Shown: positions 1 to 64,000, counted from the first letter of the stretch. The stretch: DNA of 64,000 bases from a bacterium (GCA_003577245.1 QEVS01000001.1:62001-126000), one strand, 5' to 3'. The notes: generated from the sequence alone by a model not told the origin. Translations and numbers: made by a program.

Positions 1-2
1 AC

Positions 3-362
3 CTCGACAACGTCGATGGGCACATCTACAAGCTCGTCAAGAAGTGGAAGGTCGCCCTCCCCTTGCGGCCCGACTTCGGCGTCGAGCCCAACGTCTACTA
101 CGTCCCGCCAACCTCCCCCCTTGCCTTCAAGGACAACGGCGAGTTCGACGACCTCAATTCGCGGATCCCCATGGAGTACCTCAAGGAGATGTTCGGTCCT
201 GGCGTCGAACAGGCCCTGGCCACCATCGAAGCCGAGCGCGAAAAGGTCGCCGCCGGCAAGAAGTCCGAGCTCATGGACATCCTCATCTCGCGCAATTGGA
301 ACGACCTGCTCGGCCCCTTCACGGTCGACCCGGCGCAACTGCAACGGCAACCGGTACGCTAA
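3..362 (+). CDS. Iron-sulfur (beta) subunit of a NarG/EbdA-type molybdoenzyme, C-terminal 119 residues
   Basis: The reading frame is open from the left edge to a TAA at 360-362, so the four-cluster ferredoxin part lies outside the window. The visible part lines up along its length with the C-terminus of the complete beta subunit at 8333-9367: both share KLVKKWK/NLVKKWK, a NVYYVPP/NVFYVPP stretch, an EYL..(M/L)FGP segment and a terminal LLGPFTVDPA. In this family the beta subunit passes electrons between the molybdenum subunit and a heme or quinone partner. It is followed 10 bases later by a TorD-like chaperone gene. This marks a second beta-chaperone set, so the molybdoenzyme locus continues to the left. 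Confidence 0.85.
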   Translation, partial: LDNVDGHIYKLVKKWKVALPLRPDFGVEPNVYYVPPTSPLAFKDNGEFDDLNSRIPMEYLKEMFGPGVEQALATIEAEREKVAAGKKSELMDILISRNWNDLLGPFTVDPAQLQRQPVR

Positions 363-372
363 GCTGGGTTCC

Positions 373-987
373 ATGAACGCAACCGCTCGAGCCCGTAGCC
401 AGTTCTACGGGCTCCTCTCCGAGCTGCTCTCCTTCCCCACGGAAGATCTTCTCCTCGCCTGCCAGGAGGGGCGCATCCTCCACGCCATCCGGGAGATCTC
501 GGCGGAGCTTCCCTACCAGTTCCCTGAAGCCGCCTTGTCCGGCCTCGGCGACCCCGGCCTGGAGTTCATCGGCCTGCAGAGCGACTACATTCGCCTCTTC
601 GATCTCCCCGGGGGCGGCCCGTCGATGCCGCTTTGCGCCGGGGTGTTTGCCGCTTCGCGCCGCGACTCCATGGAAGAGCTGCTGCGCTTCTACAGGCATT
701 TCGGGCTCACCGTCTCGGCCGACGCCCATGACCTCCCCGATGCCATTCCAACGGTGCTCGAGTTCCTGCACTACCTGGCCTTCCGCGAAGCCGGCCTTGG
801 CCCCGGCGAAGAGGAGGCCGCCCTTCGGTCGGCGCAGGCCGACGTCCTTCAAAGGCACCTGCTGCGCTGGTCGGCCGAGGCGGCAAAGCGAATCGAGGGC
901 AAGGACCCGCCGCCCTTCTACCGTTCCGTTGTGCACCTGCTGCACGCGTTCTGCGCGCAGGAGACGGCAGCCCTCGTCGCCGTCTGA
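373..987 (+). CDS. TorD/DmsD-family molybdoenzyme maturation chaperone
   Basis: This 204-residue, mostly helical protein belongs by pattern to the TorD/DmsD/NarJ chaperone family. These chaperones bind the catalytic subunit before cofactor insertion. The start chosen is the ATG 10 bases after the beta-subunit stop; a longer open frame upstream only overlaps that gene. It shares features with the chaperone at 7627-8313: a YxRLF(D/E) segment, a Gly-rich P-L-x-(A/G)-G-V stretch, RFY..FGL and LEFL..L..(R/K)EA. No signal peptide is present. The gene converges on the minus-strand operon across a bidirectional terminator. Its client alpha subunit is probably left of the window, although one of the three alphas seen here is also possible. 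Confidence 0.85.
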   Translation: MNATARARSQFYGLLSELLSFPTEDLLLACQEGRILHAIREISAELPYQFPEAALSGLGDPGLEFIGLQSDYIRLFDLPGGGPSMPLCAGVFAASRRDSMEELLRFYRHFGLTVSADAHDLPDAIPTVLEFLHYLAFREAGLGPGEEEAALRSAQADVLQRHLLRWSAEAAKRIEGKDPPPFYRSVVHLLHAFCAQETAALVAV

Positions 988-1031
988 CTCCCGCGCCCGG
1001 AGAGGCCCTTCGTCCGCGGTCAGCATAGAAA

Positions 1032-1057
1032 AAGGCCCGGCAGTTAAGCCGGGCCTT
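1032..1057. terminator. Bidirectional intrinsic terminator between convergent operons
   Basis: A perfect 10-bp stem (AAGGCCCGGC / GCCGGGCCTT) encloses a 6-base loop. On the minus strand the stem runs into a T5 tract made by the A-run at 1029-1033, so it should end the minus-strand molybdoenzyme operon well. The plus-strand tail is weaker (TTCTG). It sits 45 bases after the plus-strand chaperone stop and 23 bases beyond the minus-strand stop at 1080. Confidence 0.85.
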
Positions 1058-1079
1058 CTGGTTGAACCGCGCCGGTGGG

Positions 1080-2249
1080 TCATCCGCCCAGAAGGTAGAT
1101 CATCCCGTTTGCATCGGATGACGCGACCATGCCGGTCCGGAAACGGTCGTCCGCGAAGCGTTCGGGGTGCTCCGCGCCCTCGTACCCGGCCATCAGCGAA
1201 GGCGTCCAGACCGTCACCTCCGCCGATTCCACCAGCTCCCAGAGAGCCTGGATAGGTTGCCCCGTGCGCGGGTCCGAGGGCACCACATGGGCGTTGCTGA
1301 TCGGAATGCCGATGGATTCGTCGATGTACCACGACTGGTGCGATGCGAAGATCGGCCCCGTTTCAGGCATCCCATACACAGTCAGCGCCGGGCACTCGAA
1401 GGCCTTGCTCACTCGGCGGCGCGCATCCGGGTCGAACATCCCAGGGGTCGAGAGAAGGAAGGCGTTGAGAATCCGCCGCGCGTCCTTCACCGCCTTCTTG
1501 GCATCCCGCGTCAGCGCCGCCGCCTCGTCGAGTTCCGTGAAAGCGTAGCCAACGCCCTCGCGCACTATCGTCTCAACCACGGTGTCCGCATCGGCATTCT
1601 GCGGGGCGAGCACCAGCGGAGCCCCGAGATAGAGCGGGATCAGGACCGAGGCCAGGCCCTCCCAGCGACTCACCGGCAGCGAGGCCATCCAGGGCCGCTG
1701 GGGGTCGGCATCGAAGAAAGTCGCCATGCTCAGCGCCGCGGCAAGCAGCGAGCGATGCGAGTGATTGACCGGACCATCGCGGCCATCGATGGTGACCGCC
1801 GGAACCGTAAGCTGGTCCGAAGGCAGCGGCGGTGGCGGCGAACCCGGGACCGGCTCCACGTCCCCGACACCCCGCAGTGCCAGGCTGGCGCCGAACTCCT
1901 GCGCCATTGCCTGGAGGTTCGCCCCCGGCGGCGCCACCCGCACGTGAAGCCCGGCAGCGAGCGAACCAAGCAGCAGCAGAATCGTGTCGACAGTCGGGTC
2001 GCCCGCGATCACCACCCGGCGCGACTGGCCGGCGCGCGCCGCAATCGCGGGCGCAAGCCTGTCGATCTCGTCCTTTAGGTCGCCGGTCGAGAGCCGGACG
2101 TTCCCTCCCACCAGGGCGGGCTGGCCTGCACGGTCGCGTGCTCCCCTCGAAACGCAGAGGTCATACACCGAAAACGGCGGCACCCCGGCGACCCGGGGAA
2201 CCCCTGTCGGCCAGTACCAGGATGGGGTAATTGCGATTGTCTTAGGCAT
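1080..2249 (-). CDS. Truncated, degenerate adenylate-forming (AMP-binding) protein
   Basis: This 389-residue protein has the large-domain layout of ANL-superfamily acyl-CoA synthetases. A YGMPETG motif (family YGxTE) is followed by DDRFRTGMVASSDANG, which matches the family TGD..x.D.xG segment, and then an immediate stop. It lacks the roughly 110-residue C-terminal lid domain with the catalytic lysine. The usual phosphate loop TSGTTGxPKG is replaced by a stretch near TIDGRDGPVNHSHRS. Normal acyl activation therefore looks unlikely, and a ligand-binding or scaffold role is possible. It is the last gene of the minus-strand molybdoenzyme operon, 18 bases after the CopD-like gene, and is followed by the terminator. 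The fold assignment is good; the function is unknown. Confidence 0.7.
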   Translation of the reverse strand: MPKTIAITPSWYWPTGVPRVAGVPPFSVYDLCVSRGARDRAGQPALVGGNVRLSTGDLKDEIDRLAPAIAARAGQSRRVVIAGDPTVDTILLLLGSLAAGLHVRVAPPGANLQAMAQEFGASLALRGVGDVEPVPGSPPPPLPSDQLTVPAVTIDGRDGPVNHSHRSLLAAALSMATFFDADPQRPWMASLPVSRWEGLASVLIPLYLGAPLVLAPQNADADTVVETIVREGVGYAFTELDEAAALTRDAKKAVKDARRILNAFLLSTPGMFDPDARRRVSKAFECPALTVYGMPETGPIFASHQSWYIDESIGIPISNAHVVPSDPRTGQPIQALWELVESAEVTVWTPSLMAGYEGAEHPERFADDRFRTGMVASSDANGMIYLLGG

Positions 2250-2267
2250 TCAAAGGCTCCACAAGTG

Positions 2268-2795
2268 CTAGAAAAGGCCCCCGGCGTGCAACGAGGCGCC
2301 GAGTCCCACCGCCAGCAACGAGACTACAAGTTCCGTGCGAAGGGCCCATTCCATCCTCTTGATGGCGCGCCCGACGCGTTCGCGTTCGGCCTGGATCTCC
2401 TCCTTCGACATCTCTGGCTTTGAGCGCCGGGCCTGAGCCGGGTGCAGCCAGAATGCCATGGATGAGAGCACTGCCAACAGGATGAGCCATGCGACCCCAA
2501 GGAGCACCACGGTGCGGCCATAGGGATCATGCAGGCTCAGCTCGGGGCTGCTGAAGCGCCCCGCCAGGTCGCCATCGTTAAGCGTTAGGAGCAGGAGAAG
2601 GCCCGTCACGCCCGTCACCACCAGCGCCGCAAGGGCAAACCACCGGTAGCGCGAACCCGCGTGCTTGCACACAACCGCCGTCTGCGAAGGTGGCATGGTG
2701 CGCTGCGCATAACGGAGCACCCACTCCATGGTTACCGCTCCGCCAGCGTAGATAGCCCAGCCGGCGACGTGCAGGGTTGCGAGCAGGGTTTCCAT
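2268..2795 (-). CDS. CopD-like four-helix membrane protein (paralogue 2)
   Basis: This 175-residue protein has about four hydrophobic helices and a Lys/Arg/Glu-rich cytoplasmic stretch before the last one. I chose the ATG at 2795 rather than a longer frame because AAGGGAA precedes it and it avoids overlap with the upstream gene. The N-terminus (LHVAGWAIYAGGAVTMEWVL) matches that of the next gene (HDIAIAVYIGGAVAMEFVL), so the two are diverged duplicates. CopD/DUF2269-type proteins share a short-helix, GG-containing first membrane segment. Membrane anchoring or quinone exchange for the molybdoenzyme is inferred from the operon position only. Confidence 0.6.
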   Translation of the reverse strand: METLLATLHVAGWAIYAGGAVTMEWVLRYAQRTMPPSQTAVVCKHAGSRYRWFALAALVVTGVTGLLLLLTLNDGDLAGRFSSPELSLHDPYGRTVVLLGVAWLILLAVLSSMAFWLHPAQARRSKPEMSKEEIQAERERVGRAIKRMEWALRTELVVSLLAVGLGASLHAGGLF

Positions 2796-2829
2796 GGATT
2801 CCCTTGACGCTGGGCCCCGGGCCGCATCG

Positions 2830-3381
2830 CTAGAGGAGCCCTCCCCATTTGAGCGAGGCCCCCAGCAGAGCGATGAAAACGGCAATCACAAGGTCCGCGC
2901 GCGTGATTCGCTCTATCCACTTGGCGGCTTCCATCTTCGCCTGCTGGCTTGCCTGCACCCCGGCCGCCGTTGTTCCCGCCTTCAGCCGCCCGGCAAGCCG
3001 TGGGCGCAGGTAGAACGTCATGATCGCGCCGTTCACGCAGAGCACGCACCAGAGGGCGAACATCGTCCATATCGTCCGCCCATAGTCCTCCGAAAGCGCC
3101 AGCCCCGATTCCAGGAACGGCCAGTCCGAGGTGATGTACCCCATGTGCTGCAAACGGAAGAACGCGCTCACGATGATGAGAGAGAGCGAACCCCAGACCA
3201 GCCAGAGGAACCGGTCGGCCGTCTTCTGTCCCATGACCTGCGCCTGCGCGGGCGGAATCGAGCCCTGGGCGGGCCCAAGCACGAACTCCATTGCCACCGC
3301 CCCGCCGATGTACACGGCAATGGCGATATCGTGAAGGTAGGCGTAAACAATGTGCAGCCAGGTGTCGAGGTCGGTTGGCAC
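2830..3381 (-). CDS. CopD-like four-helix membrane protein (paralogue 1)
   Basis: This 183-residue protein has about four membrane helices and ends in GASLKWGGLL, mirrored by GASLHAGGLF in its neighbour. The GTG start overlaps the upstream stop by one base (TAGTG), which indicates translational coupling. The first helix carries YIGGAVAMEFVLGPAQ. Two short membrane paralogues inside a NarG/EbdA-type operon could form a heterodimeric membrane anchor in place of NarI. However, I see no clear set of four conserved histidines for a di-heme cytochrome b, so this is a hypothesis. Confidence 0.6.
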   Translation of the reverse strand: MPTDLDTWLHIVYAYLHDIAIAVYIGGAVAMEFVLGPAQGSIPPAQAQVMGQKTADRFLWLVWGSLSLIIVSAFFRLQHMGYITSDWPFLESGLALSEDYGRTIWTMFALWCVLCVNGAIMTFYLRPRLAGRLKAGTTAAGVQASQQAKMEAAKWIERITRADLVIAVFIALLGASLKWGGLL

Positions 3382-4838
3382 TAGCGCGCTCCCCCTGCGT
3401 ATGGGTCTGCTATGCCGGGGTGCCAGTCGCCGAAATGGCTCCTGAGCTGTGGCGTCACCAGGAAAGGCTCGCCGTCGCCGGCGTGGAACTGGCGGTAGTA
3501 GTCGATGTCGACATGGTGCACCTGCGCCGAGAACTTCGCCCGCACCGGGTTGATGAACGCCGGCGCACAGCCGTACTTCTCCACGATGTACTTCACGGTG
3601 TCGATCGCCGCCTGCACCACCCAGTCCGGGATGTGCGTGCGCGGATGCTCCATCACCTTCTGGAGCGTCTCTTCCTTGTACGGCCCCCCCACCTTCAGCG
3701 CCCAGTTGTCCTCACGGGCAAGCTGTGCGCCACGCTCGTAGCGTAGCTTCGCCACATGCGTTACCAGCGCTTCAGCGTTCGGGAACTTGCGTGAAGGCGT
3801 CATCACCGCGTCGAGAATCCCCGGCAGCCCCTGGCACGTGGCCGTCCGCGATGGGTTCTTCGCCGGGTCGCGCTCCAGGTGCGGGAAGCCCAGCCCGCGC
3901 GCCACCTCCGGGTAGGCGCCCAGCAGCATGTCGTCCGAGTATCCCCCCATCGACCACGCCCCAAGGCCCATCGCCTCGCAGGCAAGCCGGATGTTCTGTA
4001 CCACGCACGACGCTTCCGAGACGTGCTGCATCAGTGCCAGCTCGTCGAATGTCGGGATTGGGAACCCAACCTCCAGGAAGCCGGGGCGAATCCACTGGTC
4101 GCAACCCGCGGGCTTGTCGGTCTCGGGGTCCTGGAGGTAAAAGCCCGAGAACTGGTACGAGGAGAGCAGCTGGTTTACCCACTCCAGGCCAACGTCACCC
4201 ACCGGGAGAAACCACGTGCTCCCCGGGCGGTTGGCGTTGTACTGGAGAGCTCCCATGGCGTTCACGTTGTGAGTCCCCGGGGGCGCCGTCGCATAGCCAA
4301 TGTCTGGCCGCCGGTCCATGATCTTCGTCCGGCAATTGCGGTACCAGTAGAGGATCTTCCAGTAGTCGTCGGGCCCCGAAATCTCCACGGGCGCCATGCG
4401 GTCCGGCCCCGGCCGGTAGAGGTGGACCCCCTGGTCGTTGATGATGAAGAGGTCCACCGCCATGTCGTTGCTGGAAGCCGGAACCGTGCGCCCCGCCCAG
4501 TAGAGCAGGCTCGAAAGGTCGCCGTTCACCGGCACATCAGCCGCGATCACGCCGTTGGGCCCGATAGCCGCCCACGCAATGAGCGCCTCTTCCACTTCCG
4601 AAAGGGGAACCGGTTGCGCCTTTGATGCATAGGCAAGTGGGCCCTCGCGCTGACGCACGGCCAGGCGGCTGGACCAGTCGAAGGTCTCCTCCTCGCCGGT
4701 CTCGCTCCGGTACCCGAGACCCATCCGCCGCGTCCGGAGCGTGGACAGCAGCGAAAACGCCGGCCTGCCGCCTTCGAACAGCCGCGCAATGGCAGCGTGC
4801 TCCTCCGCGGTCAGGGATATGGGAGCTGGTGCGCTCAT
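3381..4838 (-). CDS. Nitroreductase-like protein of unknown function in the molybdoenzyme operon
   Basis: This 485-residue soluble protein has no signal peptide. The N-terminal half contains LRTRRMGLGYR and SEVEEALIAWAAIGPNG, which resemble the opening RR-S and AxxxAPS parts of FMN nitroreductases. The middle has LMQHVSEASCVVQNIRLACE followed by AMGLGAW, which resembles their dimer-helix segment (Q..A.A.QN..LaA.alGLG). At 485 residues it is more than twice the usual length, like a fused or expanded member. Its start overlaps the end of the upstream alpha subunit by 4 bases, so it is translationally coupled to it. It may be a flavin-dependent electron-transfer partner. The fold is an inference, and the function unknown. 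Confidence 0.5.
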   Translation of the reverse strand: MSAPAPISLTAEEHAAIARLFEGGRPAFSLLSTLRTRRMGLGYRSETGEEETFDWSSRLAVRQREGPLAYASKAQPVPLSEVEEALIAWAAIGPNGVIAADVPVNGDLSSLLYWAGRTVPASSNDMAVDLFIINDQGVHLYRPGPDRMAPVEISGPDDYWKILYWYRNCRTKIMDRRPDIGYATAPPGTHNVNAMGALQYNANRPGSTWFLPVGDVGLEWVNQLLSSYQFSGFYLQDPETDKPAGCDQWIRPGFLEVGFPIPTFDELALMQHVSEASCVVQNIRLACEAMGLGAWSMGGYSDDMLLGAYPEVARGLGFPHLERDPAKNPSRTATCQGLPGILDAVMTPSRKFPNAEALVTHVAKLRYERGAQLAREDNWALKVGGPYKEETLQKVMEHPRTHIPDWVVQAAIDTVKYIVEKYGCAPAFINPVRAKFSAQVHHVDIDYYRQFHAGDGEPFLVTPQLRSHFGDWHPGIADPYAGGAR

Positions 4839-7579
4839 GCCTTCCTCACATCTACAAACACTGACCGGTCAGCCGGGACAGGCTGCCAGCCGAACGGCAG
4901 GTACCGCAGGTGTCCGTAGCGGTTCACCAGGTGGAGCCACTTCACCATGCCGGGCTCAACCTCGTTTGCGCCCTTCCATTCGGCGAACATGTGCGGTTCC
5001 CAGCCGTTGTACACGATCAGCTGGCCCGGGCGCACGCGTGGCGCCACCCGGCAGCGGATTTGATAGTTCCCACGGTCATTGAAGACCTCGATCATATCGC
5101 CGTCTTCAAGGTCACGCGCGGCCGCGTCATGCGGATTCATGATGGCCAGCGGCTCCCCACGGTGCGTGCCATGCAGGACATGGTTCCCCATGGAGACCGC
5201 GTGCACCGTCCACCGCGAATGCCCGCTCGTGATCACCAGCGGGTAATCGCCGCCCTGCTTGGGATTGTCCTTGTGCGTGGGCAGGTCCTCACCCGCCTCC
5301 GCAAACCACGGATGGTCGATCAGGAACTGGGAGCGCCGCGTGAGCGTTGGATACGGCACGAAGTCGTTCACGTGCCACTGGAAGGCCGTCACCGTCTCAT
5401 CGGGCTCAACGTCCGCAGCCAGCGAGAGGCCCGGCGCGAACATGCCCAGCCCCGTGAAGCGCACGCTCCCGGTCTCACGCAGGTGGCTGAGCGTGCCGTT
5501 CTCGGGCAGGGTGCCGGCTTCGATGCTGTCCCTCAGCCACTCCTCCAGCACCGTCTCCTCTTTCTCATAGGCGCCGTTCAGTGTGAACGCATCGTACAGG
5601 CCATCGAGCCGCTTCGGCTGCCTCCGGCCATCCTGGTACTCCACCACACCCTGCGCCACCGCGCGCTCCTGGATCACCTTCGCAAGCGCCTTGAAGATCT
5701 CCCACTCCGTCTTCGCCTCGCCGGGCGGCTCCACCGCCTTATCGGAAAAGCCAACCGAAAAGGAGTGAGTGATCGCGTACTGGAGGTTGGGCCGCTCGTA
5801 CTGCATTGCCGCGGGCAGAACGATATCCGCCTGCAACGCCGTCGCGCTCATGCGGTTGTCGACCACGATGATCTTCTCGAGCTTGGGCCACAGCTCCTTC
5901 TTGAGGGTGCTCATTCCCCCACGCTGCCGGCGAATCGGGTTGGTGGCCACAATGAACAGCACCTGCGGGTCCGAGCTCGGTCCCGGCTTCACCAGCCCCC
6001 CCCACCAGCCGCGCCGCACCGCATCGCTGACGTACTCCTCGAACGTTCGCTTCATCGCAGGGTCGGACCATTGCGGCGTGTTCCACGTGTCCTTGTATCC
6101 GCAGTGATAGAAATGGAAGAAGGCGGGCGGGCTCGCCGTCCCCGCTACGGTCCCTCTCTGGAGTAATTCGTAGCCCAGGATTTCGTCCGAGGCCTCCGGG
6201 TCCTGTGAACGCAAAGCCTCGATGGCGCCCTCAAGCCCTTCCATTACCCGGATCGTCTCCGCCACGCCGCGCTTCTGCTTCATTCCGAAGAGCATGTAGC
6301 CGTCAAGCCCAACCAGCGCCAGCCCCTGGATGCCCGTTCCTTTGCGGCCCCAGTTCCCCGTCAGCCCGAGAAGCAGGATCATCGCCCGCTCCATCAGGTC
6401 GCCGTGGTAGAACTTCGGTGTGTTGAAGCCTTCCAGGATCTTGGTGCGCTTCGTCGCTATCAGCCTGGCCAGCCCGCGAATTACTTCCGGGTTGACGCCG
6501 CAGGTCGCGCTCGCGGCCTCCGGTGTGTAGTTTTCCAGGTGCTCCTTTAAGAGCTCCCAGACCGTCGTTACCTCCACCTCTCCGTCGAGCGTCTGAACCT
6601 TCCAGCGCCCTTCCAGGGCCGGAGACACATCCTCGATCTCCAGAGTGCCGCGCGGCGCCTGCTCAATGCGCCCGGCGTCGCTGTCCCACCAGTAGAACTG
6701 GTCCTCACGCTCCCCGGATGTGACTTCAGAGCCCCGCAGAAAGCGCCGCGTGGCTGCATTCACCAGCAGAGGCAGGTCCGTCTGGGTGAGCACGAAGTCC
6801 CGGTTGAACAGGCCCTCGTCAATGATCACCTTGCACATCGCCAGCGAGAAGGCCGCATCCGTGGCGATCTTGATGGGCACGAACTTGTCCGCGAACGGCG
6901 CCGATGGACTGAAGTCGGGCGCGATGCAGACCACCGTGGCGCCGTTGTAACGCGCCTCCGTCATGAAGTGCGCGTACGGGATCCATGTGTAGGCCGGGTT
7001 GGAATGCCAGATGAGGATGACTTCCGAATGGAACGTATCGTCCATCGAGCTGGCGCACGAAAACTTGCCCCACGTGATGTGGTGCCCCGCCGGGAAGTCA
7101 TTGATGAGACCGTTGGCGTCAAGCGTGACCGCTCCCAGGAGCCCGGCAAAGCGCAGATACGGCGCCTGCCCAAGGAGCCCCCCTTCAACGGTCTCCTCGA
7201 AGACGATGGACTCGGGCCCCTCGTAGTCGATTGCTTCAACCACCGCATCCGCAATCTCCGTGAGCGCTTCGTCCCAGGAGATCTGTTCCCACTCGCCAGA
7301 GCCGCGTTCGCCCTTGCGCCGAACCGGGTACTTGAGCCGGTCCGGCGTGTCGAGTTGCACACTCCAGGCGCTCCCCTTCTGGCACGCCATCGGGTTGAAG
7401 TCCGGCACTCCTTCGTCGACCTGCTCGAAGGTGGCCACGGGCTCTTCGAACAGAACTTTGCCGTCGCGCGCGTACACGCGGTACGGGCACGTCGCGAGGC
7501 AGTTGAGGCAGTGTGTCCCGAAGGTCACACTATCCCAACTCCATCGCTGCCGGTATTGCCCCTCAGCGGTGGTGGTCAT
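4835..7579 (-). CDS. DMSO-reductase-family type II molybdopterin oxidoreductase, alpha subunit A
   Basis: This 914-residue catalytic subunit binds an Fe-S cluster and bis-MGD. The N-terminus carries YRQRW followed by H23-x3-C27-x3-C31 and C66, the His/Cys cluster layout of NarG/EbdA/SerA. An extra Cys24 sits next to the His. Asp161 in INDFPAGH aligns with the aspartate molybdenum ligand that defines type II enzymes. The C-terminal cap has SGHSRWTVHAVSMGNHVL and a YNGWEPH segment. No Tat twin-arginine signal is visible, so a cytoplasmic location is inferred unless another subunit carries export information. It follows a TorD chaperone by 47 bases and overlaps the nitroreductase-like gene by 4 bases. 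The substrate cannot be read from the sequence; nitrate, chlorate, selenate, sulfide or hydrocarbon/steroid hydroxylation are all known in this group. Confidence 0.9.
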   Translation of the reverse strand: MTTTAEGQYRQRWSWDSVTFGTHCLNCLATCPYRVYARDGKVLFEEPVATFEQVDEGVPDFNPMACQKGSAWSVQLDTPDRLKYPVRRKGERGSGEWEQISWDEALTEIADAVVEAIDYEGPESIVFEETVEGGLLGQAPYLRFAGLLGAVTLDANGLINDFPAGHHITWGKFSCASSMDDTFHSEVILIWHSNPAYTWIPYAHFMTEARYNGATVVCIAPDFSPSAPFADKFVPIKIATDAAFSLAMCKVIIDEGLFNRDFVLTQTDLPLLVNAATRRFLRGSEVTSGEREDQFYWWDSDAGRIEQAPRGTLEIEDVSPALEGRWKVQTLDGEVEVTTVWELLKEHLENYTPEAASATCGVNPEVIRGLARLIATKRTKILEGFNTPKFYHGDLMERAMILLLGLTGNWGRKGTGIQGLALVGLDGYMLFGMKQKRGVAETIRVMEGLEGAIEALRSQDPEASDEILGYELLQRGTVAGTASPPAFFHFYHCGYKDTWNTPQWSDPAMKRTFEEYVSDAVRRGWWGGLVKPGPSSDPQVLFIVATNPIRRQRGGMSTLKKELWPKLEKIIVVDNRMSATALQADIVLPAAMQYERPNLQYAITHSFSVGFSDKAVEPPGEAKTEWEIFKALAKVIQERAVAQGVVEYQDGRRQPKRLDGLYDAFTLNGAYEKEETVLEEWLRDSIEAGTLPENGTLSHLRETGSVRFTGLGMFAPGLSLAADVEPDETVTAFQWHVNDFVPYPTLTRRSQFLIDHPWFAEAGEDLPTHKDNPKQGGDYPLVITSGHSRWTVHAVSMGNHVLHGTHRGEPLAIMNPHDAAARDLEDGDMIEVFNDRGNYQIRCRVAPRVRPGQLIVYNGWEPHMFAEWKGANEVEPGMVKWLHLVNRYGHLRYLPFGWQPVPADRSVFVDVRKA

Positions 7580-7626
7580 AAGTCTGCGCTTCTTTGCTAG
7601 TACCCGTTGAAATAGGCCGGTTGAAC

Positions 7627-8313
7627 CTATCCCAGGATCGTCTTGACGTAGGCGAGATCGGCCTCAGCGAACGCTGCCGCGCGTCCCACGGCCCACTGCC
7701 AGAAAGGCGCCGCCTCCTGGGCCTTCGTCCGCTGGACCAGCTCGGGCAGCCAGTTGTTCAGCTGGCGCTCCAGGAAGTCGTGCTGCGCGCGGCGGAACGA
7801 AGACTGCAGCCGCGGTGAGGCCGACGTGGCCTCCTTCAGCGTCAGGAACTTGAGGAACTCGAGCTCCGTCGCCAGGTGGTCGGCCGGGCGTGGGTCTTCT
7901 GGAGACGTACGCAGCCCAAAGTACTCGTAGAAGCGCACAACCTCTTCGAGCTTCTTCATGCGGTCTCCACCACCGTAGACGCCACCGAAGAGCGGCGCGC
8001 CTGGCCCGCCCTGGCCCGAGCCCACCTCAAACAGGCGCAGATACTCGGCCTGGAAGTCCGATTCCGAGACCGCCCCTTCAATCGAGGCGGTCCCGAATTC
8101 GAACGAAAAAGGCAGCAGCTTGGCATCGTGCGCCAGCCGTTCCGGCCACTCCCCGCCTACGGCTGCCGAGTGCGAGTCGGCGTCGGGATAGGCCATCAGC
8201 CGAGCCATCGCCTGGTACACCCCGAGACGGGACGTCGTCTCGTTATCGGGGAGCTCCATCTCCTGGCTGGCTTCGCCGTCGATCTGCAATCCGGCGAGTG
8301 AGTAAACGAACAT
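7627..8313 (-). CDS. TorD/DmsD-family molybdoenzyme maturation chaperone
   Basis: This 228-residue helical chaperone would hold the apo alpha subunit during molybdenum cofactor insertion. Its core matches the chaperone at 373-987: AEYLRLFE, a Gly/Pro-rich GGPGAPLFGGVYGGG, RFYEYFGL and ELEFLKFLTLKEA. The ATG start is preceded by AGGAGG at 8-9 bases, one of the strongest ribosome binding sites in the operon. It lies between the beta subunit (19 bases upstream) and alpha subunit A, and may serve all the alpha subunits of the locus. Confidence 0.88.
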   Translation of the reverse strand: MFVYSLAGLQIDGEASQEMELPDNETTSRLGVYQAMARLMAYPDADSHSAAVGGEWPERLAHDAKLLPFSFEFGTASIEGAVSESDFQAEYLRLFEVGSGQGGPGAPLFGGVYGGGDRMKKLEEVVRFYEYFGLRTSPEDPRPADHLATELEFLKFLTLKEATSASPRLQSSFRRAQHDFLERQLNNWLPELVQRTKAQEAAPFWQWAVGRAAAFAEADLAYVKTILG

Positions 8314-8332
8314 GGCGAATGCCTCCTGGTGC

Positions 8333-9367
8333 TTAGACGGTTGGAACGATGTCGGCAGGATCCACGGTAAACGGCCCGAGGAGCTCCTGCCACTTGTAAG
8401 CGATCAGCGTCTTCAGCATCTCAGACGTACCGCCTCCGCGCACCTTCTCCATCTCCGAACTCAGCGTGGCGAGGGCAGTGTGCACTTCAGGGCCGAAAAG
8501 CGATTCGAGATACTCCGGCGGGATGCGCGGAGTCTTGTAATCGATGCTGAAATCGTCGTTCAGCCGGTGCGGCGAAAGCGGGGGAACATAGAAGACGTTG
8601 GGTCCGGTCCCCGCCTCCGCATGGAGCGGCAGCGCGATCTTCCACTTCTTCACCAGATTGTTGACCGCTGAGCCCTCTTCATCGATGTAGCCAATGAAGA
8701 CGGCGCGGCCCGGGCACTGGCGAACGCAGGCCGGGGCAACCCCCGCCTCGATACGCGGGAAGCAGCCGATGCAGTGCTGGGCCACGCGGCGTTCGTAGTT
8801 GAAGTAGATCTTCTTGTAGGGGCACGCCTCCATGCAGAAGCGGTCACCCATGCAAACGTCCTCATCGCGCAGCACCAGGCCGTCGTCCCGCTTGGCCAGG
8901 GCGCCCGTTGGGCAGGCCTCAAGACAAACGGGGTTCGTGCAGTGGTTGCAGATGCGGGGCATGTAGAAGAAGTACGAGTTCGGCCACTCACCGGCTCCCT
9001 GGTCTTCGTCCCAGTTCATCGCCCAGCGGCCTTCGCGCGGCGCCTGGGGCTCAAGGTGAGCCTTGCCGGCCGTGCCGCCGTAGAAAACCTCGTAGTAGTT
9101 GTAGTCGAAGCCGCCGCCAAACTCACCCCGGGTAGGCTGGTGACCGGCCCTGGGCTTGCCCGTCTTGGGGTCGATGCCGCCGCCCATCTCCTCCCAGCCC
9201 TTGGGAGTGCCAAGGCCCGGCATGGTGTTGACCGAGCACCACCACTCGTGCTTCTCGCCCTCTTCACGGGTCCAGAGCACTTTGCACGCCACCGAACAGG
9301 TCTGGCAGCCAATGCACTTGTTCAGGTCATAGACCCAGGCTATCTGCCGCGTTGCACTTGCAGTCAT
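8333..9367 (-). CDS. Iron-sulfur (beta) subunit of type II molybdoenzyme
   Basis: This 344-residue electron-transfer subunit of the NarH/EbdB/SerB type has four cysteine groups. The first is C18-x2-C21-x2-C24-x3-C28 (KCIGCQTCSVACK). The others are CNHCTNPVCLEACPTGA, CMGDRFCMEACPYKK, and CIGCFPRIE with a later CVRQCPGR. I chose the ATG at 9367 because AGGAGA lies 8 bases before it; a TTG at 9385 extends the frame without support. No signal peptide is present. It sits directly after the heme gamma gene and before the chaperone. One complete beta for two alpha genes in the same operon, plus a third nearby, suggests that alphas share it. Confidence 0.92.
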   Translation of the reverse strand: MTASATRQIAWVYDLNKCIGCQTCSVACKVLWTREEGEKHEWWCSVNTMPGLGTPKGWEEMGGGIDPKTGKPRAGHQPTRGEFGGGFDYNYYEVFYGGTAGKAHLEPQAPREGRWAMNWDEDQGAGEWPNSYFFYMPRICNHCTNPVCLEACPTGALAKRDDGLVLRDEDVCMGDRFCMEACPYKKIYFNYERRVAQHCIGCFPRIEAGVAPACVRQCPGRAVFIGYIDEEGSAVNNLVKKWKIALPLHAEAGTGPNVFYVPPLSPHRLNDDFSIDYKTPRIPPEYLESLFGPEVHTALATLSSEMEKVRGGGTSEMLKTLIAYKWQELLGPFTVDPADIVPTV

Positions 9368-9385
9368 CGGTATCTCTCCTTGCAA

Positions 9386-9958
9386 TTACTCGAGCGACAG
9401 CCAGTTGCGGCTGACGGCGGCGAGGCCCGCCCGTTCTTCGTTCGATCCGTTCCAGACGGCCACCCCGAGCTTCCCCTTGGAAGCACTGGCCGGCCCGCTG
9501 ACCACAACGGCCCACTTGCCGCCGCTGTTCGCACCCGTGCCGCCTACCGCCGAGGCGTCCCCTTTGGTGACCACCCCGGGGCCCTTCGACACCAGGTTCA
9601 GGGCGCCCCGCCCGTTCTCCCAGTACCAGAGCGTCACCGGCGAGGCCGCGCTGCCCAGCGTGTCGAGCGGGCCATCCCCCAGGACAGCGCCTACCGCGTC
9701 CTGGAACTCAGCGTTCGGCGCCGCATCATCAGCCCATTCCACGCGCACGTACAGCTTCTTCCCGTCGGTGGCCGCAGCCACCCTGGCCTCTGCCGTCTTG
9801 CCATAGGCCCGGTTTGCCCACGCCTCGCGGATGTACTCCGTGGGCTGCGCCGCCAGGGGTACCGGCGCCAGCGCGACGGCTTCCGCTGTCACGCCACTCC
9901 AGGCCTGGGAGGCGGGGTCGGCCAGGTCGGCCCCTGCATTCACCGTTGCGACTTTCAT
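9386..9958 (-). CDS. Heme b-binding gamma subunit (EbdC/DdhC-like)
   Basis: This 190-residue beta-rich protein resembles the cytochrome-b gamma subunits of ethylbenzene dehydrogenase and dimethylsulfide dehydrogenase. It shows the family pattern of EYIREAWANRAYG, then an alternating strand KKLYVRVEWADDAAPN, then LWYWENG. In the family a single heme b is held by a Met and a Lys. Candidate ligands exist here but cannot be fixed by eye. Unlike the known periplasmic members, the N-terminus (MKVATVNAGADLADP) has no Sec signal, in line with the missing Tat signals on the alpha subunits. The start lies 9 bases after the alpha subunit B stop, and the stop 18 bases before the beta start. Confidence 0.78.
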   Translation of the reverse strand: MKVATVNAGADLADPASQAWSGVTAEAVALAPVPLAAQPTEYIREAWANRAYGKTAEARVAAATDGKKLYVRVEWADDAAPNAEFQDAVGAVLGDGPLDTLGSAASPVTLWYWENGRGALNLVSKGPGVVTKGDASAVGGTGANSGGKWAVVVSGPASASKGKLGVAVWNGSNEERAGLAAVSRNWLSLE

Positions 9959-9967
9959 AGCTTCTCC

Positions 9968-12778
9968 TCAGTTGACCTTTTCGAAATCGCATGACACCCA
10001 GCGGTCCGATGGAACCGGTTGCCACTCGGTGCCGAGGTGCCGAAGGTGGCCATAGCCACCAGCAAACCCAATCCACTTGACCATCCCGGGCTCAATCTCG
10101 TTCGCGCCCGACCAGTCCGGGTACTGGAATCCCGCCCAGCCGTTGTAGGACACAACCTGCCCCGGCCGGACGTTCGGAGCGACCTTTGCGTGCACCTTGA
10201 ACGAGCTCACCTCGTTGAAGACCCGAATCAGGTCGCCGTCCTTTACGCCGCGCGCGACGGCATCGTCGGGATTGACCGAAACCTCGGCCTCGCCGCGGTG
10301 CGTCCCCAGGATCACCCAGTTGCCCTGGTTCATCGTGTGGATGCTCCAGCGGTTGTGACCCGAAGTCATGCCCAGCGGCAGGTCCCCGCCCATCTTCGGG
10401 TTCGGCTTCCATGTTGGGAGCTCCTCCCCCGCCTCAAGGAACCACGGGTGATCAATGTAGAACTGCGCCCGCCGCGCATAGGTCGGGAACGGGTGCCCCG
10501 ATTCCGTATGATCGCGGAAGGGCACGTGCGTCTCGTTCGCCGCAATCGGCGAGGCCTGCGCCAGCGCCATCGGCGTCAGGCCCCAGTCAATGAAGCGAAC
10601 GTGGCCCTTCTCACGCAGGGTGTCGAGGTTCGTCCCCATCGGCAGCGTGCCCGCCAGCGCCGAGTCGCGTATCGCCTCGTCGGCCATCTTGTCCTCGTCC
10701 AGCAGGTACCCGTTCATCGAGTAGTAGCCGGGCAGGTCCGCATAGCGGCGCGTGTAGCCCTTCTGGTCCGTGTATTCGGTCAACCCGCGCGCCTTGGCCC
10801 GCTCGGCCAGCTTCTCCAGCAGTGCCGCGTACAGGCTCCATTCGTTCTTCGCTTCGCCGGCCGGGTTGGCTGCCTTGTCCGAGAACGTCAGGTTCATCAC
10901 GTGCGGGGTCGGAATGTGGAACGATACCTTCTCGTAGTGTTGCGCCGCCGGCAGGAAGTAGTCCGCATACAGCGCCGTCTGGCTCATCCGGAAATCGATG
11001 GTGACGATTGTCTTCAGCTGCTGCCAGAGAGTGGGCAGAAGCGCCGTCTTGCCGCCGCGTGTGCGCCGCAGCATGTTCCCGCCACACTCAATGAGCACAC
11101 GAGGAGGCGCCTCCGGCCGGGGCTTATCCATGCCCAGCCACCAGCCCTTCTCCAGCGCCTCGTTGAAGTACTCGTCGAACTTGCGGGGCAGGCTCTCGTC
11201 GCCCCACTCCTTCTTGTTCCACCTGTCGCGATAGCCGCCCTGGTAGTACCACATCATCGCCGGGACAGTGCTCGAACCCGACGGGCCGCCACCCGGACCG
11301 CCACCTGAAGCCTCCATCCGCGCTGCCAGCATTCCCAGCTCGCGAACGGCTATCTCCGTGGTCATCGTTGGGTCGGTGGCCTTCATCGCTGCCACGGCCG
11401 CATCACGCCCTGCGAGAACGATCTCCGTGTTCGCGGCGCCAGGCCCCGGCTTGTTCGAAGAAATGAACAGGCCATCGTGCATGCCCGCTGCCCAGCAGCG
11501 AATGCCCGTGCCCTTCTTCCCCCAGTTCCCGCTCGCCGCCAACACCAGGCACTGAACACGCTCGATGAGGTCACCGTGATAGAACTTGCAGGCGTTGTAG
11601 CCAAGCATGATGTTCGTTCGCCTGGCAGCGACCTTGCGCGCCACCGTGCGAACCATTTCGGGGTGGACCCCGGTGATCGCCTGCTGCTTCTCGGGCGTGT
11701 ACTCGGCGTCCAGCTTCTTCTTCAAGAGCGAATAGACCGGCGTCACCTGCACCGTCGAGCCGTCGGCCAGCTTCACATCGAACACGCCTTCGAGGGCGAT
11801 ATCGACCCCCTTTAGGAACACGCTGCCGCGGTCCGCCAGCTTAAGCCCCTTGCCGGGAACCCACTGGTACATCTGGTCCTCGCGGCCCTGGCCCTCAACC
11901 TCAGTCTGGCGAAGGTAGCGGCGCGAATCGGTGCGAACGAGGTAGCCGAAGTCGGTCTGTTCCTTCAGGAACGCCCAGTCCGCGATGTTCTCTTCGAACA
12001 TTACCTGCACCAGCGCCAGGCCGAACGCCTGGTCCGAGGCCCCCTTGATCGGCACCTGGATGTCAGCGTGCGTGTGCGACGGGTTCACATCCGGCGAAAT
12101 GTTGATGACTTCCGCCCCGTTGTACCGTGCCTCCGCGATGAAGTGGTAGAACGGGATGCGCGTGTAGATCGGGTTCATGTGCCAGATCAGCACGACCTCG
12201 GAATGGAACCAGTCGTCGGCCGACGAGACCGGGCTGAACTTGCCGAACGTCTCGTAGAGGCCGATGGAGAAGTCGTTGATGGAGCCGTTCAGGTCCAGCC
12301 CAAGGCCGCCAAGCGTCGAAAAGAAGCGGCCAGTGGGTGCGACCGTGGCCATCTCGGGCGTGCCCTCGTGCACGATGGCGTGCGGACCCTGCTCCTCAAT
12401 GGCATCGATCAGCGAGTCGGCGATCTCGCCGAGCGCCTGGTCCCAGGATACCCGGGTCCATTTGCCTTCGCCGCGTTCGCCGGCCCGCTTCAGCGGGTAC
12501 ATCACCCGGTCCGGGCCGTAGAGAGACTGGCTCCACGAGGCGCCCTTCTGGCATCCCATGGGGTTGAAATCGGGAACGCCCGGCTCAATCGTGTTGAAGG
12601 AGCCGGATTGCTCTTCACGCCAGACGATGCCGTCCTTGACGTAGACGCGCATCGGACAGTTGCCGGGGTAGCAGTCCACACAGTGCGTTCCCCAGAACAC
12701 GCCGTCCCAATCCCACTTCTTGCGATAGAGATCTTGCCAGCCGTTGTATGTTGGTGCCGTAGACGTTTGGCTAGTCAT
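9968..12778 (-). CDS. DMSO-reductase-family type II molybdopterin oxidoreductase, alpha subunit B
   Basis: This 936-residue alpha subunit heads the long minus-strand operon. The cluster motif is H32-x3-C36-x4-C41 and C76 (GTHCVDCYPGNC, NPMGCQKG), one residue longer between the last two close cysteines than in alpha A. Cys33 again follows the His. Asp169 in SINDFSIG is the predicted molybdenum ligand. A Gly/Ser-rich insertion (about residues 480-500, GGGPGGGPSGSS) is absent from the other alphas. No Tat signal is present. There is no Shine-Dalgarno before the ATG; a Crp/Fnr-type inverted repeat is centred 42.5 bases upstream, the class II activator distance if the transcript begins at the ATG. 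The substrate is unknown. Confidence 0.9.
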   Translation of the reverse strand: MTSQTSTAPTYNGWQDLYRKKWDWDGVFWGTHCVDCYPGNCPMRVYVKDGIVWREEQSGSFNTIEPGVPDFNPMGCQKGASWSQSLYGPDRVMYPLKRAGERGEGKWTRVSWDQALGEIADSLIDAIEEQGPHAIVHEGTPEMATVAPTGRFFSTLGGLGLDLNGSINDFSIGLYETFGKFSPVSSADDWFHSEVVLIWHMNPIYTRIPFYHFIAEARYNGAEVINISPDVNPSHTHADIQVPIKGASDQAFGLALVQVMFEENIADWAFLKEQTDFGYLVRTDSRRYLRQTEVEGQGREDQMYQWVPGKGLKLADRGSVFLKGVDIALEGVFDVKLADGSTVQVTPVYSLLKKKLDAEYTPEKQQAITGVHPEMVRTVARKVAARRTNIMLGYNACKFYHGDLIERVQCLVLAASGNWGKKGTGIRCWAAGMHDGLFISSNKPGPGAANTEIVLAGRDAAVAAMKATDPTMTTEIAVRELGMLAARMEASGGGPGGGPSGSSTVPAMMWYYQGGYRDRWNKKEWGDESLPRKFDEYFNEALEKGWWLGMDKPRPEAPPRVLIECGGNMLRRTRGGKTALLPTLWQQLKTIVTIDFRMSQTALYADYFLPAAQHYEKVSFHIPTPHVMNLTFSDKAANPAGEAKNEWSLYAALLEKLAERAKARGLTEYTDQKGYTRRYADLPGYYSMNGYLLDEDKMADEAIRDSALAGTLPMGTNLDTLREKGHVRFIDWGLTPMALAQASPIAANETHVPFRDHTESGHPFPTYARRAQFYIDHPWFLEAGEELPTWKPNPKMGGDLPLGMTSGHNRWSIHTMNQGNWVILGTHRGEAEVSVNPDDAVARGVKDGDLIRVFNEVSSFKVHAKVAPNVRPGQVVSYNGWAGFQYPDWSGANEIEPGMVKWIGFAGGYGHLRHLGTEWQPVPSDRWVSCDFEKVN

Positions 12779-12811
12779 GCCGGCAATGTTCTGGCGCAGG
12801 CCCGGCTATCG

Positions 12812-12829
12812 GTATGACTGTCGTCATAT
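12812..12829 (-). promoter_or_regulatory. Crp/Fnr-type inverted repeat upstream of alpha subunit B operon
   Basis: GTATGAC-N4-GTCATAT is a 14-base dyad with one end mismatch. It shares the TATGAC-N4-GTCATA core with the site at 15848-15871. Half-site length and 4-base spacing match Fnr/Dnr-type operators, although the sequence differs from TTGAT or TTGAC. The centre is 42.5 bases from the alpha B start codon. The 148-base gap between the two alpha genes holds no other feature I can support. Confidence 0.65.
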
Positions 12830-12926
12830 ATCAGAGACTCCCCCCGGGATGGGCCGAAACTGCCCTCGAAATAAGCTCGCGACGCCCCCCGGCACCTTGC
12901 CGCAGATGACACAAGAACGCCCCCTG

Positions 12927-15710
12927 TCACCTGATCCTCCGGACATCGACCCGCGTCCCGCGCATCACCGCGCACGGCTGCCATTCCGTCGACCAGTACT
13001 GCAGGTGGCCGTATCCGCCGGCCAGGTGGAGCCACTTGATCATGCCCGGCTCGGCATCATTCGCCGTCGCCCAGTTCGGGAACTGGTAGGTGTCGAAGCC
13101 GTTGTAGACGATCACCTGCCCCGGCGCCGCCGAAGGCGAAATCTTCACCGCCACCTGGAATTCTCCCATGTCGTTGAAGACCCGGACCACCTCGTTGTCT
13201 TCGATTCCCGCGCGCTCCGCATCCTGGTTGTTCATCACCATGTGAGGCGCCCCGCGGTGGGTGTCCTGCATCACGTTGTTCGCAATGTTGAGCGAATGGA
13301 TGCTCCAGCGGTTGTGGCCGCTCGTGAGCTGGAACGGGTAGTTGCCCCCCTGGGCCGGTGAGTCCTTGTGCCGTGGCAGGTGCTCGTCGGCTTCGATGAA
13401 CCACTCGTGCTCGATGAGGAACTGGGCGCGACGGCTCAGCGTCGGATAGGGCTCGCCCTTCTCCACATGATTGCGGAAGGGCACGAAGGTCTCGTCCGGT
13501 TTCGGGTCAGTGGCCTGGGCCACGGCGCGCGCCGATATCCCGAGCCCCTGGAAGCGCATGTAACCCTTCCGGCGAAGCTCCTCCAGGCTGGCATCCGGGG
13601 GTAGCGTGCCGATGAGAGCGCTGTCGCGGATCATCTCGTCGAACATCGCCTCCGTGTCCGTCCAGAGTCCGTTCGCCGTGTATTTCGAATGCGCTTCGCG
13701 GATATCGTGCTCGCCGCCGAGCGCGTTCTTGTAGGGCTCCACGCCCCTCGCCTGCGCCCTCTCTTCGAGCTTCTTCGCAAGAATCCCGAAGGCATCCCAT
13801 TCGTTCAGAGCCTCGCCCGGCGGGTCCACCGCCTTGTCGCTGAACGTGAGGTTCATCGTGTGGGTGCTGGGAATGCCGAAACCCAGCTTCTCGTACTGGT
13901 GGGCAATCGGCAGCACGATGTCCGAGTACATGGCCGTGCCGCTCATGCGCACGTCCAGCGTCACCACCATCTTCAGGCCGGGGAAAAGGTGCTTGAGCAG
14001 CATCTTCCCGCCGCCCCGCGTCCGGCGCACAAAGTTCCCGCCCGATTCGATGATCACGCGCGTCGGATGCTCGGCCCGGGGCAGGTCGAACCCCTGCCAC
14101 CAGCCCTTCGACACCGCCTCGTTGAAGTACTCGTCGAATTCGCGCGCCATGCTCGGGTCATGCCACTCCCGGTTCCGCCACGCATCCTTGTAACCCGCGT
14201 GGTGATACCACCAGAACACCGGCGGAACGAATCCCGTGCCCTGCCCCTGCCCCGGCATCTTCGCCTGCATGATCGCCAGCTGGGCACGCGTCAGCGTCGG
14301 GTCCTGCGACTGTATGAACCCGACCATCTTCTCCATCATGTCGAGGATCGAGCTGATCTCCTCCGGCCCCCGCCTGGTTTTCGCAAGCACCGTGAACCAG
14401 CCGTCCATCAGCCCGCTCAGCCACGCGCGAAGCCCCGTGCCCTGCCGTCCCCAGTTCCCCGTCAGCGACAGCAGCAGTATCTGCGAGCGCTCAATCAGAT
14501 CGCCGTGGTAATGCTTGCCCGCGTTGTTCAGGCAGCAAAGGAAGTTCGTCTTCTTCGTAGCGATCTTGCGGGCCAGCATCCGTATCGTGTCCGGGTGCAC
14601 CCCGCAGTGCTCCGAAGCCCTCTCCGGCGTGTACTCCTTGAGGCGCTCCCGCATCATTGAAAAGACGGTGGTCACCTGCACGGCGCCGGCCCTGGTCTGC
14701 ACCGTCCACGCGCCTTCGAGCGCGGGCGTAACCTCACCCCAGAAGAGCGTCCCCTTGGGCGCCGCCACGGGCTGATTCGTCGCCGAATCCCACGCATAGA
14801 ACTGGTCCTCGGCGCCGCCCTCTTCCATGTCCGACTGGCGCAGGTAGCGCTTGGTCTTCGGATTCACCAGCAGTGGCAGGTCCGTCTGCTCCCGGACGAA
14901 GCTCTCGTTCACCAGCCCCTCTTCGATCACCACCTGCGCCATGCCAAGAGCGAATGCAGCGTCCGACCCTACCTTCACCGGCACGTAGTAGTCCGAGTGA
15001 ATCGAAGACGGCGAGGCATCCGGCGCCACCGTCACAATCTCCGCCCCGTTGTACCGCGCTTCGAGCGCATAGTGAATGTGCGGAATGCGCGTGTAGAACG
15101 GGTTCTGGAACCAGATGAAGACCATCTCCGAATGGAACCAGTCGTCAATCGAACTCACCGGGTCGAACGTCCCCCACGTGAGATAGTGGCCCGGGCTGAA
15201 GTCGTTCATCTCGGCGTTGAGGTCCGTTGTCAGCCCGCCCAGTATCCGCATGAACTGTCCGCGCCCCACGGCCCCCCACGTGCCCAGGTTGCATCCCGAA
15301 GGCGCCATCACCGATTCGGGGCCCACCTCCTGCACCGCGTCGATGATTGCATCGGCAATCTCCGTCGCCGCCTCGTCCCACGTGATCCGCTTCCAGCGGC
15401 CCGAACCCCGCTCGCCGTCCCTCTTCAGCGGATAGAGCAGCCGCTCTTCCGAGTTGAGCATTCGCGACCAGCCCACCCCCTTCTGACAACCCATGGGGTT
15501 CATGTCCGGAACGCCTTCCTGAATCGTCTGGAAAGTGCCCGCTGATTCCTCGCGGACAACCTTCCCATCCTTCAGATAGACCCTCAGCTGACAGTTGCCG
15601 GGGTAGCAGTCGATGCAGTGCGATGCCCACAGCACCTTGTCCCACGACCAGCGTTCGCGGTAGCGCTTCTCCGTCGAAATCTCTGCGGGTGTGACCGTTT
15701 CAATTGCCAT
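12927..15710 (-). CDS. DMSO-reductase-family type II molybdopterin oxidoreductase, alpha subunit C
   Basis: This 927-residue protein is the third alpha subunit of the locus. YRERW is followed by H31-x3-C35-x4-C40 and C75 (ASHCIDCYPGNC, NPMGCQKG), with Cys32 beside the His. Asp170 in EMNDFSPGH is the predicted molybdenum ligand. It is closer to alpha B (same YPGNC spacing, shared AxHQYEK/AQHYEK region) than to alpha A. I chose the ATG at 15710 because GAGGGAGAG precedes it; a frame extending to 16016 is Arg/Ala-rich and unlike protein. No beta, gamma or chaperone gene accompanies it, so it would need those from the operon below. It has its own upstream region with a long Crp/Fnr-type palindrome. 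Confidence 0.9.
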   Translation of the reverse strand: MAIETVTPAEISTEKRYRERWSWDKVLWASHCIDCYPGNCQLRVYLKDGKVVREESAGTFQTIQEGVPDMNPMGCQKGVGWSRMLNSEERLLYPLKRDGERGSGRWKRITWDEAATEIADAIIDAVQEVGPESVMAPSGCNLGTWGAVGRGQFMRILGGLTTDLNAEMNDFSPGHYLTWGTFDPVSSIDDWFHSEMVFIWFQNPFYTRIPHIHYALEARYNGAEIVTVAPDASPSSIHSDYYVPVKVGSDAAFALGMAQVVIEEGLVNESFVREQTDLPLLVNPKTKRYLRQSDMEEGGAEDQFYAWDSATNQPVAAPKGTLFWGEVTPALEGAWTVQTRAGAVQVTTVFSMMRERLKEYTPERASEHCGVHPDTIRMLARKIATKKTNFLCCLNNAGKHYHGDLIERSQILLLSLTGNWGRQGTGLRAWLSGLMDGWFTVLAKTRRGPEEISSILDMMEKMVGFIQSQDPTLTRAQLAIMQAKMPGQGQGTGFVPPVFWWYHHAGYKDAWRNREWHDPSMAREFDEYFNEAVSKGWWQGFDLPRAEHPTRVIIESGGNFVRRTRGGGKMLLKHLFPGLKMVVTLDVRMSGTAMYSDIVLPIAHQYEKLGFGIPSTHTMNLTFSDKAVDPPGEALNEWDAFGILAKKLEERAQARGVEPYKNALGGEHDIREAHSKYTANGLWTDTEAMFDEMIRDSALIGTLPPDASLEELRRKGYMRFQGLGISARAVAQATDPKPDETFVPFRNHVEKGEPYPTLSRRAQFLIEHEWFIEADEHLPRHKDSPAQGGNYPFQLTSGHNRWSIHSLNIANNVMQDTHRGAPHMVMNNQDAERAGIEDNEVVRVFNDMGEFQVAVKISPSAAPGQVIVYNGFDTYQFPNWATANDAEPGMIKWLHLAGGYGHLQYWSTEWQPCAVMRGTRVDVRRIR

Positions 15711-15847
15711 GACTCTCTCTCCCTCGTGGTTCCCGGCCCCAGCCGGGACGGTTGGCCTGGCTTTGCGGCTCGCCCGGCGGGCAGCCCCAACCGGACCGGC
15801 AACGGCCAGCCCGGCAATCCGCGAGCTTCGAAGATCCAGGCCCCGGG

Positions 15848-15871
15848 GGCGTATGACTCTGGTCATACGCC
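15848..15871 (-). promoter_or_regulatory. Perfect Crp/Fnr-type palindrome upstream of alpha subunit C
   Basis: GGCGTATGAC-N4-GTCATACGCC is a perfect 10-bp inverted repeat. Its TATGAC-N4-GTCATA core equals that of the site at 12812-12829. It is centred 149.5 bases before the alpha C start codon, inside the 289-base gap separating alpha C from the MFS gene. The rest of that gap shows no gene. As an RNA it could also fold into a hairpin, but no T-run follows it on either strand, so an operator is more likely than a terminator. Confidence 0.65.
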
Positions 15872-15999
15872 CTGCAAATGGTGTCGCCGGAGCGGCATCC
15901 ACCCTTTCCCGGGGTGTTCGCTCTACGAGTGGTGAGCTCGAACGCGCCACACCGGCCGGCTCCCGCCCGGAGCCGCGCCGACCCCTGGCCGGGCCCGGC

Positions 16000-17274
16000 T
16001 TACGTCGCCGCCGCATCCTCGAGCGGCTTCTGAGCCTCGGCGTCGAGCGTCCGTACAGTCTTGCTGGCCGCAGCCGGCGTGATGATGAGCATGGTCAGAA
16101 GGGTCGCCACGGCCGGCACCATGCGGCTCATCCCCACCCAGTCGGCGACCGCGCCCAGCGGCGCGGCCGCTATCTGGTTGAGCGAGGACGAAATCCCCCG
16201 CAGCGACATAACACGCCCCATGTACTGGTTCTCCACAATCATCTGAAGCAGCGATGTGGACGCGATCATGTTGGCCGTGAAGAAGGTGCCGTTCAGGCAC
16301 CAGGCGGCCGCCGCCAATGGCAGTGACCGCGTCAGGCCGAACACCACCAGCGTCAGCCCGAATCCCGTTGTCGCGCCAATGATGATGCGCCCCAGGTGCC
16401 GCGGTGTGTTTCTCGTGGAGAGCGTCACCGTGCTCACCACCGTCCCCAGCCCCCAGATCCACCCCATCAACGTCCAGCCCCCGGCTCCCAGCCCAAGCTC
16501 GTTCTTCATCCAGTAGGGGGCCAGGGTCGAGATGATGGGAAAGCCCAGCACCCCTACGAAGATCCCGAAGACCAGCACCCAGAGAACCCGTTGCCGCCCC
16601 GCAGCATACCTGATGCCATCTCCAACGCTCCGCACGACACTCTGCGCGCTCGCCGGCGGCATTGCCCGCACCTTCAGCGTCAACAGCGCCCCCACCACCA
16701 CCGCGTGCCCGATCAGGCTGATCGCGAACGCGCCTCCCGTGCCGATGGTCTCGATGGCGAGCCCCGCCATCGGCGGCAGAAACGCGTAGGCGCTGATCTG
16801 CGCTGCGATGAACAGGGCAACCGCGTTGGGCAGGTGCTCGCGCGGCACCAACAGAGGCACCAGCGCCTGCCGCGTGGGGGCGTCCATCGACTCAACCGAG
16901 GCGGAGAGGAAGATTAGCCCGAAGGCCAGCCACAGTCCCACGTGATCGGTGATGACCAGCACCGAAAGCACGCCATAGATAACGAACGCCGCCGACTGAG
17001 TGACAATGAGCAGCGTGCGCCTGTCCATACGGTCGGCCAGCGCCCCGCCGTAAAGGCTGAACACGAGCATCCCGGTCCCTCGCGATACCCCGAGCAGGCC
17101 AAGCAACGCTGCCGAGCTGGTCATGCCCAGGATGAACCAGCCCTGCGCATAGAACTGGAACATCATCGTGGCACTCGAAAAGAACATCCCAAACCAGAGG
17201 ATGCGGAAGTCCCGGTGTTGGAGAGCCGGGAAGCGGCCGCGCCAGCCGGACAGCTCCGGCTGGGCCGTCAGCAT
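16000..17274 (-). CDS. Major facilitator superfamily transporter
   Basis: This 424-residue protein has about twelve hydrophobic segments. GGALADRMDRR after the second/third helix is the MFS loop 2-3 signature, and a related VGMSRM stretch occurs late. The N-terminus (RFPALQHRDFRILWFGMFFS) is typical of the EntS/DHA3-like exporters. The substrate is unknown. It lies between the Crp/Fnr regulator and alpha subunit C on the same strand, so it may move the substrate or product of the molybdoenzymes. That link rests on position alone. No clear ribosome binding site precedes the ATG. Confidence 0.85.
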   Translation of the reverse strand: MLTAQPELSGWRGRFPALQHRDFRILWFGMFFSSATMMFQFYAQGWFILGMTSSAALLGLLGVSRGTGMLVFSLYGGALADRMDRRTLLIVTQSAAFVIYGVLSVLVITDHVGLWLAFGLIFLSASVESMDAPTRQALVPLLVPREHLPNAVALFIAAQISAYAFLPPMAGLAIETIGTGGAFAISLIGHAVVVGALLTLKVRAMPPASAQSVVRSVGDGIRYAAGRQRVLWVLVFGIFVGVLGFPIISTLAPYWMKNELGLGAGGWTLMGWIWGLGTVVSTVTLSTRNTPRHLGRIIIGATTGFGLTLVVFGLTRSLPLAAAAWCLNGTFFTANMIASTSLLQMIVENQYMGRVMSLRGISSSLNQIAAAPLGAVADWVGMSRMVPAVATLLTMLIITPAAASKTVRTLDAEAQKPLEDAAAT

Positions 17275-17401
17275 GAGCGCCGTGCAGCGAACGGTTCGCC
17301 ACGGATGACATCACGAAGTAGCCAGCCCATGGTGCAAGTAGCGGTGCACAGCCGTCTCCGCACCATGACGGCGATCACCTTAGGTCAGTACAGACCCGGG
17401 G

Positions 17402-18292
17402 TCAGAGCAGGTTGGCCGTACCGCCGAACGCCGCCTGCCCAAACACCGAGCAGTCGAACTGGCACTCCCCGCAGTTCGTCGGGTGCTGGAGGCGTCGCAC
17501 ATCCAGGATCTCGATCACCTGCGCCTGTGTACGCAGCACGCCCTGCCTCTGGAGGTCCGAAAGCACCCGGATGGCTGTCTCGATGGTCACCCCCGAGCGG
17601 TCCGCAATATCTTGCCTCGTGAGCCGGAAGCCAATTCGTACCCCGCCGGGGGTACGATGGCCATACTGGCGCGCCAGCTGCAGCAGGGTGCAACCGATAC
17701 GGCCTCGTGCGTCCTTGAGAGTCGCTACCGCCGTGGCGATGTCACGCTGCCGCAGCTCAAGGCAGAGCTGCTCGATTGTGTTCCTCACCGTCAAAGGGTA
17801 GTTGCGCGCGAGGTGCGAAAGGACGGCCTTCGGAACGTAGACCAGCACGCAGTCTTCGAGCGCGGTGGCCGTGGCGGTGTACGTGCGGCCATCAAGCGCC
17901 GGCCCCAGCTCCAGGGCCGAGCTCTCCCCCCGGAAGCTCACCACGTGCTGGCGCCCGTCGGCCGCGGAATGGTAGAGCCGCACCCGCCCCGATGCCAGCA
18001 CCCACAGCCCATCGCAAGCCTGGCCCTCAACGAAGATGTCCGCCTGTGCCGGGAACGGCTGGAACCGGCACAAAGCGGCGATGTCTTCGACCTCCCGCCG
18101 TTCCAGACCGGCAAGCAGCGGGCACCGTTCGAGCACGGAAACGAGTCTCTTGTTCTCGTCGCGCTGGTAACCTTCTCCGTCCGCAGAACGCTCGGGCGCA
18201 GCCACACCACCCCGTGCGCTCATCCCGACTCGTTCGCGTAGCGCGCTCGCCGTGGCGGCTGCCAGCCCCGAAGGCCGTTGCCAGGTCACCAT
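17402..18292 (-). CDS. Crp/Fnr-family transcription regulator with C-terminal cysteine cluster
   Basis: This 296-residue regulator has a cyclic-nucleotide-binding-type beta barrel at about residues 55-170 (PAQADIFVEGQACDGLWVL, ASGRVRLY). A long helix is followed by a winged helix with LTRQDIADRSGVTIETAIRV at about 228-250. I chose the ATG at 18292, which has GGAGAG 6 bases upstream; an ATG at 18223 is the alternative. The C-terminal tail has C274-x2-C277-x3-C281 (NCGECQFDC), which is not the N-terminal cluster of Fnr. Redox or metal sensing through this tail is an inference. It is the upstream member of a gene string leading into the molybdoenzyme genes and is the natural candidate to bind the TATGAC-N4-GTCATA repeats. 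Confidence 0.88.
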   Translation of the reverse strand: MVTWQRPSGLAAATASALRERVGMSARGGVAAPERSADGEGYQRDENKRLVSVLERCPLLAGLERREVEDIAALCRFQPFPAQADIFVEGQACDGLWVLASGRVRLYHSAADGRQHVVSFRGESSALELGPALDGRTYTATATALEDCVLVYVPKAVLSHLARNYPLTVRNTIEQLCLELRQRDIATAVATLKDARGRIGCTLLQLARQYGHRTPGGVRIGFRLTRQDIADRSGVTIETAIRVLSDLQRQGVLRTQAQVIEILDVRRLQHPTNCGECQFDCSVFGQAAFGGTANLL

Positions 18293-18553
18293 GCGGCTCT
18301 CCAGGGGCTCTCTATCAGACCCGCGACCCCGCCCGGTCCTTCGAGCCGGAATCCCGCGCCCCCGCACACACGGTTCAATCCTGCCATCACATTCCTGCCT
18401 CTCACCGTCGGGCGTCGCTCCCTTGCCGCACAGCAACGCGCCTCACTTGTCATAGCCCATGGCTCATAATCGGACACCCGGGGCGGTCACGTCAGCTGCT
18501 GCACATCCGGGCGGCCGGGTCCAATCGCGGCCGCCCGGTGTCCCGGTCGTCAC

Positions 18554-19714
18554 CTAGCCGCGCGGCAGTCCAAGCCCGCGCGTGGCGATGATTCCCTTCT
18601 GCACCTCGGTGGTACCGCCCGCGATCGTCGAGCTGACCGCCTGCATGTATCCCATCGAGGCCCGGTTGCGCACCCCACCGTGCATTCCATAAAGGTGCAT
18701 CGAAAGCGTCGCGATTCGCTGCTGCAGCTCGCTCGAGTACATCTTGCACATGCTTGCCTCGTAGTTCGGGATCAGCCCCCGTACCTGCATGCTCACGACC
18801 CGGTAGCTCAGCATCTTCGCCACCTCGCACTCAATCCAGCGGTCAACGAACTCGGCCTTCACCTTCGGGTTCCGCGTAAACGAGACCTCACTGCCTTCCT
18901 TCGCCTGCCGGATGAGCCCTTCCAGCACCTTGCGCACCCCGATGGCGTTGCCAATAGACGAGCGCTCGAAGTCGAGCGTCGTCGTGCCCACGTACCAGCC
19001 CCGGTTCTCCTCGCCAACGCGGTTCCGCACCGGAACGCGCACATCTTCGAAGAAGACCTCGTTGAAAGTCTGCGTTCCTGCCAGCGTGGTCAGCGGCCGA
19101 ACGGTCACGCCCGGGCTCTTCATGTCGACGAGCAGGTAGGTGATTCCCCGGTGCTTCGGCGCGTCCGGGTCCGTTCGCACGAGCATGTACATCCAGTCCG
19201 AGAACTGAGCGCCCGTCGTCCAGATCTTCTGCCCGTTGATGACATACTCGTCGCCGTCGCGCACGGCACGCGTCTGCAGAGCGGCCAGGTCGCTCCCGGC
19301 GCCCGGTTCGCTATACCCCTGGCACCAGATCACCTCACCCTTGAGGATGCGGCTCAGGTGCTCCGCCTTCTGCTCTTCGGTCCCGTGCTCGATCAGGGTC
19401 GGGCCGATCATCATTACCCCGAAGCCGCCCAGGTTGCCGGGAACCCCCGCCTCGGCGAACTCCTCGTTCATCACGAACTGGTCCACGATGGACATGTCCG
19501 CGCCGCCGTACTTCGCCGGCCACGAAGGTGCTATCCAGCCCCGCGCCGCTACCTTGTCGCGCCACTCCTTGATCGCCCCCAGGCGCCCGAACAGTGAACC
19601 CTCCCCCATCTCGCCGCTGCCGCGTAGTGCCGCAGGCGTCTCCCTGTCGATGAATCCGCGGACCTCCGTGCGCCACGCCGCCTCGTGTGCGCTGTCTCCC
19701 AGGTTGATGGCCAT
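18554..19714 (-). CDS. Acyl-CoA dehydrogenase family protein
   Basis: This 386-residue FAD-dependent acyl-CoA dehydrogenase has the family signatures in order. CQGYSEPGAGSDLA comes in the first half, YVINGQKIWTTGAQFSDWMY next (substrate/FAD loop), and the C-terminal stretch is GGTTEVQKGIIATRGLGLPR. The full length fits the family. AAGGCAGGAAG precedes the ATG. The chain length or branched substrate cannot be assigned. A consensus Crp-like site lies about 140-155 bases upstream of the start. Confidence 0.92.
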   Translation of the reverse strand: MAINLGDSAHEAAWRTEVRGFIDRETPAALRGSGEMGEGSLFGRLGAIKEWRDKVAARGWIAPSWPAKYGGADMSIVDQFVMNEEFAEAGVPGNLGGFGVMMIGPTLIEHGTEEQKAEHLSRILKGEVIWCQGYSEPGAGSDLAALQTRAVRDGDEYVINGQKIWTTGAQFSDWMYMLVRTDPDAPKHRGITYLLVDMKSPGVTVRPLTTLAGTQTFNEVFFEDVRVPVRNRVGEENRGWYVGTTTLDFERSSIGNAIGVRKVLEGLIRQAKEGSEVSFTRNPKVKAEFVDRWIECEVAKMLSYRVVSMQVRGLIPNYEASMCKMYSSELQQRIATLSMHLYGMHGGVRNRASMGYMQAVSSTIAGGTTEVQKGIIATRGLGLPRG

Positions 19715-19854
19715 GTGCTCGCTTCCTGCCTTTGAATGTTCGTTGCCACATTGTCGGGGAGTGTTTACCGCCCGGCAAGCAAGACGGCGAATCGAACCCG
19801 GCCCGCCCCCCTATCGAAAACTCGATGCATTCGCCCCTTGATGATCTCTCCACT

Positions 19855-19870
19855 TGTGATAGGATTCACA
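19855..19870 (-). promoter_or_regulatory. Consensus Crp-like site TGTGA-N6-TCACA
   Basis: TGTGATAGGATTCACA is a full match to the TGTGA-N6-TCACA consensus of Crp-type regulators. It lies in the 301-base gap between the acyl-CoA dehydrogenase (start 19714) and the stop of the reductase gene at 20016. The centre is about 148 bases before the dehydrogenase start. It differs from the TATGAC-N4-GTCATA repeats of the molybdoenzyme genes, so a second regulator may be involved. No gene is seen in this gap. Confidence 0.5.
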
Positions 19871-19963
19871 TTGTTCCAAAGAGAAGCGCAGGCTGGCTGG
19901 TCCGTCCCTCCCTGAATCGCTCTGCTATCACTTTTCCCCCTCCGCCGCCTGCGCTTCCAACAA

Positions 19964-19993
19964 GAGAGGCTCCTCGTTCCCGGGGAGCCTCTC
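19964..19993 (-). terminator. Hairpin terminator after the FabL/FabI-like reductase gene
   Basis: A perfect 10-bp stem (GAGAGGCTCC / GGAGCCTCTC) has a 10-base loop. It lies 22 bases past the minus-strand stop at 20016. Read on the minus strand it is followed by TTGTTGG, a modest T-rich tail. Confidence 0.65.
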
Positions 19994-20015
19994 CTGTTGT
20001 TCGGGGCTCAGCACT

Positions 20016-20822
20016 TCAGGGCGTGATCACGAGATCCTCTCCCCCATCAACCCGAATCACGTTTCCCGTCATCCACTCCGTTCCATCAGCTGAAAGCGCC
20101 ACGATCACGCGGGCGACATCTTCGGGCGTCGTCATCCGCTGCGATGGGTTGGCGCCGCGGGCGAATTCGCGCAACCGTTCGGCCCCGGGGATCTTGCTCA
20201 GCGCCGGGGTGTCGGTGACCCCCGCCTGGATGGCATTTGCCGTGGCCCCATGCGGGGCCAGCTCCACCGCGAGCTGCCGCAGGTGCGACTCGAGGACCGA
20301 CTTCGCCGCCGACACCGCGCCATAGCCCGGGATGACGCGCTGGTTGCCTGCGCTCGTCATTCCATAGATGCGCGTGCCCTTCCCTACGAGTCCCGCGTTG
20401 TAAAGGTCCTGCACCCAGTACACGAGGCTGTTTGCCATCGTGTCCAGCGTCATCTCTATCTGCTTCTGGCTCAGCGCTGCGCCGTTGGAGTCTGGTAGAA
20501 GTCCCAGCCCGGTCGTCCCAAACGCAATCGAATGCAGGACCACGCGCAGGGGCCGGCGCGCAAGCGCTGCCATCTCTGCCACCCCCGCCTGCCGCTTCTC
20601 GGCATCTGCCACGTTGATGTTGAAGAACTTCGCCTGAACGCCCAGCTTCTCGATGCCGCTGATGATCGCCTCAACCGCCGGCATTGCCTGGCGGCGGTCC
20701 AGGTGAACTCCGAGGATGTTCGACCCGTTCCGCGCCAGCTCGAGCGCCACGGCCGCACCAAACCCGCTGGATGCCCCGAGAACCAGGGACCATTCGCCGC
20801 TGAATTGCTTTGTCATGGCCAC
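20016..20822 (-). CDS. Enoyl-ACP reductase-like short-chain dehydrogenase (FabL/FabI type)
   Basis: This 268-residue Rossmann-fold SDR has a cofactor loop GASSGFG at residues 16-22. HSIAFGTTG at about 97-105 is the FabI/FabL-type HSIA segment. The catalytic pair has the enoyl-reductase spacing Y167-x6-K174 (YGAVSAAK) instead of the usual SDR Y-x3-K. The tail ends in TGNVIRVDGGEDLV. This favours reduction of enoyl thioesters over a keto-reductase role. The start is either the GTG at 20822 (GAGAGG 8 bases upstream) or the ATG at 20816. It is transcribed divergently from the metallo-hydrolase and lipid-ligase pair, consistent with fatty acid metabolism. Confidence 0.82.
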   Translation of the reverse strand: MAMTKQFSGEWSLVLGASSGFGAAVALELARNGSNILGVHLDRRQAMPAVEAIISGIEKLGVQAKFFNINVADAEKRQAGVAEMAALARRPLRVVLHSIAFGTTGLGLLPDSNGAALSQKQIEMTLDTMANSLVYWVQDLYNAGLVGKGTRIYGMTSAGNQRVIPGYGAVSAAKSVLESHLRQLAVELAPHGATANAIQAGVTDTPALSKIPGAERLREFARGANPSQRMTTPEDVARVIVALSADGTEWMTGNVIRVDGGEDLVITP

Positions 20823-20892
20823 CTAAGGTACCTCTCCGAACGAACCACGGGAACCCGGTTGCCCCTGCTGCGGGCATTTCCTTCGTTCCTGA

Positions 20893-20904
20893 TATGCTTT
20901 GCCC
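20893..20904 (+). promoter_or_regulatory. Putative -10 element of a leaderless promoter
   Basis: TATGCT at 20893-20898 lies 6 bases before the ATG of the metallo-hydrolase gene, and no Shine-Dalgarno is present. This geometry fits a transcript beginning at the start codon. No good -35 box is visible. Confidence 0.4.
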
Positions 20905-21681
20905 ATGCCTCCACGACAGGCCACAGCACGCCCCTGGCAGGAACGCTGGGACGAAATGAAGCCGGCGCCGTTTCGCCTCACCCGCGAGGTGTTGCCGGGT
21001 CTCTACCAGGTGCGAACGCGCGGTTCCCGCGCCTACCTCATCGTTGACGACGAGATCACCCTCATCGACACCGGCAACCCCGGATCCGGCATCCGCGTGC
21101 TCAAGGCCCTGCAAGAGATCGGCCGCTCGCCCGAAGACATCAAGCACATCGTCATCACGCACTACCACATCGACCACGTCGGCGGGCTGCCCGAACTGCA
21201 GAAACACGTCAACGCCCGCACCGGCGTTCACCTCGCCGAAGCGCCCCACGTCGAGAGCGACGAGCCGCTTCCCAACCCGTTCATCCATCCCCTGTTGGCC
21301 AGGATCTGCGAGCCCTACCTGCTGCGCCAGGACCCCGGTTCGGCGCGCGTTGACGTTCACCTCAACGATGGCGACGAGCTTCCCGCCCTTGGAGGCATGC
21401 GTATCGTGCATGCTCCCGGCCACACCGCCGGTAGCATCTCCATTCACTTCCCGAACCGCGGCCTGCTGCTTGTCGGCGATGCCATGCAGTTCAAGTTTGG
21501 ACGGCTGATGCTGCCGAGCCGCCTGTTCACGCAGGACATGGCAGCCGCAGCGGCCTCGGTCCGCAAGCTTGCCACCCTGGACTTCGACACGCTCTGCTTC
21601 AGCCACTTCCGTCCCATCCTCACGGGCGCCGATGCCCAGGTCCGCCAGTTCGCGGCAACCCTCCCCGTGGGTCCATCGTGA
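20905..21681 (+). CDS. Metallo-beta-lactamase-fold hydrolase
   Basis: This 258-residue protein has the di-metal motif H86-x-H88-x-D90-H91 (THYHIDHVGG). Later come HAPGHTAGSISIH and LLVGDAMQF, the third His and the bridging Asp. Reaction and substrate are unknown; thioester, phosphodiester or lactone hydrolysis are all known in this fold. The ATG is chosen over a TTG six bases upstream. Its stop overlaps the GTG of the acyl ligase gene by 4 bases (GTGA), so the two are coupled. Its substrate is plausibly a lipid or CoA thioester. Confidence 0.88.
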   Translation: MPPRQATARPWQERWDEMKPAPFRLTREVLPGLYQVRTRGSRAYLIVDDEITLIDTGNPGSGIRVLKALQEIGRSPEDIKHIVITHYHIDHVGGLPELQKHVNARTGVHLAEAPHVESDEPLPNPFIHPLLARICEPYLLRQDPGSARVDVHLNDGDELPALGGMRIVHAPGHTAGSISIHFPNRGLLLVGDAMQFKFGRLMLPSRLFTQDMAAAAASVRKLATLDFDTLCFSHFRPILTGADAQVRQFAATLPVGPS

Positions 21682-24134
21682 ATACCCTCGTTGACCTGCT
21701 CGAACAGACTGCCAGGGAGAACCGCGACCGGCCGGCCCTGCTCATGCGGCTCGGGGTCCGCTCCATTCGCTACACCTACGGCGAGCTTGAAGATCGGGCC
21801 CACGCCTACGCCCGCCTAATGTCCCAGCGGCACGTGGCGAAAGGCGACCGCGTGCTCCTCTGGGCGCCGAATCAGCCCGACTGGGTGGCGGCCATGTTCG
21901 GCGCCTTCCTCGTAGGGGGTGCCCTGGTTCCGCTCGACGTGCGGAGCTCGCGCGAATTCGTCGAGCGCGTTGTCTCCCAGACCGAGCCCGTTCTCGCCTT
22001 CGCCGGGCACGACCAGGCAGCCATCCTGCGTGAACTCGAAGTCCCGGTCGTCGAAATGGAGACGATCCGCCTCCCCGCCGGCGACAGGGTTGCACCCGCT
22101 CCCATCGGCCGCGACGACACGGCCGAGATCATCTTCACCTCGGGAACCACCGGCGACCCCAAGGGCGTGGTCCTCTCGCACTACAACATCGTCTCCAACG
22201 TCGAGGCGGCGCTGACGATGATTCACATCTCCCGCGACAGCCGCCTGCTCTCGCTCCTGCCCCTGAGCCACATGTTCGAACAGACCGGTGGCTGCCACGC
22301 TGCGCTCTCCGCCGGCGCCTCCATCTACTACCCGGCCAGCCGCCAGCCGGCAGCCCTCGCCCGCGTCATGCAGGACTGGAAGCCGACGATCATCATCGCC
22401 GTGCCCCAGGTCCTTTCCCTCTTCATGAACGGCATCGAGCGCGAAGCCACAAACCAGGGGCGCATGGCAATGCTCAACAGGCTGCGCCGCCTGGCCGCTC
22501 CCCTTCCCCCCAGGGCGCGCCGGACGCTCTTCCGTTCTGTCCTTGGCCGCTTCGGGGGACAGATCGACTTCATCGCCAGCGGCGGCGCCGCCCTCGATTC
22601 CGAAGTGCAGCTCAAATGGGAGGCAATGGGCATCCCCATCGTCGAAGGCTACGGCGCCACCGAGGCCGCCCCGATTGTGAGCATCAACCCCCGCAACGAC
22701 CGGAGGTTGAAGAGCGTCGGCCGCCCGCTGCCGGGCCAGCAGGTCCGCGTCACCGAGGATGGTGAGGTGCAGACGCGCGGCCCCAACATCTTCAAAGGGT
22801 ACTGGAACAACGACGCCGCCACCGCCGCTGCCTTTGACGAGGACTGGTACAGGACCGGCGACCTCGGCTACATCGAGGACGGATACCTATTCCTCAAGGG
22901 CCGCAAGAAAGACCTCATCGTCCTTGCCGATGGGCAAAACGTCTATCCCGAGGATATTGAGGGAATCCTCTGCCGCCAGTCCGGTATCGTCGATGCTGTG
23001 GTTGTCGGCCTGGAGCGCGATGGCGACGTCCGGGTCCACGCCGTTCTCATTGAGCACCAGCCCGGCGCCGCCGAACAGGCCGTGCGCGCCGCCAACGCTC
23101 AGCTCGACGACCGCCAGCAGATCATGGGTTCCACCGTCTGGCCGGAAGAGGATTTTCCCCGCACGCACACCCTCAAGGTTCGCAAGAACCTCGTTACTGA
23201 CTATCTGAAAGGCCTCGAGGTCTCAGCGCCTGCCCCCGCCGCCGGCGCCGCTGACACCGACGAGCTGCGGCGCGTGGTAGCCTCGTGCTGCAAGTTCGAA
23301 GGCGCAATCCTCGAAAGCCACACCCTCGGCGCTGACCTGGGCCTCGATTCCCTGGGGAGGGTCGAGCTGCTGTCGGCCATCGAAGAAGAGATAGGTGTGT
23401 TTGTTGATGACACGGAGATCGGCCCGCAGACCACCGTGGCGGACCTGCGAGCAATGACGGAGCGGGGCGAACGCCGGCCGAAGACCCATCGCTTCCCGGG
23501 CTGGCCACGGAGCCGGCCCGTGCGCTGGCTCCGGCGAGCCCTCATGTCGGGCATCGTCTTCCCTCTCCTGCGCCTCGGTTACAGCGTCGAGGTGCGCGGC
23601 CGTGGCCGCTTCCGGGACTTGAACGAGCCGTGCCTCATTGTCAGCAACCACAACATGCACGTGGACCACTCCCTCCTCCTGCGCAGCATGCCCGCCTCCT
23701 TCCGCCAGCGTGTGGCCGTTGCCGCTGCCGCCAGCGATATCTTCGGAAACCGGCTGCGGGGCTTCTCCGCCAGCCTCCTGGGCAACGCCTTCCCATTTGC
23801 CAAGGAGGGCAGCGGCGTCCGCGAAAGCCTTGAGCACGTCGCCAGGATGCTCGAAGAAGGCTGGAACGTGCTCATCTTCCCCGAGGGCAAGCTGACCGTT
23901 CTTGGCCCCACCCAGCCCTTCAAGAGCGGCACCGGCCTGCTCGCCGTCGAGACAGGCGTCCCCGTGCTCCCCATGCGCATCGATGTCCTGCGGCCTGGTT
24001 TCTACGAGGGAAAGTGGCTGCCGCATCCCCGTGCCCGCGTGCGCGTCAACATCGGCGCGCCGATCACCTTCGAGCCCGGCACCAGCTACTCCGAAGCCAC
24101 CGAACGCCTCGAAGCCGCCGTTCGCGAAGCCTGA
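21678..24134 (+). CDS. Acyl-CoA/ACP ligase - acyl carrier domain - PlsC acyltransferase fusion
   Basis: This single 818-residue protein has three domains. Residues 1-515 are a full acyl-adenylating domain with TSGTTGDPKG at about 154-163, EGYGATEAAP, and the lid lysine region near PRTHTLKVRKN. Residues about 530-590 are a carrier domain with LGLDSLGRVEL, where Ser558 is the predicted phosphopantetheine site. Residues about 615-818 are a PlsC-type glycerolipid acyltransferase with H658-x4-D663 (NHNMHVDHS) and FPEGK at 734-738. It would activate a fatty acid, hold it on the internal carrier and pass it to a glycerol or lysolipid acceptor at the membrane. This resembles Aas of Escherichia coli but with an added carrier and the reverse domain order. 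Confidence 0.9.
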   Translation: MNTLVDLLEQTARENRDRPALLMRLGVRSIRYTYGELEDRAHAYARLMSQRHVAKGDRVLLWAPNQPDWVAAMFGAFLVGGALVPLDVRSSREFVERVVSQTEPVLAFAGHDQAAILRELEVPVVEMETIRLPAGDRVAPAPIGRDDTAEIIFTSGTTGDPKGVVLSHYNIVSNVEAALTMIHISRDSRLLSLLPLSHMFEQTGGCHAALSAGASIYYPASRQPAALARVMQDWKPTIIIAVPQVLSLFMNGIEREATNQGRMAMLNRLRRLAAPLPPRARRTLFRSVLGRFGGQIDFIASGGAALDSEVQLKWEAMGIPIVEGYGATEAAPIVSINPRNDRRLKSVGRPLPGQQVRVTEDGEVQTRGPNIFKGYWNNDAATAAAFDEDWYRTGDLGYIEDGYLFLKGRKKDLIVLADGQNVYPEDIEGILCRQSGIVDAVVVGLERDGDVRVHAVLIEHQPGAAEQAVRAANAQLDDRQQIMGSTVWPEEDFPRTHTLKVRKNLVTDYLKGLEVSAPAPAAGAADTDELRRVVASCCKFEGAILESHTLGADLGLDSLGRVELLSAIEEEIGVFVDDTEIGPQTTVADLRAMTERGERRPKTHRFPGWPRSRPVRWLRRALMSGIVFPLLRLGYSVEVRGRGRFRDLNEPCLIVSNHNMHVDHSLLLRSMPASFRQRVAVAAAASDIFGNRLRGFSASLLGNAFPFAKEGSGVRESLEHVARMLEEGWNVLIFPEGKLTVLGPTQPFKSGTGLLAVETGVPVLPMRIDVLRPGFYEGKWLPHPRARVRVNIGAPITFEPGTSYSEATERLEAAVREA

Positions 24135-24141
24135 CCACCGC

Positions 24142-25440
24142 TCAGGCCGAACAGAGCCTTCGCACCACCTCGTACATCACCTGCAGCCCAAGGCGAATGT
24201 TCTCAATGCTGATCCGCTCGTTGTGACCGTGAATCGTTGCCAGGTCCTCCATTGGCAGCAGACACGGCACGAACCCGTAGGCCGGCGTCCCCCGCACACG
24301 GTAGATCCTCGAGTCGGTGAAACCCGGTGTCAGCTCAGGCGCCAGCCGGGCCCCCTCCACCATCTCGGCGCAGACCTCGGCTACCGTCCGCGTGAACTCG
24401 GAATCGAGCGGCGAGGACGCCCCCTGGTAGCGGTTCAACACCTCCACCTCAACCCGCTCATCATCGATAACCGCGCCCAGCGCCGCCATAAACTCGTCCG
24501 CGTCGGCATCCGGGAGCAGACGGCAATCGAGCGTTGCACTGGCCTCCGCGGGGATGACGTTGACCTTCACCCCCGTTGAGATGGTGGTGAGCGAGATGGT
24601 GTTCGCCAACCGTGCCCGCGCGGCCGGGTTCCCGGCAGCAGAGGCGAGGATTGCCGCTTCGCTGCCTCCCGGGCCCAGCCCTGCCGCGGCCAGCGCTTCG
24701 AAATGAGCCCGCATCACTGGCGTCACCCGAGCTTCCTGTTGCCAGTTGCGGATGCGGTCGAGCGCCTTCACCAGCCGCTCCGCGCAGTTGTCGCCATGCG
24801 GAACCGAGCCGTGCCCGGGCCTTCCGCGCGTCACCAGCCGCAGCCAGAGGGGGACTTTCTCCCCCGGTGCAAACGAGAACACGGGCGTGGTGCCGCCTGC
24901 CAGGTCTGCAACGCCGTAGGCCCCTTCGTTGATTACTAGCTCGGCATCCAGCCAGTCCGGGCGGTTCCGTTCGAGCCATGCAGCCCCGAATTCGCTTCCT
25001 GCCTCCTCATCGGCCACTGCCAGGAAGGTGACCGCACGCTTGAGGCGAACCTCCTGCCGCTTGAGCAGAATCACGGTCATCAGCTCGATCACGCCCATGG
25101 CCTTCATGTCTAGAGCTCCGCGCCCCCAGATGTATCCATCGCGTACATCACCGCCGAAGGGGTCGATACCCCAGAACTGCCGCTCCACCGGCACCACATC
25201 TGTGTGGTTCAGGAGGCAGATACCTCCCGTGCCCGGTCCAATGTGGGCAATCAGATTCGACCGCCCCGGCGCCGGGGCCGCTGTTTCGTAGCGAATCCCT
25301 TCCGAGGCCAGGATCCCGCCCAGGAAGGCGACTGCGCGCTCTTCGTTGCCCGGCGGGTTCGAAGTGTCGATGCGAATGTACTCACGAAGGATGCCCACGG
25401 CCTCGTTGGTGGCTGCGTCCCAGTCGATCGGTTTGGTCAT
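24142..25440 (-). CDS. M20-family metallopeptidase/deacylase (ArgE/DapE/CPG2 type)
   Basis: This 432-residue protein has the M20 metal-site motifs: H79-x-D81 (NHTDVV), D111 (GRGALDMK), E145-E146 (VADEEAGSE) and a last His in IHGHNERI. The lid domain includes RGRPGHGSVPHG. Family members remove an amino acid or acyl group from small amides using two zinc or cobalt ions. The exact substrate is not readable. It converges with the lipid-ligase gene, whose stop is 7 bases away. Confidence 0.9.
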   Translation of the reverse strand: MTKPIDWDAATNEAVGILREYIRIDTSNPPGNEERAVAFLGGILASEGIRYETAAPAPGRSNLIAHIGPGTGGICLLNHTDVVPVERQFWGIDPFGGDVRDGYIWGRGALDMKAMGVIELMTVILLKRQEVRLKRAVTFLAVADEEAGSEFGAAWLERNRPDWLDAELVINEGAYGVADLAGGTTPVFSFAPGEKVPLWLRLVTRGRPGHGSVPHGDNCAERLVKALDRIRNWQQEARVTPVMRAHFEALAAAGLGPGGSEAAILASAAGNPAARARLANTISLTTISTGVKVNVIPAEASATLDCRLLPDADADEFMAALGAVIDDERVEVEVLNRYQGASSPLDSEFTRTVAEVCAEMVEGARLAPELTPGFTDSRIYRVRGTPAYGFVPCLLPMEDLATIHGHNERISIENIRLGLQVMYEVVRRLCSA

Positions 25441-25556
25441 CAGGGCTCATTCCGGGTGCGGGATTGGCGGAGTGTACCCCGCCACCAGGCGCACGTGTAC
25501 CGCTCTCGAGGTGCTCCCGGTTGTGGCAACGGCCGCTTCCGCACATAGTTGCCGTC

Positions 25557-26228
25557 GTGGAAGTCGCCGTGATGTTGGTGGCAGGCGCCGCCGGGCTCAC
25601 CTTTGGCTGGTTTGCGGCAGGCTGGCAGCATCTCCTCTACCGGCAGCCCGAATACCGGGACCATCCAATGAGCGGCACCCGGCTCCTCCGGTACCGCATT
25701 GCGCTGGCGGTGACGTGTGCCATCGCGGCCGCGCTGGCCCTGCGACCGGACCACTACGAGCCCGGTGCCGCCGTTCTCACTGCCTGCTTCCTGCTCGTGC
25801 TCGCCGTGCTCTCCAGCACCGACTTCGAACGCCGGATCATCCCCAACCGGCTTCTCTACCCGTCCCTGGTGGCCGCCGCTGCATTCTGCTGGGCCTGGCC
25901 CGACCGCTCGGTTGCGGGCGTCTGGCTGGGTGCCGCCTTCGCCGTCGCCGTGGCCGCTGGCCTGTTTTCCCTGGGTCTGCTCCTCGGCGCCATCCTCAAG
26001 GTTCGCGGCACCACCTTCGGCCTTGGCGATGTAAAGCTCATCCTGCTCATCGGGCTGCTTGCCGGGTGGCCGGCTGCGATGTCTGCCCTCTTCCTGGGCG
26101 TCGTTGCCGCCGGTGTGCCCAGCCTGGTCCTGCTCGCCACCGGCGGCGCCCGGCGATACTTCAGCTACGGGCCGTACCTCGCCCTCGGAGCGGCGCTCGT
26201 CCTGGTCTGGCCCGGCCGCTTCACCTAG
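25557..26228 (+). CDS. Prepilin peptidase (A24 family, CpaA/TadV-like)
   Basis: This 223-residue integral membrane aspartic protease would cut Flp-type prepilins at the cytoplasmic face. The two catalytic aspartates are in SSTDFERRIIPN and in FGLGDVKL (the GxGD motif). It lacks the N-terminal zinc/methylase domain of PilD, as expected of the short CpaA/TadV class. The start is the GTG at 25557; the ATG at 25572, with GGAAG 8-9 bases upstream, is nearly as likely. Its position beside the Tad genes supports the role. The stop overlaps the stop of the convergent methyltransferase by 3 bases. Confidence 0.85.
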   Translation: MEVAVMLVAGAAGLTFGWFAAGWQHLLYRQPEYRDHPMSGTRLLRYRIALAVTCAIAAALALRPDHYEPGAAVLTACFLLVLAVLSSTDFERRIIPNRLLYPSLVAAAAFCWAWPDRSVAGVWLGAAFAVAVAAGLFSLGLLLGAILKVRGTTFGLGDVKLILLIGLLAGWPAAMSALFLGVVAAGVPSLVLLATGGARRYFSYGPYLALGAALVLVWPGRFT

Positions 26229-26878
26229 TAGACCCCGGGAACCAGCCTCCAGCGCACCTGCCGCGCGTACTGGGCGTAGTCGCCCGTTTCGGTCAGCACT
26301 CGCTCCTCGGCGTTCATCCGGTACACCTGGAACGCCATGATCACGGCGAACAGGGCAACGTTATACGCGTGCGGATTGGCAACCACGAACCCCGTCATCG
26401 TCACCGCGTGCGCGAAGTAGATCGGATGACGCACGATGCGGTACGGGCCGTTCACCTTCAGCCCCCGGTTCGCCGCCACAATCCCAAAGCTCCGGCCCAG
26501 CGCCGTGAAGCACACAATTGTCAGGCACAGGCCTGCCATCTGGATTCCCGTGCCCGTTACTGCCAGGCCGTCCCACACCCCGTCAACCGGCATGAACGCG
26601 AACGGCAACCAGCTCCCGGCCGCGGCCACCCAGTCGATGAGCCGCCGCGACGTGGCCTTGCTCCGCCGCCGCGTCAGGAACAACCCCACCAGCAGCGCCT
26701 GCTCAACCACAAACGGCAGGCTCGTGTAGGCGCCATCGCCCACCACCCGGCGGATGTGCGCATAGAAGAAGAAAGCAGCAATCAGGATTAGCGCCGCGTC
26801 CTGGGCCATCGCGCTGTAGCGGCCCAGTCTCTCTCCTATTGCGTTGCCATAAGGGGATTGGGCGCCGGTTCTCTGCAT
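26225..26878 (-). CDS. Isoprenylcysteine/phospholipid methyltransferase-like membrane protein (ICMT/PEMT)
   Basis: This 217-residue protein has about five hydrophobic helices and the PEMT/ICMT signature GPYRIVRHPIYFAH near residue 145, then an EERVL..TGDYAQYA tail. These SAM-dependent membrane methyltransferases act on lipids, isoprenoid thiols or small hydrophobic substrates. GGGAGAGG precedes the ATG. It sits between the prepilin peptidase and the pilin gene on the opposite strand. Separate type IV prepilin N-methylation is not known for Flp pilins, so a pilus role would be novel and is not assumed. Confidence 0.75.
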   Translation of the reverse strand: MQRTGAQSPYGNAIGERLGRYSAMAQDAALILIAAFFFYAHIRRVVGDGAYTSLPFVVEQALLVGLFLTRRRSKATSRRLIDWVAAAGSWLPFAFMPVDGVWDGLAVTGTGIQMAGLCLTIVCFTALGRSFGIVAANRGLKVNGPYRIVRHPIYFAHAVTMTGFVVANPHAYNVALFAVIMAFQVYRMNAEERVLTETGDYAQYARQVRWRLVPGVY

Positions 26879-27291
26879 TTGCTACCTCTCCCGCCGCCCA
26901 TGGTGAACAGCGTCTCCGCTCACATCTAGATTCGGCAGGAATCGCCGCAGGCTAAGTCCACGATGCCCGCGGATTCCCGGCGCCACCGCTATGGGGAAAT
27001 TCCGTGAACACCCGGTGATAGGCCTTTAGGGCTCGCTTCTGCAGACGACTCTGCTAGTAGCTCCAGTCGGTGGAGCGGCCGGACCCAGGCGGCCCGGTCC
27101 TTCGAAGGCCACCCCGGGCGGAAGGGGGTCGAAGGAACGGCCGTGAGGGATTGGCCAGCACCACGCGGTCGGAACCCCGAGCGGTTGGGGGTCGATGCCA
27201 GCGGGTGATGGCCGGGGAGGCCCGGGCGAACTGCCGGCGGAACAAACACCACGGGGATATCCCGAAAACAAGGAAGAGGTAGGAACCAAAC
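26879..27291 (+). other. Long untranslated region with several hairpins before the Flp pilin gene
   Basis: These 413 bases contain no convincing gene. Short dyads include GCAG..CTGC (27041-27054), CTCCA-N5-TGGAG (27061-27075), CCCC-N8-GGGG (27175-27190) and the palindrome GGGATATCCC (27254-27263). AAGGAAGAGGTAGG then serves as a ribosome binding region for the pilin. The dense pairing suggests a structured leader. I could not match it to a known riboswitch class such as GEMM/c-di-GMP. Confidence 0.4.
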
Positions 27292-27477
27292 ATGTCGAAG
27301 CTTCAGAACTGGGCCGCCAGGAAGTACATCCAGCTCACCCACCGTGACGAAGAGGGCCAGGGCCTTGCCGAATACGGCCTCATCCTCGCCCTCATCTCCG
27401 TCGCCTGCATCATCGCCCTCACCGCCCTGGGCGGCAACATCAACAACACGCTCGGCGCCGTCAACGCGGCCTTCTAG
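27292..27477 (+). CDS. flp: Flp-type pilin prepeptide
   Basis: This 61-residue prepilin begins with a charged 22-residue leader ending in EEG. The predicted cleavage is before QGLAEYGLILALIS, with Glu at +5 and Tyr at +6 as in Flp pilins. A single hydrophobic helix and a short tail (LGGNINNTLGAVNAAF) follow. It would be processed by the prepilin peptidase at 25557-26228 and polymerised into a Tad pilus. A purine-rich GGAAGAGGTAGG precedes the ATG. The gene lies first in the pilus unit behind a long leader. Confidence 0.93.
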   Translation: MSKLQNWAARKYIQLTHRDEEGQGLAEYGLILALISVACIIALTALGGNINNTLGAVNAAF

Positions 27478-27571
27478 CAGAGCGTCACAGAACACTGGCG
27501 GGGTGGGGACGATTTCCATCGCCCCACCCCGCTCCTCATTTCCGGGCCATGAGAAGGACCAGGGGGCGAAC

Positions 27572-28048
27572 GTGGACAGCGGCATGAACCTGGATGATGC
27601 GAACACCGGATTGGCAGCCGCCAGCGGTGGCCTCCGCGGGCTGCTCCGGCGTTTTCGCAGGACCGATGCCGGACAGGCGCTGGTCGAATTCGCGCTTGTG
27701 CTGCCGGTCATGCTCATGATGCTCTTCGCGCTCGTGGACTTCGGCCGCGGCTTCTATACCTGGCTGGTGGTCACGAACGCCGCCCGCGAAGGCGCCCGCG
27801 TCGGCGCCACGCAGAAGCCGCTCACCGACATCCAGCAGCGCATTCTCGATAGCGCCACCGGTGTCGACACCACTGACCTGACGATCACCGTGACCAACGT
27901 CCAGGGCCCGCGGGGTCAGCCCATCGTTGTCGATCTCAGCTACGACTTCCAGTTCGTCACACCGATCGGGAACCTCTTGAACTTGCTCAGTGGGGGGACA
28001 CTGAACGCGCCGACCATCACAAGCACCGCCTCAATGCGGCTCGAATAG
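27572..28048 (+). CDS. tadE: TadE-like minor pseudopilin
   Basis: This 158-residue protein has a TadE-type N-terminal segment, DAGQALVEFALVLPVMLMML. Here Glu at +5 after the cleavable Gly is followed by a hydrophobic helix, then a 100-residue extracellular domain (NAAREGARVGA). TadE proteins are processed like pilins and are needed for pilus assembly or adhesion. The GTG start has AGGGGG 6 bases upstream; an ATG at 27584 is an alternative. It is followed by the TadG-like gene after 33 bases. Confidence 0.85.
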   Translation: MDSGMNLDDANTGLAAASGGLRGLLRRFRRTDAGQALVEFALVLPVMLMMLFALVDFGRGFYTWLVVTNAAREGARVGATQKPLTDIQQRILDSATGVDTTDLTITVTNVQGPRGQPIVVDLSYDFQFVTPIGNLLNLLSGGTLNAPTITSTASMRLE

Positions 28049-28081
28049 CGCATGGTGCAACCCCGGCAAGGAGAAGCAGAG

Positions 28082-29614
28082 ATGTCTGGAAAGGTGCGAA
28101 CCCGCCCCCAGGATGAATCCGAGGCTGGCGCGACTCTCGTCCTGTTCGCAGCCGGCCTCATCGCCTTCCTTGGCATCGTGGCCCTGAGCATTGACGTCGG
28201 CCGCCTCCTCTGGGCGCGCACCCAAATGCAGGCCGCCGTCGATGCCGCCGCCCTCGCCGCGGCCCAGAGCATGCCAAGCCAGACCGATGCCGCGAACAAG
28301 GCCAGCGAATACTGGATCGCAAACAGCGGCTTCATCCGCAGCCAGGGCGACAATGTCCAGCTCGCCGTCTCTTACCCAGCCGGCAACAAGGCTATTCGCG
28401 TCCGTGCCGACGCCGACATCCCCACCTGGTTCGCCCGCATCTTCGGCATCAACAACTGGCACGTGTGGGCCGAAGGGGACGCCGAATCCCAGGTACTCGA
28501 TATCGCCGTCGTCCTCGACATCTCCGGGTCAATGTGCTTTGACTCCTACACGCAGACCGAGAGCGGCAGCTCCTACCGTATGAGCCCCGGGCGGCTCACC
28601 CCCGCGGGCGGCTTTGCCTTCCCGCGCCTGGCTGCCTCCATCCCCGCAAGCACCGGCTCCAGCATCACCATCACGCTCAACGACGTTCGCATCTTCACCA
28701 GCACATCCTCGTCTACCAACAGAAGCAACTTTGGCACCTCGTGGAACTCCACCACCCCCTACTGGCAGCGCTCCAGCTCGGGCAACTTCCGCGCCGGCAT
28801 CATCCAGATCGACAACGAGATCTTCCAGATCACGGCCGTCAACGCCGCCGCCAAACAGCTCACTGTCACCCGGGCCCGCACCAACCAGTCAACCGGTGTT
28901 CCCACCGTCATGCAGGCCCACGCCGCCAATGCCGAGGTCTGGGCCAACCGCACCGGGTATAGCAGCACGGGCGACTATTGCAACCAGGCCAGCTACTACC
29001 AGGCGACGACGTCCCAGAACGGCCCCCACCAGCCATTCGATTCTGCCATCTCCAACGCCCAGTACTTCACCACGCTCTTTGACCCGGCGTACGACAAGAT
29101 CGGGCTGGCATCGTACTCCACCTCGGCCACAAACCGGCGCACCCTGACCAGCGACTTCGCCAACGTTCGCTCGGCCATGGACAGCATCCTCTATCCGGTC
29201 GGGTCCACGAACATCGCCCACGGCATTGGCATGGGCCGCCAGATCCTTGATGGATCGGGCAAACGGGCGAACGCTGTCAGGGTCCTCGTCATCCTCACCG
29301 ACGGTATCCCCAACGTCTCCTGCAGCAACGGCTACAACTCGTCGAGCTGCTCCACCGTCAATCATTCCTCGCCGTCGAGCTGTCCCGCCACCGCTACCGG
29401 GGCTGTGAACGACTCCATCAACCAGGCCGCTGTTGCCAGGGCCGCCGACATCATCGTCTTCACAATCGGCCTCGGCGATGGCGTGCTCGACTGCATCCTT
29501 GAAGACATTGCCGCCGCCGGCGGCGGCACCTACTACAAGGCGCCTACAACCGCCGAACTCGACGACGCCTTTGAGGCCATCGCAGCCCAGACGCACATCG
29601 CACTGGTCAGGTAA
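28082..29614 (+). CDS. tadG: TadG-like pilus protein with von Willebrand factor A domain
   Basis: This 510-residue protein has a TadG-type membrane segment at about residues 17-40 (LVLFAAGLIAFLGIVALSID), then QMQAAVDAAALAAAQ. A VWA domain follows, with the metal-site motif D146-x-S148-x-S150 (LDISGS), a later Thr in GSTNIAHG and Asp in ILTDGIPN. A roughly 150-residue Ser/Thr/Asn-rich insertion (about 165-320) interrupts the VWA fold after the first strand and could form an exposed adhesive module. Cysteines occur in the second half. The ATG at 28082 is preceded by GGAGAAG. It is predicted to face the outside and act as a tip or surface adhesin. Confidence 0.85.
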   Translation: MSGKVRTRPQDESEAGATLVLFAAGLIAFLGIVALSIDVGRLLWARTQMQAAVDAAALAAAQSMPSQTDAANKASEYWIANSGFIRSQGDNVQLAVSYPAGNKAIRVRADADIPTWFARIFGINNWHVWAEGDAESQVLDIAVVLDISGSMCFDSYTQTESGSSYRMSPGRLTPAGGFAFPRLAASIPASTGSSITITLNDVRIFTSTSSSTNRSNFGTSWNSTTPYWQRSSSGNFRAGIIQIDNEIFQITAVNAAAKQLTVTRARTNQSTGVPTVMQAHAANAEVWANRTGYSSTGDYCNQASYYQATTSQNGPHQPFDSAISNAQYFTTLFDPAYDKIGLASYSTSATNRRTLTSDFANVRSAMDSILYPVGSTNIAHGIGMGRQILDGSGKRANAVRVLVILTDGIPNVSCSNGYNSSSCSTVNHSSPSSCPATATGAVNDSINQAAVARAADIIVFTIGLGDGVLDCILEDIAAAGGGTYYKAPTTAELDDAFEAIAAQTHIALVR

Positions 29615-29639
29615 GCCACCAGTTCCATGCGGCCGATTC

Positions 29640-29673
29640 ACATGGGGGAGTGCCACCAGGCTCTCCCCCATGT
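29640..29673 (+). terminator. Hairpin after tadG
   Basis: A perfect 11-bp stem (ACATGGGGGAG / CTCCCCCATGT) has a 12-base loop. It lies 25 bases after the tadG stop in the 153-base gap before cpaB. The tail (TCTAAG) has little T-richness, so it may be a partial terminator or an RNA-stability hairpin that sets pilin against assembly-gene expression. Confidence 0.5.
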
Positions 29674-29767
29674 TCTAAGAAACGCTCGCGCAGGGCCGAA
29701 AGAGTTGCCCCTGCGGCCTGTGGCGGGGTGACCCCCGCGCCGATATTCCAATGGGAGGACCAGTACT

Positions 29768-30703
29768 ATGGCACGTTCAATAACAGCAGTCGCGGGGAAC
29801 TCATCGCGCAACCGGGCAGTCCTCATGCTCGCAGCCGTATTCGGCCTGTTGAGCGCCGTGCTGGTTTTCGCGTTCCTCAGCGGCCAGGGTGGCGGAGATA
29901 GCGCCGACAGGGCCCTGAGCCCCAGCGATGGCGCCGAGTCGGTGGTTGTGGTGTCAAGGAACGTCAACGTCGGCGAAAAGATCTCCGCCGACATGCTCAC
30001 GACCCGAACCCTGCCGAAGAGCCTCGTGCTCGCCGGCGGCGCCGCCAAGGCCGAAGACCTCGTGGGCAAGGTGGCCACAACCCCGCTCTTCGCAGGCGAA
30101 CAGGTGCTCCTCGCCAAGGTCACCTCGTTCGAAGGCCAGAACACCGTCGCCTACAAGGTCCCCGATGGCATGCGCGCCATCTCGGTCCAGGTCCCCCACG
30201 AGGCGTGGATCGCTTCCGGCCTCATTCAGCCCGGCGACCGGGTCGACGTGCTCGCCATCCTCACCCTCACCGAAGTTGACCCGCTCACCGGCGAAGAAAA
30301 GCCCAAGATCACCGGCGCCGTCATCGCCGAGGATGTCGAAATCCTTGCCATGTCCCAGGTGCTCGTGAAGTCCGTGCCCAACCTCGATGCAAAGAAGACG
30401 TCATCCGGCCAGGGCGCCGGCGACGGGGAAGGCTCCACTGGCGATGCCGGCACCGCGACAGGGGCCACGGCTCCCGTCTCCACCGGCGACCCCCTCAAGG
30501 ACGCCGAGACCTACGAGAAGGCCGTTTCGGTCACCCTCGCACTCACGCCCGAGCTCGCTGCCGGCATCGCGATTGTCGACGCCATCAAGGACGACGTTGC
30601 CCAGTATCGCCTCATGCCCCGCCAGAAGGGCGATTCCACCCGGCTCAGCGGAGCGACCTCCTGGAGCCTCGATGACGTCCTGGCAGGCCTGAAGAAGAAG
30701 TAG
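29768..30703 (+). CDS. cpaB: Flp pilus assembly protein CpaB/RcpC
   Basis: This 311-residue protein has one N-terminal membrane helix (about 17-38, LMLAAVFGLLSAVLVFAFLS). A SAF-type domain follows with VVVVSRNVNVGEKISADML and GMRAISVQV, as in CpaB/RcpC. A Gly/Ser/Thr-rich loop (about 215-240) interrupts the second half. In diderms CpaB works with the secretin. No secretin gene is present here, so it may act in the wall or at the membrane. GGGAGG precedes the ATG by 10 bases. Confidence 0.88.
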   Translation: MARSITAVAGNSSRNRAVLMLAAVFGLLSAVLVFAFLSGQGGGDSADRALSPSDGAESVVVVSRNVNVGEKISADMLTTRTLPKSLVLAGGAAKAEDLVGKVATTPLFAGEQVLLAKVTSFEGQNTVAYKVPDGMRAISVQVPHEAWIASGLIQPGDRVDVLAILTLTEVDPLTGEEKPKITGAVIAEDVEILAMSQVLVKSVPNLDAKKTSSGQGAGDGEGSTGDAGTATGATAPVSTGDPLKDAETYEKAVSVTLALTPELAAGIAIVDAIKDDVAQYRLMPRQKGDSTRLSGATSWSLDDVLAGLKKK

Positions 30704-30736
30704 GCGGCAACGCCCCATATCGAGAACCCGTGGTCG

Positions 30737-30757
30737 GGCGCCGGCAATCGCGGCGCC
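30737..30757 (+). terminator. Weak hairpin between cpaB and cpaE
   Basis: A 7-bp stem (GGCGCCG / CGGCGCC) with a 7-base loop is followed by TTT. It lies 33 bases after the cpaB stop. The short T-run makes it at most a leaky terminator. Confidence 0.35.
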
Positions 30758-30820
30758 TTTCCACACAGAACCAGAGGCGCCCGGTGGTCCCGGGCAGCGA
30801 AGACGGTGGAGGAACAGCCA

Positions 30821-32047
30821 ATGGCCAGGGTGCCGCAGGTGATTGTGGTAGACCCCGACCGCGAAAGCGCGGGAGAGGTCCAGAAGATGCTCAACATGCT
30901 CGGACTCTCAGTCATTGCGAGCACCGGCTACGGCGTGGAAGCCTTCACCCTGGCCTTCCAGCTCAAGCCCGACATCGTCCTGATGCGCATCGAAGAACCG
31001 CTCGTCAGGCCCGTGCAGACCCTCGGCCGGTTGACCGATGGCCTCCCCGACCTGCCCGTCATCGTCTACTCCACCGAGGCCAACATCCGCCTGATGCGCC
31101 AGTCCATGGTCTCCGGCGCATCGGACTACCTCCAGGAACCACTCTCCGAAGAGGAGGTCGAATCCTCCATCATGCGCGTGCTTGAGCGCAAGGAGCGCGA
31201 AGCAATGCGCCGCCGCGGAGAGCTCGAAGACCCCGTCCCCCAGGGCACCATCATCACCATCTTTGGCGCCAAGGGCGGCATCGGCAAGACCACCATCGCT
31301 TCCAACCTCGCCGTCGCCCTCGCCACCGAGGCCCATCAGACCGTGGCCCTCGTCGACATGGACACACGCTTCGGCGACGTTGCCATCACCATGGACATCC
31401 CCGTGGAGCGCTCCATCGCCGACCTCGCCCGCAACCTCGATAGCGTCGATCGCAACACCCTCCGCGACTACCTCGTACGTCACGAATCCGGCGTCTACAT
31501 CCTTCCCGCACCCACACGGCCCAGCGACTGGCGCAACCTCCACGCTCAGCACATCCGCGATGTCGTTGACGTGCTCGCCCAGACCCACGACTTCGTCATC
31601 CTCGATACCCCCGGAACCTTCAACGAAATCGTCGCCGCCGCCATCGAAGTTGGCACCATGATCCTCCTTATCACCACGCTCGATATGGCCAGCATCAAGG
31701 ACACGGTGCTCGCCCTCGAAATGCTCCACGAGCGCTTTGGAAACGATGAAGAGCGCGTCAAGGTGGTCCTCAATCGCGCCGGGATGGACACCGGCGTCAG
31801 GGAGAAAGACGTCGAACGCACCCTGGACTCCCCGCTCTGGCGGCGCATACCCCAGGACAACGAGGTCGTGAAGTCCGCCCAGCTCGGACGCCCGATCGTC
31901 ATGAGCAAGCCCAACAGCAAGGTCTCCAGCGAAATCCGCGATGTCGCGCGAGCCCTTGCAGGCGTACGAAATCGAGCCAACGGCCACAAGGCAGGTGGAG
32001 GCGGCTTTGGCAAGCTCCTTCGCCCCCTGTTCCGGAAATCGGCCTAG
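30821..32047 (+). CDS. cpaE: CpaE/TadZ-like pilus-localising ATPase with pseudo-receiver domain
   Basis: This 408-residue protein has a receiver-like domain at residues 1-120. It is followed by a ParA/MinD-type ATPase with the deviant Walker A KGGIGKTT at 151-158 and the motif DFVILDTPG. In the receiver part the usual phospho-acceptor segment (family MDI.MP) reads MRIEEP, placing Arg56 where the aspartate is expected. It is therefore a pseudo-receiver, as in TadZ. It probably marks the pole or site for pilus assembly. I chose the ATG at 30821 for its GGAGGAA box; a GTG 15 bases upstream is less likely. Confidence 0.9.
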   Translation: MARVPQVIVVDPDRESAGEVQKMLNMLGLSVIASTGYGVEAFTLAFQLKPDIVLMRIEEPLVRPVQTLGRLTDGLPDLPVIVYSTEANIRLMRQSMVSGASDYLQEPLSEEEVESSIMRVLERKEREAMRRRGELEDPVPQGTIITIFGAKGGIGKTTIASNLAVALATEAHQTVALVDMDTRFGDVAITMDIPVERSIADLARNLDSVDRNTLRDYLVRHESGVYILPAPTRPSDWRNLHAQHIRDVVDVLAQTHDFVILDTPGTFNEIVAAAIEVGTMILLITTLDMASIKDTVLALEMLHERFGNDEERVKVVLNRAGMDTGVREKDVERTLDSPLWRRIPQDNEVVKSAQLGRPIVMSKPNSKVSSEIRDVARALAGVRNRANGHKAGGGGFGKLLRPLFRKSA

Positions 32048-32074
32048 GCGCGCAGCCGGGAAGGAAGGCCATCC

Positions 32075-33748
32075 GTGTCAGAACCAATGCAGGACCGTTC
32101 ATCCCCTGGCGAGGAGCCCCGGCCGTTCGGCTGGGCCGGCGCCCGGCGCCGCTTTGGCCAGGCCGAATCCGCGGGCGATTCCTCTCCCGCCTCGGCTCAT
32201 GAGTCCGCGCCAAACCCCCCGGACGAACCCGCCCTCACGCCGCGACTCCGGCCCTCCGGCCAGTTCGGGGCATCCCGGCGGCGCTGGGGCGCGGGCACTG
32301 ACCTCCCCTCTCACCCGGAACCCGAAGCCGCTCCACCCCCGGTACGCCCCCTGCCCCTTCGGCCGGCCGGCACCACCGGCCCAACCCCCGCCCCGGCTCC
32401 CGACCCCGCTCCCGACCAGGCGATGCGCCGCCGCTCGATGGAGAACCGCACTCCTGCTACAGTCCCCACAAGAGGCAACCCCCAGGCTGAGGCCGCCAAG
32501 ACGCGGCTCCACGAACTGCTCATCGAAGAGCTCGAACACGGCGTTCTCGAAGGCCTCGACCCCGGCTCCCAGCGCGATGCCGTGGTTCGCGCCGCCCGTG
32601 AGCTCATCGTCCAGGAACAGATCCAGCTCGGAGGAATGAGCCGCGACGAGCTCGTCGAAGCCGTCGCCGATGAGGTGCTCGGCCTCGGCCCCCTGGAACC
32701 ACTCCTCCGCGACCCGGCCGTCTCCGAAATCATGGTCAACGACCTCGATAAGATCTTCTTCGAACAGGAAGGACGCATCTTCCGCAGCCCCGCTCGCTTC
32801 CGCGACAGGCAGCACGTGATGCGCATTGTCGAACGCATCGTCGCGCCGCTCGGCCGCCGCATCGACGAGTCGAGCCCCATGGTCGATGCCCGCCTTCCCG
32901 ATGGCTCCCGCGTCAACATCACCATTCCGCCCGTCTCGCCGAAGGCGCCCAGCATCACCATCCGCAAGTTCCGCGCCGACAAGATGCGCATGGCCGACCT
33001 CATTGCCGTCGGCGCCCTCAGCGACGCCACCGCCGAGTTCCTCGCCATGTGCATCAGGGCCAAGCTGAACATCATCATCAGCGGTGGTACCGGCACCGGT
33101 AAGACCACCATGCTCAACGCGCTCTCATCGTTCATTCCCAACACCGAACGAATCGTCACCATCGAGGACCCTTCCGAACTCCGCCTTCAGCAGGAGCACG
33201 TGATCACCCTCGAAGCGCGCCCCCCCAGCATCGAAGGCAAGAACGCCATCCACCAGCGTGACCTCGTGCGAAACAGCCTTCGCATGCGCCCCGACCGCAT
33301 CATCATCGGCGAGGTTCGCGGCCCTGAATGCTTCGACATGCTCCAGGCCATGAACACCGGTCACGAAGGGTCCATCTCCACCGTCCACGCCAACAACCCG
33401 CGCGACGCCATCGCCCGCATGGAGAACCTCGTCCTCATGGCCGGAATGGACCTGCCGATGCGCGCCATCCGCGAACAGATAGCCTCGGCCATCGATGTCA
33501 TCATCCAGGTCCAGAGGCTCCAGGATGGCTCCCGCAAAGTCAGCCATGTCACCGAAGTCAGCGGCATGGAAGGCGAGGTAATCACTCTCCAGGACGTCTT
33601 CCTCTTCAAGCTCGACCATGTCGACCACGATGGGCGCGTGCGCGGCTCCATGCAGCCAACCGGCCTCCGGCCGTCGTTCGTCGAGAAGTTTGCTATGGCC
33701 GGCATCGAACTGCCCAACCACCTCTTCGATGGCGGAAAGGAATGGTGA
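32075..33748 (+). CDS. cpaF: Tad pilus assembly ATPase CpaF/TadA
   Basis: This 557-residue hexameric secretion ATPase of the VirB11/PilB family powers Flp pilin polymerisation. It has Walker A GGTGTGKTT at 337-345, an Asp box near TIEDPSELR, and the arginine and His-box region MRPDRIIIGEVRG and GHEGSISTVHANNPRDA. The first 130 residues are Pro/Ala/Arg-rich and disordered, longer than in most homologues. The GTG start follows GGAAGGAAGG. TadB begins one base after its stop. Confidence 0.95.
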   Translation: MSEPMQDRSSPGEEPRPFGWAGARRRFGQAESAGDSSPASAHESAPNPPDEPALTPRLRPSGQFGASRRRWGAGTDLPSHPEPEAAPPPVRPLPLRPAGTTGPTPAPAPDPAPDQAMRRRSMENRTPATVPTRGNPQAEAAKTRLHELLIEELEHGVLEGLDPGSQRDAVVRAARELIVQEQIQLGGMSRDELVEAVADEVLGLGPLEPLLRDPAVSEIMVNDLDKIFFEQEGRIFRSPARFRDRQHVMRIVERIVAPLGRRIDESSPMVDARLPDGSRVNITIPPVSPKAPSITIRKFRADKMRMADLIAVGALSDATAEFLAMCIRAKLNIIISGGTGTGKTTMLNALSSFIPNTERIVTIEDPSELRLQQEHVITLEARPPSIEGKNAIHQRDLVRNSLRMRPDRIIIGEVRGPECFDMLQAMNTGHEGSISTVHANNPRDAIARMENLVLMAGMDLPMRAIREQIASAIDVIIQVQRLQDGSRKVSHVTEVSGMEGEVITLQDVFLFKLDHVDHDGRVRGSMQPTGLRPSFVEKFAMAGIELPNHLFDGGKEW

Positions 33749-33749
33749 G

Positions 33750-34718
33750 ATGACACCGATCCTCCTCCTCGCTGCTGCCACAACCGGCGCCTTCGCCTTT
33801 ACGGTGACCCTGTGGCTCACGGGCTTCGGCGCCATTTCGGCGGAGGCCACGGGCCGCCTCGCAAGGCTGCGCGATGCCGGCGCCAACGTACCCGCTGCCC
33901 GGCAGGCAGAACCCTTCAGCCTCCGCAAGCGCGGCGGCATCAGCCTGGGCGGCGTCAACGTCGTCTCGGCCAACATCTCCCAGAAGTGGACCACCCAGCT
34001 GGAGCGTGCGGGGCTCACCCTCAACGCCCGCGAGTACCTGATCCTGCGCCTCATTATTGCCCTCGCCGCAGGCGCCATCGGAGTGCTGCTATTGCCCATT
34101 CCCGTCCTCGCCATTGGCGTGGCACTGCTGGGCTTCATGGGAATGGGCGTCTGGCTCAACCTGCGAATCGCTTCCCGCAAGCGAAAAATCGAGGGCCAGG
34201 TGGTCGAAATGCTCCAGATGCTCGCCAGCGGCCTTCGCGCGGGCTTCGGCCTGCTCCAGGCGCTGGAAGCCTCGGCCGAGCAGCTCCCCGACCCACTCGC
34301 GGTGGAGATCCGCCGCACCCTCCGTGACATCGCCGTTGGCGCCAGCGTCGAACAGGCGCTCTCCGCTCTCAACGAGCGCATCGGAAGTGCCGATGTCGAC
34401 ATCGTCATCACGGCAATGCTAATTCAGCGCTCCGTCGGCGGTAACCTCGCCGAAATCCTCGACAACGTCGCCCACACCATGCGCGAACGCGAGCGCATCC
34501 GCGGCGAGATCAGGACGCTGACCTCGCAGCAGCGGCTCACCGGCTTCGTCATCGGCGGAATCCCGATCGGTCTGCTCATCATCTTTATGGCCATCAGCCC
34601 CGACTTCACCGGGCTGCTCTTCACCGACCCCACGGGAAGGATGATGCTGGGCACGGCCGCCGTGATGGAGGTCCTCGGCTTCCTCGTCATCCGCAAGATC
34701 GTGAACATCGAGGTCTGA
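33750..34718 (+). CDS. tadB: Tad pilus inner-membrane platform protein TadB
   Basis: This 322-residue GspF-domain (type II secretion F) membrane protein has an N-terminal helix, a central pair of helices (LILRLIIALAAGAIGVLLLP), the cytoplasmic four-helix domain with EMLQMLASGLRAGFGLLQAL, and a C-terminal helix pair. The ATG lies one base after the CpaF stop. It would form a platform with TadC above the CpaF ATPase. Confidence 0.92.
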   Translation: MTPILLLAAATTGAFAFTVTLWLTGFGAISAEATGRLARLRDAGANVPAARQAEPFSLRKRGGISLGGVNVVSANISQKWTTQLERAGLTLNAREYLILRLIIALAAGAIGVLLLPIPVLAIGVALLGFMGMGVWLNLRIASRKRKIEGQVVEMLQMLASGLRAGFGLLQALEASAEQLPDPLAVEIRRTLRDIAVGASVEQALSALNERIGSADVDIVITAMLIQRSVGGNLAEILDNVAHTMRERERIRGEIRTLTSQQRLTGFVIGGIPIGLLIIFMAISPDFTGLLFTDPTGRMMLGTAAVMEVLGFLVIRKIVNIEV

Positions 34719-34722
34719 TGCC

Positions 34723-35625
34723 ATGGCTCTTCTGATCGCATTCGCCACGTTCTTCTCCGTGACATTGACCGCCTACGGCCTGCTCGCGCGGACCGAGAAC
34801 AACGCCATGGACGTTCGCCTCGGCGGCCTCCGCTACCAGCGCCGGCGAGAGGCGCTCCCCGATGCTGAAGCTGCGTTCTCGGCCCGGGTACTCCGCCCAC
34901 TCCTGCGCAACGTCAGCCGCCGCGCCAATGCTGCCCTCCCTTCGTCCATCTCCGAGCGTCTCGAAACGTCGATCCTGCAGGCAGGCCTGAAGCTCACCGC
35001 GGGCCAGTTCCTCGTCATCCTCGCAATCGCCGGTGGCCTCTTCCCCGTGCTGGTGGCGGTGTTCTTCCTCAGTGCGGGGACACCCTCGCAGATGGTGCTC
35101 CTCTACTGGGGCGGGCTTGTGGTTCTCGGCCTTTACGGTCCCAGGCTCTGGCTCGGTTCCCGGATCAAGAAGCGCCAGAAGGCCATCTGGCGTTCATTGC
35201 CCGATGCATTCGACCTCATCACCGCCTCTGTCGAAGCGGGCCTCGGCATCGACGCTGCCTTCTCGCGCGTAATCGAAAAGGTGGAAGGCCCGTTCGCAGC
35301 CGAGCTCACCCGCACCATGCGGGAGATAACCATGGGCCGGGCCCGCCGCGACGCATTCCAGGACATGGCTAACCGCACAGGCGTCGATGAGCTGAGGTCG
35401 CTGGTAAACGCCATCATCCAGGCCGAACAGATGGGTATCTCTATCGGTACCGTCATCCGCGTCCAGACCGGTGTCATTCGGACTAAACGGCGCCAGAGGG
35501 CTGAAGAAGCCGCCTTCAAGGCGCCCATCAAGATGGTCTTCCCGCTCGTCTTCTTCATCTTCCCGGCGATCATGGTTGTGATCGGCGGTCCCGCTATCCT
35601 CCAGGTCATGAACCTGGGCAAGTAG
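34723..35625 (+). CDS. tadC: Tad pilus inner-membrane platform protein TadC
   Basis: This 300-residue GspF-domain membrane protein is paired with TadB, whose stop is 4 bases upstream. The conserved segment LPDAFDLITASVEAGLGIDAAF is the TadC version of the cytoplasmic domain. A C-terminal hydrophobic helix includes PLVFFIFPAIMVVIGGPAI. It is the last pilus gene of the unit. Confidence 0.92.
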   Translation: MALLIAFATFFSVTLTAYGLLARTENNAMDVRLGGLRYQRRREALPDAEAAFSARVLRPLLRNVSRRANAALPSSISERLETSILQAGLKLTAGQFLVILAIAGGLFPVLVAVFFLSAGTPSQMVLLYWGGLVVLGLYGPRLWLGSRIKKRQKAIWRSLPDAFDLITASVEAGLGIDAAFSRVIEKVEGPFAAELTRTMREITMGRARRDAFQDMANRTGVDELRSLVNAIIQAEQMGISIGTVIRVQTGVIRTKRRQRAEEAAFKAPIKMVFPLVFFIFPAIMVVIGGPAILQVMNLGK

Positions 35626-35634
35626 CCGCCGGGA

Positions 35635-35985
35635 ATGCTCGCCATCCGCGACACCACCGCCGGCGTCACCCTGGCAACCGCTGCCGGTGAAGCCCGCAAC
35701 CCATGGACTCGCTTCTGGGGGCTCATGTTTCGCCGCCGCCTGGGCAACGGGCATGGCCTCGTCATCCAGCCCTGCGGCTCGATTCACATGATGTTCATGC
35801 TCTTCTCAATTGACGCGGTGTTCTTCGACCGCGACCTCAAGGTCACCCGCGTCGCTCGCAATGTGCGGCCCTGGATTGGCCTCGCCTTTGGAGGGCGCGG
35901 TGCGCACGGCGTGATTGAGTTGCCCGCCGGCGCCGCACCCGGCACGTTCCCCGGTCACCAGATCGAATTCACCCAGTGCAACTGA
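35635..35985 (+). CDS. DUF192 family protein
   Basis: This 116-residue small beta-rich protein matches the DUF192 pattern: the start ATTAGEARNPWTRFWGLMFR, then IHMMFMLFSIDAVFFDRDL with the conserved I-H-x-M-x-M-x-F-x-I-D segment, and a VIELPAGAA end. No export signal is seen. It starts 9 bases after TadC and is probably co-transcribed with it. The function of the family is unsettled. Confidence 0.88.
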   Translation: MLAIRDTTAGVTLATAAGEARNPWTRFWGLMFRRRLGNGHGLVIQPCGSIHMMFMLFSIDAVFFDRDLKVTRVARNVRPWIGLAFGGRGAHGVIELPAGAAPGTFPGHQIEFTQCN

Positions 35986-36019
35986 GGTCCGCGCCTGCAC
36001 CGTTCGCGTATCCGGCGCC

Positions 36020-36811
36020 CTAACTCCTGCTTGTGCCGGCCTTTAGCCTCTCGACAATGGCAGGCAGGCTCTCACCCGCGGAAGCGCGGATTACCACCTC
36101 GGCGAGGCCGCTTAGCGGCGTCTCTTCCGGATTGATCTCGATGAGGGGAACACCTCGTCTGCAGGCCATCACCGGGAACTCGGCCGCCGGGTACACGACC
36201 GCCGATGTTCCCACGACAAGGAACAGGTCGCAGAGCGCCGTCTGCCGGTAACACTCCCGCAGGGCATCCTCGGGGATGGGCTCGCCGAACATCACCGTGT
36301 CGTTCTTCATGAATCCGCCGCACTCCGGGCAGAGCGGCGGGAGCCGGTCCAGCCGAACGCTCTCCAGCCGGTCCCGCGAACCGCAGCTCATGCAGCGCAC
36401 AAGGTATCGGTTGCCGTGAATCTCGGTGATGTGGCGTGAGCCCGCCCGCTGGTGCAGGTTGTCGATGTTCTGGGTGATGACGTGCGCAAGCCGGCCCATC
36501 GCCTCCAGGTCTGCCATCGCCAGGTGACCCGGGTTCGGTCTCGCCTCGTCGATTGCGCGGTTGAAGTCGGCGAACTCCTCCTTGAAGTCGATCGCCCGCT
36601 GCCACCATGCCGCGGGGTCTTCGTTGAAGAGCTCCCAACCGTCGAACGTGGGCTCGCCCAGCTTCGTCCACAGCCCCTCCCCACCACGGAAGGTTGGGAT
36701 GCCGCTCTCTGCCGAAAGCCCCGCGCCCACAAGCGCGACCGCGTGGCTGGCTCTCGCCATCTCCCTCGCCGCGGCCTCAATGGCCCGGTCCAGCTCGTCA
36801 CGCTGATGCAT
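36020..36811 (-). CDS. Sir2-family NAD-dependent protein deacylase
   Basis: This 263-residue sirtuin has the NAD-binding motif GAGLSAESGIPTFRG at 29-43, TQNIDNLHQRAG at 113-124 and the catalytic His132 in EIHGN. A zinc site is formed by C140-x2-C143 and C161-x2-C164, and a VVGTSAVVYPAA segment follows. It would remove acetyl or longer acyl groups from lysines. I chose the ATG at 36811; the gene overlaps the end of glpD by 14 bases, so it is co-transcribed with glycerol catabolism genes. That suggests control of metabolic enzymes by deacylation, which is an inference. Confidence 0.93.
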   Translation of the reverse strand: MHQRDELDRAIEAAAREMARASHAVALVGAGLSAESGIPTFRGGEGLWTKLGEPTFDGWELFNEDPAAWWQRAIDFKEEFADFNRAIDEARPNPGHLAMADLEAMGRLAHVITQNIDNLHQRAGSRHITEIHGNRYLVRCMSCGSRDRLESVRLDRLPPLCPECGGFMKNDTVMFGEPIPEDALRECYRQTALCDLFLVVGTSAVVYPAAEFPVMACRRGVPLIEINPEETPLSGLAEVVIRASAGESLPAIVERLKAGTSRS

Positions 36812-38438
36812 GGGCGGCGCCTGCCAGTGCAAGGGAATCCATTCCGGGGAGATGATAGTCCACGGCCACCTCATACGAGCGCACCTCCTGCGCCTCGCGC
36901 TCGGCACTCCAGTCCAGGAGAGGCGCAAGCGCACGGGCGGCCTCGCGGTGGCAGCAGAGTCCACGGCACGATGCCCACGCCACACCTGTCCGCCGCATCA
37001 GCACGTCGGCCAGTGTAACCGCCGCCTCGGTCCGGGCGGCATGCACCACCTCGCCGGCGATGGCTCCGCTATGCGCGCAGATGACCTGCTCTCCGCCGGC
37101 CAGCACCGGCTCCACCGCTAACCCGTAGCGTCGCAGGTGCTCCCTGGTCGCAAGCGGCAGGCCAGACTCCTTGAGGGCCTCGAACCACTCCCGGTTGCCA
37201 CCGGTGCCCGGTTCCTGCTCCAGCCGTGGCCCGGCTCCCAGCCTCTCGGCCAGTTCCCTCGCGATCGGGCGGAAGGTGCTCAGCTTGCCTCCCGCCACGC
37301 TGTACTGCCCCCGTGCCAGCCCCTGCTGGCCGTGATCGGTGATCACATGACGCCGCGTCATGGCCGTTTCGGGGCCCTCCTTGAGCTTCTGAAGTGGGCG
37401 CAGCCCGGCGTAGGCGTAGCGCACACTGTCCCGGTCGATGCCCAGTCCGGGCAGGAGCGCCTGCGCCTCCTCAACCAGGTACCCGGCCTCTTCCGCCGTG
37501 GGCCGGATTGCGCCGGGCTCACCCTCCCAGCGCAAGTCCGTCGTGCCGATGAGCAGCAGGCCATCCTGCGGGACGGCGAATATCACGCGGCCGTCACTGC
37601 GGGCCGTTGAGAAAACTGCCTCCTTGCCCACGGGCTCAACAGTCTCGACCACGATGTGGGTGCCACGAGTCATATCCAGGAGCCCCGGGGCAGGCTTGTC
37701 GGCATGTGCGTTCACATCATCAACCCACGGCCCCGCGGCGTTGATGACAGTCCGGGCCGGCACCGTGAAGCGTTCGCTCCCGTGTTCCACCTCCACCGCC
37801 TCCACCTGCCATTCGCGCTCCACGATTCGGCGCACCGGGCTGTGATTGGCGATCACCGCCCCGTGTCCGCGTGCCGCCAGCGCAAGCTCAAGCGCGAGCC
37901 GCTCAGGGGCAAGGCAGCGTGCATCGAAGAAGGTGAAACCGCCGCTTGTCTCCCCTGGTAGCCACGGCGCCAGCTCCAGAGTTGACTCGCGAGAAAGGTT
38001 CCGGTGCCCCGGAACGGCCCGGTCGCGGGCGAGCAGGTCGTACATGGCAAGCCCGGCGCGGAGTTGCCATGCCGGGCGCCGCGTCCACGGGAGCCGGGGG
38101 AGCACGAAGCGCTGCGGACGCACCAGGTGCCGCATCGCCCGCAGCAGCCACGCCCTTTCGCGTAGGGACTCAAACACCAGCCGCACATCACCATGCTCCA
38201 GGTAGCGCAGACCACCATGGATGAGCTTGGTCGAACGCCACGTGGTACCGAACCCGAAGTCATCCGCTTCGAACAACGCCACCCGCAGGCCTCGAGCGGC
38301 AAGATCCTCCGCGATACCACATCCGTTGATGCCGCCACCTATGATGGCCGCATCCAGCGGCGGCCCCATGGCAATGGCCGCGAGCCTTCGCCTTGTGCCG
38401 GGGTCTGCAGGCATCCCGGAGTGCGCGGTCAGACTCAC
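36798..38438 (-). CDS. glpD: Glycerol-3-phosphate dehydrogenase (FAD, quinone-linked)
   Basis: This 546-residue flavoenzyme oxidises glycerol 3-phosphate to dihydroxyacetone phosphate at the membrane. The dinucleotide motif IIGGGINGCGIAEDLAARG is followed by TTWRSTKLIHGGLRYLE, the GlpD signature, and later by INAAGPWVDDV and RGTHIVVE. The C-terminal GlpD domain has ADVLMRRTGVAW. The GTG at 38438 overlaps the glpK stop by 4 bases (GTGA), so I preferred it to a longer frame reaching into glpK. It lies downstream of glpK and upstream of the sirtuin. Confidence 0.93.
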   Translation of the reverse strand: MSLTAHSGMPADPGTRRRLAAIAMGPPLDAAIIGGGINGCGIAEDLAARGLRVALFEADDFGFGTTWRSTKLIHGGLRYLEHGDVRLVFESLRERAWLLRAMRHLVRPQRFVLPRLPWTRRPAWQLRAGLAMYDLLARDRAVPGHRNLSRESTLELAPWLPGETSGGFTFFDARCLAPERLALELALAARGHGAVIANHSPVRRIVEREWQVEAVEVEHGSERFTVPARTVINAAGPWVDDVNAHADKPAPGLLDMTRGTHIVVETVEPVGKEAVFSTARSDGRVIFAVPQDGLLLIGTTDLRWEGEPGAIRPTAEEAGYLVEEAQALLPGLGIDRDSVRYAYAGLRPLQKLKEGPETAMTRRHVITDHGQQGLARGQYSVAGGKLSTFRPIARELAERLGAGPRLEQEPGTGGNREWFEALKESGLPLATREHLRRYGLAVEPVLAGGEQVICAHSGAIAGEVVHAARTEAAVTLADVLMRRTGVAWASCRGLCCHREAARALAPLLDWSAEREAQEVRSYEVAVDYHLPGMDSLALAGAAHASA

Positions 38439-39937
38439 TCCTCCGTCGCCCAGTTCAGAGTCCGTTCCACCGCCCGCCGCCACTCTCCCAGGCGTTCGGC
38501 CCTCTCCGAGTCGCCCATCCTGGGCTCAAAGATCCGGTCTGCCCGCCAGAGCGATGAGACCTCGGCCGGGCTCGCCCAGGCGCCGGCCTGGATGCCCGCC
38601 AGGTAGGCGGCGCCCATGGCGGTCGACTCTGTATGCTCGGGACGCACCACCGGGATTCCCGCGAGGTCGGCCTGCATCTGCATCAGGAGGTTGTTCGCCG
38701 CCGCGCCCCCATCCACTCTGAGCTCCGTAATCGGGGCAGGCAGGCTCCCGTTCATCGCTTCCACGAGCTCAACGCTGGAAAGGGCAATCGCTTCCAGCGC
38801 CGCTCGCGCGATGTGCGCCCGCCCGGCGCCGCGCGTAAGCCCCAGGATCGCCCCACGGGCGCGGGGATCCCAGTGGGGCGCGCCAAGCCCCGTGAAGGCC
38901 GGGACGATTGTCACCCCGCCGTTGTCCGGCGCCGTCTCTGCCAGGGCTTCCACATCCTCCGCTCGCTCGATTATCCCGAGCTCGTCTCGCAACCACTGGA
39001 TGAGCGCCCCGGCCACGAAGACGGAGCCTTCGAGAACGTACTCGGGGCCCTGGAGCCCCGCATTCGCGCCAATCGAAAGCAGGAGGCGGTGCGATGGCGT
39101 TGAGGCCTTCGACCCCGCTTTGGCAAGCAGGAAGCTTCCCGTGCCATAGGTGTTCTTCGCCTGGCCGGGAGTTATGCACGCCTGCCCGAAGAGCGCCGCC
39201 TGCTGGTCTCCTGCCACGCCCGTGATGGGAACACGCGCGCCAAAGACCGGCTCGCTGGTCTCCCCGAACGGCGAGCGCGAGGGCTGCGCCTTCGGCAGCA
39301 TTGCCCGCGGCACTCCAAACAGGTCGCAGAGGCGTTCGTCCCAGCGCCCCCTGGTGATGTTGAACAGGAGTGTCCGGCTCGCGTTCGTATAGTCGGTTAG
39401 ATGCTGTTGGCCGCCTGTCAGCCTCCAGATCAGCCATGAGTCGACCGTCCCCGCGGCAACCTCGCCTCGCTCCGCACGTTCTCGCATGCCCGGGTTCTCG
39501 CGGAGCAGCCACCCAAGCTTCGTGGCCGAAAAGTACGGGTCGAGCGTCAGTCCCGTTGCCTCTCCGATCGCCTCTTCGTGCCCGGCAGCGCGCAGCTCGC
39601 CGCAGATCCCGGCTGTGCGCCTGTCCTGCCAGACGATTGCGCGGGCCAGCGGCTCGCCCGTTGTGCGGTCCCACGCGATGACGGTCTCTCGCTGGTTGGT
39701 GATGCCCACCGCGGCGAGGTCCTGGGGCCCGATTCCCGCGGCCCTGAGCGCATCGGCAATCGCCGTCTCCGTTGATGACCAGATCTCGTCCGGGTCGTGC
39801 TCGACCCACCCCGGCCGGGGGAAATGCTGGGTGAACGGCACCTGCCCACGGCCGCATACCGCCCCCTGCCCATCAACAACCAGGGCCCGGGAGCTTGTCG
39901 TTCCCTGGTCAATCGCAAGTATGTAGGTCACGCTCAT
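38435..39937 (-). CDS. glpK: Glycerol kinase
   Basis: This 500-residue FGGY-family kinase phosphorylates glycerol with ATP. It has AIDQGTTSSRALVVD at the N-terminus, WVEHDPDEIW, TNQRETVIAWDRTTGEPL, and the C-terminal motif ELRVDGGAAANNLLMQMQAD. The ATG at 39937 is preceded by TATACT at a 7-base distance, which suggests a leaderless transcript. It is the first gene of the glpK-glpD-sirtuin unit. Confidence 0.95.
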   Translation of the reverse strand: MSVTYILAIDQGTTSSRALVVDGQGAVCGRGQVPFTQHFPRPGWVEHDPDEIWSSTETAIADALRAAGIGPQDLAAVGITNQRETVIAWDRTTGEPLARAIVWQDRRTAGICGELRAAGHEEAIGEATGLTLDPYFSATKLGWLLRENPGMRERAERGEVAAGTVDSWLIWRLTGGQQHLTDYTNASRTLLFNITRGRWDERLCDLFGVPRAMLPKAQPSRSPFGETSEPVFGARVPITGVAGDQQAALFGQACITPGQAKNTYGTGSFLLAKAGSKASTPSHRLLLSIGANAGLQGPEYVLEGSVFVAGALIQWLRDELGIIERAEDVEALAETAPDNGGVTIVPAFTGLGAPHWDPRARGAILGLTRGAGRAHIARAALEAIALSSVELVEAMNGSLPAPITELRVDGGAAANNLLMQMQADLAGIPVVRPEHTESTAMGAAYLAGIQAGAWASPAEVSSLWRADRIFEPRMGDSERAERLGEWRRAVERTLNWATEE

Positions 39938-39950
39938 CCCCAAGAGTATA
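39938..39950 (-). promoter_or_regulatory. Putative -10 element of leaderless glpK promoter
   Basis: On the minus strand TATACT (39950-39945) is followed by 7 bases and then the glpK ATG. This is the spacing expected if transcription starts at or next to the start codon. No -35 box or Shine-Dalgarno is clear. Confidence 0.5.
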
Positions 39951-40012
39951 GGGTGGCTGCACGCTCTGAGGATGGCTCCCCCGCCCGGGCTCTCCCGAAA
40001 GCGCCACCGCCG

Positions 40013-40984
40013 TCACCCCGCGAGGGTCTGCGCCAGCTGCAGCAGGCCGTACTCCGGTTCCGGGTGCGCCTGCTCCACCACGTCGCACAACGGTACCTCG
40101 ACAGCCCGTCCCCCTTGCATGCCAATCATGAAGCCCGTGCGTCCCGCCGCCAGCCCTTCCACGGCCAGCGCCCCGGAGATCGACGCCACAATGCGGTCGC
40201 GCGCAGTCGGCCGGCCTCCACGCTGAATGTGCCCGAGCACAATGACGCGGTAGGGGTGGTCGATCTGCTTCCCCACCAGCTCGGCCACGGCAAAGGCGCC
40301 CCCGGCCCGGTCGCCCTCCGCCACCACCACGATGTGGCTTCTCTTCCCTCTCTCGATGGACGCGTGAAGCTGGTCCAGGAGGTGGGCGATATCCTCATGT
40401 GCTTCGGGCACCAGGACGCCCGCGGCTCCTCCTGCCAGCGCCGTGTGCAACGCGATTGCGCCGCTGGTTCTGCCCATGACCTCCACAAAGAACATGGTGC
40501 CGGTCGATTCGCTCGTGTCGCGCACATGGTCGATCGCCAGCACTGCCGTGTTCACCGCCGTGTGAAAGCCAACCGTCTCGTCGGTCCCGTAGACATCGTT
40601 GTCGATGGTGCCCGGGATGCCTGCAACCGGGACGCCGTGTTCGATCTCAAGCGCCCGGGCGCCCCTGAAGCTGCCGTCGCCGCCAACAACAACCAGGCCG
40701 TCGATCCCCGCAGCCCGCATCTGGTGCACGGCCGCCGTTCGCACTCCGGGGTCGAGGAATTCGGGACAGCGTGACGTTCCAATGAACGTCCCTCCGCGCT
40801 GAATGATGTTGCCCACCGCCCGGTCGTCCAGCTCCAGGAACTCACCCGCCACAAAGCCCGAGAAGCCGTCAATGTAGCCCACCGTCCCGATGTTCCTCGT
40901 CGATGCGGTGCGCACCGCCGCCCGGATCGCGGCGTTCATTCCCGGTGCATCTCCCCCGCTGGTCAGGATCCCAATTCGCTTCAT
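40013..40984 (-). CDS. pfkA: ATP-dependent 6-phosphofructokinase
   Basis: This 323-residue glycolytic enzyme starts with KRIGILTSGGDAPGMNAA. It has GGDGS at 101-105 and GTIDND at 125-130, and Gly133 in VYGTDE. Glycines at these two key positions mark the ATP-dependent, not the pyrophosphate-dependent, class. HIQRGGRPTARDR is the effector/substrate loop. GGGGAGAGAG precedes the ATG. It lies upstream of glpK on the same strand across a 75-base gap. Confidence 0.95.
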   Translation of the reverse strand: MKRIGILTSGGDAPGMNAAIRAAVRTASTRNIGTVGYIDGFSGFVAGEFLELDDRAVGNIIQRGGTFIGTSRCPEFLDPGVRTAAVHQMRAAGIDGLVVVGGDGSFRGARALEIEHGVPVAGIPGTIDNDVYGTDETVGFHTAVNTAVLAIDHVRDTSESTGTMFFVEVMGRTSGAIALHTALAGGAAGVLVPEAHEDIAHLLDQLHASIERGKRSHIVVVAEGDRAGGAFAVAELVGKQIDHPYRVIVLGHIQRGGRPTARDRIVASISGALAVEGLAAGRTGFMIGMQGGRAVEVPLCDVVEQAHPEPEYGLLQLAQTLAG

Positions 40985-41059
40985 CGCGTCTCTCTCCCCG
41001 GGGCGCCATCCGTCTTATCCTCGTGGTGCCCGCTGCTGGTGCTAACAATTCCGCCTGCG

Positions 41060-41071
41060 TAGCATCCGGTT
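41060..41071 (+). promoter_or_regulatory. Putative -10 element of leaderless promoter for the DUF3048 gene
   Basis: TAGCAT at 41060-41065 is separated by 6 bases from the ATG at 41072, and no Shine-Dalgarno is present in the 87-base gap between this gene and the divergent pfkA. Confidence 0.4.
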
Positions 41072-42502
41072 ATGCCCTTCTGGCGGAAGGTTAGCGGTCG
41101 CAAGCGCATCGCGCTCGGCCTTGTGGCAAGCGTGGGTGTTGCAGGTGGGGTGGCCGTGCTGCTCGTCCTCCTTGTACGCGGTGGCTCCGCTTCGGCCCCA
41201 CTGCCCTCGGACTCTCCGTCGCCTGCGAACACTGTAACCCCCACATCTCCGGCCACTTCCACGGCCACGCCTTCGGCCACCGCGGTTCGAAACGCGGCCC
41301 CCATCGATGGCGTGCTCATGAATGAGGAGGAGTGGCAGGCACGCAAGAACCTCCTTCCTCTCGCCGTCATGATCGACAACAGCCCTTCCGCCATGCCCCA
41401 CAGCGGCCTCGACCGCGCCGACCTGGTGTTCGAAGCCTTCGTCGAAGGCACCATCACCCGCTTCATGGCTGTCTTCTGGCGGCAGGAGGCCAGCTTTGTG
41501 GAACCCGTCAGGTCCGCGCGCACGCCCTTTGTCATCTGGGCCGGCGAGCTCGACGCCCTCTATGCCTATGCCGGGGGAGCAAACACGGACAACGAGGCCA
41601 ATGCCGTGGGCCAGATCGCCGAATGGGGAATCAAGGGGCTATCCGCGTTCGGCTCGGGCGCCGAAGCAGCCTACCACCGCGATTCCTCGCGCTACGCCCC
41701 GTACAACCTCGTTCTCGATACCGCAAAGCTCCGCGAGATAGCCTCGACCATGGGCATCGCAGGGCCGGCGAAGGTCGAACCATGGCTCTTCAAGGACGGT
41801 GGCGAAGTTGTCCCGGACCTGCCGGCCGCCGCCGGGATTGAGGTGAACTTCCGCGACTACCGCGTGCCCTGGCAACTGGTGCAATGGCACTGGGACGCAG
41901 CATCCGGCTCCTACCTCCGATTCCAATCCGGCGGCCCCCACGTGGATGCCCGTTCCGGGCAGCAGCTGCGGTTCAAGAACATCGTCGTGATGCGCGTCAA
42001 CTGGGAAGTGGTAGATGAGAGCGGGCATGTCCTGCTCGGACAGGTCGGCGAGGGGCCGGCCACTGTCTTCCTCGACGGCAAGGCCATCGAGGGGAAGTGG
42101 AAGAAAGCCGACCGCACTGCCCGCACTCGTTTCTACACTGCCGGCGGCCGCGAAATCGCCTTCAACCGCGGCCCGATCTTCATCGAGGTGGTCGGCCCCG
42201 ACAGCCTCGTGACGGTCGCACCGGTGGTGAAGGACCTGCCGCCGATCCCACCCTACGAACCTCCGCCTCACTACGTTCCCGAGCCGGAGGCCGGCCCCGA
42301 GGAGACTGGCACCGCCACTCCCCCCGCGTCGCCCACGTCCACCCCGGGCGCCTCGCCATCTCCCTCGGCATCACCTTCCCCGGGCGCAACAGCCGAAGGC
42401 AGCCCCTCCCCTGCTCCAACCGGGACCGCTGTTCCTCCGCAGGCCAGCCCGTCACCGCCCTCTGCGACTTCCTCCCCGGCGGCAACCGCCACGGCAAACT
42501 GA
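41072..42502 (+). CDS. DUF3048 family surface-anchored protein
   Basis: This 476-residue protein has an N-terminal membrane anchor at about 13-36 and a Pro/Ser/Thr linker. The DUF3048 core follows, with PLAVMIDNSPSAMPHSGLDR, AFVEGTITRFMAVF and EPVRSARTPF, and the matching second domain has RFYTAGGREI. The last 60 residues are a Pro/Ser/Thr/Ala-rich wall-like tail. Homologues such as YerB are exported lipoproteins of unknown function; this one has no lipobox cysteine. It is predicted to be exposed outside the membrane. It converges with the DUF3090 gene. Confidence 0.88.
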   Translation: MPFWRKVSGRKRIALGLVASVGVAGGVAVLLVLLVRGGSASAPLPSDSPSPANTVTPTSPATSTATPSATAVRNAAPIDGVLMNEEEWQARKNLLPLAVMIDNSPSAMPHSGLDRADLVFEAFVEGTITRFMAVFWRQEASFVEPVRSARTPFVIWAGELDALYAYAGGANTDNEANAVGQIAEWGIKGLSAFGSGAEAAYHRDSSRYAPYNLVLDTAKLREIASTMGIAGPAKVEPWLFKDGGEVVPDLPAAAGIEVNFRDYRVPWQLVQWHWDAASGSYLRFQSGGPHVDARSGQQLRFKNIVVMRVNWEVVDESGHVLLGQVGEGPATVFLDGKAIEGKWKKADRTARTRFYTAGGREIAFNRGPIFIEVVGPDSLVTVAPVVKDLPPIPPYEPPPHYVPEPEAGPEETGTATPPASPTSTPGASPSPSASPSPGATAEGSPSPAPTGTAVPPQASPSPPSATSSPAATATAN

Positions 42503-42516
42503 CCGGGGCTTTGCTC

Positions 42517-43026
42517 TTAGGCCGGTTCGTGGTGCCCGTTGCTGCGAGGGCACACGTGGCCACCCGGGTCGATTGGACCGCCACAGAGCGGGCACGGCGG
42601 CCGCCCAGCCGCAACAACTGCCGAGATCTGCTCACGCAGCTCATGGCTCCGGTGGAAGTCGATCGTCATTGACACCGATGGCCCCCCGGCATCCTCGGGA
42701 CCGGCCGCCGTGATCACCATCCTGCCGCGACGCGGGTCGACTCCCATCGAAAGCTGGGCGATCTGGAACTCGTGGTCCGGAGTCACCGGGTACTCCGCTC
42801 TGGGCCGGGTATCGTCCAGTGGAACAGGGGCCTGCCGGTATCCTTCCCCTGCCAGCACCGTGCCAATCGCTTCGCCCAGGCCTGCCAGCTGTTCCTTCTC
42901 CAGCCACATCAACGCGAATTCCCCCGTCTCGCCGAGCGCTGTCAGACGGAATCGGCGCCGGCCCGGTTCGCCGACCGCCTCCGCTGCGATATCTCTTAAC
43001 TGGCCAAGGTCGCGGGGTTCTGCCAT
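42517..43026 (-). CDS. DUF3090 family protein with C-terminal zinc-finger-like motif
   Basis: This 169-residue protein matches the DUF3090 pattern: DLGQLRDIAAEAVGEPGRRR at the start, then FALMWLEKEQLAGLGEAI, and FQIAQLSMGVDPRRGRMVI in the middle. The last 30 residues hold CPLCGGPIDPGGHVC, a likely zinc site. The family is common in actinobacteria and Chloroflexota and has no settled function. I chose the ATG at 43026; the frame upstream is Arg/Gly-rich and unlike protein. The 189 bases up to the GTPase gene hold no gene I can support. Confidence 0.85.
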   Translation of the reverse strand: MAEPRDLGQLRDIAAEAVGEPGRRRFRLTALGETGEFALMWLEKEQLAGLGEAIGTVLAGEGYRQAPVPLDDTRPRAEYPVTPDHEFQIAQLSMGVDPRRGRMVITAAGPEDAGGPSVSMTIDFHRSHELREQISAVVAAGRPPCPLCGGPIDPGGHVCPRSNGHHEPA

Positions 43027-43215
43027 CCAGAGCGAATGGTAAGCCACCGCATCCCGGGAGTCGCCCCCACCTCTTCGCTCCACGAGCCAAAGGCGTTGCC
43101 CATGTCGCGCTCTGCCACGGTGGTGCTTCCTCTTGTCGCACTCTTCGCCCGCCGAATCGCAGCCCGGCTGCCGCGCCCCAGGGCCCACACCACTGGCCGC
43201 GTGTCCGCGACGTTC

Positions 43216-44691
43216 CTATTCGGCAAGCGTCCCCGCGTAGATGCCCTCGTAAGAGCGTGTAGCGATTTCGCACGCCGTCATCAAGTCTCGTGGGGCCAGA
43301 GGATGGGCCGCTCGCTGTCGCCACCGCTCCACACGCTCAAGTGCCGCTTGCCCCTGCGCTTCCTTCGTTGCGTCTTCGGGCAGGTCCAATCGTCCCGCGG
43401 CCGGCCTCCCCGAAACCAGGCGCCGGATCTCCACCACCTCATCCTCGCTCAGCCCCGCCGCGCCGGTGAGGGCAAGATGCAGAAGCCTCAGCTCGGCCAG
43501 CTCATGTGCCGATGCCTCCACCATCTCGATCGATGTTCGGATTGATCGGGCCGCGCCCGGGCTGGTTTCCTCCGCTGACCGCGCCGCCGAACGGAGCTGG
43601 AGCAGCGCCGAGCGCGCCTTCAAGTGCCCTGCCCGCGAGGCAAAGTACTCGTCAATGAGCGCCTGCAGTCGCGCGATCCCCGAGACCTGGATCAGTGCTC
43701 GTGCCAGCGCGACCGCCGTCTCGCCCCGTCGCTCCGAGATCTCCTGGAGGGCGAAGCGCACGCCGAACAACCCGAGCCGGCGCAGCAGAATTTCGCGCAC
43801 CTCACCCGTCAGGGGGCCCAGCTCCGCCTGGCGGAAGCGATCGACGGAAAGCAGCAACGCCGGCAACTCCGCCTTGTCCATCTCCGCCAGCTGCCGCAGC
43901 CAGGCAACCTCCGACTCGCGCAGCGTAGCGCCGGTTTCGGCCAGCAGCCCTGCCATCGGAATCACGTCGGCGACCGCGCCCCTCAGTTGAGGGTCGGCCG
44001 CGTACCGGTCCGCGATCCGCCGCGCGGCTTCCATGGCATCCGGCCGGGCAGCGCACACCTCGTCTGCCCGGGAAAGCACCGCCACCGCGTTGACCGGCGA
44101 GGCGGAAACCACCGACTGGTCGTACAGACTCTCCATCAGTTCGAGATCGGTCCGGTGCAGGTGGCGCATGAGAAAGACCACCGCGTCCGCTTCGGGTGCG
44201 AACCGCTCATCTTCGCCCCCCAGGAAGGAGGCGATGCGGACCCGGACCTCCTCGCTGGTCGACCCCATGCCGGGCGTGTCGATGATCGTCATTCTGGCCA
44301 GCGCACTCGATGGCCAGGCCACCTCCAGCCGATCGATCCCCCCGGGAGCCGCCTCAAGGCCGATTTCGAGCGTATCTTCCCCACGTCGGAAGGGCAGACT
44401 CACCCTTGCCCCTCCCGGCATCACGGCCTCCACTTCGTACGAAAGGCCGTGGCGGTAGTGGCAGACGTATCTCGTACATTCCCCCGCGTCGGTGGCCGCT
44501 ATCCGCTCCCCCAGGAGCGCATTCAGCAGCGTCGACTTGCCTGCCTTGATGCGCCCGACGATGGCTACCCGCAGCGGCTGGTGGAGCCCCTCCCGGATTC
44601 GCCGGATGTCATCCGCGATGATGTTGTCGCCCAGCTCGTCCATCGCCCGCGTACAGGCGGCATCGACCCGCCCGATCAGTGTCGGGGTCAC
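43216..44691 (-). CDS. Dynamin-like GTPase 1 (short, no clear membrane segment)
   Basis: This 491-residue bacterial dynamin-family protein has a P-loop GRIKAGKS at 46-53, a switch Thr region near GECTRYVCHY, and DTPGMGS as G3. SRAD occupies the base-recognition position, a departure from (N/T/S)KxD. The C-terminal half is helical with no obvious transmembrane hairpin. Its start overlaps the stop of GTPase 2 by 4 bases, so the two are made together and may form a hetero-oligomer that remodels membrane. The pairing recalls mycobacterial IniC/IniA and streptomycete DynA/DynB. Confidence 0.88.
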   Translation of the reverse strand: MTPTLIGRVDAACTRAMDELGDNIIADDIRRIREGLHQPLRVAIVGRIKAGKSTLLNALLGERIAATDAGECTRYVCHYRHGLSYEVEAVMPGGARVSLPFRRGEDTLEIGLEAAPGGIDRLEVAWPSSALARMTIIDTPGMGSTSEEVRVRIASFLGGEDERFAPEADAVVFLMRHLHRTDLELMESLYDQSVVSASPVNAVAVLSRADEVCAARPDAMEAARRIADRYAADPQLRGAVADVIPMAGLLAETGATLRESEVAWLRQLAEMDKAELPALLLSVDRFRQAELGPLTGEVREILLRRLGLFGVRFALQEISERRGETAVALARALIQVSGIARLQALIDEYFASRAGHLKARSALLQLRSAARSAEETSPGAARSIRTSIEMVEASAHELAELRLLHLALTGAAGLSEDEVVEIRRLVSGRPAAGRLDLPEDATKEAQGQAALERVERWRQRAAHPLAPRDLMTACEIATRSYEGIYAGTLAE

Positions 44692-46532
44692 GGCCGTGCC
44701 CCGGCGCCCGAAAGCTCACTGCGGCGCCGCTGCAACGCTTCGAGGACGGAGCCTATCTGTGAGTCCTGCTCCTGCAGCTCCTTGATACGGGTATTGCGCG
44801 CGGTGTCGCTCTCCTTCGTTGCGCGCTCCATGGTGGCCACGGCCTCAGTGCAGGTGCGCATCCGCTCCGCAATGCGCTCCTGGTAGTGGTCCCGCAGCCG
44901 CCTGTTCTGCTCGCGCGATAGGTCACGCATCGCCTTGCTGACCTCGAACTCAGCCTCGTCCATGAATTGGCGAATCGCCGTCCGGGCCTCCTGGCGGCGC
45001 ACGGTCACCTGCCTCTTGCGCTCATCAAGTATCTGCTTGCCTCCGAACAATGCCGCCACTCCCAGCAACAGGCCCGTCGACAACACGATTCCCGCCAGTC
45101 CCGACATCATCCCGAGCAGGATCAGCCCGCCCTGCGCGCCGCGCAGCCCCGATAGGCCCATGCCCGCGCTCGACGCGATTGACTGCTTCGTGAGCGGCCG
45201 GGGCGCCCAGTACTTTGACAGGTCCAGCGCCTGCCGCGACCCGACGGCCGACCCAATCATCAAGTCCTCTTCCTCCAGCGAGGCAGTCACCCGCCGCGCG
45301 ACCTCATCGGCGCCTGCCTCCATGTCGCGCACCACTTCGCGAGCGCCGTCTGCTGCCTGCTCGCGCACGTAGGCCGTCAGGTCGGTCCACGTCGCCTTTG
45401 GGTCACCCTTCGCAAGCTGGTCGTCGACGTAACGCTGAAGGTCCCGCATCCGCCGGCGGAAACGGTGGTCCACGCGCGCCACCAGTTCCGCCAGGCCATC
45501 GTTCATGACCGTGGTCCACCTGGCGCTGCCCTGGCGCAACCGGTCGAGCCGCTCCTTCGCCTCGCGAAACGCCCGGAGCCTCTCCTCCGCCGTCTCCGGT
45601 GATTGGCGCGCCTCCAGCCCCGCTCGCGTAGCCACCTGCATCTCCCCAAGGCTGAGGATGGCCGCATCGATCACGCCCCCCACCGCGATGCTCATCGCCT
45701 GCTGTACCACGCTCCTGTCGAGGAACTCGATGAGCGCCGGGAAGTTGCTCTCTTCGTTCAGGCTCGCGTCCCCGGCCGACAGGGCCGCCTCCCGCAGCGC
45801 CGACGAGACGGGTACGACCTGGATGTCCAGTCCCGCTGCCTTCAGCAACCCCGTGTCGGCGGAAAGTATCTCGCGCCAGTGCGGGAACATGTCGATCTTC
45901 GAAAGCGCTACCACCACTGCCGGCGCCACGCTCGCCGCGCTCCTGAGAAACGCCAGCTCTTCATGCGTGAGCGGTGAGGAAGCGTCGGAAACGAATATCG
46001 CCCCGTGAACCGCCTGCAGGTAGCCAAGGACGATCGACGTATAGCCCGGACGAATCCCGTTCGCGCCCGGCGAGTCGACAAGCGTCACGCCCCTCTGCAG
46101 GAGCGGATTCGGAAGAAAGACCTCCACCAGCTCCAGCCGGCTTCCCCTTGCCTCGGCCTGTTCCGTCACCAGCCGGGGCAGCTCCTCCAGGCCGTGTTCC
46201 TGCCTCGTTCTCTCGGCGCCTTCGACTCGCCACGCCACCACCCGCGGTTCCGCGGCGTAGCGAAGAACCGTCAGCGTCGAGGTGGCGATGTCATCGTCGA
46301 CCGGGCAGATGCTCGCCCCAAGGAGTGCGTTGACCAGTGAGCTCTTGCCCTGCTTGAACTCCCCCACAACCGCGATGGTCGCGTCGGGGTTGTCCAGCCG
46401 CACCTTTGCCAGGGCAATCCGCCGTGCCAGGTCGTCCCGGCCCATTGCCGCGGCCGCGGAGGCCGCCAGCTCCGCGTAGTTCGTCGCTTCCCTGAGCGCC
46501 GTTGCAACCTCGCTGCCTTCCGGGATCTCCAT
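44688..46532 (-). CDS. Dynamin-like GTPase 2 with membrane hairpin
   Basis: This 614-residue protein has a P-loop GEFKQGKS at 57-64, G3 DSPGANG and G4 SKID. Two hydrophobic stretches lie at about 465-500 (GLILLGMMSGLAGIVLSTGL, then LGVAALFGG), followed by a long coiled-coil-like C-terminus rich in Arg, Glu and Gln (500-605). This is the layout of membrane-inserting bacterial dynamins. It is the first gene of the pair and is divergent from the Hsp70-like gene, 82 bases between starts. The shared control region suggests joint regulation. Confidence 0.9.
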   Translation of the reverse strand: MEIPEGSEVATALREATNYAELAASAAAAMGRDDLARRIALAKVRLDNPDATIAVVGEFKQGKSSLVNALLGASICPVDDDIATSTLTVLRYAAEPRVVAWRVEGAERTRQEHGLEELPRLVTEQAEARGSRLELVEVFLPNPLLQRGVTLVDSPGANGIRPGYTSIVLGYLQAVHGAIFVSDASSPLTHEELAFLRSAASVAPAVVVALSKIDMFPHWREILSADTGLLKAAGLDIQVVPVSSALREAALSAGDASLNEESNFPALIEFLDRSVVQQAMSIAVGGVIDAAILSLGEMQVATRAGLEARQSPETAEERLRAFREAKERLDRLRQGSARWTTVMNDGLAELVARVDHRFRRRMRDLQRYVDDQLAKGDPKATWTDLTAYVREQAADGAREVVRDMEAGADEVARRVTASLEEEDLMIGSAVGSRQALDLSKYWAPRPLTKQSIASSAGMGLSGLRGAQGGLILLGMMSGLAGIVLSTGLLLGVAALFGGKQILDERKRQVTVRRQEARTAIRQFMDEAEFEVSKAMRDLSREQNRRLRDHYQERIAERMRTCTEAVATMERATKESDTARNTRIKELQEQDSQIGSVLEALQRRRSELSGAGARP

Positions 46533-46614
46533 AGGGGCACTGAGCGTAGCCGATCGCTTTACGATTTGTGAAGCGCGAAACGGTACAATCCGCGACCGGA
46601 GAGGAGACGGAATC

Positions 46615-48483
46615 GTGGGCTACGTCATCGGCGTCGATGTGGGCACCACCTACACCGCGGCAGCCGTCGATGCGAACGGGCGCCAGGAGATCTTCCAGCT
46701 CGGTTCGCACGCGGCGTCCATCCCTTCCGTCGTCCTCCTGCGCGCCGACGGCGAGGTGCTGACCGGCGAGGCCGCCGAACGGCGCGCCCAGACCGAGCCC
46801 GCTCGCACCGCCCGCGAATTCAAGCGCCGCCTCGGCGACCCGGTGCCTCTCCTGCTGGGGGGCACTCCCTATGGCGCCGAGGCCCTCTACGCCCACCTCC
46901 TGCGGAGCGTCGTCGACCAGGTGGTGACGCAACGCGGCGAGCCGCCCGCCCTGGTGGTCGTCACCCATCCCGCAAGCTACGGCCCCTACAAGCTCGACCT
47001 CCTGCGCCAGGCCGTGCGCCAGGCCGGGATCGAACAGGCCGTGCTCCTCAGTGAGCCCGAAGCCGCCGCGGTCCATTACGCCGACCAGGAACGCCTGGAG
47101 TCCGGGGCCGTCGTGGCCGTCTACGACTTCGGCGGCGGCACCTTCGATGCCGCCGTCCTGCGCAAGACCGCCGACGGATTCGAGCTCCTGGGCGAAGCCG
47201 AAGGGCTCGAAAGGCTCGGCGGCATCGACTTCGACCAGGCGGTGCTCGGCCTCGTCAACAGCGCCACCGGAGGGGCCCTTGAACAGCTCGACCCCGCCGA
47301 CCCCGCCGCCCGTGCCGCTGCCAACCGCCTCCGCGAAGAGTGCCGCCAGGCCAAGGAAGCGCTTTCCTCCGATACCGAAGGTGTCATCCCCGTGCTTCTC
47401 CCTTCGCGGCAAACTGAGGTCCGGCTCACCCGCGAAGAGTTCGAGGAGATGGTGCGGCCCCGCCTGCGCGAGACTACCGCTGCTCTTGAACGAGCCATCC
47501 GCAGCGCCGGCCTCAAGGTCGAAGAGGTCGACCGCGTCCTGCTCGTCGGTGGCAGCTCGCGGATCCCCCTGGTCGGAGCACTCGTGCGCGAGGCAACCGG
47601 GCGCCCCACCGCCATTGACGCCCACCCCAAGCACGCCATCGCCCTGGGCGCCGCCATCTTCGGGCGCGCTCACCTGGACAAGGGCCCGGCTGTTGCAGGG
47701 ACGCCCGCACCGGTCTCCGCCCCGGCCGTAACGGAGGTCCGGCCACCGGCCCTCCCGCCCGAACCTGTTCCCGCTCCCGCTCCCGCTACCGCCATGGCGT
47801 TCACGGGAGCAGCGTCCGGTCCTGTGCCCACGAGCCTCGGTGACCGGTTTGGCTTCGGTGCTCCCCCGCGCCGGCTCCTCCTCGCTCTCGGAGGTTTCGC
47901 GGTTGCCGTCGCCGTTGTCGCGGGCCTCGGTGCGCTCCTTCTTCGCGGTAACAATGGCGGCGGCCGCGAAGAGGACCGCGCCCTCGCCGCGGGCAGCTCC
48001 CCGGAAGCCACTGCCGCGGCCACGCTCTCACCGGTAGCGGCGGCCAGCGCCTCGCCCACGATCTCGCCCGGCGCCGCCACAGCAACTGCCACCTTGCCGG
48101 CGACCGCTCCGGCGTCCACGCCCAGCCCCACTGCCACCCAAACCCCTGCCCCCACCAACACCCCGCCGCCCACGGCGACCGCCACCGTGCAGCCAGCCTC
48201 GGCCGCCATCTCCGGCGTCACAACCTACGGCGATAGCTACCAGGCGGTCTTCACGGTCTCAGGCTTCTCGCCTGCGCTGGCGGGACGGCACCTGCACTTC
48301 TACTTCAACACCGCCCCGGCGTCCTCGGGGATGGAATACGCCGGGGCCAGCCCGTTCACCGGCTACAAGACCGCCGACCGGCCCCAGGGCGCCCAACAGC
48401 TTTGCGTTGTGGTGGTCAACGCCGACCATTCGGTCCTTGCCGGGAGCGGCAATTGCGCCAGCCTGCCCGGCTCCGGCTACTGA
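46615..48483 (+). CDS. Membrane-anchored Hsp70-type ATPase domain protein
   Basis: This 622-residue protein has a DnaK-type nucleotide-binding domain at residues 1-352: GVDVGTTYTA at 6-15, VYDFGGGTFD at 169-178 and LLVGGSSRIPLV at 309-320. There is no Hsp70 substrate-binding domain. A Pro/Ala linker leads to one transmembrane helix at about 420-443, then a Thr/Ala/Pro-rich stretch (455-545) and an extracellular domain of about 75 residues containing two cysteines. The ATPase should face the cytoplasm and the tail the outside. GGAGAGGAG precedes the GTG, and a TACAAT at 46584-46589 is a possible -10. It is divergent from the dynamin pair and convergent with the XRE regulator, their ends overlapping by 7 bases. 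Confidence 0.88.
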   Translation: MGYVIGVDVGTTYTAAAVDANGRQEIFQLGSHAASIPSVVLLRADGEVLTGEAAERRAQTEPARTAREFKRRLGDPVPLLLGGTPYGAEALYAHLLRSVVDQVVTQRGEPPALVVVTHPASYGPYKLDLLRQAVRQAGIEQAVLLSEPEAAAVHYADQERLESGAVVAVYDFGGGTFDAAVLRKTADGFELLGEAEGLERLGGIDFDQAVLGLVNSATGGALEQLDPADPAARAAANRLREECRQAKEALSSDTEGVIPVLLPSRQTEVRLTREEFEEMVRPRLRETTAALERAIRSAGLKVEEVDRVLLVGGSSRIPLVGALVREATGRPTAIDAHPKHAIALGAAIFGRAHLDKGPAVAGTPAPVSAPAVTEVRPPALPPEPVPAPAPATAMAFTGAASGPVPTSLGDRFGFGAPPRRLLLALGGFAVAVAVVAGLGALLLRGNNGGGREEDRALAAGSSPEATAAATLSPVAAASASPTISPGAATATATLPATAPASTPSPTATQTPAPTNTPPPTATATVQPASAAISGVTTYGDSYQAVFTVSGFSPALAGRHLHFYFNTAPASSGMEYAGASPFTGYKTADRPQGAQQLCVVVVNADHSVLAGSGNCASLPGSGY

Positions 48484-49325
48484 CCGGCACCTCCACCGGA
48501 AATGGCGCGTGTTCCACAACCGCGCACAAGTGTGTCCAACCGGGACCAGGTCTCCGCGTCAGCCGGGATCCAGTCGTGAAAGGTCAGGCCGCCCGGCTCG
48601 TCCGCCATCGCCACCGAGACCTTGAAGCGCATCTCGCCAGCCACGTTGTCCGACCAGACGGTTTCAAAGAACCAGCGGATCTTAGGAGTGCGCGCCGGCA
48701 CGCGGTCCCAGAGATCCAGCAGCCGTCGCACGTACCGCGGGTTCCCGTCGAACACCCGCTCCATGACCGCGGCGAAATACGCCGTTGCCGATTCCGGCAG
48801 CGGGACCGCCCCTCGATGATGCCCCTTCAGCACCCCGATCGCCACGGACGTCACCGCTTCCCAGTTCTTCACGTGGTCAGCAAATCGCGGGTTGGTGGCG
48901 AACGTCGCCAGGTTCCTTTCGACGGGGCTGGCAAACTCATGGTCGAGGTCGACCCCCCACAGGCGCTGGGCAGCCCGATTGGCCGCAACCACCTCCATCA
49001 TCTCGCTGGCCACACACGCCGGCCAGGGATGGCCCTCAATCAGGGAACGGGCCTCCTCCACCGTGTACATGTAGTCCGGGTTGTGCGGGCCCAGCTGCCC
49101 CCCGTCTGGTGCGAACCCGGCGCCCACCAGGATCTCGTTCCGCAGCCGCCTGTCCAGCTCAAGCACATCGAGGAGCGCCGAAAGGAGCGTTTGCGAAGGC
49201 CGCCGCAGACCCAGCTCGTACGCCTTCACGGTCTGGGCCGAAACGCCCGCTCCCGCCGCGAGCGCCGGCCGCGACATCCCGATGTCCGTTCGCGCCTTGC
49301 GCAGCAGGACCGCCCATTCGGACAT
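48477..49325 (-). CDS. XRE-family regulator with MmyB-like ligand-binding domain
   Basis: This 282-residue protein has an N-terminal helix-turn-helix with LLRKARTDIGMSRPALAAGA and GVSAQTVKAYELGLRRPS. An MmyB/MltR-type C-terminal domain (about 90-270) follows, with GHPWPACVASEMMEVVAANR, NLATFATNPRF and DNVAGEMRFKVSVAM. In actinobacteria such regulators often bind fatty acids and control neighbouring genes. GGAGGCGGCG precedes the ATG at 49325. Its target here is unknown; the convergent Hsp70 gene and the downstream and upstream neighbours are candidates. Confidence 0.88.
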   Translation of the reverse strand: MSEWAVLLRKARTDIGMSRPALAAGAGVSAQTVKAYELGLRRPSQTLLSALLDVLELDRRLRNEILVGAGFAPDGGQLGPHNPDYMYTVEEARSLIEGHPWPACVASEMMEVVAANRAAQRLWGVDLDHEFASPVERNLATFATNPRFADHVKNWEAVTSVAIGVLKGHHRGAVPLPESATAYFAAVMERVFDGNPRYVRRLLDLWDRVPARTPKIRWFFETVWSDNVAGEMRFKVSVAMADEPGGLTFHDWIPADAETWSRLDTLVRGCGTRAISGGGAGQ

Positions 49326-49471
49326 ACGCCGCCTCCGGCCAGGCCCCGCTTCCCGGGTCTGGTGGACACAAAGCGTAGCTGATTGGGCGGCCGTTCGTAA
49401 GTCGCGCAAGGACGCGAGACCAGCAAAGCTGTCCCGCGTTCCCCCGGGCCAGGCTGCGAAGCGCTCAGGCT

Positions 49472-51247
49472 TCAGTCGTCGTCGTCCTTGTCTTCCTCCT
49501 TGTCGTCGTCACTTGAGCTGTCGCTACTGCTCGAAGACCGCGGGAGCGTGTCCAGCGGCAGCGTCTCCGTGCCGAATTCCAGGTCCTCCGGCTCCCCACC
49601 AAGAGCCGGACCCGTGTACGCGCTCCCTTCAACCGGGTCCACGTCCGTGCCCGTGACGGGCGCGTGCATCGTGCCGCCAACCGCGGCGTCCGATCCCGTG
49701 GGCTGTCCAATGAGCCCCTGGTTGTTGTTGGCCGCGCCCGCGAGTGGGCCCAGCCCGGACGCGGTGTTGACGGCGTCGCTATCTGCCGGGTCGATATCGC
49801 CGCTCCCCGTCGGCCGTATGCCAAGGGCCGCCCGCAGCGATGCCCTGAAGGCCATCTGCGCCGGCGTCGGCATCCCGCCGTCAGGGTCCGGCATCCCAAC
49901 GCCGGGCTCGGTCGATTGGCCGTTCGGGTCGGGCTCGGTCGATTGGCCGTTCGGGTCGGGCTCGGTCGATTGGTCATCAGCAACGGGTGCCGTCGACTGG
50001 CCGGAGTTCTTGGCTGCTTCCCGCTCGGCCTGGGCTGCGACGCGGTTCCGCTCGGCGATGGCCGTTTTCATGGCATCGACATGCCGCGAGTCGGTGAGCC
50101 CTACGACAGCATCGACCACGGCGTCGCCTGCGCCTGTCGCATCATCGAGCTTTCTTGTCGCAAGATACGAACCGCCTCCAACCGCGACCACGCCGGCCAC
50201 CAATGGAGCCGATGCGACAGTTCCTGCTGCGAGCGCTGCTTCGGCCGCAGCTGCTCCTCCGGTTACGTAGCTCACAACCCCGGCAAACCCTGTCGCGGCG
50301 CCAACCACGTTGTCGAGCGTGTCCACCGCCGGATTCTTGGCCACGCTCGGGCTGCTCGCCTTCGACGTCGCGTCGCCCAGCAACCCCTCCATCAACCCCA
50401 GCTCGCTCTTCGCATCGTCCAGCCGCTGGCCGAACATCGACCCAACCGAACCCCGCCCGCTGGTGACCTGCCCCACCGCGTCGGCCGCGTGCTCCGCGCC
50501 CGGGTCGTCCGATTCCCTGGGGTCGTTGAACTTGCTTGCCTCGGCTGCCGCCGCGAGCTGCCCCTCGTGCCCGGTGCTCGAACCGGAAGAGGTCGCCGCT
50601 CCGGTCCTCGCGCCGAAGACGTCCAGGCCACCTTTTAGGTCCGGCCGCGCCGCATCGAGCTGCGAGAGCGCGGCCTCGGTGGCCGCATCCAGTTTGGCCG
50701 CGGCAGCTCCCAGGCCGAATTGATCCTTCCCGCCTTCCGAAGTTGCCCCCCCGGAGCCTCCGCTGGCTTCCGAACCCGCCTTCCCGCTTCCTGCCCCGCT
50801 GCCTGTGCTGGCCCCGGAGCTGGCCCCCGCCGAGCCGCTTCCGGTGCCCGAGCCCGCCGTCCCGCTGTCGTTCGACTGCTCACCCGGCATTCGCGGCGTC
50901 GTCAGCGTTCCCGTGTTCTCGTCCCCGCTGGCGCCGCCTTTCAGCTTCTCCTCCACCAGCCTGTTGCGAATCGTCTCGCTGGCCGATTCCACCTCGCTGG
51001 TCTTCGCGCTGGATACCGGTGTCTTCGTCTCGGCCGTCGTGGTCGACGTGGACTTGCCCGAGTTCAGGATGGCCGCACTTGCCTTCGGGTCGACCGCTCC
51101 CGCCTTCCCTGTGCCCGGTCCCTGGTGGGTGATGTTCGGCGTATCGTCGTCTTCGGCCGCCTTCTTCGCCGCCGCTTTCAGCTTGCTCGTATCTCGAACA
51201 GGTTTCGGCGAAACCTTCGAGAGCTGGGGAATGCGCTTCACTGCCAT
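49472..51247 (-). CDS. Unrecognised 591-residue Ser/Gly-rich protein with acidic tail
   Basis: I recognise no family. The N-terminus is basic (MAVKRIPQLSKVSPKPVRD). Residues about 120-200 are Ser/Gly/Thr-rich with GSGTGSGSAGASSGAS-type runs. A hydrophobic Ala/Val/Gly-rich stretch at about 330-390 (GFAGVVSYVTGGAAAAEAAL and VAGVVAVGGGSYLA) could be a membrane hairpin. A DPNGQSTEP repeat follows, and the tail is almost only Ser, Asp, Glu and Lys (DDDKEEDKDDDD). No secretion signal is clear. The ATG at 51247 is preceded by TATGGC at 6 bases and no good Shine-Dalgarno. Third-position G/C looks like the neighbours, so there is no sign of recent transfer. A surface, scaffold or secreted role is possible; IniB-like companions of dynamins are also low-complexity. 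Confidence 0.65.
   Translation of the reverse strand: MAVKRIPQLSKVSPKPVRDTSKLKAAAKKAAEDDDTPNITHQGPGTGKAGAVDPKASAAILNSGKSTSTTTAETKTPVSSAKTSEVESASETIRNRLVEEKLKGGASGDENTGTLTTPRMPGEQSNDSGTAGSGTGSGSAGASSGASTGSGAGSGKAGSEASGGSGGATSEGGKDQFGLGAAAAKLDAATEAALSQLDAARPDLKGGLDVFGARTGAATSSGSSTGHEGQLAAAAEASKFNDPRESDDPGAEHAADAVGQVTSGRGSVGSMFGQRLDDAKSELGLMEGLLGDATSKASSPSVAKNPAVDTLDNVVGAATGFAGVVSYVTGGAAAAEAALAAGTVASAPLVAGVVAVGGGSYLATRKLDDATGAGDAVVDAVVGLTDSRHVDAMKTAIAERNRVAAQAEREAAKNSGQSTAPVADDQSTEPDPNGQSTEPDPNGQSTEPGVGMPDPDGGMPTPAQMAFRASLRAALGIRPTGSGDIDPADSDAVNTASGLGPLAGAANNNQGLIGQPTGSDAAVGGTMHAPVTGTDVDPVEGSAYTGPALGGEPEDLEFGTETLPLDTLPRSSSSSDSSSDDDKEEDKDDDD
49904..49973. repeat. In-frame 27-base tandem repeat, 2.6 copies
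   Basis: The unit starting GGGCTCGGTCGATTGGCCGT is 27 bases long. It occurs exactly at 49904-49930 and 49931-49957, then 16 more bases match. On the minus strand it encodes repeats of DPNGQSTEP in the low-complexity protein. Identical copies imply recent slippage or unequal exchange. Confidence 0.9.
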
Positions 51248-51431
51248 GGCAATGCCATACCCTTCAAGTAAGGATTTGTTAGGCTGGTTGCCACCCACAC
51301 CGGAACGCAATGAACGAAGGGCTACACACGGTATCCGGCGCGCCTTGGCCATGCGCCTTTCCCGGCGCCACAAGACCCCGGGTCCCTTGATGGCGTACAG
51401 TGCCTCCGATTCATCGTCCCCGGGAGGCACC

Positions 51432-51833
51432 ATGAACAGGGAACTCATCAACGCGCCGGGCCTGGCTCAGCCGCGCGGCTACACCCACGCCGTCAGCGTC
51501 GAAGGCGCGCGCAAGCTCGTCTTCGTCTCCGGCCAGGTTGGTATCGACGAGCAGGGCGCCATCGTCGGCCCCGGCGACCTCAAGGCACAGGCCACGCAGG
51601 CGCTCCGCAACCTCGTCACCGCCCTCGCCGCCACCGGCGCCGCACCGGCCGATATCGTCAAGATGAACATCTACATCGTGAACTACACACAGTCCGACTA
51701 CCGCGCCTTCCGTGATGCGCGCACCGAGGTCCTCCCCCAGGGAGACCCTCCCGCCAGCACGCTCATCGGCGTCACGTCGCTCGCTGCCGAAGGGCTGATG
51801 ATCGAGATCGAGGCCGTGGCCGCGCTCGCCTGA
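51432..51833 (+). CDS. RidA/YjgF/L-PSP family protein lacking the catalytic arginine
   Basis: This 133-residue single-domain RidA-fold protein has FVSGQVGIDEQGAIVGPGDL, the conserved ADIVKMNIYIVNY and the end LMIEIEAVAAL. In canonical RidA the segment PARSCV places an Arg in the imine-binding site. Here the matching stretch reads PASTLIGV, with Ser instead, so 2-aminoacrylate deaminase activity is doubtful. It probably belongs to one of the Rid subfamilies without that residue. GGGAGG lies 4 bases before the ATG. It is transcribed divergently from the low-complexity protein. Confidence 0.9.
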   Translation: MNRELINAPGLAQPRGYTHAVSVEGARKLVFVSGQVGIDEQGAIVGPGDLKAQATQALRNLVTALAATGAAPADIVKMNIYIVNYTQSDYRAFRDARTEVLPQGDPPASTLIGVTSLAAEGLMIEIEAVAALA

Positions 51834-51845
51834 CGGCCGCTCCGC

Positions 51846-52679
51846 TCAGCTCTCGAGAAAGACCGGGTCCCCCACCCGCACACGCCCGGGCGAGCCGACT
51901 GAAGCGAAGACTCCCACGTTCACATCGTGGTTCTTCGCCGCTGCCCGCAGCACGGCCGGGTCTCGCGGCAGGCCACCTTGCGGAAGAGTTGTCATAACGC
52001 AACGCAGGGCCGGGTGCATATCTACAATCCGGACCGCCTCCCCGGCCAGGAGCACACCTTCTTCCCATTCGTCTTCCACGAACCCGGCCGCCCCCGGCGC
52101 CGTCTCCACGTAGATATTGGGGCGAAAACGGCGCGTGTCGATCACGGTGGCCTCGCCACATAACGCGCGCATGTGCTCCAGCGTTCCACTTGCCAGGACG
52201 TGCACCGCCGCCGAATCGAAGAACGTCCCCGTTGGCAGCCTGAACACCGGCGGCATCGTTTCCCTCGTGTAGGTGGGGAAAATATTCTCGATGGGAACCT
52301 CCCCGAAGACGGTCGCAGGGTCGATGTCGGCCTTCGACTTCACCCCCTCGGCCGCGCGCTCCAGCAGCACGGGTGTGCCGAGCGCTTCGGAGATCGCCTG
52401 CGAAGCCCCGGCATCGCTCGCCAGCACGCTCATTCCTCCGGGAAGGAAGACCCGGACGTCCCCTGCCGGCGCTTCGGCGTACGAGCTGCGGAAGTCGAGC
52501 AGGCGCGCCCACTTCTTCGCCGATAGCACGTTGCCCGTCTCGGTGCTCCGGAGCGCCCAGCCGCGGTCGCCTTCGATGCCGCCCGTGGTCACGGTAGCCT
52601 CTTCCAGCCTTTCTCCCAGCATCGATTTCACGGGGTAGCGCCATATCTGGCGCACCACGCCTACCGGTGTACTTGTCAC
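51846..52679 (-). CDS. MOSC domain protein (mARC/YiiM-like)
   Basis: This 277-residue protein has an N-terminal MOSC beta-barrel start (VRQIWRYPVKSMLGE, GIEGDRGWAL). The C-terminal MOSC domain has RFRPNIYVET and a conserved Cys in RCVMTTLPQGG, which in mARC-type proteins binds the molybdenum cofactor. It may be a small molybdoenzyme or a sulfur carrier. In this genome that is interesting because of the large molybdoenzyme island, but no physical link exists. The GTG at 52679 has GGAGGT 7 bases upstream, so I preferred it to a longer frame. Confidence 0.88.
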   Translation of the reverse strand: MTSTPVGVVRQIWRYPVKSMLGERLEEATVTTGGIEGDRGWALRSTETGNVLSAKKWARLLDFRSSYAEAPAGDVRVFLPGGMSVLASDAGASQAISEALGTPVLLERAAEGVKSKADIDPATVFGEVPIENIFPTYTRETMPPVFRLPTGTFFDSAAVHVLASGTLEHMRALCGEATVIDTRRFRPNIYVETAPGAAGFVEDEWEEGVLLAGEAVRIVDMHPALRCVMTTLPQGGLPRDPAVLRAAAKNHDVNVGVFASVGSPGRVRVGDPVFLES

Positions 52680-52771
52680 GCTGCACCTCCGGGCCAGGCT
52701 GCCTTCATGGCTGGCCACTTCCAGCGGCGGCGATAATACCACCGGCGCTCACCGGGGCGTTGCCCTCGCCC

Positions 52772-53248
52772 CTACTGGCGCGAGTACGTCCCCACCAGCC
52801 GGTTCATGCCTATGCAATGGGGCTCAATCTTCTCCAGCAGCTGCCAGAGGCTCAGGCCGGGTTCGAGATTGAGCTCCTGGTTGAGCGCGAACACCCAGAA
52901 GTAGTAGTGGTGCGTGCCGTGTCCGTTCGGGGGCATCGGACCGCCGTATCCCTCCCGGCCAAAGTCCGACTTCCCGCTCGTGAAGCCGCCCGCGCCTTCC
53001 GCCAGCTTCGTCACCGATGCGGGTATGTTGTAAAGCACCCAGTGGACGAATCCGTATGTCCCGCGTGAGACCAGCGGCGCATCCGGGTCGTGGCAGACGA
53101 TCGCGAACGACCGCGTACCGTCGGGAACATCGCTCCATTCCAGCGCCGGCGAAACGTCGTCTCCCTCGCCGGTGTGCCTGGTGGGGATACGTGCCCCCTG
53201 TTCGAAAGCGGTGCTCTTCAGCTGCATCTTCGAAAGGGCAAAGCCCAT
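52772..53248 (-). CDS. YbhB/YbcL-type PEBP (Raf kinase inhibitor-like) protein
   Basis: This 158-residue PEBP-fold protein has CHDPDAPLVSRGTYGFVHW and GGPMPPNGHGTHHYYFWVFA, the two ligand-pocket signatures. No signal peptide is present. GAGGAGG precedes the ATG at 53248 by 6 bases. Bacterial members have no agreed function. Confidence 0.93.
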   Translation of the reverse strand: MGFALSKMQLKSTAFEQGARIPTRHTGEGDDVSPALEWSDVPDGTRSFAIVCHDPDAPLVSRGTYGFVHWVLYNIPASVTKLAEGAGGFTSGKSDFGREGYGGPMPPNGHGTHHYYFWVFALNQELNLEPGLSLWQLLEKIEPHCIGMNRLVGTYSRQ

Positions 53249-53330
53249 GGCGAACCTCCTCTGGCAGTGCCTCCGCCCGGCACAGGGCACCGTGATACTG
53301 GCATATCCGCCGCGCTCTCGCCACGCCCGC

Positions 53331-54527
53331 CTACGGGATGGCGCCCAGCTCCTTCAGCGAAATGATGCGGTCCCAGTCGTAGCCAAGCTCGAGCAGGATC
53401 TCCTCCGTGTGCTGCCCCAGCTCCGGCGCCCAGCCACCCACCTCCACCGGCGTTCCGTAGAAGTCAGCCGGCGTCGCCACCTGCTTCATGGGGCCATCCG
53501 GGCTCTCCACCGAGACAAACACGCCCGCGTTGTTCGCCACCGGGTCGGCAATCACGTCGAGCTGGCTCTGCACCGGCGCCCACCACACGTTCTCCCTGTC
53601 GAATATGGGAGCCCACTCCTCCAGGCTCTTCTTCGTGAAGATGGCATCGAGCTCGCGTACAAGGGCGTCCGCATTCGCCATGCGGTTCGGGATGTTCGTA
53701 AAGCGCTCATCGTTGTCGAGGTGCTCGGCGTTGAGAGCGCGAAGCAGGTCCGGCCAGTGCCGGTCTGCCTGTAGCAACAGGAGCCAGAACCACTTCCCAT
53801 CCCTGTCCTGGAAGCTGTTGATGATCGGGTTCATGGCGTGATACCGGTCATAGGGCACTGTTGGCGTGCCGAATCTCAGGCTCGTGTTCGTATCCCAGCC
53901 AACCATGTACGCGCCGACCCGCATCAGAGACACGGCCACCCGCTGCCCGCGCCCTGTGCGTTCGCGCGCGAAGAGCGCGGCCGAAATGGCCCCGGCGGCG
54001 TTGGCGCCGGTCATGTGGTCCCCCATCCCGCCACGCTGCTGCGGTGGTTCCTTCCCTTCCACCGTCAGGCTCGCCACTATCCCCGAACGGCTCCAGAACG
54101 CGCCGATGTCATAGGCGGCGCGGTCCGCGTCGGGCCCATCGGGTCCGTAACCCGTGACCTGGCAATACACCAGCCGCGCGTTGGTCCTCGCGACGGTGTC
54201 GTAATCGAGGCCGTACTTCGTTAGCACCCGCGGCCGCATGTTGCTGACGAACACGTCCGCCGAATCGATCAGGTCGCGAGCGATGTTGCGCGCGTCCTCC
54301 TTGTCCAGGTCGAGGGCAATGCTGCGCTTGCCACGGTTGTCGAGCTCGAACGGCGGGTTTGCCGGCAGGTTCAGGAGGCCCGCGAAGATCCCCCGGAATG
54401 GGTCGCCCTCCGGCGGCTCGATCTTCGTCACCTGTGCGCCCCAGTCCCCAAGGATCGCCGCGCACGAAGGACCTGCCACCCACACCCCCATCTCCACAAC
54501 CTTGATGCCTTCGAGCGGTCCAGCCAT
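53331..54527 (-). CDS. Family III (CaiB/BaiF/Frc) CoA-transferase
   Basis: This 398-residue protein is close to the usual length of about 400. The start is LEGIKVVEMG, with KIEPPEGDPFR and ELDNRGKRSIALDL following. The catalytic aspartate is Asp170 in GGMGDHMTGANAAGA. It would move CoA between carboxylic acids through an acyl-enzyme anhydride. Substrates cannot be named. GGGAGGGAAC precedes the ATG. It is divergent from the dCTP deaminase gene. Confidence 0.93.
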   Translation of the reverse strand: MAGPLEGIKVVEMGVWVAGPSCAAILGDWGAQVTKIEPPEGDPFRGIFAGLLNLPANPPFELDNRGKRSIALDLDKEDARNIARDLIDSADVFVSNMRPRVLTKYGLDYDTVARTNARLVYCQVTGYGPDGPDADRAAYDIGAFWSRSGIVASLTVEGKEPPQQRGGMGDHMTGANAAGAISAALFARERTGRGQRVAVSLMRVGAYMVGWDTNTSLRFGTPTVPYDRYHAMNPIINSFQDRDGKWFWLLLLQADRHWPDLLRALNAEHLDNDERFTNIPNRMANADALVRELDAIFTKKSLEEWAPIFDRENVWWAPVQSQLDVIADPVANNAGVFVSVESPDGPMKQVATPADFYGTPVEVGGWAPELGQHTEEILLELGYDWDRIISLKELGAIP

Positions 54528-54659
54528 GACGTTCCCTCCCTGGTTTCAGCACCGATTCTAAGCGGTGCGCTCCCCCCGGTGCATTGCCCGGACCTGCCGA
54601 GGGTGCACCGAAACGCCGCAAACCCGTACGCTTCAGTAACTCACCCGGGGAATGCCACC

Positions 54660-55241
54660 ATGGTCTTAAGCGACCGCTCCATCCGCCGCGAAATCGAAGC
54701 CGGGAACATCGTCGTTGACCCGCTCGGCGAAAACGCCATTCAGCCTGCAAGCGTCGACTTGCGCCTCGGCAATCTCTTCCGCGTCTTCCGCAATGCCCGC
54801 ATCCCGTTTATCGACGTCAAACAGGAGTACCCCGACCTCACCGACCTGGTCGAAATCGATGACGAAAAGCCGTTTATCCTCCACCCCGGCGAGTTTGCGC
54901 TTGCCGTCACCTACGAGCGCGTCCGGCTCCCCGACTTCATTGTCGGCCGCCTGGAAGGGAAGTCGTCCCTCGGGCGCCTGGGGCTGCTCATCCACTCAAC
55001 CGCGGGGTACGTTGACCCCGGCTGGGACGGCGCCCTCACGCTGGAGCTATCCAACGTGGCCAACCTTCCCATCACCCTCTACCACCGGATGAAGGTGTCC
55101 CAGATCTCGTTCCTCACGCTCACCGAGCCCGCCGAGCACCCCTACGGTTCAAAGCAGGCAGGAAGCAAGTACCAGGGACAGGTTGGCCCCACCCCAAGCA
55201 AGTACTACCTCAACTTCCGCGACTCAGGCCGGTCCCGTTGA
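54660..55241 (+). CDS. dcd: dCTP deaminase
   Basis: This 193-residue trimeric dUTPase-fold enzyme converts dCTP to dUTP for thymidylate synthesis. It has LSDRSIRREIEAG, NAIQPASVDLRLG, and the core VGRLEGKSSLGRLGL with HSTAGYVDPGWDGALTLEL. The C-terminal arm KYQGQVGPTPSK is intact. I chose the ATG at 54660, with GGGGA 8 bases upstream. The last 18 bases overlap the convergent PPOX gene. Confidence 0.95.
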   Translation: MVLSDRSIRREIEAGNIVVDPLGENAIQPASVDLRLGNLFRVFRNARIPFIDVKQEYPDLTDLVEIDDEKPFILHPGEFALAVTYERVRLPDFIVGRLEGKSSLGRLGLLIHSTAGYVDPGWDGALTLELSNVANLPITLYHRMKVSQISFLTLTEPAEHPYGSKQAGSKYQGQVGPTPSKYYLNFRDSGRSR

Positions 55242-55643
55242 AGCGATGCGCGTGGGCGTGATCCTTATCACGACCCACTCATCGGCCTGGCGCTCCCACG
55301 AGGCCAGCGCCGCGGCCGCGCGGTCTGGAGTGTAATACCGGGCAGCCAGCCGGCGGGCGAGTTCCATCCCGCCCTCATCCTCAATCGAAGCGGTGCCCTC
55401 CACCGTCACCCAGGCCTCTGGAACTCCCACCGGCTCCGCGACCGCCAGGCAGACGCGTGCGTCAGAGCGAATGCGCGCGATCTTCGCGCTGCGGCGGGAA
55501 GTGAACACCTGTATCGTCTTCCCGTCCCATTCGAACCACACGGGCACGGCCGTCGGGGCGCCGCCGGCCTGCAGAGTGACCAGGGTAGCGATTCGCGTCT
55601 CGCGGAGGAAGGCGTCGCGCTGTGCCGGGGACATCACCGCCAT
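55224..55643 (-). CDS. Pyridoxamine-5-phosphate-oxidase-fold (PPOX) flavin/F420-binding protein
   Basis: This 139-residue split-barrel protein has the pattern FLRETRIATLVTLQAGG, then APTAVPVWFEWDGKTI, and VTVEGTASIEDE. This is like the general PPOX class seen in F420- or FMN-dependent oxidoreductases and heme-degrading proteins. The cofactor cannot be decided. The ATG at 55643 lies 5 bases after the upstream metallo-hydrolase stop; an ATG at 55634 is also possible. It is the second gene of that two-gene unit. Confidence 0.82.
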   Translation of the reverse strand: MAVMSPAQRDAFLRETRIATLVTLQAGGAPTAVPVWFEWDGKTIQVFTSRRSAKIARIRSDARVCLAVAEPVGVPEAWVTVEGTASIEDEGGMELARRLAARYYTPDRAAAALASWERQADEWVVIRITPTRIASTGPA

Positions 55644-55648
55644 CGCTC

Positions 55649-56323
55649 CTAACCCATCTCTCCCCGGCGGAACTTCCACTCCAGCACGAACGGGTTGTGC
55701 TTCTTCTCGAACGCGATGCTCGTCTCGTCCATGTGGCCGGGCAACACGACTGTATCGTCGGGGAGCGTCAGCAGCCGGTCACAGATGCTGTCCATCTCCT
55801 GCTCGAACGACCCTCCGGGCAGGTCCGTACGACCGATTGAGCCCCGGAACAGCGTGTCGCCGCTGAAGAGCATCCCCTCGGTGTAGTAGCTCACACTCCC
55901 CGGCGTGTGCCCCGGCGTCGCAATCGCCTTCAGCTTCAGGCCCGCGACTTCAAGTTCATCGCCATCCACCACCAACGCGTCCGGGTCGGGTGGACCCTGC
56001 TCAATGTCGATTCCAAAGCGCTGCCCCAGCCCACGCCAGCCATTCCGGAGAAGCTCCAGGTCGCCCGCATGCAGCAGGAACTTGGCCCCCGTTGCCGAAT
56101 GCACCCCGTGGACCCCCAGGATGTGGTCCACATGCGCGTGCGAATTGGCGATCAGCTTGATGGTGACCCCCATGTCCCGCGCCAGTGCGAGCACCTCGTC
56201 CGGCTGGTCACCGGGGTCAATGCAGATCGCCTCCCCCGTCCTCCGGTTGCCCACGATCCAGCAGTTCTCCTGGAACACCCCGACGACAATCCCGCGGACC
56301 ATGAGCTCGTTTGCGACTTCCAT
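55649..56323 (-). CDS. Metallo-beta-lactamase-fold hydrolase, glyoxalase II-like
   Basis: This 224-residue protein has H62-x-H64-x-D66-H67 (NSHAHVDHILG), TPGHTPGSVSYY, SGDTLFRGSIGRTDLPGG and LPGHMDETSI. This is the small group of hydroxyacylglutathione-hydrolase-like proteins lacking the glutathione-binding C-terminal domain. The likely substrate is a thioester or persulfide. It precedes the PPOX gene by 5 bases and is divergent from the TauE gene. Confidence 0.9.
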   Translation of the reverse strand: MEVANELMVRGIVVGVFQENCWIVGNRRTGEAICIDPGDQPDEVLALARDMGVTIKLIANSHAHVDHILGVHGVHSATGAKFLLHAGDLELLRNGWRGLGQRFGIDIEQGPPDPDALVVDGDELEVAGLKLKAIATPGHTPGSVSYYTEGMLFSGDTLFRGSIGRTDLPGGSFEQEMDSICDRLLTLPDDTVVLPGHMDETSIAFEKKHNPFVLEWKFRRGEMG

Positions 56324-56451
56324 GTTTCAACAATACCCGAGCCTGTTCGAAGCGTCACAGGGAAAGAGACGCACCTGTCACGGCTCCGGCGCTGACCATT
56401 CCCCACGCTCCCCGGCCATCGCCTCCGGTCGCCCGTAGCGCCGGGGGCCGC

Positions 56452-56463
56452 TACAACCGTTGA
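56452..56463 (+). promoter_or_regulatory. Putative -10 element of leaderless promoter for the TauE gene
   Basis: TACAAC at 56452-56457 is followed by 6 bases and then the GTG start at 56464. No Shine-Dalgarno is present. Confidence 0.35.
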
Positions 56464-57195
56464 GTGACCCCCGTCGAGGCCGTGGCCATCTTCCTGCTCT
56501 CTGCCGGCGCCTCGCTTGTACAGTCGCTCACGGGCCTCGGGTTCGGGCTCATGATCGTCCCCCCGCTGGTGATGGTCATCGGCGCGAAGGACGCGGTCGT
56601 CGTCTCCAACGTCCTGGGCACCTTCCTCAGCGCCGTCCTCCTCGTCCGCAGCCACGGCCATGTCGAGTGGCGAACGGGCTCGAATCTCTTCGTCAGCACC
56701 CTGGTCGGCATGCCGCTCGGCCTGCTCGTACTCGTCTGGATCGATCCCGACGTGCTCCAGGTCGTGATCGCCGTAACCGTGATTGTCTTCACGATCCTTC
56801 TCGCGCGCGGAATGCGCCTCCATGCCGCCGGCCTGTTCGGTGACGCCCTTACCGGGCTGGCAAGCGGCGTCTTGCGCATGAGCACCAGCATGTCGGGCCC
56901 GCCGGTGGTCATCTACCTGCAAGGGCGGGGCCTCGTCTCCGAACGCTTTCGCGCGACTCTCGCCGCCTTCTTCACAGCCGGTGGGCTTGTCGGCGCAGTG
57001 ATGTTCGCGGCGGCCGGGCGAATTGACCGCGACGTCGGGCTCCAGGTCGGCGCCGGGCTCCCTGCGCTTGCCGCAGGCGTGTTGGGCGGCAGCGCCCTCT
57101 ACCGGCGCGTCGATGAGAACCTCTTCCGCCGGGCCGTGTTTGGGGTTCTCTTGAGCAGCTCGGCGCTTGCCATCGTGGCAGTGCTCGCCAGGTAA
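56464..57195 (+). CDS. TauE/SafE-family membrane exporter
   Basis: This 243-residue protein has about seven or eight hydrophobic helices and the duplicated half-structure of TauE/SafE. The first half has [20 protein letters not shown], and the second [18 protein letters not shown] with F-R-A-T-L-A-A-F. Members move sulfite, sulfoacetate or other organic anions. It lies 38 bases before the carboxylase gene on the same strand. Confidence 0.9.
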
Positions 57196-57220
57196 CCGTG
57201 CGCGGCCCCCGCACTCCGGG

Positions 57221-57233
57221 TAACCTTCGGCGC
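57221..57233 (+). promoter_or_regulatory. Putative -10 element of leaderless promoter for the carboxylase gene
   Basis: TAACCT at 57221-57226 is separated by 7 bases from the ATG at 57234 in a gap without a Shine-Dalgarno. Confidence 0.35.
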
Positions 57234-58844
57234 ATGGATTGGCACGACATCCCCGCACTTTCTACCAGGGTAGACCGCTCCGATGAGCGTTATGCCGTCA
57301 ATCGGCAGGCCAACCTCCGGCTTGTAGCCGGTCTGCAAGACAGGCTCGCGCAGGCTGTTCGCGGTGGCGGCGAAGAATACGTGGCTCGCCACCATGCCCG
57401 CGGCAAGCTCCTTGCGCGCGAACGGATCGAGCTGCTCCTCGACGAAGGCACGGCCTTCCTCGAGCTCAGCCCCCTTGCCGCTCACGGGGTCTACGAGGAT
57501 GACGTGCCGGGCGCCGGCATCGTCACGGGCATCGGTACCGTCTCCGGCCACCAGTGCGTGATCGTCGCCAATGATGCCACCGTCAAGGGCGGAACCTACC
57601 ATCCCCTCACCGTCAAGAAGCACCTCCGCGCTCAGGAGATCGCCGCCCAGAACAGGCTGCCCTGCATCTACCTGGTCGACTCAGGCGGCGCCTTCCTGCC
57701 CCTCCAACACGACATCTTCCCCGACCGCGAGCACTTCGGGCGCATCTTCTACAACCAGGCCACGCTGAGCGCCCTCGGCTGCTACCAGGTCGCCGCGGTC
57801 ATGGGCTCCTGCACGGCCGGTGGCGCCTACGTCCCCGCCATGAGCGATGAGACCGTCATCGTCCGCGGAACGGGCACCATTTTCCTGGGTGGCCCCCCCC
57901 TGGTGAAAGCCGCCACCGGCGAAGAGACCACCGCCGAAGAGCTGGGCGGGGCCGACGTCCACACCCGCATCAGTGGCGTGGCAGACCATTTCGCCGAAAA
58001 CGACGGCGAAGCCCTCCGCATCGTGCGCTCGATTATGGCCAGTATCCCCCGGCGGGTCGCCGCCCCCTGGGACCTCACCGCTCCCGAGGAGCCTCTCCAC
58101 GACCCGGAGGACCTCTACGGCATCATCCCCGCCGACATGCGCCAGTCGTACGACGTGCGAGAGGTGATCGCCCGCATCGTCGATGGATCGCGCTTCCACG
58201 AGTTCAAGGCGCGCTACGGAGCCACCCTCGTCTGCGGCTTCGCCCGGCTGGCAGGCTTCCCCGTGGGAATCGTCGCCAACAACGGCATTCTCTTCAGCGA
58301 AAGCGCCCTCAAGGGGACGCATTTCATAGAGCTCTGCGCTCAGCGAAAGACGCCCCTCATCTTCCTCCAGAACATCACCGGCTTCATGGTGGGCAGGCAG
58401 TACGAGAACGCAGGCATCGCCAAGGACGGCGCCAAGATGGTCACCGCCGTGGCCTGCGCCAATGTGCCCAGGTTCACCGTCATCATCGGCGGCAGCTTCG
58501 GAGCCGGGAACTACGCTATGTGCGGCCGCGCCTACAGCCCCCGCCAGCTCTGGATGTGGCCCAACGCTCGCATCAGCGTCATGGGCGGAGAGCAGGCCGC
58601 GAATGTGCTCCTCCAGGTGAGGCTGGACCGCGGCGACCAGCTCTCTGAAGAGGAGCAGGCTCGCTTCAAGGCCCCCACAATCGACCGCTACGAGCACGAG
58701 GGCTCGCCCTACTTCAGCACCGCACGCCTCTGGGATGATGGCATCATCGACCCCCGCGAGACCCGCAACGTGCTTGCGCTCGGTCTTGCGGCAGCAGCCA
58801 ACGCACCCGTTGAAGAAACCAAGTGGGGCGTCTTCCGGATGTGA
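57234..58844 (+). CDS. Acyl-CoA carboxylase beta subunit, methylcrotonoyl-CoA carboxylase-like
   Basis: This 536-residue carboxyltransferase has [56 protein letters not shown] and the second-half oxyanion region [16 protein letters not shown] with VMGGEQAA. The FLPLQ/FPD segment and the terminal KWGVFRM favour the MccB (methylcrotonoyl or geranoyl) branch over propionyl-CoA carboxylase. No biotin carboxylase/carrier (alpha) subunit, hydratase or lyase is next to it. It must therefore pair with an alpha encoded elsewhere. Confidence 0.9.
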
Positions 58845-58853
58845 GCCGGTCGC

Positions 58854-60092
58854 CTACATCGCCAGGCTTGCCGGGTTCTCCAGCAACCCCTGGACTTCCT
58901 TGATGAAGCGGGCCCCTTCGGCACCGTCCGTGACACGATGGTCGGCGCTGAGAGCCACCTTCATCACCTGCCGCGCCACCACCGCTCCATCGCGTACCAC
59001 CGCCTGCGGCATCACGCTTCCCACTCCCAGGATCGCCGCCTGCGGCGGGTTGATGATCCCGATAAGCATCTCCACGCCGTAAGCCCCCAGGTTCGTGATG
59101 GTGAACGTCCCGGAGCCGTATTCGTCGGCGCGAAGGTGCCCGCTCCGGGTGCGCTCGACAAGGTCCTTCGATTCACGCGCAATGGCGCCGAGCGTCTTCC
59201 CCCCGCAGTCGACAAGCGCAGGGGCAACGAGTCCCTCGTCCAGCGCAATGCCGATGGCGATGTTCAGGCTCTCGTGATAGACAAGGCCCGCATCGCTGTA
59301 CTCGGCGTTGAACTTCGGGTGCCGCTGGAGCGCCAGCGCGCATGCCTTCACCACGAGGTCGTTGATCGTCACCCGCTCGCCCTCGCCTGCCGCCTGGTTG
59401 AACTGCTCGCGGAATGCGAGCGCCGCCGTCATGTCGATGTCGAGCGTCAGGTAGTAGTGCGGCTGCGTCTGCTTCGATTGAGACATCCGCCGCGCGATTG
59501 CCTGCCGCATCTTCGAGAGCGGTTCGTTCGCGCCCGGCGCCGCGGCCGCGGCCGGACGCGGAGGGCGCACCTCGGCCCGGGCCGTCCCCGCCGCGATTGC
59601 AGCCTCCACGTCGCGCCTCAGGATGCGGCCGCCCGGGCCTGACCCCGGCAACGACGACGCGTCAATCCCGGATTCAGAAGCCATGCGCCTCGCCACCGGC
59701 GAAATCCGCACCCGGCCGCCATCTGCCTCCGCAGCTTCCGCCCCGGCAGAGACCGGTACCCGCTCTTCGGGCGCGGCCTCAACCGGTTTCGATGAGTCTC
59801 TCCTGGTGGGGGCCCCCGTGGGCTCTTTGCGCTGAACCGGCGCAGAGGCCTCGCCCGGGCTGCCCAGGACGGCGATGACGTCGCCTACGGGTACGGTCTC
59901 GCCCTCGGCGGCGACCAGCTGCAACAGCACCCCTTCTTCGAAGGCTTCGAGCTCGACTGTCGCCTTGTCCGTCTCGATCTCGGCGATGATTTCGCCCCGG
60001 CCCACGTGGTCGCCCTGGGCCTTCACCCAGCGCACAAGGATGCCCTCGGTCATGTCGGCGCCCATCTGGGGCATGGTGATCTCGATGCTCAC
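58854..60092 (-). CDS. Dihydrolipoamide acyltransferase (E2) of a 2-oxoacid dehydrogenase complex
   Basis: This 412-residue protein has one lipoyl domain with Lys43 in EIETDKATVE, a Pro/Ala linker, and an E3/E1-binding domain (about 130-165, ISPVARRMASESGIDAS). The catalytic acyltransferase domain ends with the active-site motif DHRVTDGAEGARF. It carries acyl groups from E1 to CoA. The ATG lies 9 bases downstream of the E1 beta stop. It is the last gene of the operon E3-E1alpha-E1beta-E2. Confidence 0.93.
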   Translation of the reverse strand: MSIEITMPQMGADMTEGILVRWVKAQGDHVGRGEIIAEIETDKATVELEAFEEGVLLQLVAAEGETVPVGDVIAVLGSPGEASAPVQRKEPTGAPTRRDSSKPVEAAPEERVPVSAGAEAAEADGGRVRISPVARRMASESGIDASSLPGSGPGGRILRRDVEAAIAAGTARAEVRPPRPAAAAAPGANEPLSKMRQAIARRMSQSKQTQPHYYLTLDIDMTAALAFREQFNQAAGEGERVTINDLVVKACALALQRHPKFNAEYSDAGLVYHESLNIAIGIALDEGLVAPALVDCGGKTLGAIARESKDLVERTRSGHLRADEYGSGTFTITNLGAYGVEMLIGIINPPQAAILGVGSVMPQAVVRDGAVVARQVMKVALSADHRVTDGAEGARFIKEVQGLLENPASLAM

Positions 60093-60101
60093 GGCAGGCT
60101 C

Positions 60102-61079
60102 CTAGAACATGGCGAGGACGGCTTCGACGATGTCCTCTTCCGATGGCAGCGCGGCGAACTCCAGGTCGCGATTGTAGGGCATGGGCACGTCCTTGCTGCA
60201 GACCCGTGCCACCGGCGCGTCGAGCCAGTCGAATGCCCTTTCCATGATCTGCGCGCTCAGCTCCCCTCCAAAGCCGCCGAACTTCCAGGCGTCCTCCACG
60301 ATCACGGCGCGGTTCGTCTTCTTCACCGACTTGATCACCGTGTCCATGTCCAGCGGGCGCAGCGTGCGCAGGTCGACCACCTCGGCGCTGACCTCATCCT
60401 GCTCTTCGAGCATGGCGGCCGCGCGCAGCGCCTGGTGAACGCTCCCCGAATAGCCCACGATGGTCACGTCCGAGCCTTCGCGCAGGATGTTCGCCTTTCC
60501 GAACTCAACCAGGTAGTCCGGGTCGTCGGGGACTTCGCCACGGAAGCCATAGTTCGCCGTGTGCTCGATGAAGACGACGGTGTTGTCGTCGCGGAATGCG
60601 CGCTTCAGGAGACCCTTGGCGTCCGCCGGGTTCGAAGGACAAACCACCTTGAGCCCCGGAAAGTGCGCGTAGAGCCCCTCAAGGCTGTGACTGTGCGTCG
60701 CGGCCAGCTGGCTCCCGCCCCCGCTCGCCATGCGAACTACCATGGGCACGTTCATCTGGCCGTTCGTCATGTAGTGGAGCTTGGCGGCCGTGTTCACAAT
60801 CTGGTCCAGCGCCAGCAGGCTGAAGTTGATCGTCATTAGCTCGACCATCGGCCGCAGGCCCCCCAGTGCTGCCCCTATGCCCGCTCCGATAATCCCCGAC
60901 TCGGCGATCGGCGTGTCTCGCACGCGTTCCGGGCCGAACTCCTCTAGCAGCCCCTTGGTGACCGCGTAAGAGCCACCGTACGCGCCAATGTCTTCACCCA
61001 TCAGAAAGACCCGGGAATCGCGCTTCAGCTCCTCGCGCAATGCCTCCCGCAGAGCGTCCCGCATACGCATCTCAGTCAT
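60102..61079 (-). CDS. 2-oxoacid dehydrogenase E1 component, beta subunit
   Basis: This 325-residue transketolase-like subunit has LMGEDIGAYGGSYAVTKGLL, RVRDTPIAESGIIGAGIGAA, GGGSQLAATHSHSLEGLYAH and VPMPYNRDLE. It pairs with the alpha subunit, and its start overlaps the alpha stop by 8 bases. The sequence fits the pyruvate/acetoin branch (PdhB/AcoB) more than the branched-chain one. Confidence 0.94.
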   Translation of the reverse strand: MTEMRMRDALREALREELKRDSRVFLMGEDIGAYGGSYAVTKGLLEEFGPERVRDTPIAESGIIGAGIGAALGGLRPMVELMTINFSLLALDQIVNTAAKLHYMTNGQMNVPMVVRMASGGGSQLAATHSHSLEGLYAHFPGLKVVCPSNPADAKGLLKRAFRDDNTVVFIEHTANYGFRGEVPDDPDYLVEFGKANILREGSDVTIVGYSGSVHQALRAAAMLEEQDEVSAEVVDLRTLRPLDMDTVIKSVKKTNRAVIVEDAWKFGGFGGELSAQIMERAFDWLDAPVARVCSKDVPMPYNRDLEFAALPSEEDIVEAVLAMF

Positions 61080-62082
61080 CCCCGCTCTCCTTTGTGACGT
61101 GTTCGAAGAGCGTCTCTATCCCCGGCTGAGGGCTCGCCTCCGCGAATGCAACGCACTCCTCCACGTCGCGCTCTACCCGTTCCTCAATCTGCCGCCAGCG
61201 TTGTTCATCTACCAGCCCCCGCTCCTGCATGTACAGGCGAAGCGATTCGATCGCGTCGCGGCGGCGGTACTCCTCAATCTCGTCCTTCAGCCGGTATAGC
61301 TCGGGGTCCGACATCGAATGCCCGCGGTAACGGTAGGTCATCGCCTCGATGAAGTAGGGCCCCTTCCCCGACCGGCAGTGTTCCACCGCCTTCTTCGTTT
61401 CGCGATGCACCTCCAGCACGTCCATCCCGTCGATCGAAACCGCCGGCATGTTGTACGCCGCTGCGAGCTTTGGAATCTCCGTTGAAAGCGACTCCGCGAA
61501 GCTCACCCCCATGCCGTAGAGATTGTTTTCGCAGAAGAAGATAACCGGCACCTTCCAGAGCACCGAGAGATTGAGCGCCTCGTGAAACTCGCCCTCCCCC
61601 ACGCTTCCATCTCCGAAGATGCAGAGCGTCACGAATCCCTCACCCTTCATGGAGGAAGCCAGCCCCAGGCCCACTGCCACCGGCAGATGGGCCGTCACAA
61701 TCGCGTAACCACCCATCATCCCTTTGCTTGTGTCGTAGATGTGCATCGAGCCCCCGCGGCCGCCGCTCGTCCCGTCCGCGCGCCCGTAGAGCTCGGCCAT
61801 CACTCGCTTGGGGTCCACGCCTTTCGCAATTGCGTGACCGTGGTCGCGATAGTGGGCAATGACCTTGTCGCGCTCCTCAAGAGCGTGGATGGCGCCAACC
61901 GCGCAGGCTTCTTGCCCCGTGTACAGGTGCAGGAAGCCGCGGATCTTGCCGCGCGTGTACATCTCCCCCGCCTTCTCCTCAAAGCGGCGGATGAAGGCCA
62001 TCTCGTAGAGGAAGCGCTCAAGCTGTTCGGCCGGGAGCTCGGGCTCACCTGGCGCGCCGGTCACGGCGGTTTCCAGTGTCAT
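61072..62082 (-). CDS. 2-oxoacid dehydrogenase E1 component, alpha subunit
   Basis: This 336-residue thiamine-diphosphate subunit has RGKIRGFLHLYTGQEACAVG, GGRGGSMHIYD, the TPP motif GDGSVGEGEFHEALN to NNLYGMG, and the phosphorylation-loop-like MTYRYRGHSMSDPELYR. The layout fits pyruvate or acetoin dehydrogenase. The start overlaps the E3 stop by 4 bases (ATGA). Confidence 0.94.
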   Translation of the reverse strand: MTLETAVTGAPGEPELPAEQLERFLYEMAFIRRFEEKAGEMYTRGKIRGFLHLYTGQEACAVGAIHALEERDKVIAHYRDHGHAIAKGVDPKRVMAELYGRADGTSGGRGGSMHIYDTSKGMMGGYAIVTAHLPVAVGLGLASSMKGEGFVTLCIFGDGSVGEGEFHEALNLSVLWKVPVIFFCENNLYGMGVSFAESLSTEIPKLAAAYNMPAVSIDGMDVLEVHRETKKAVEHCRSGKGPYFIEAMTYRYRGHSMSDPELYRLKDEIEEYRRRDAIESLRLYMQERGLVDEQRWRQIEERVERDVEECVAFAEASPQPGIETLFEHVTKESGDD

Positions 62083-63506
62083 ACGGTCTTTGCCCCTTCC
62101 CCGGCCGCGGATTTGCCCGCCTTCCGGTGAGCGATGTGGATCGCCTCGCCCGAAACCGCCAGGGCTGCTTCCTTGAGCGCCTCGGCCAGCGTCGGGTGGG
62201 CGTGTACGGCGAAGCCCAGCTCCGTTGTCGTCGCCTCCAGGAGGGCCACCATCGTCGCCTCACCCAGGAGCTCGTTCACGTCGTGGCCAATCATGTGAAC
62301 CCCGAGCACCTGCCCGGTTGATTCGTCCGCCACTACCTTCACAAAGCCCTCCGTCTCCCCGGTCGTGACCGCCTTGCCGAGCGCCGTGAAGGGGAATCGT
62401 CCCGCCTTCACCGTGTAGCCCGCGTCTTTCGCCTGCTCCTCCGTGTAGCCGATCGAACCCACCTGTGGCTGGCAAAACGTCGCTCGCGGCATCTGCACGT
62501 AGTCGAGCGCCGGTGTCTTGCGTCCTGCGATGTGCTCTGCCGCAATCACCCCTTGCTGCGAAGCCACGTGCGCCAGCATCAGCTTCCCGGTCACGTCGCC
62601 CACCGCAGAGATCCCGGGCACGCTGGTCTCCATCCTATCGCCGATGGTGACGAACCCGCGCTGGGTGGTCACCCCTATTCCCTCAAGGTTCAGCCCCTGC
62701 GTGTGCGGAACAAAGCCAATGGCCACCAGGACCACCCCCGCACTAATCGCTTGCTCACCGTCCGGTCCCGATACGGTCACTGTCGCCGCGCCGTCGGAAA
62801 CCGCAACAGATTCCACCCGTGTCTTCAGCAGGCACTTCATTCCCCGCGCCTCGAACGACCGCTTCAGCTGGCGGCCAATGTCCGGGTCTTCGAGCGGCAG
62901 GACTGAATCCAGCATCTCCACCAGGGTCACCTGCGAGCCGTAGCTCGCCCACGCGTGCGCGAACTCGACGCCCACGGGCCCCGCACCGATGATGACCGCC
63001 TGCTTCGGGGGAGTGCGCAGCTCCAGTGCCTCGCGGCTCGTGAGCACCACTCTGCCGTCCACTGCCACGCCCGGGAGCATCCGCGTCGAAGCGCCCGTGG
63101 CGATAATCGTGTTCCGTACCTCGTGGTCAGTGCCCTTGCACGTGATCGTGCCCGGCCTTGGGATCGTCGCTTCGCCGCCAATCACATCGACCCCGTTGTC
63201 CCGCAGCAGTCCCTCGATGCCGCCAACCAGCCGGTCGACGACTGCCCGGCTACGATCGATTGCCGCGCCCAGGTCGAAGCTCGCCTCACCCGTGGTGATG
63301 CCCCACTTCCCGGCATCGCGCACAAGATTCACGACGTCGGCGTTGCGGAGCACAGCCTTGGTGGGGATGCAGCCCCAGTTCAGGCAGAGTCCGCCCACCC
63401 GCTCGCGCTCGAAGAGGGCCACCCTGAGCCCCAGCTGCGCGCCGCGAATGGCAGCGACATACCCTCCGGGTCCAGCCCCGATAACGCCGATGTCGTAGGT
63501 TCCCAT
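62079..63506 (-). CDS. lpdA: Dihydrolipoamide dehydrogenase (E3)
   Basis: This 475-residue FAD/NAD enzyme reoxidises dihydrolipoate. It has GVIGAGPGGYVAAI at 7-20, the redox disulfide C41-x4-C46 (GGLCLNWGCIPTK), an NAD motif VIIGAGPVGVEFA, and a dimer domain with HAHPTLAEAL, which supplies the catalytic His. TAGGAGA lies 5 bases before the ATG. It is the first gene of the operon, behind a short region with an inverted repeat. Confidence 0.95.
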   Translation of the reverse strand: MGTYDIGVIGAGPGGYVAAIRGAQLGLRVALFERERVGGLCLNWGCIPTKAVLRNADVVNLVRDAGKWGITTGEASFDLGAAIDRSRAVVDRLVGGIEGLLRDNGVDVIGGEATIPRPGTITCKGTDHEVRNTIIATGASTRMLPGVAVDGRVVLTSREALELRTPPKQAVIIGAGPVGVEFAHAWASYGSQVTLVEMLDSVLPLEDPDIGRQLKRSFEARGMKCLLKTRVESVAVSDGAATVTVSGPDGEQAISAGVVLVAIGFVPHTQGLNLEGIGVTTQRGFVTIGDRMETSVPGISAVGDVTGKLMLAHVASQQGVIAAEHIAGRKTPALDYVQMPRATFCQPQVGSIGYTEEQAKDAGYTVKAGRFPFTALGKAVTTGETEGFVKVVADESTGQVLGVHMIGHDVNELLGEATMVALLEATTTELGFAVHAHPTLAEALKEAALAVSGEAIHIAHRKAGKSAAGEGAKTV

Positions 63507-63531
63507 AGTCTTCTCCTAGACTACCATAGTC
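63502..63531 (-). promoter_or_regulatory. Inverted and direct repeat before the 2-oxoacid dehydrogenase operon
   Basis: GACTACCATAGTC (63519-63531) is a 5-bp dyad around CCA. Its right arm CCATAGTC is repeated at 63502-63509, across the lpdA start codon. The spacing of the two copies is 22 bases, two helical turns. It could be a regulator site for the operon, but it is short and might be chance. Confidence 0.3.
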
Positions 63532-63604
63532 ACAGACTCTAGGTAGATGTTCGGCCACTGCCCGCGTCCGGTCCAGCCTTGCCGCCCGGCATCGCTAGAT
63601 TAGG

Positions 63605-64000
63605 TCATCTCCCGCCGGTCGTGTTCACCACGCCGAATGGCGGAGTTGCCGGGCGCCGCAGCACATACATCGCGTGCGTCCGCAACGGAGGGATTGCCGC
63701 AAGGGGGCCGTAGAGCCATGGTGCATAGCGCCCCACGAACCGGGCAATGGGCGGTGCGAGCGTTATCGATCTCGTCCGCAACGGGCACTTCGGAAACCAC
63801 CTGCGGATGTCGTCCTCGGCCACCGGGTGCACATTGGGATTGCCGGGGCTCTGCCGCCGCATGTCGTAGACCACTATCAGGCCCCCGGCCGGGTTATCCG
63901 AAACAGCTCCCGGGCGATGCCCTGCGCCACATCCTCGTCGGGCACGCTGCTGAAGAGCGTGAACGCCAGGGCGAGGTCGAATTGCTGGTCCGGTTCGGGG
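63605..64000 (-). pseudogene. SAM-dependent methyltransferase, 3-prime part, split by a one-base frameshift
   Basis: From the right edge the minus strand reads FDLALAFTLFSSVPDEDVAQ, then ARELFRITRPG, in one frame and then meets TGA. After a one-base shift at the C5 run 63882-63886 it continues as GLIVVYDMRR and onward to the stop at 63605. Together these give the class I methyltransferase sequence FTLFSSV...RxxRPGG-L-I-V-V-Y-D and a typical tail with FPKCPLRTRSITLAPPIARF and LRTHAMYVLR. One missing G in the GGGGG run (six would restore the frame) explains it. It is either a real pseudogene or a homopolymer sequencing error. The N-terminus lies outside the window. Confidence 0.8.

Follow-up and report, generated by a model that had tools for sequence, protein, structure and literature searches.

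The gene trio at 43216-48483 of the window (the whole 64,000-nucleotide stretch analysed) is best read, from its sequences, as the Chloroflexota form of the IniA/IniC membrane-remodelling system, accompanied by the third partner usual for it, a single-pass, receptor-like Hsp70-type ATPase. We regard the identity and conservation of this trio as close to certain. The window genome (2.16 Mb, 72% complete) has its nearest named relatives among Dehalococcoidia/Chloroflexota MAGs. ORF calling confirmed the three genes as real and their earlier positions as correct: an IniC-type short dynamin-like GTPase (43216-44691, minus strand; 491 aa; Pfam Dynamin_N, 9e-13), an IniA-type long dynamin-like GTPase (44688-46532, minus strand; 614 aa; Dynamin_N, 5e-26) and an Hsp70-type protein (46615-48483, plus strand; 622 aa; Pfam HSP70, 8e-56, ATPase domain only). 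The GTPase genes share a 4-nt overlap (GTGA), in keeping with the translational coupling proposed in the sequence-only reading. The Hsp70 gene is divergent from the iniA-like gene across an 82-bp control region (46533-46614) that is partly conserved in two relatives and gave no sigma-70-type promoter match. A GGAGAGGAG ribosome site precedes the Hsp70 start; the iniA-like start (46520-46545), unlike that of Hsp70, has no clear ribosome site, and its mRNA is possibly leaderless.

The long GTPase is, judged by alignment, a full-length homologue of mycobacterial IniA, residues 24-598 aligning to 12-590 of the Mycobacterium smegmatis protein (6j72; phmmer, 1e-86). Its G motifs read GEFKQGKS, DSPG and SKID, and IniA residues K46, K49/S50, T70, D141 and K200/D202 are kept as K60, K63/S64, T84, D153 and K212/D214; IniA R63 is not retained (P77). 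A hydrophobic, Gly-rich stretch (residues about 464-500), along with K499, aligns with the predicted transmembrane (TM) or lipid-interacting loop in M. smegmatis IniA. Of the hairpin earlier ascribed to this protein, the hydrophobic stretch thus stands and the hairpin is unproven; the term needs care because the match is to a predicted TM/lipid-interacting region. The short GTPase lacks hydrophobic segments, as had been anticipated, and carries G1 GRIKAGKS, G3 DTPG and a G4-like SRAD. A profile of its family matches the gene adjoining IniA in nearly all full-length IniA loci (L145 and L146 excepted), among them loci with an IniA closely resembling that of M. smegmatis, and on this basis we classify it as the IniC-type partner of IniA. 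M. smegmatis IniA has demonstrated GTPase activity, lipid binding and membrane fission, and the dynamin partners assemble into oligomers (PMC6715688). The link to mycobacterial IniBAC, originally drawn through similar partners, was correct and stronger than claimed, the pair being IniA/IniC itself. In one relative (G022), the IniA-like gene L021:7954-11003(+) is split across two frames, which reflects either a genuine interruption or a misassembly.

Cyanobacterial BDLP, Campylobacter jejuni DLP1/2 and LeoA/LeoBC are likewise paired dynamin-like GTPases, but their similarity falls far below that to IniA, and Hsp70 of the window type is absent from the distant dynamin loci, cyanobacterial ones included (L046-L058). 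An identity as phage-defence dynamins was rejected, the LeoA/LeoBC matches being weak only.

The Hsp70 runs, along the plus strand, from an ATPase (nucleotide-binding) domain (46615-47670; residues 1-352) through a Pro/Ala-rich, disordered and unconserved cytoplasmic linker (47671-47874; residues 353-420; pLDDT < 50), a single TM helix (47875-47931; residues 421-439; hydropathy 2.42) and a Thr/Pro/Ala-rich extracytoplasmic stalk of low pLDDT (47932-48198) to a small β-sandwich ectodomain of HVHFFFDT type (48199-48480; about 94-95 aa; conserved in 10 relatives). The helix assigned by hydropathy to 421-439 falls at 428-441 in the structural model and lies in the same place in relatives. The full-length model has a folded core, low confidence over 358-525 and a folded C-terminal domain; the latter (about 529-622) is conserved between species, the flanking linkers are not. 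This architecture agrees with the proposal that a TM helix and an outside domain have replaced the substrate-binding domain (SBD).

The closest PDB match is DnaK (6e-43), and comparison with canonical DnaK indicates that the window protein has a complete ATPase domain with its catalytic residues, which are retained in most TM-Hsp70 members. In contrast to DnaK and other Hsp70 chaperones, the interdomain linker and SBD are absent in 52/52 sequences aligned (the window and 51 relatives), TM helix, stalk and ectodomain standing in their stead. DnaK R151 is leucine in the window Hsp70, at a position not conserved among relatives. An ordinary DnaK was rejected as its identity on the lack of linker and SBD and because a canonical DnaK is separately present in the same genus (G001). 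Mycobacterial-type copies form a long branch in the Hsp70 tree and depart from the catalytic set (K70 to V, E171 to D, D8 to S by eye, D201 lost); they look like pseudo-ATPases, a suggestion tempered by an unsure register at the second phosphate loop.

Modelled alone, the ectodomain is predicted with confidence as a β-sandwich (AlphaFold pLDDT 91.6); Pfam and fold searches returned no significant match, with weak Ig/FN3-like structural similarities only. One distant protein (L176) matches the ectodomain weakly and DUF4399 weakly. The window-type ectodomain occurs on Hsp70s of Chloroflexota and of L038, L125 and L131; in other loci it is exchanged for GH99 (L030), an NHL propeller (L041) or BON (L126), and the L147 protein has WD40 repeats, with a weak TM segment and unsure topology. 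In many Hsp70s the outer part is a disordered tail only. A PknH-type ectodomain suspected in L108 was not confirmed by Pfam. The outer part varies between species, in contrast to the ATPase domain, which is inherited together with IniA.

The same ectodomain also terminates a TM Ser/Thr kinase from the window's family (L175:11020-12738(-), genome G007; 36% identity), whose gene adjoins one for a PP2C phosphatase; an IniA search of that genome gave no match. With Hanks-type TM Ser/Thr receptor kinases, the window Hsp70 has in common a cytoplasmic nucleotide-using domain, a linker, one TM helix and a swappable ectodomain; the difference is that an Hsp70 ATPase stands where the kinase domain would be. 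By sequence, the window protein thus has the features of a single-pass receptor: a cytoplasmic enzyme, one TM helix and an ectodomain that is exchanged among relatives and common to receptor kinases. The earlier idea that the tail reports on the outside gains support from this exchange and from the kinase; sensing as such we infer. Two Actinomycetospora TM-Hsp70 paralogues (L165:6721-9309(-), L166:6586-9042(-)) carry a lactonase-type propeller or DUF6777 as ectodomain, and no IniA gene was found within the stretch fetched around either.

Loci for comparison came from a profile scan of genome contigs with an IniA alignment, Hsp70 relatives being detected with a profile of the ATPase domain. The trio recurs across both Chloroflexota and Actinomycetota, also at mycobacterial ini loci; the sequence-only reading, which a neighbourhood confined to this genome would have undercut, survived this check and is supported in part. 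Relatives from the same family that have an IniA gene retain the trio on every contig of sufficient length. Of the Chloroflexota and Actinomycetota loci from the scan, 25 were compared and 22 have the Hsp70, the other three (L020, L028, L036) being on cut stretches. Across 396 evenly sampled Actinomycetota genomes, an SBD-less Hsp70 lies within about 9 kb in 20/23 full-length IniA loci fetched (L125-L147; lacking in L133, which has canonical DnaK only, L145 and L146), against 0/23 loci whose dynamin is diverged or of the GTPase-domain-only kind (L109-L114, L148-L164; Fisher 3e-10; 2e-7 when the mycobacterial-type loci count as one). Canonical dnaK genes near mycobacterial-type ini loci (L133, L138, L139, L143) were excluded from these counts.

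The reverse search agrees. At E <= 1e-70 this Hsp70 ATPase type is found in 9 of the 396 Actinomycetota genomes, and all nine belong to the 23 with full-length IniA (hypergeometric 1e-12); leaving out G433 (the centre genome) and G435, which came from loci already used, gives 7/7 (p = 4e-10). One of the nine (G812) has its high-scoring Hsp70 copies on a different contig from IniA. Among 400 Chloroflexota, the same threshold returned three matches (G000, G001, G090), each with IniA and IniC beside it, and the next-tier matches opened (L190-L196) are soluble Hsp70s with an SBD. The IniA tree and the Hsp70 tree broadly agree and share their main clades, with an evolutionary distance correlation of 0.61 (0.95 for IniA-IniC), and are compatible with an old transfer between the two phyla. 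Plasmid records held no relative at E <= 1e-60.

Beyond the trio lies an MmyB/MltR-type XRE regulator (48477-49409, minus strand; Pfam HTH_3 1e-8, MLTR_LBD 1.5e-9), convergent with the Hsp70 gene and overlapping its end. Homologues begin at residue 29, so its true start is probably near 49325. Such a gene also adjoins the cluster in L017, L018, L020 and L026, making it a candidate regulator; the solved MltR structure contained a fatty acid (PMC3406030), and the cluster may on that account be lipid-regulated. Upstream of it, a low-complexity 659-aa protein (49472-51451, minus strand) with QSTEPDPNG repeats, one hydrophobic stretch and no Pfam family match holds the same position in L017 and L026 and is a possible fourth component.

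We propose that the receptor-like Hsp70 provides the extracytoplasmic input to the IniA/IniC machine, a reading that rests on sequence comparison and to which we give a probability of about 0.5. The ectodomain would detect an envelope cue, either a ligand or damage, which would alter how the cytoplasmic ATPase domain clusters or which nucleotide state it is in; this domain would in turn recruit or release the GTPases at the inner membrane face, where IniA, aided by IniC, would remodel the membrane at the site. Ligand sensing, Hsp70-dynamin contact, the direction of signalling and an envelope-stress role in the window organism are parts that we infer. A receptor-like role is likely given the layout, the ectodomain exchange and the domain in common with a kinase, and its most probable target, given how strictly the Hsp70 partners IniA/IniC, is the dynamin pair, the main rival target being the neighbouring regulator. 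Since mycobacterial-type copies look catalytically degenerate, the ATPase cycle cannot be essential everywhere. The many tail-only outer parts count against dynamin gating, as does the occurrence of this Hsp70 type without dynamins nearby (L165, L166). Tentatively, and at less than even odds, TM-Hsp70s may constitute a class of transmembrane receptors with an Hsp70 ATPase in the kinase's place and interchangeable ectodomains, whose main output would be assembly of the dynamin pair on the inner membrane face; mycobacteria would use degenerate pseudo-ATPase scaffolds of this kind in ini signalling.

Gene order bears on the choice of target. In many Actinomycetia the Hsp70 gene lies directly beside an IniR-type (LuxR-type, STAND-like) regulator gene, on the same strand and a few nucleotides away (L128, L130, L134-L139, L141, L142, L144, L167), and is nearer to it than to the dynamins, which counts against dynamin gating. 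One published sentence records, without comment, that M. smegmatis iniR has a dnaK-like gene next to it (PMC5760070). These arrangements, and the convergent overlap of the MmyB-type gene with the Hsp70 end in the window, would suit a sensor arm of transcription control, in which the TM-Hsp70 retains the adjacent regulator (IniR-type LuxR/STAND or MmyB-type XRE) or activates it, and touches the dynamins only via expression. We consider this possible but doubtful: IniR is active when overexpressed from a plasmid (PMC5760070), and a profile search detected no IniR-type gene in Chloroflexota loci, L125 or L131, though the Hsp70 sits with IniA/IniC in all of them, which ties it to the dynamins rather than to the IniR-type regulator. 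It also forms overlapping, same-strand gene runs with the dynamins, for instance in L131 (IniA-IniC-Hsp70, 4-nt overlaps), L108 (IniC-Hsp70-IniA) and L147 (IniC-IniA-Hsp70). Beside this, four mycobacterial-type ini loci (L138, L139, L141, L142) have two Hsp70-like genes flanking the IniR-type gene, both with TM segments and disordered tails and with a common conserved juxtamembrane peptide of SATFRALAWSQDD type, which could be a docking motif.

Hsc70 acts in the disassembly of clathrin coats, and a membrane-fixed true chaperone or disassembly factor for dynamin oligomers could be imagined along these lines. The Hsp70 ATPase fold, the catalytic residues kept in most members and the oligomers formed by the partner proteins (PMC6715688) fit such an activity; we judge it improbable, since every one of the 52 sequences lacks SBD and interdomain linker, R151 varies, the mycobacterial-type copies look degenerate and a canonical DnaK is available in the same genus. 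It is hardly credible that the Hsp70 and the dynamins do unconnected work and owe their proximity to chance or shared mobility. The window Hsp70 gene does face the other way and has a ribosome site of its own, and distances and gene order differ between genomes, but we rejected a chance neighbourhood on the 20/23 versus 0/23 contrast, the 9/9 reverse test and the concordant trees.

The window locus resembles mycobacterial iniBAC in its full-length IniA homologue with an adjacent IniC-type partner, and mycobacterial-type loci also have an Hsp70-like gene, beside IniR (PMC5760070). It differs in that no IniR-type gene was found, with an MmyB-type regulator instead, and in an Hsp70 gene that is divergent from iniA and whose product, unlike the mycobacterial copies, has intact catalytic residues. 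Because no IniR-type regulator was found at the locus, we class it with IniA/IniC-type systems and do not call it an iniBAC operon.

Among promoters, that of iniBAC shows the strongest and most specific induction by first-line tuberculosis drugs acting on the cell wall (PMC5760070). The dynamins IniA and IniC are already known; the searchable literature yielded no description of an ectodomain-swapping TM-Hsp70 partner conserved throughout the system, and the single sentence in PMC5760070 was all that turned up there on Hsp70 with bacterial dynamin loci, most subscription journals being outside the search. Its conservation with the IniA/IniC pair across two phyla singles out the Hsp70 as a specific candidate for the missing input to ini envelope-stress signalling and, if this is true, the Hsp70 fold would here serve outside chaperone work, as the cytoplasmic part of a receptor.
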